From positions 1-12,999 of the forward strand of contig JAUIJG010000121.1 of assembly GCA_030431355.1 (NCBI GenBank): a stretch of 12,999 nt of DNA, written 5' to 3'. This document shows positions 1 through 12,999 of this stretch, piece after piece (the first letter of the stretch is position 1; every line of letters starts with the position of its first letter). Below the pieces are notes generated by a model, which saw only the letters and a list, made by a program, of their open reading frames with translations, was not told where the DNA came from and searched no databases. This DNA is from a bacterium. Its GTDB lineage: Bacteria; Cyanobacteriota; Vampirovibrionia; Obscuribacterales; Obscuribacteraceae. A program made the translations under genes and the position numbers.

Positions 1-451
1 CTTCTTTCTGGGACTCTTCGAATTTTTTCCCTTTATATAGGATCCGAATACGGGTCATGTAGTACGGATAAAGCTTCTCTGACTCGCCCCAGCGGGCTCT
101 GGCCGACTGAAGAGCCTCCTCCAGCACCTGGTTTGCCAAATCCAGCCTGGAAGCAGCTAAAAGAGACTTCGCCTCCGCCAATCTGTAGGGAGCAAGCACT
201 TCGGCTGAGGCGCCTGATTCGTCGGCTCTGGCCAGCGCATCTTTGAAGCTGTTCTCGGCTTCTTCATAGTTGCCGTTCTCATATAGTTCTATGGCTGGAG
301 CAAAAGTCTTTTCGAGTACGGAAGCCGAGACTCTCTTTCCTCCATTGCCACTGACGCCGGATGCATCATCCGTCCGGTTTCCAGAGCCAGCGCAGGCCGC
401 AAGGGAAATACAGATTATCGGCAGGGCGAGACTGAGTTTGGCTTTGAACAT
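1..451 (-). CDS. TPR-containing lipoprotein, 5' part only
   Basis: An open frame reads leftward from ATG at 451 and leaves the window without a stop, giving 150 residues. The N-terminus is a lipoprotein signal: Lys3 and Lys5, a hydrophobic stretch, then lipobox LAAC with Cys20 as the likely lipidated residue. A Gly/Ser/Asn-rich linker follows (about 21-40). A helical TPR-like segment then starts near residue 50 (ELYENGNYEEAENSFKDAL), with a second helical pair around 85-115 (AEAKSLLAASRLDLANQVLE). TPR lipoproteins are usually protein-binding scaffolds on the periplasmic face of a membrane; the partner cannot be told. I see no clear Shine-Dalgarno before the ATG. The start is chosen because it gives a complete signal peptide. 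It is divergent from the membrane-protein operon at 645. Confidence is high that it is coding, low on function. Confidence 0.85.
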   Translation of the reverse strand, partial: MFKAKLSLALPIICISLAACAGSGNRTDDASGVSGNGGKRVSASVLEKTFAPAIELYENGNYEEAENSFKDALARADESGASAEVLAPYRLAEAKSLLAASRLDLANQVLEEALQSARARWGESEKLYPYYMTRIRILYKGKKFEESQKE

Positions 452-562
452 GGAGATACTAAAAAGGGAGTGTTAACAGAGAGTGGTACCAGTTGAGAAA
501 CTTGGCACTGTGCGCCCCGGCCGGGAGCCCAAGCTTCTTATAACTCTCAATAGAGTATCAGT

Positions 563-592
563 TTTACAACTTATTTTTTTTCGGGATATACT
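563..592 (+). promoter_or_regulatory. Putative sigma-70 type promoter for the 645-1679 operon
   Basis: A -35 like box TTTACA (563-568) and a -10 like box TATACT (587-592) are separated by 18 bases, each differing from consensus at one position. Transcription would start near 599, leaving a leader of about 45 bases before the GTG at 645. The spacer holds an eight-T run. It is inferred from sequence match and position only. Confidence 0.45.
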
Positions 593-644
593 CGTTATGG
601 TATCTCCATTAATGCATTTACTAGCAAGAGGTTGAAGCGGATTA

Positions 645-1184
645 GTGTCAGAAGCTTCAGATGAAAAAGAGAACGAGGGAAATACGGAGTCAGAGCATAC
701 AGGATCCGATGCGGAATCGAAGACCGACTCAGATGCTATATCGCCTCCGGATAAAACCTCAAAACAGGAGAATAGAAGCTCCCTTATAGAAGGTTGCTTC
801 AAAACCCTCAAGTATGTTTCCGAGGTAAGTGAGAACAAAAGCATCACCTACCGGGAGTCGGACAAACGCACCACCCAGTTTCTGGGCATAGCGCTGGTAG
901 GAGCGATGATTTTCGCAGCCCTTCCTTCATTGCAGATGCCTTCCCTGGCTCTTGTTTGCTACATAACCGCGGATATTTTCCTGGTCCTTGCCATCGCCGG
1001 ATTTGTTCTCACTAGATTCGGTGTTATCCGAGCGATGGAGCCCCGCTACGCTCTTGTAACCTGGCACTTGATGGTGGGAACAGGTCTTCTTGCGCTGACC
1101 ATCGGATTTAATCTGGTGGCAATAGCGGTGGTAGTCATTCTCAAGGATCAAATCGGCAATATCGTGGGAACTCCATTATTTTAG
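645..1184 (+). CDS. Uncharacterised membrane protein with acidic N-terminal tail
   Basis: Not a family I recognise. This is a 179-residue protein. Residues 1-65 are polar and acidic (rich in Glu, Asp, Ser) and probably disordered and cytoplasmic. Hydrophobic segments follow at about 78-96, 101-123 and 135-166; the last is long enough to be two closely packed or kinked helices. The start is GTG: an in-frame TGA at 633-635 limits upstream extension, and AGAGG at 627-631 is a plausible though distant Shine-Dalgarno. The next gene begins 6 bases after the stop, so the two are very likely cotranscribed. That neighbour carries a metal-binding-type HMA domain, so a joint role at the membrane, possibly in metal handling, is conceivable but is inference from position alone. 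Confidence 0.8.
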   Translation: MSEASDEKENEGNTESEHTGSDAESKTDSDAISPPDKTSKQENRSSLIEGCFKTLKYVSEVSENKSITYRESDKRTTQFLGIALVGAMIFAALPSLQMPSLALVCYITADIFLVLAIAGFVLTRFGVIRAMEPRYALVTWHLMVGTGLLALTIGFNLVAIAVVVILKDQIGNIVGTPLF

Positions 1185-1190
1185 AGTAGA

Positions 1191-1679
1191 ATGAACTCCA
1201 TGCATAAAATGAAGCTATCCAATCTACTCCTGGGAGTTAAGCCGGTCTTGTCCGGATTCTTTTTCTTAAGCGCCATATTCTTGTTTGGAATATGCGGACT
1301 AATTCTCGATGCTTTCCTGGCGGGCAAAGCACTGGCCAAGACCGATACGGCGGCAAAAGCTCCAGAAAAAAGCATCAAAGACTTTCCATATCATCGTGTG
1401 GACTTTGATCTTAAAGGGAGCAAATGTGTCTCCTGTATCAGAAGAGTGGTCAGGAAGGTTCGCAATGTAAAAGGCGTGGTCAAAGCGGATATTTCTATCA
1501 AGAAACCGTATTCCGGGGTGATCATCTTCGAAAGAGAGAAGACTGACTTTCACGCCATCGAAAAACGCTTCAAGTCAGAAAAGGTAGAAGCGACAAACAT
1601 GGAGACTGAAGATCTTAAATCCGTGCCGGATATAGTCATTCCAAAATCCTTGATGCGCAAACTAAAGAAAAGCGCCTAG
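1191..1679 (+). CDS. Membrane-anchored HMA (heavy-metal-associated) domain protein
   Basis: The 162-residue protein has an N-terminal hydrophobic segment (about 17-48) that could be an uncleaved anchor or a signal peptide (AGKALAK follows). One HMA-like domain then spans about 68-138. The domain shows the family's first strand (HRVDFDL), the metal loop GSKCVSC with Cys79 and Cys82 in CxxC spacing, a basic first helix (IRRVVRKVRNVKGVVKADIS) and the later strand-helix elements. HMA domains bind soft metals such as copper, zinc or mercury through the CxxC pair, as in MerP, CopZ and P-type ATPase tails. The loop differs from the usual GMxCxxC because Ser-Lys replaces Met-Thr. A basic tail ends in KLKKSA. 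ATG codons at 1200 and 1209 are alternative starts. It is the second gene of the 645 operon and converges on the next gene with a 6-base gap. Confidence 0.8.
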   Translation: MNSMHKMKLSNLLLGVKPVLSGFFFLSAIFLFGICGLILDAFLAGKALAKTDTAAKAPEKSIKDFPYHRVDFDLKGSKCVSCIRRVVRKVRNVKGVVKADISIKKPYSGVIIFEREKTDFHAIEKRFKSEKVEATNMETEDLKSVPDIVIPKSLMRKLKKSA

Positions 1680-1685
1680 CAGAAA

Positions 1686-2411
1686 CTAGTTATCCAGATT
1701 GATCTTGCTCAAGCTTCGCTTAACCCTCGGCCAATGGACCTTGAAGTCGGCTTTGCTTCCTTCAAAATGTAAATGACCGATATGGCTTGCGCTCCTGTCG
1801 GAGGGAAAGAAGATTCCGTAAGACTGTCGATCTGATTGAAGCCACTGATTCTCAAGCACAAGGACGTTTTGTCCATCCATTCTCTCTGTGCGCATGTCGG
1901 CAATCTTGTAGTTGCTGTCCGGTCCGTAAATTCCGGCAGGGAAGATTTGAGAAAGGCTGGATATTTCGCCCGGTGTCAGTTTGTGAGGCTTGCCGCCCAG
2001 AACATCCTGGAGAGACTTTGAGGCTTCGGGGTCCATGGCCGGAGAAGAGGGTTTGTTCCAATTCCAATAAGAAATCTTCATTGTCGGATTGGTCGGCACT
2101 TTGTACTCACGATAATCAAAAGCGCCTACGTCTGCGCTATCCACCAGACGAAAGCCCCTGGGCAATTTGTAATCATCTATGGCGCCAAGGTCGTCAATCT
2201 TTTCCTGACCCTGGCCAATACCGCGATTGAGAATTCTCTTGAACACCCCGCCGCCCGAACCGTCATCCGAGGCGATGGCCATGGCCGCACCAGATAGAAT
2301 ACTATCGGTATCGGCGCTCACTTCTCTTTCTGTTCGGGCGCCCTGCTCCGCTCCATCATTACTTGCTGTGGATACAGAATCTTTCACAGGGGTGCCATCA
2401 ATATTTTCCAT
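1686..2411 (-). CDS. Uncharacterised protein, 241 residues
   Basis: I do not recognise this protein. It has no signal peptide or membrane helix. Residues 1-55 are low-complexity and acidic or Ser/Ala/Gly-rich. The remainder looks folded, with alternating hydrophobic strands and Trp/Tyr-rich stretches (KISYWNWNKPSSPAMDPEAS near 112-131, LVLENQWLQSDRQSYGIFFP near 185-204) and a closing amphipathic helix (WPRVKRSLSKINLD). A strand-rich body followed by a final helix resembles small PsbP/Mog1-like domains, but this is a visual impression. The ATG at 2411 is supported by AAGGAA (2419-2424 on the minus strand) with a 7-base spacer. It is separated from the upstream amylase gene by 190 bases, so it may be read from its own promoter or by readthrough. 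Confidence 0.8.
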   Translation of the reverse strand: MENIDGTPVKDSVSTASNDGAEQGARTEREVSADTDSILSGAAMAIASDDGSGGGVFKRILNRGIGQGQEKIDDLGAIDDYKLPRGFRLVDSADVGAFDYREYKVPTNPTMKISYWNWNKPSSPAMDPEASKSLQDVLGGKPHKLTPGEISSLSQIFPAGIYGPDSNYKIADMRTERMDGQNVLVLENQWLQSDRQSYGIFFPSDRSASHIGHLHFEGSKADFKVHWPRVKRSLSKINLDN

Positions 2412-2601
2412 CCGACGGTTCCTTCAAATCAATAACTGGGGAAATTCGCACCTCCCAGACTAATTTCACGGCACCAGGAAAGAAATACGTATATTCCTCA
2501 CGATCGGTCTCAGCCCTTACCGGCAAAGACTTTTCGGGACCGTATCACCGAATCAATATCAACAGTTCACAAATTAGCCACAGACCAAAAGGACCACAGC
2601 T

Positions 2602-4752
2602 CTACTTTTTGGGCAGATCTACCCACTCGACTCTATGACGCCAGGGCCCGGAATCGGGCACACGTATGTCATGGACGCCATCCTCTTCGAGAACCACTTT
2701 TCCTGAACGATCACGAATAAAAAGCTTGTAGCGGACTTTCTTGCCGGCTGGTAGTGGCACACAAAGAATGTAATCGCGATCTTCAGAATAAAGCATGGGA
2801 CCTGCTGCATCACTGGCTGTAGTACGCCAATCACCGAGGCTTGCGCCTTCTCCGCAAATAAAGATCTCCTCGCCTTTAAGCTGTAAGGGAGCGTTTTTCA
2901 CAACAAAAGTAACCGGCACCAACCTGGACTTGTACACATAGAAGGGCCGGCTATTTGTCCTGGCGCCGTCTTTTCTCTCCAGGTATATAGACAACTCCCC
3001 AGTGCTCAGAGTAGGCGCGGTAAACGTAACACTGGAGTCGGACCAATGATTGATCACAAGTGAGTTTCCAGCCACCACGACCTTTCCTCTCTCCTCACCG
3101 AATCCGACACCATCTATAGTCACCCTGGCACCACCATGAATAGCTGCGGGCACCACCGAAGAAATTTCGGGAACCATCGTCTTCGCTCCCTCATTGGACG
3201 CTCCCTTTAACCACAAAGAGGCGGACTGCGCCGGCAATTGAACTCCACTTCTCTGCTCTGAGGAGGATGAATTGAGCACAAGTTCCACGCCGGAGAGCGC
3301 TCCTTCCAGCGAATCTTTGTAGTTACCGGCACTGAACTGAAACTCTTCGGGTATGTTGAGACTGAAATCTTCTTGAGACTTGTTGATCGCTATGATAGCT
3401 TTCTCTCTTCCAAACTCCCTCTGGTAGACATAGACATCGTCATTGACAAATACTGTCTCCTGCTTTCCACTGTGCAATGCCTCGCTATCTGTCCGCAATT
3501 TGTTCAACTTGGACACTAACTTGTAGGCGGAGTTTTCGGGATCAAAAGAGGTCATCCAGACTCTTGTGTAAGGGTCTCCACCACCTTTGGTATCGTCGTG
3601 AAGATACTGCTCTGTTCCATAATAAAGACTGGGAATCCCGCGACTGGTAAGAAGCAAGGCAAGGGCTAGATGAAGATTCTTGCGATTACTATTTAAACTA
3701 AGCAATCTGGGCATATCATGATTGTCGAGAAAGGTGATAAGCGCGTTGCAATCATTAATGTCTTCATTCTCGCGCTCTATGATTCGAGCAAGCCTACGGA
3801 AACTAGCATCTTTGCCGGTGCCGAAAGCAGCCCGGGCACCGGTGGCAAAAGGGAAGTCGAACATACCGATGCCCGCTTTGTTGACAAACTTCACCGCATC
3901 TCTATACATAGGATCTTCAGTATCCGACATCCACCACTCCGCCGCCACAAAGTGACTGTCCTTGTCCACCAACTTGCTGACCAGCGATCGCTGCCATCCC
4001 CAGCTTGCATGCTTGGCCGCATCCAATCTGGTGGCATCGGCACCATGGGAGATCAATTTCAACACTGAATTGGACAGGTAAGTATCGATATAAGAATTCT
4101 CCTGATTCAGATCACCCAGCCAGGCCAGGGTGTAGTACTGAAGCTGATAAGGAGAGTTCCAATCCTTGATCTCGGGAAGATGATGAAAAAGCTTGTTTCG
4201 GTCATTTTCCGTATCACTCATGAACTCCATACCATCATATAGAGCGCCAAATTCGCCATGGTTAATGCTGCTTGTATGATTGAGGGGCATGTCCACCATC
4301 ACCTTAATCCCCTGCTTATGAGCTGCCGCAATCAGAGCATCAAAGGTTTTCCAATCACCAATATGTTCATCTATGCCTTTAAAATTTCGAGCATGGTATC
4401 CATGGTAAGGAGCCATAATTGATCCGTCTGCCTGCACCGTCGGCTTGTTGACATTGTCTATCACCGGAGAGATCCAGATGGATGAGAATCCCATCTTCTT
4501 GATATAAGGAAGTTTGTTGATCACACCCTGAAGATCTCCTCCCCAGTATGCATGCCAGTTCTTCTTGGCCGGATCGAACATTCCTTTGCTCACTTCCGGA
4601 TCGTCATTTCCCGGATCACCGTTACAAAATCGATCGGTAAAAATCTGATAGATGGTCCCCTTACGGAAGTCTTTTGCCAGAGCCCCTTGCGAGCACATAG
4701 AGAAAAGTAAAAAGGTCAAGAAAACTGAAAGGGATAGAAGTTTGATGTTCAT
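2602..4752 (-). CDS. Secreted GH13 alpha-amylase/CGTase-like enzyme with IPT/TIG and CBM20 domains
   Basis: This protein acts on alpha-1,4-glucans (starch, maltodextrin) outside the cytoplasm. I start at ATG 4752 (716 aa) because it begins a clean signal peptide ending GALA|KD near residue 26; a GTG at 4806 would add 18 residues in front of it. The (beta/alpha)8 domain carries the GH13 signatures: region I VDMPLNH (153-159), region II ATRLDAAKH with nucleophile Asp244, region III AAEWW with acid/base Glu272, and region IV FLDNHDMPRL with Asp343. The surrounding text (IYQIFTDRF, GGDLQGVINKL, YHGYHARNFK, GWQRS) closely follows cyclodextrin glucanotransferases of subfamily GH13_2. A C domain, an IPT/TIG domain (about 527-608) and a C-terminal starch-binding CBM20 (about 612-710) complete the CGTase A-B-C-D-E order. 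Family-level identity is firm. Cyclising versus hydrolytic activity is not: the residue aligned with CGTase Tyr195 is Ala210. Confidence 0.93.
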   Translation of the reverse strand: MNIKLLSLSVFLTFLLFSMCSQGALAKDFRKGTIYQIFTDRFCNGDPGNDDPEVSKGMFDPAKKNWHAYWGGDLQGVINKLPYIKKMGFSSIWISPVIDNVNKPTVQADGSIMAPYHGYHARNFKGIDEHIGDWKTFDALIAAAHKQGIKVMVDMPLNHTSSINHGEFGALYDGMEFMSDTENDRNKLFHHLPEIKDWNSPYQLQYYTLAWLGDLNQENSYIDTYLSNSVLKLISHGADATRLDAAKHASWGWQRSLVSKLVDKDSHFVAAEWWMSDTEDPMYRDAVKFVNKAGIGMFDFPFATGARAAFGTGKDASFRRLARIIERENEDINDCNALITFLDNHDMPRLLSLNSNRKNLHLALALLLTSRGIPSLYYGTEQYLHDDTKGGGDPYTRVWMTSFDPENSAYKLVSKLNKLRTDSEALHSGKQETVFVNDDVYVYQREFGREKAIIAINKSQEDFSLNIPEEFQFSAGNYKDSLEGALSGVELVLNSSSSEQRSGVQLPAQSASLWLKGASNEGAKTMVPEISSVVPAAIHGGARVTIDGVGFGEERGKVVVAGNSLVINHWSDSSVTFTAPTLSTGELSIYLERKDGARTNSRPFYVYKSRLVPVTFVVKNAPLQLKGEEIFICGEGASLGDWRTTASDAAGPMLYSEDRDYILCVPLPAGKKVRYKLFIRDRSGKVVLEEDGVHDIRVPDSGPWRHRVEWVDLPKK

Positions 4753-4770
4753 GAAATCGATCCGGTGCGG

Positions 4771-4800
4771 TTGTATTCGCAATAAAATATCAGATATGCT
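4771..4800 (+). promoter_or_regulatory. Weak putative promoter for the GNAT gene
   Basis: TTGTAT (4771-4776) and TATGCT (4795-4800) are separated by 18 bases and sit about 30 bases before the GNAT start, in the 77-base gap between divergent genes. The match is partial (about four of six in each box). The amylase promoter must lie in the same gap or inside the GNAT gene; I cannot identify it. Confidence 0.25.
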
Positions 4801-4829
4801 ATTCACTGTTCTTTAAGAGTGCCGTGGCG

Positions 4830-5384
4830 ATGTCTATTCCCGAGAAATTAGAAACCGAAAGGCTTATTTTGAGACGCTGGCTTGAAAGCGATCTAGAGCC
4901 CTTTGCCCGACTAAACGGCGACAAGAAGGTGATGGAACTGTTTCCCCGCCTGTTGACTTTTGAAGAGACCCGAGAATTTATCGAGTACATAGAAGAAAAC
5001 TTTGACAAGAATCAGTTCGGATTGTGGGCGGTGGAACGCAAAGACAATGGTCAGTTTATCGGTTTTGTCGGTCTATGGAAGCCGAATTTCAAAGCATCTT
5101 TTACTCCCTGTGTCGAAATAGGTTGGCGCCTGGCCAAGGAACACTGGGGAAACGGGTTTGCGCCTGAGGCAGCAGAAGCGGTTCTGGAAGACGGATTTTG
5201 CAGAATTGAATTGGACGAGATCATGGCCTTCACCTCGGTGCATAACCAGAAATCCATTCGCGTTATGGAAAAGTTGAGAATGAAGATGCTGGACAACTTC
5301 GAACATCCACAACTTCCGGAAGGACATTTTTTAAGACCCCATGTTCGCTATGGTATTGAAAAAAGCGAGTGGCAAAAGCGCTGA
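4830..5384 (+). CDS. GNAT acetyltransferase, RimJ/RimL (Acetyltransf_3) type
   Basis: This is a 184-residue cytoplasmic enzyme expected to transfer acetyl from acetyl-CoA to an amine, either a protein N-terminus or a small molecule. The N-terminus has the RimJ/RimL hallmark LETERLILRRW. The acetyl-CoA binding motif A region reads GWRLAKEHWGNGFAPEAAEA, with the pyrophosphate-binding loop HWGNGFA. After it comes the typical strand-turn EIMAFTSVHNQKSIRVMEKL, where Asn-x-x-Ser precedes the final helix. The length is normal for the family. ATG 4830 is preferred over GTG 4824 because TAAGAG at 4814-4819 lies at a workable distance only for the ATG. The natural substrate cannot be read from the sequence, and the neighbours give no hint. 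The gene ends in TGA, which shows that TGA is used as a stop here. Confidence 0.88.
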   Translation: MSIPEKLETERLILRRWLESDLEPFARLNGDKKVMELFPRLLTFEETREFIEYIEENFDKNQFGLWAVERKDNGQFIGFVGLWKPNFKASFTPCVEIGWRLAKEHWGNGFAPEAAEAVLEDGFCRIELDEIMAFTSVHNQKSIRVMEKLRMKMLDNFEHPQLPEGHFLRPHVRYGIEKSEWQKR

Positions 5385-5414
5385 CATTCCTCAATCGATT
5401 TATTTCCCGATAGA

Positions 5415-5441
5415 TGTCCTGATCGTAATTAAGACAGGACA
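5415..5441 (+). terminator. Possible weak hairpin after the GNAT gene
   Basis: TGTCCTG (5415-5421) and CAGGACA (5435-5441) form a perfect 7-base inverted repeat around a 13-base loop, 31 bases after the GNAT stop. No T-run follows on the plus strand, so classical intrinsic termination is doubtful. It may only be a structured spacer. Confidence 0.2.
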
Positions 5442-5510
5442 AAAGCACTCCGGTTGTCAGGGGAGTAAACTCAAAGTCAAACAATAAAACGTCGATTCAA
5501 GGAAGCAACC

Positions 5511-6233
5511 ATGTCCTGGTATCTGCCCATTCTGATGATTGTCTCAGCCCTTCTATGCGGTCTTGTCGGCTGGCATATCGGTGACCATGCCGCCGCTATC
5601 GCCCTGACTATTGCAGGCCCCTTGATGATCCTGGGCATTCATGACCTCTACAAGCACAAACATGCGGTGCTGGCATGTACTTTACTCACCGCCCTGGCTG
5701 GAGGTTACTTCTGGCATTTAGAAGGATTATTGATCGGCGGAATGCTGGCTTTTTGTTTTTCTGTCTCGGTCAACGACTTTCTGATCAAAAGAAACGCGGT
5801 GTTGCCCACTATTGCCACTGTATCTGCCATCACATGGTACCTGGCTTTTCACTACAGTTCAGCGGTGGTGGCTCTGGTATCGGCATTGATATCAACGCTG
5901 ATAATGATAGGAATCTGGGACTATTGGTTTCAACACAAACACGCAATCAGAAGAAACTTTCCATTAATAGGTTGGTGCCGCTACGGATTCGAGCTGATCG
6001 GAGACGAACTTCGCCAGTATTGGTTTATGTCAGACACGGAGGAGCGCCCGTACGACAGAGAGAGAAGAAGATATATCTATCGCTCCGCCAAAGGGGTCAA
6101 CAACAATCTCGGCTTCGGCACCAGTCGCTCATACCGTGATGTGGGCGAGCTGCACTTGCTAAATACCATGTTCCCTACCCCGGATGACCTGGATAATTTC
6201 AACCGACTGCCGCCGTTAGTTATAGGGAAATGA
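5511..6233 (+). CDS. N-terminal segment: membrane repeats plus glutamate synthase family linker
   Basis: The 240-codon segment starts at ATG 5511 behind a good Shine-Dalgarno (AAGGAAG, 5499-5505). Residues 5-140 hold about six hydrophobic helices arranged as three similar units. Each unit is a helix pair ending in Asp plus a basic turn: GIHDLYKHKHAV (42-53), VNDFLIKRNAV (87-97) and GIWDYWFQHKHAI (134-146). The third turn leads into RRNFPLIGWCRYGFELIGDE, the standard N-terminal linker of membrane-linked FMN-binding glutamate synthase family proteins, followed by ELRQYWF and a DRERRRYIY-type stretch. If translation stopped at 6231, the product would be a membrane anchor with a linker but no catalytic domain. 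Confidence 0.75.
   Translation: MSWYLPILMIVSALLCGLVGWHIGDHAAAIALTIAGPLMILGIHDLYKHKHAVLACTLLTALAGGYFWHLEGLLIGGMLAFCFSVSVNDFLIKRNAVLPTIATVSAITWYLAFHYSSAVVALVSALISTLIMIGIWDYWFQHKHAIRRNFPLIGWCRYGFELIGDELRQYWFMSDTEERPYDRERRRYIYRSAKGVNNNLGFGTSRSYRDVGELHLLNTMFPTPDDLDNFNRLPPLVIGK
6231..6233 (+). other. In-frame TGA codon inside the glutamate-synthase-like gene
   Basis: This TGA lies at codon 241, between PPLVIGK and RKHPYHCTWPINISG. Family members I can recall have the same spacing between the conserved Ile-Gly and Asn-Ile-Ser, about 13 positions. The TGA therefore occupies a normal residue position and not an inserted one. One substitution from CGA (Arg) or GGA (Gly) would produce it. Family members often have Cys two positions later, not at this position, and I see no bacterial SECIS-like hairpin in the next 40 bases. 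Confidence 0.85.
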
Positions 6234-6278
6234 AGAAAACATCCCTATCACTGCACCTGGCCAATCAATATTAGCGGG

Positions 6279-7607
6279 ATGAGTTGGGGATCCTTGTCGG
6301 CAGAAGCAGTCATGGCGCTATCAAGCGGCGCCAAGATGGCCGATATCCACATGGTTACAGGCGAAGGGGGTCTTACACCCTATCATCTAAACGGAGTAGA
6401 CATCAGCATTCTTCCTGAAGAGAAGCTCACCCGGTCGCTCTTCAAATTCTTCAATCTGATCACTTTTGGCCGGGTTAAATCCACCAACAACCTAAAGACA
6501 GACAATATCGGCGGCGGGAAAGTTCTGCTCCAACTTGGTCCAGCGAAGTTCGGTTTTCGCAAGATGATCAGCGACGCTGTCAAAAGTTCGCCGGAGGAAA
6601 GAGAGTTCAGAAAACACTACTCCAACGAACTGGACTTAGAAAAACTAGAAGAGACCCTCAAAAAAGATCAAATAATAGGAATTGAGATCAAACTGCAACA
6701 GGGTGGTAAACCTGGGATGGGAGGCAAACTCCCCAAAGAGAAGATCACCGATGAGATAGCTCACTGGAGAGGTATTCCCAAAGATGTGGACTGCTATTCT
6801 CCAAACGCCTGGAAAGAGTTCAACGATGTTCCTTCCATGTTTGCCTTCATCAAAAAACTACAGGATCTAACAGGTAAACCCGTCGGTATCAAGATTGCCA
6901 TGGGTCAGGATAATTACTTCCGTCAGATTGCAGGACAGATGAAAGATACCGGGGACGGGCCGGATTTCATAACCATAGATGGTGGCGAGGGTGGCACCGG
7001 CGCGGCCCCCGTGGCCCTTGCCGATACGATGGGACTTCCGATACTACACACAATTCCCAGAGCAGACACAATCCTGCGGGAATACGGTGTCAGGGATGAA
7101 GTGGTCCTGATAGCCTCCGGACAAATTGCCACCGGCAGCGATATCGCAATCGCCATGGCCCTGGGCGCCGACGCAGTGAATATAGGAAGGGGGAATTTGC
7201 TGGCCGAAGGATGCATTATGGCGAAAAAGTGCCATACCAACCACTGCCCCGTGGGAATAACAACCCAGGATCCACATTATAGAAGAGGCTTTTCACCCCA
7301 GAACAAATTCATCAGAGTTGCTAACTACAACAGGGTGCTCCAGAGAGAGCTTTTACTTATCCTGCGCTCTGTCGGGGTCGATACTCCCTGGGAATTGACC
7401 AGGCACCATGTCAGCGTCGTGACCAGCCCCATGGAAGAGAAGATTATGGCGGAGCTCTATCCATATCCTGATGGGTCGGACGGGAAGAGACATCCGGTAC
7501 TCGGTGATCTGCCTCCGGACAATCCGGACATCTGCGACACCTACGGTCCCAAGCCCCTGAAAGTGGTAAACGGAAGAGTTGTGAAAACTGCATTCAAGAA
7601 TGAATGA
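6279..7607 (+). CDS. C-terminal segment: FMN-binding, [3Fe-4S] glutamate synthase catalytic domain
   Basis: This is the glutamate-synthase (GltB central/FMN) barrel, which in GltB uses FMN and an iron-sulfur cluster to reduce 2-iminoglutarate to glutamate. Visible motifs are TGEGGLTPYHL, GGKPGMGGKLP, VDGGEGGTGAAP-like TIDGGEGGTGAAP, ASGQIATGSD, ALGADAVNIGRG, and the cluster motif CIMAKKCHTNHC (C-x5-C-x4-C, Cys 568, 574 and 579 of the joined protein). Compared with relatives I recall, about 35-40 extra residues lie between YHLNGVD and LLQLGPAKFG. The ATG at 6279 sits inside the conserved NISGMS strand and has no Shine-Dalgarno, so it is unlikely to be an authentic start; homology runs back to about 6237. 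No glutaminase domain is present, so the electron and nitrogen donors are unknown. The gene ends in TGA at 7607. Confidence 0.85.
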   Translation: MSWGSLSAEAVMALSSGAKMADIHMVTGEGGLTPYHLNGVDISILPEEKLTRSLFKFFNLITFGRVKSTNNLKTDNIGGGKVLLQLGPAKFGFRKMISDAVKSSPEEREFRKHYSNELDLEKLEETLKKDQIIGIEIKLQQGGKPGMGGKLPKEKITDEIAHWRGIPKDVDCYSPNAWKEFNDVPSMFAFIKKLQDLTGKPVGIKIAMGQDNYFRQIAGQMKDTGDGPDFITIDGGEGGTGAAPVALADTMGLPILHTIPRADTILREYGVRDEVVLIASGQIATGSDIAIAMALGADAVNIGRGNLLAEGCIMAKKCHTNHCPVGITTQDPHYRRGFSPQNKFIRVANYNRVLQRELLLILRSVGVDTPWELTRHHVSVVTSPMEEKIMAELYPYPDGSDGKRHPVLGDLPPDNPDICDTYGPKPLKVVNGRVVKTAFKNE

Positions 7608-7720
7608 CCGCAATCTTTCTTAATTAACAAAATCACAGAATAGACAAATTCTCTGAACGCCCGAATTCCTTGCGGATCTTACCCGGTCTCCGAAATTCAA
7701 CAATTATCATGATTTCGACA

Positions 7721-7814
7721 GTTGACAACCGGCTTTTTCTTTAGATTCGCGATTGACAATCAAGCAAAAGCCCCGAAAGTTCGGGGAAAGCTAGAGCCTG
7801 CCGAGGTTGTCAAC
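7721..7814. repeat. 10-base perfect inverted repeat flanking 74 bases
   Basis: GTTGACAACC at 7721-7730 is the exact reverse complement of GGTTGTCAAC at 7805-7814. The pairing can be extended inward by GG (7731-7732) with CC (7801-7802) across a two-base bulge. The flanks show no target-site duplication, so it does not look like a mobile element. It could fold as a long RNA stem around the inner hairpin, or be paired operator sites. Confidence 0.6.
7771..7786. terminator. GC-rich hairpin, possible terminator
   Basis: CCCCGAA (7771-7777) and TTCGGGG (7780-7786) form a compact perfect stem. On the plus strand it is followed by AAAGC, not by a T-run. On the minus strand it is followed by CTTTTGCTT, a modest U-tract, but no minus-strand gene ends here. 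Termination of the upstream plus-strand transcript at this point is possible but not well supported. Confidence 0.3.
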
Positions 7815-7865
7815 AATTGAATTCTATCGCAATTCGGAGTAGAAAGTAGGTTGAGCTGCACTTTC

Positions 7866-7870
7866 AGGAG
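7866..7870 (+). promoter_or_regulatory. Shine-Dalgarno AGGAG that fixes a TTG start
   Basis: AGGAG is placed 8 bases before the TTG at 7879. It is the strongest ribosome-binding site near this frame and supports the non-ATG start of the small membrane protein. Confidence 0.7.
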
Positions 7871-7878
7871 AACCGAGC

Positions 7879-8091
7879 TTGGACATCTGGTTCGTATTCC
7901 TATTTATAGCTTTTCTGGTCGGCATATTGGGCTGGCCCATCTCTAGTCTTTTTTGCAATGCTGTTCTCTGGTATTGCGATTTCCGAGACGGTGGAGAGAA
8001 TAACTGGGGCTCCAACGTATTCTGGCTATTAATGTATCCTGCAGCACTCACCTTTGCCTGGATGGAAATAATCATCCTCTACATAGAATAA
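7879..8091 (+). CDS. Small membrane protein, 70 residues
   Basis: I do not recognise this family. The TTG start is supported by AGGAG at 7866-7870. Two hydrophobic helices (about 3-25 and 48-68) flank a short polar loop holding CDFRDGGENNWGSN, with two Cys before the loop (26 and 33). It would be a simple hairpin in the membrane. Its TAA stop is immediately followed, with no gap, by the ATG of the D-amino acid aminotransferase gene. That gene has no good Shine-Dalgarno of its own, so translational coupling is likely. This arrangement argues that the small ORF is real and may serve partly to deliver ribosomes to the enzyme gene. Confidence 0.75.
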   Translation: MDIWFVFLFIAFLVGILGWPISSLFCNAVLWYCDFRDGGENNWGSNVFWLLMYPAALTFAWMEIIILYIE

Positions 8092-8979
8092 ATGCAACCA
8101 TCGGAACCCAGCACCGCCAACTGCCTGGCCATCTGGAACGACAAGATCATGCCGTTGAAAGAGGTTATGGTGCCGGCTCTGGATCGGGGTTTTCTTTTTG
8201 GAGATGGTGTTTACGAAGTGGTTCGCGTCTACAACCGCTCCTTTTTCAGGCTGGAAGACCATATGGAGCGCCTGGAAAAGAGCCTGGCTTCGATCAAACT
8301 CAAGAATATCGATCTCGACCATCTCAAAAACAATCTGGATACCCTCAAGAATAAAAGCGGACTGGACGACGCTCTGGTTTACTGCCAGATCACCAGAGGC
8401 ATAGCTGACCGGGCGCACCACTATCCATCTGATTACAGGCCAAACATATTGGCCTATATTCAGGAGTTTAAGGACCCTTATTCCCGGGAGAGACGGGAAG
8501 GCGCAAAAGCAGTAACCTTCAACGATATCAGATGGAAGCGAAACGATATAAAAGCGATAAGCCTGATCGCAAACTGTATGGCTGCAAGCTACGCCAAAGA
8601 GAATGACTGCCTGGAAGTAATATTCATAAACCACTCCGGACATATGACCGAAGGCAGCCACACATCGATATTCGGCATAAAAGACGGCAAACTTCTGGTT
8701 GCCCCCTCATCCAGCGCGGTGCTGCCGGGTATTACTAAAAGGCAGGTTCTGGAGATAGCCGAAGAGATTCAGCTTCCGGTGGAAGAGACCCTGGTAAAGA
8801 AAGAGGATATTCATAGTCTTGATGAGCTATTCCTATCGGGCACACCGGAAGAGATTGTACCTATAGTGGAAGTGGATGATCGGAAAATCGGCGATGGAAC
8901 ACCAGGACCACTGGTGCATAAATTGCATCAGCAATTCCGAAAAATTCTGGGCGATATCGGATACGGTGCCAAGCTCTAG
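8092..8979 (+). CDS. dat: D-amino acid (D-alanine) aminotransferase, PLP fold type IV
   Basis: This cytoplasmic PLP enzyme exchanges amino groups between D-amino acids and 2-oxo acids; with D-alanine and 2-oxoglutarate it gives pyruvate and D-glutamate, a cell-wall precursor. The 295 residues align over their length with Bacillus D-alanine aminotransferase as I recall it: LWND-like AIWNDKI at the start, DRGFLFGDGVYEVVRVYN (31-48), and ITRGIADRAHHYP with Arg107 and His109 matching the family's substrate carboxylate trap. Next come DIRWKRNDIK with catalytic Lys154, and MTEGSHTSIFGIKDG with the cofactor-contacting Glu187. The RxH trap and the RW-x-R-x-DIK context separate it from branched-chain aminotransferases and aminodeoxychorismate lyase. 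The start abuts the upstream stop. The TAG stop overlaps the opposing gene's stop at CTAG, 8976-8979. Confidence 0.88.
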   Translation: MQPSEPSTANCLAIWNDKIMPLKEVMVPALDRGFLFGDGVYEVVRVYNRSFFRLEDHMERLEKSLASIKLKNIDLDHLKNNLDTLKNKSGLDDALVYCQITRGIADRAHHYPSDYRPNILAYIQEFKDPYSRERREGAKAVTFNDIRWKRNDIKAISLIANCMAASYAKENDCLEVIFINHSGHMTEGSHTSIFGIKDGKLLVAPSSSAVLPGITKRQVLEIAEEIQLPVEETLVKKEDIHSLDELFLSGTPEEIVPIVEVDDRKIGDGTPGPLVHKLHQQFRKILGDIGYGAKL

Positions 8980-9617
8980 TTCTGCAACCAGCTTTCGTAG
9001 GATGCTTGATTGACCTCGGCGGCACCGGACTTTTTCGCGCCAACTTTGGCTTTTCCTTTGCCTACGGCCTTCTTCGTCGCTGCTTTTTTCTGAGCCTCTT
9101 GAACAAGACCTCGGTTCTTCATGATTTTCTTGATGCCTAATATATTACTCTCAATGGTCTCTTTTTCCGCCCGGGGCAAGTCCGGACATTTCAAAGCCTT
9201 ATCAAAAAGTTTGAGGCTTTCATCAAAGCGTTCTTCGAGCATGTATAAATTGGCTAGATTATTCACAGCAGTCCAATCATCGCCTTTTAACTCAATCGCT
9301 CTCTTATAAGCCCACTCAGCCCTGGGTCCATCATTCATCTTTCTTAGAGCCAGTCCCAGGTTGATGTAAACGTCGGCATCAAATGGATAGATCTCTATGG
9401 CGTCCCTATATTTCTCTACCGCCTTTTCATACCAGGCCTTATTCAGGTACCGATTGCCCAGGTTGTAGTGGGGCAATGACTCTGCATACTTTACACGGTC
9501 TCCCATTCCGGGAAACCCTTCCCCAAGACCAGGAATTTCCAGCAGTAAAAATGCTAGAAAACCAACCGCCAGCGAACTAGATCGAAAAGAAATAGGTCTT
9601 GTTTTGAAAATGAACAC
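8976..9617 (-). CDS. Exported TPR protein with Lys/Ala-rich tail
   Basis: This protein has 213 residues. The N-terminus (basic FKTRPISFR, then hydrophobic 14-28) is a signal peptide or membrane anchor. Three consecutive tetratricopeptide repeats follow at about 47-80, 81-114 and 115-148, with the canonical W/Y-LG-A-Y-A-P pattern (for example YINLGLALRKMNDGPRAEWA). TPRs form a helical scaffold for protein binding. Residues 176-200 are an Ala/Lys/Gly-rich basic tail, like those that contact nucleic acid or acidic surfaces. The start is GTG at 9617, supported by AAGGA (9626-9630, minus strand) with an 8-base spacer. It is divergent from the next membrane protein and convergent with the aminotransferase. 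The partner is unknown. Confidence 0.83.
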   Translation of the reverse strand: MFIFKTRPISFRSSSLAVGFLAFLLLEIPGLGEGFPGMGDRVKYAESLPHYNLGNRYLNKAWYEKAVEKYRDAIEIYPFDADVYINLGLALRKMNDGPRAEWAYKRAIELKGDDWTAVNNLANLYMLEERFDESLKLFDKALKCPDLPRAEKETIESNILGIKKIMKNRGLVQEAQKKAATKKAVGKGKAKVGAKKSGAAEVNQASYESWLQN

Positions 9618-9652
9618 TATCCTGGTCCTTTTTAATGCCTTGCTTTACATGT

Positions 9653-9680
9653 TTGCAAAAGTCATCGGGCATATTATATT
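9653..9680 (+). promoter_or_regulatory. Putative promoter for the five-helix membrane protein
   Basis: TTGCAA (9653-9658) and TATATT (9675-9680) are separated by 16 bases. If used, transcription would begin near 9687. That rules out the ATG at 9635 and supports a downstream start for the membrane protein. Confidence 0.35.
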
Positions 9681-9701
9681 GTGCCTGTGAGCCTATTCTT
9701 A
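9673..9701 (-). promoter_or_regulatory. Putative promoter for the TPR gene, overlapping the divergent one
   Basis: The minus strand reads a perfect TATAAT at 9678-9673, but the -35 candidate at 9696-9701 (TAAGAA) is poor. The -10 box shares an AT palindrome with the plus-strand -10 box, so the two divergent genes may be fired from one bidirectional element. The leader to the GTG at 9617 would be about 50 bases. Confidence 0.3.
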
Positions 9702-9730
9702 CACGAAATCGAAAATACAAAATAAGAAGA

Positions 9731-10225
9731 TTGAAAGACGAAAAGAACAAATCCATCTGGCATATAGGGCTGGCGGTTGTGTCGGCAAGCTTCTTGCTGG
9801 TATTGATTCTTCTAATTCCCTGGACCTACTACTACAAGAATGTCCTTTACTGGGAAGAGAACATCGGAGCAGCCATGGTACTTGCTGTTATTGCCCTGTT
9901 CAACTGTCTTTCTCTAGTTTTCAGAGTAAGAATAATTGAAGAGGAGAGTGCAGATTGGAAAAACCTGGGAGAGTACCATGTCACCATGGCCTATTCCTCC
10001 CTGGCCAATATTTTATTCTGGACTGGTCTGGCCATGTGGTTTGTCTGCAAAGAGTTTCATCTATCAAAACTATTCTGCTTCCTGACAGCTGAAGTTGGCG
10101 CTCTATTGCATTGCTACTTGCACTATATGCGGTGGAAGCAAATCAATTCAGGCACCACAAAGATTCTACTGGCAGTCTACATTCTTGCCTTCGTCGGTCT
10201 TGGCTGGGCCTTTTTCACAACCTAA
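9731..10225 (+). CDS. Uncharacterised five-helix membrane protein
   Basis: I do not recognise this family. The frame is open from an ATG at 9635, but the first 32 residues of that reading look unlike protein (Cys-rich, then RNRKYKIRR), there is no Shine-Dalgarno, and a likely promoter lies inside. I therefore prefer TTG 9731 with weak AAGAAG upstream, giving about 164 residues; the longer form is the alternative. Five hydrophobic helices are clear, in order: IWHIGLAVVSASFLLVLILL, AAMVLAVIALFNCLSLVF, SSLANILFWTGLAMWFVC, LFCFLTAEVGALLHCYL and ILLAVYILAFVGLGWAFF. A short charged loop with EEESADWKN lies after helix two. The gene ends three bases from the opposing methyltransferase gene. Confidence 0.65.
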   Translation: MKDEKNKSIWHIGLAVVSASFLLVLILLIPWTYYYKNVLYWEENIGAAMVLAVIALFNCLSLVFRVRIIEEESADWKNLGEYHVTMAYSSLANILFWTGLAMWFVCKEFHLSKLFCFLTAEVGALLHCYLHYMRWKQINSGTTKILLAVYILAFVGLGWAFFTT

Positions 10226-10228
10226 GAA

Positions 10229-10933
10229 TCAGTTCTCAGAGACAGGAGTCACGTCCAGCTCAGAAAGCAGATAGGCGGCGATTCCGAATGCCACAGCCAC
10301 ATTCAAAGACTCTTTCATTCCTTTCATGGGCAGGTGACATATCCGATCGCAGACATCCATCACCTGGGGAGAGAGCCCTGAAACCTCGTTCCCAAGGACC
10401 AGGCACAAAGGGACATTGAGACTTCCCTCTTCTATAGCCGTGGAAAGAAGGGTACTATCATCGCTGACCTCAAGACCGAGAATAAACACTCCGGAAGATT
10501 TAAGACTCTCAAGAACTACCAGAGGATTAAGCTCGTAGAGCCAGGAAACAGTCTCCTCAGCTCCCAGGCTAACCTTCGCGATCTCTTTTCTCGGCGGACT
10601 ACCGCAGATTCCAGTCAAATAGATTCTCTCGAATCCAGCACCGTCGGCAGTGCGAAATATCGAGCCTATGTTCCAGAGACTGCGAACATCCTCCACTAGA
10701 ACGGAGAGGGGAGGAGCAAAATTTGCCTCTCTTTCCGGACCGCCGGTGACACCACCTCTTGCCAGTTTCTTCCGGTAGGCAACCTCGATAGCCTCCAGGG
10801 CTTCCTCGGTTCGAAACTTGGCTCTGATCCCGCAAGAAGGACAGTTTCCCAGATAATGATTGCGCTTGTCCGGGACAAATCCGGAAAGCGAAAAGCTCTT
10901 ATTGCAAGCGGGAGAAGGACAACGAGTCTCCAT
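10229..10933 (-). CDS. SpoU/TrmH-family RNA 2'-O-methyltransferase with N-terminal zinc ribbon
   Basis: This is a SPOUT-class enzyme that would transfer a methyl group from S-adenosylmethionine to a ribose 2'-OH in tRNA or rRNA. Numbering from GTG 10942 (237 aa), motif 1 is NIGSIFRTADGAGF (Asn91, catalytic-type Arg97), motif 2 is LVLGNEVSGLS (Glu186), and motif 3 is LPMKGMKESLNVAVAFGIAAY, which form the trefoil-knot cofactor site. In front sits a Cys4 zinc ribbon (Cys8, Cys13, Cys34, Cys37) in place of the L30e-like or extension domains seen in other members. The exact target nucleotide cannot be assigned. ATG 10933 is preferred; GTG 10942 is possible, and neither has a clear Shine-Dalgarno. 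It lies 17 bases after the upstream gene's stop, so the two probably share a transcript. Confidence 0.87.
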   Translation of the reverse strand: METRCPSPACNKSFSLSGFVPDKRNHYLGNCPSCGIRAKFRTEEALEAIEVAYRKKLARGGVTGGPEREANFAPPLSVLVEDVRSLWNIGSIFRTADGAGFERIYLTGICGSPPRKEIAKVSLGAEETVSWLYELNPLVVLESLKSSGVFILGLEVSDDSTLLSTAIEEGSLNVPLCLVLGNEVSGLSPQVMDVCDRICHLPMKGMKESLNVAVAFGIAAYLLSELDVTPVSEN

Positions 10934-10950
10934 TGACTTCACTTAACGAC

Positions 10951-12003
10951 TTATGAGTTGAGCTTGAACTTGCTGCTCATTTCCCTGAATACCGGCTCCA
11001 GCTCAGAGCGCTTGGAATCAGCCACCAGGCCCTGCTGGATAAAGTAGCTGTCGCCGGAAAAAATAATCACCTGATAGAGAAACATCTTGTCGCCGGACTT
11101 CTTATCCACAGCTTCAGCAGTTATCTCAAATCCTTCCTGGCCACTGTCACCCCTGGAGAGGTCCACCACATCCAGCTCTTTCACTTTATCTAAAGAAGCC
11201 GTTTGTTTAATCCGATTCAAGCAAAATGCCTTCTTGTCCGATATCAACGATTTGCGAAACGATTGCCCCACAAGAAAGATGGCGTCTTTGGAGGAGGTAG
11301 CCGGAAACTTTCCTTCTTCGGTGAAAAGAAGCATGTTCTGAATTCGATGCGCTAAGCGCAGCGGCTTAACCGCCTCTATCTTAAAATTCAAACCAGCTGT
11401 CTTATCCAGCTTTTTGTCTTGATCCCACTTTACACTCTCTACACAAGTCTTTAGTTCATCGGATAATTCACCGGAATTCTCAGACGGCGAAGCGGGAAAA
11501 GCAGAGACCACAAGAACGGCGTTTTCATCATCGCCAAATACGCTTATCCACTTTTCAAATTCAACCGGACCCAGCTTTTGTTTCAGATTAATCAAAACCC
11601 CGGGCTTGCCGGAGACCTCGATCTCTTTTCTTGAAATAAGTTCCATTCTTCGAGCGGCAAGATTTTCTTTGGTGAATCCCTGGAGCAATTTGGGAGCCGG
11701 CGCAGGCATCTCTGTGACCATCACCGAGGCATGTTTACTCTCTTCCATGAAACCGTTGAAAGTATCTGAGACCTTAAAGCCTTTCGGCTGAATCATCCTG
11801 ACCCGGGTGCCTTTGACAGGCACAAGTTCTCTGGATTGCAAAGGAGATGTTTCTCCTGCGCTCTCCGAAACTTCTGTCTTCGGAGCATCCGCAGCTAGAG
11901 AAGGAAGACCGGCGGATAGGCTGAGAAGCAAGATCAGTGAAAGAGACAGGCGAGAAAGATTCTCGCGGTCGGACTTAATCGAAGGATTCAAAGATTTTTT
12001 CAA
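10951..12003 (-). CDS. Exported protein with two tandem PsbP/Mog1-like domains (tentative)
   Basis: The protein has 350 residues. A signal peptide (basic start, hydrophobic 19-33, cleavage near SLAA|DAP at 38) is followed by an acidic Ser/Thr linker (38-60). Two regions of similar layout then follow, about 66-193 and 204-348. Each begins with strands, has a central G-x-strand element (SGKPGVLINLKQKLG; GQEGFEITAEAVDKKSG), and ends in strand plus helix leading to a final SVKW- or SSKFKL-type segment. This pattern resembles PsbP/DUF1795-like periplasmic domains, but that is a visual comparison. The start is TTG 12003, backed by GGAG (12011-12014, minus strand) with a 7-base spacer. It is probably cotranscribed with the methyltransferase gene, with no obvious functional link. 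Confidence 0.8.
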   Translation of the reverse strand: MKKSLNPSIKSDRENLSRLSLSLILLLSLSAGLPSLAADAPKTEVSESAGETSPLQSRELVPVKGTRVRMIQPKGFKVSDTFNGFMEESKHASVMVTEMPAPAPKLLQGFTKENLAARRMELISRKEIEVSGKPGVLINLKQKLGPVEFEKWISVFGDDENAVLVVSAFPASPSENSGELSDELKTCVESVKWDQDKKLDKTAGLNFKIEAVKPLRLAHRIQNMLLFTEEGKFPATSSKDAIFLVGQSFRKSLISDKKAFCLNRIKQTASLDKVKELDVVDLSRGDSGQEGFEITAEAVDKKSGDKMFLYQVIIFSGDSYFIQQGLVADSKRSELEPVFREMSSKFKLNS

Positions 12004-12010
12004 AATAAGA

Positions 12011-12014
12011 CTCC
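12011..12014 (-). promoter_or_regulatory. Shine-Dalgarno GGAG that fixes a TTG start
   Basis: GGAG on the minus strand lies 7 bases before the TTG at 12003. No ATG or GTG in this frame is equally well placed ahead of the signal peptide. Confidence 0.6.
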
Positions 12015-12037
12015 GGGAAACAAAAGAAAAGTGCTCA

Positions 12038-12058
12038 CTGCCATTACAGATATGGCAG
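12038..12058 (-). terminator. Possible terminator or leader hairpin after the DUF1501 gene
   Basis: CTGCCAT (12038-12044) pairs with ATGGCAG (12052-12058) around a 7-base loop. On the minus strand it is followed, after seven bases, by TTTTCTTTTGTTT, a broken U-rich run, as in a weak intrinsic terminator. It lies only 34 bases before the next start codon, so it may attenuate and not fully end transcription. Confidence 0.35.
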
Positions 12059-12086
12059 CCTATTCTACATCTTTTCAGACAAATTC

Positions 12087-12999
12087 TCAGACGAAGAGAT
12101 TTTTGGCCACCGGTGATCCGCCCCTTGTATATCCGGGAAACAGCTCTGCTATCTGATTCTTTGACAATTCAAGATGGTTCTCCGCCACGCTGGAGACAAC
12201 GTCCCGGAAATCCACCCGAACAGGAAGGTCCCTGCCTTCATAAAGATTGCCTTTTGCCAGGCCGCTGAAGTCACCATGAACTTTGCCGCCGTTGACACCA
12301 CCACCCATCAACCACATGACATTACCATGACCATGGTCGGTACCACCATTGCCGTTCTCTTTTACAGTCCTTCCAAACTCGGACATCACCATGATGACGG
12401 TATCTTTGTACTGAGGACCGAGGCCGGTCACCAGATCGGCCAGACCGCTGCCTAAAGAGTTTAATTGGTTGGTGAGCTGACCTTTGGAAGCGCCTTGATT
12501 GACGTGGGTATCCCAACCCCCAAGGGCTAAGAATGCAATCTGGGTATTTCGGTCCTTGCCAAAGAGACTGCCCAGCTGTCTGCCGAAACCTTTAAAATTA
12601 CGGGCCACCGGGGCACCTTTATTGGCTGCCTGCATCTCCTGGGCCAGTTTCTCTTTGAGGGTGTTATGACTCTCCAGTCCTTCCTCGAAGGCTTCTTCAA
12701 GCTCATCTCCTCGACCTTCATACATCCTGGCAAATGCCGAAGAGATAAATGGCTGATCTATTACGGATCTTCTACCGCTTCTTTTGGGGGCGTAACTGGC
12801 AACAGTAACCGGACCCTGAAGAATACGGGGCATCGTGGAACCCACATTAATTGCCCGAATCGGAGAGCTATTGTCCGGCAAAAGCTGAAGCGCTCTGTTT
12901 AACCATCCTGAACTAGCTGTTTTTACTCCCGGGCGACCGGACTCCATGTAGTCCTGAGCGTCAAAATGAGAGCGTGTACCATCCGGAGATCCCGATGAG
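12087..12999 (-). CDS. DUF1501 family protein, 3' part (5' end beyond window)
   Basis: The frame stays open to the right edge. Upstream of the ATG at 12947 it continues as GTRSHFDAQDYMESG, which is the DUF1501 signature around HFDAQD, so that ATG is internal. About 303 residues are visible. Other family motifs are GGWDTHVNQG, MVMSEFGRTVKENGNGGTDH-G and GGGVNGGKVHGD, followed by RVDFRDVVSSVAENHL and a C-terminal FPGY. DUF1501 proteins are usually exported by a twin-arginine signal (not visible here) and share a fold and metal-ligand pattern with the alkaline phosphatase/sulfatase superfamily; no substrate is established. They are often encoded beside DUF1800 proteins, which would be expected upstream, outside the window. 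Confidence 0.9.
   Translation of the reverse strand, partial: SSGSPDGTRSHFDAQDYMESGRPGVKTASSGWLNRALQLLPDNSSPIRAINVGSTMPRILQGPVTVASYAPKRSGRRSVIDQPFISSAFARMYEGRGDELEEAFEEGLESHNTLKEKLAQEMQAANKGAPVARNFKGFGRQLGSLFGKDRNTQIAFLALGGWDTHVNQGASKGQLTNQLNSLGSGLADLVTGLGPQYKDTVIMVMSEFGRTVKENGNGGTDHGHGNVMWLMGGGVNGGKVHGDFSGLAKGNLYEGRDLPVRVDFRDVVSSVAENHLELSKNQIAELFPGYTRGGSPVAKNLFV

Follow-up and report, generated by a model that had tools for sequence, protein, structure and literature searches.

A single in-frame TGA splits a glutamate-synthase-like oxidoreductase gene in an Obscuribacteraceae contig, most likely as a recent nonsense mutation or an error in the consensus

The large chains of ferredoxin-dependent and NADPH glutamate synthases with solved structures (PDB 1llw, 1ea0, 2vdc, 6s6s, and 7mfm) are proteins of 1472-1520 residues. 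The gene studied here, located in a 12,999-nucleotide stretch of contig JAUIJG010000121.1 (hereafter the window), shares a related catalytic region with these enzymes (residues 388-625 of its read-through product, E 4e-30 to 4e-28); however, the product has 698 residues, contains no Pfam glutaminase domain, and carries hydrophobic segments in its N-terminal part. An FMN-binding glutamate synthase family protein of Candidatus Obscuribacterales (P0006) has the same length, hydrophobic N-terminal part, PF01645 domain, and C-x5-C-x4-C motif, and is colinear with the read-through product, whereas the window allele has a stop at codon 241. Bacterial nonsense alleles and young pseudogenes, as a general kind, likewise combine a single in-frame stop, no decay, and a near-identical intact protein elsewhere; for the window TGA, however, a base error is also a candidate.

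The Pfam glutamate synthase domain PF01645 is recognized in the read-through product at 282.8 bits (cut-off 20.4), and the second piece alone retains 274.8 bits together with a weaker FMN_dh match; the first piece (codons 1-240) has no Pfam or NCBIfam matches. All NCBIfam matches fall under their cut-offs, including NF008730 for the glutamate synthase large subunit (105.9 bits, cut-off 1047), and the single Rfam match lies far below the gathering score. The motifs downstream of the TGA had been described as intact, which agrees with the invariance of Cys 568, 574, and 579 (C-x5-C-x4-C) across the 41 rows of alignment A1 (P0001 plus 40 sequences chosen from the 120 listed relatives). The hydropathy profile places several hydrophobic segments within residues 1-140 and another one above the same threshold at residues 531-550, in the catalytic part; codons 1-240 comprise hydrophobic (probably membrane) segments and a linker to the catalytic domain. 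The gene is predicted to encode a glutamate-synthase-like oxidoreductase that is anchored in the membrane and uses flavin and iron-sulfur cofactors, these putative cofactors being assigned from the family.

In the open reading frame listing, two ATG frames of 240 codons (5511-6233) and 442 codons (6279-7607) share one phase, and their sole separator is the TGA at 6231-6233, followed by 15 open codons; reading through this TGA with X at codon 241 yields the 698-residue product. The sequence-only reading had proposed that the TGA alone splits one frame and that family sequence persists from 6234 to the ATG at 6279; both points were borne out, the latter by the match of codons 242-256 to the relatives. 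The features of the gene are collected in Table 1.

Table 1. Parts of the split gene and their positions in the window.
Feature	Position	Strand	Basis
Purine-rich AAGGAAGC, Shine-Dalgarno-like, 5' of ATG 5511	5499..5506	+	Read from the sequence
N-terminal part, codons 1-240	5511..6230	+	ORF; hydropathy; colinear with P0002-P0006
In-frame TGA, codon 241	6231..6233	+	Arg in P0002; Lys, Arg, or Asn in 107/119 relatives
Codons 242-256, family sequence, stop-free	6234..6278	+	RKHPYHCTWPINISG
Codons 257-698 with the terminal TGA of the gene; PF01645 and C-x5-C-x4-C intact	6279..7607	+	

A protein search with X at the stop (7999 candidates scored, 4531 matches, best 120 listed) identified a 698-residue protein, P0002, which is encoded on a 204436-base contig and is identical to the read-through product at 695 of 698 residues. 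It matches over the full length and differs at residues 69, 73, and 241 only, which upholds the claim of one gene with one nonsense codon; its codon 241 encodes Arg. Four relatives with identities of 73%, 70%, 64%, and 63% come next, and the source of the 63% one names it Candidatus Obscuribacterales, the group to which the host is probably related. As a check on what relatives carry at codon 241, an amino acid was found in 119 of the best 120 of the 4531 matches: 56 Lys, 26 Arg, 25 Asn, two each of Ala, Thr, His, and Ser, and one each of Asp, Leu, Gln, and Gly; P0085 is the sole listed relative with a gap there. Site 241 is a variable position, occupied by Lys, Arg, or Asn in 107 of the 119 listed relatives. 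The cluster of P0002 counts eight members, which may take in fragments, perhaps the window's own pieces, and this number was not used to count intact alleles.

The sequence downstream of the TGA is without decay, as would be expected whether the stop is an error or arose very recently. Compared with P0002, 2 of the 240 residues before codon 241 differ and none of the 457 after it. Among columns that are at least 95% conserved across the 39 other relatives in alignment A1, the window departs in none of the 38 that precede the stop, none of the 4 within codons 242-256, and 1 of the 123 that follow. The lone departing column is His 589 (window 7275-7277), which is Arg in 39 of 39 other relatives in the alignment and His also in P0002.

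Genome surveys covered 53 Obscuribacterales-related genomes (G001-G053), belonging to the order of G001, the genome that bears the homologous locus L001, and 382 class genomes drawn evenly from the larger group. Matches at E 0.001 or better were found in 33 of the 53 order genomes and close relatives (E <= 1e-90) in 23, none of the latter with a stop inside the frame. All rows listed are free of internal stops save one flagged as having two TGA codons (G046), and that one is an unbroken 750-residue frame with its own stop at L098:2446-2448 and the second TGA beyond it, at 2461. In 20 genomic loci, the residue at the position of codon 241 is Lys (12), Asn (3), Arg (3, L001 included), Thr (1), or Gly (1). 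At the match limit of 1e-100, 21 of the 382 class genomes have a match, all of them within the 53-genome order set. Identity in the order and class genomes reaches at most 59% for matches that cover the greater part of the query and 66% for shorter segments; thus, there is no same-species DNA among these 53 and 382 genomes. An alignment-based contig scan returned 551 relatives, the best 80 of which include L001 (Candidatus Obscuribacterales) at 55% and others at 35-40% identity in the best segment; a scan based on the read-through product gave 14 pattern matches and zero relatives. The same DNA was also sought in viral contigs (by pattern) and in plasmids, both unlikely places, and neither scan found it or a second sequence bearing this TGA.

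We favor, with modest confidence, the reading of the TGA as a genuine and very recent strain-level nonsense allele, and we infer mutation rather than error. An intact copy exists in a close relative (P0002), and a single disabling change separates the two; the alleles also differ at residues 69 and 73, so that the stop is not their sole difference. Under this reading, translation would end at codon 241, after the membrane part, so that the catalytic domain would not be made and the enzyme would presumably be lost, and the nonsense change would be so recent that the downstream sequence is kept whole. If the stop is real, the allele is a naturally occurring knock-out of this putative membrane oxidoreductase.

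The strongest alternative, a serious one although held at less than even probability, is that the assembled consensus carries a base error at the TGA and that the gene of the organism is intact. It would account for a sole defect in an otherwise intact gene, for the existence of the near-identical intact P0002, and for the absence of decay signs, and the window has the appearance of a metagenome contig, its own protein being listed on a contig of 12999 bases. However, no further frame in the window was seen to be broken, and the differences at residues 69 and 73 suggest a real strain difference. All 12 other window frames listed as genes are open, which is a weak sign of good base quality, the amylase being the only one compared lengthwise with a close relative. 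The three known differences between the window and P0002 all change the protein; this comparison was made at the protein level, where silent changes are unseen, and therefore the divergence of the two alleles is not judgeable from it. In the assembled sequence, mutation and consensus error look alike. Either way, the phenomenon is most likely of an ordinary kind that involves no new reading of the code. Among the origins first offered for the stop, a young nonsense mutation and a base error both fit, whereas recoding is very unlikely given the Arg in P0002 and the lack of Cys in all 119 relatives; all forms of recoding and a two-gene arrangement jointly receive a small probability.

Read-through of a real TGA by a near-cognate or suppressor tRNA, yielding some full-length enzyme, is improbable. 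The downstream part is fully preserved, as such read-through would have it, but recency accounts for the preservation as well. UGA followed by A is a somewhat leaky context in bacteria, and the base after this TGA is A; however, TGA terminates three neighboring frames and the glutamate-synthase-like gene itself, and none of the listed relatives carries a stop at that codon. A partial form, in which newly arisen regulation would give mostly a membrane stub and little full-length enzyme, is even less probable.

We consider it very unlikely that the locus consists of two genes, one for a membrane protein and one for a catalytic subunit whose start would be ATG 6279, because the full-length relatives are fused. 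The second frame scores as PF01645 by itself, and 2 of the 120 listed relatives, P0083 (461 aa) and P0085 (439 aa), are short and start nearby; both sit on short contigs (2546 and 1406 bases, respectively), where cut ends are possible. Against two genes, the second ATG encodes the motif residue Met 257, which is kept in 120 of 120 listed relatives, the PF01645 match in the read-through product begins at residue 246, upstream of that ATG, and GGCCAATCAATATTAGCGGG, which precedes ATG 6279, offers no Shine-Dalgarno-like sequence at the usual distance. Relatives ending at the same TGA, which together with conserved separate starts would have supported two genes, were not among the 120 listed.

The insertion of selenocysteine at codon 241 is the least probable of these explanations, even though its machinery is widespread in the order. 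Above the cut-offs, SelB was found in 40, tRNA-Sec in 42, and SelA in 38 of the 53 order genomes, as compared with 2, 5, and 1, respectively, of 14 control genomes; ARAGORN likewise identified two of the tRNA-Sec loci. The limit of E 0.001 gave SelB and tRNA-Sec matches in every one of the 53 order genomes and the 14 controls, as is to be expected from related factors and from other tRNAs; hence only the cut-off counts were used. Examples of machinery loci in this order are L105 and L106 for the tRNA, L103 and L104 for SelB, and L107 for SelA, and according to PMC9529120, a proteome of Candidatus Melainabacteria includes one protein that contains Sec. The proposed look-up of selA, selB, and selC therefore showed the machinery to be common in the 53 genomes of the related order, so that the argument from its absence is lost. 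Selenocysteine is nevertheless very unlikely, because P0002 carries Arg at the site and none of the 119 listed relatives carries Cys there, as which the search tool would display U; P0011 has a Cys one position after 241. The 45 bases from the TGA form no stable hairpin (0 kcal/mol, z +1.84), and the stretches of 66 and 81 bases do not fold better than shuffled sequences (z -0.09 and +0.63) in this test, which is one of folding and not a SECIS model. The sequence-only reading had seen no SECIS-like hairpin, had noted that the position is not the usual Cys of the family, and had ranked selenocysteine below mutation or error, and the folding results, the Cys-free site, and the Arg allele agree with it on each point. 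Where the relatives of a lineage possess selenocysteine machinery, an isolated in-frame TGA can be mistaken for recoding, and a single near-identical sequence is enough to answer most of the question. An alternative code with TGA as a sense codon was set aside, since TGA terminates four frames of the window, as had been stated, the split gene itself being one of them (7607) and the others being a GNAT gene (5384), a SpoU-type methylase gene (10229), and the frame 12087-12998, which continues past the window's edge.

Other genes of the window include frames with the putative labels DUF1501 and HMA-like. The searches with the amylase and with the 10951-12003 protein gave no measure of the divergence of the P0002 strain elsewhere in the window. 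The latter is a 350-residue protein encoded on the minus strand for which only eight matches reach E 0.001 in the database, its own entry (P0242) ranking first. The alpha-amylase-like protein is encoded at window 2602-4806, also on the minus strand, and its closest listed relative, P0122 from another contig (13768 bases), is 97% identical; the two differ at 25 of 716 aligned residues, and 17 of these differences lie between residues 478 and 602.
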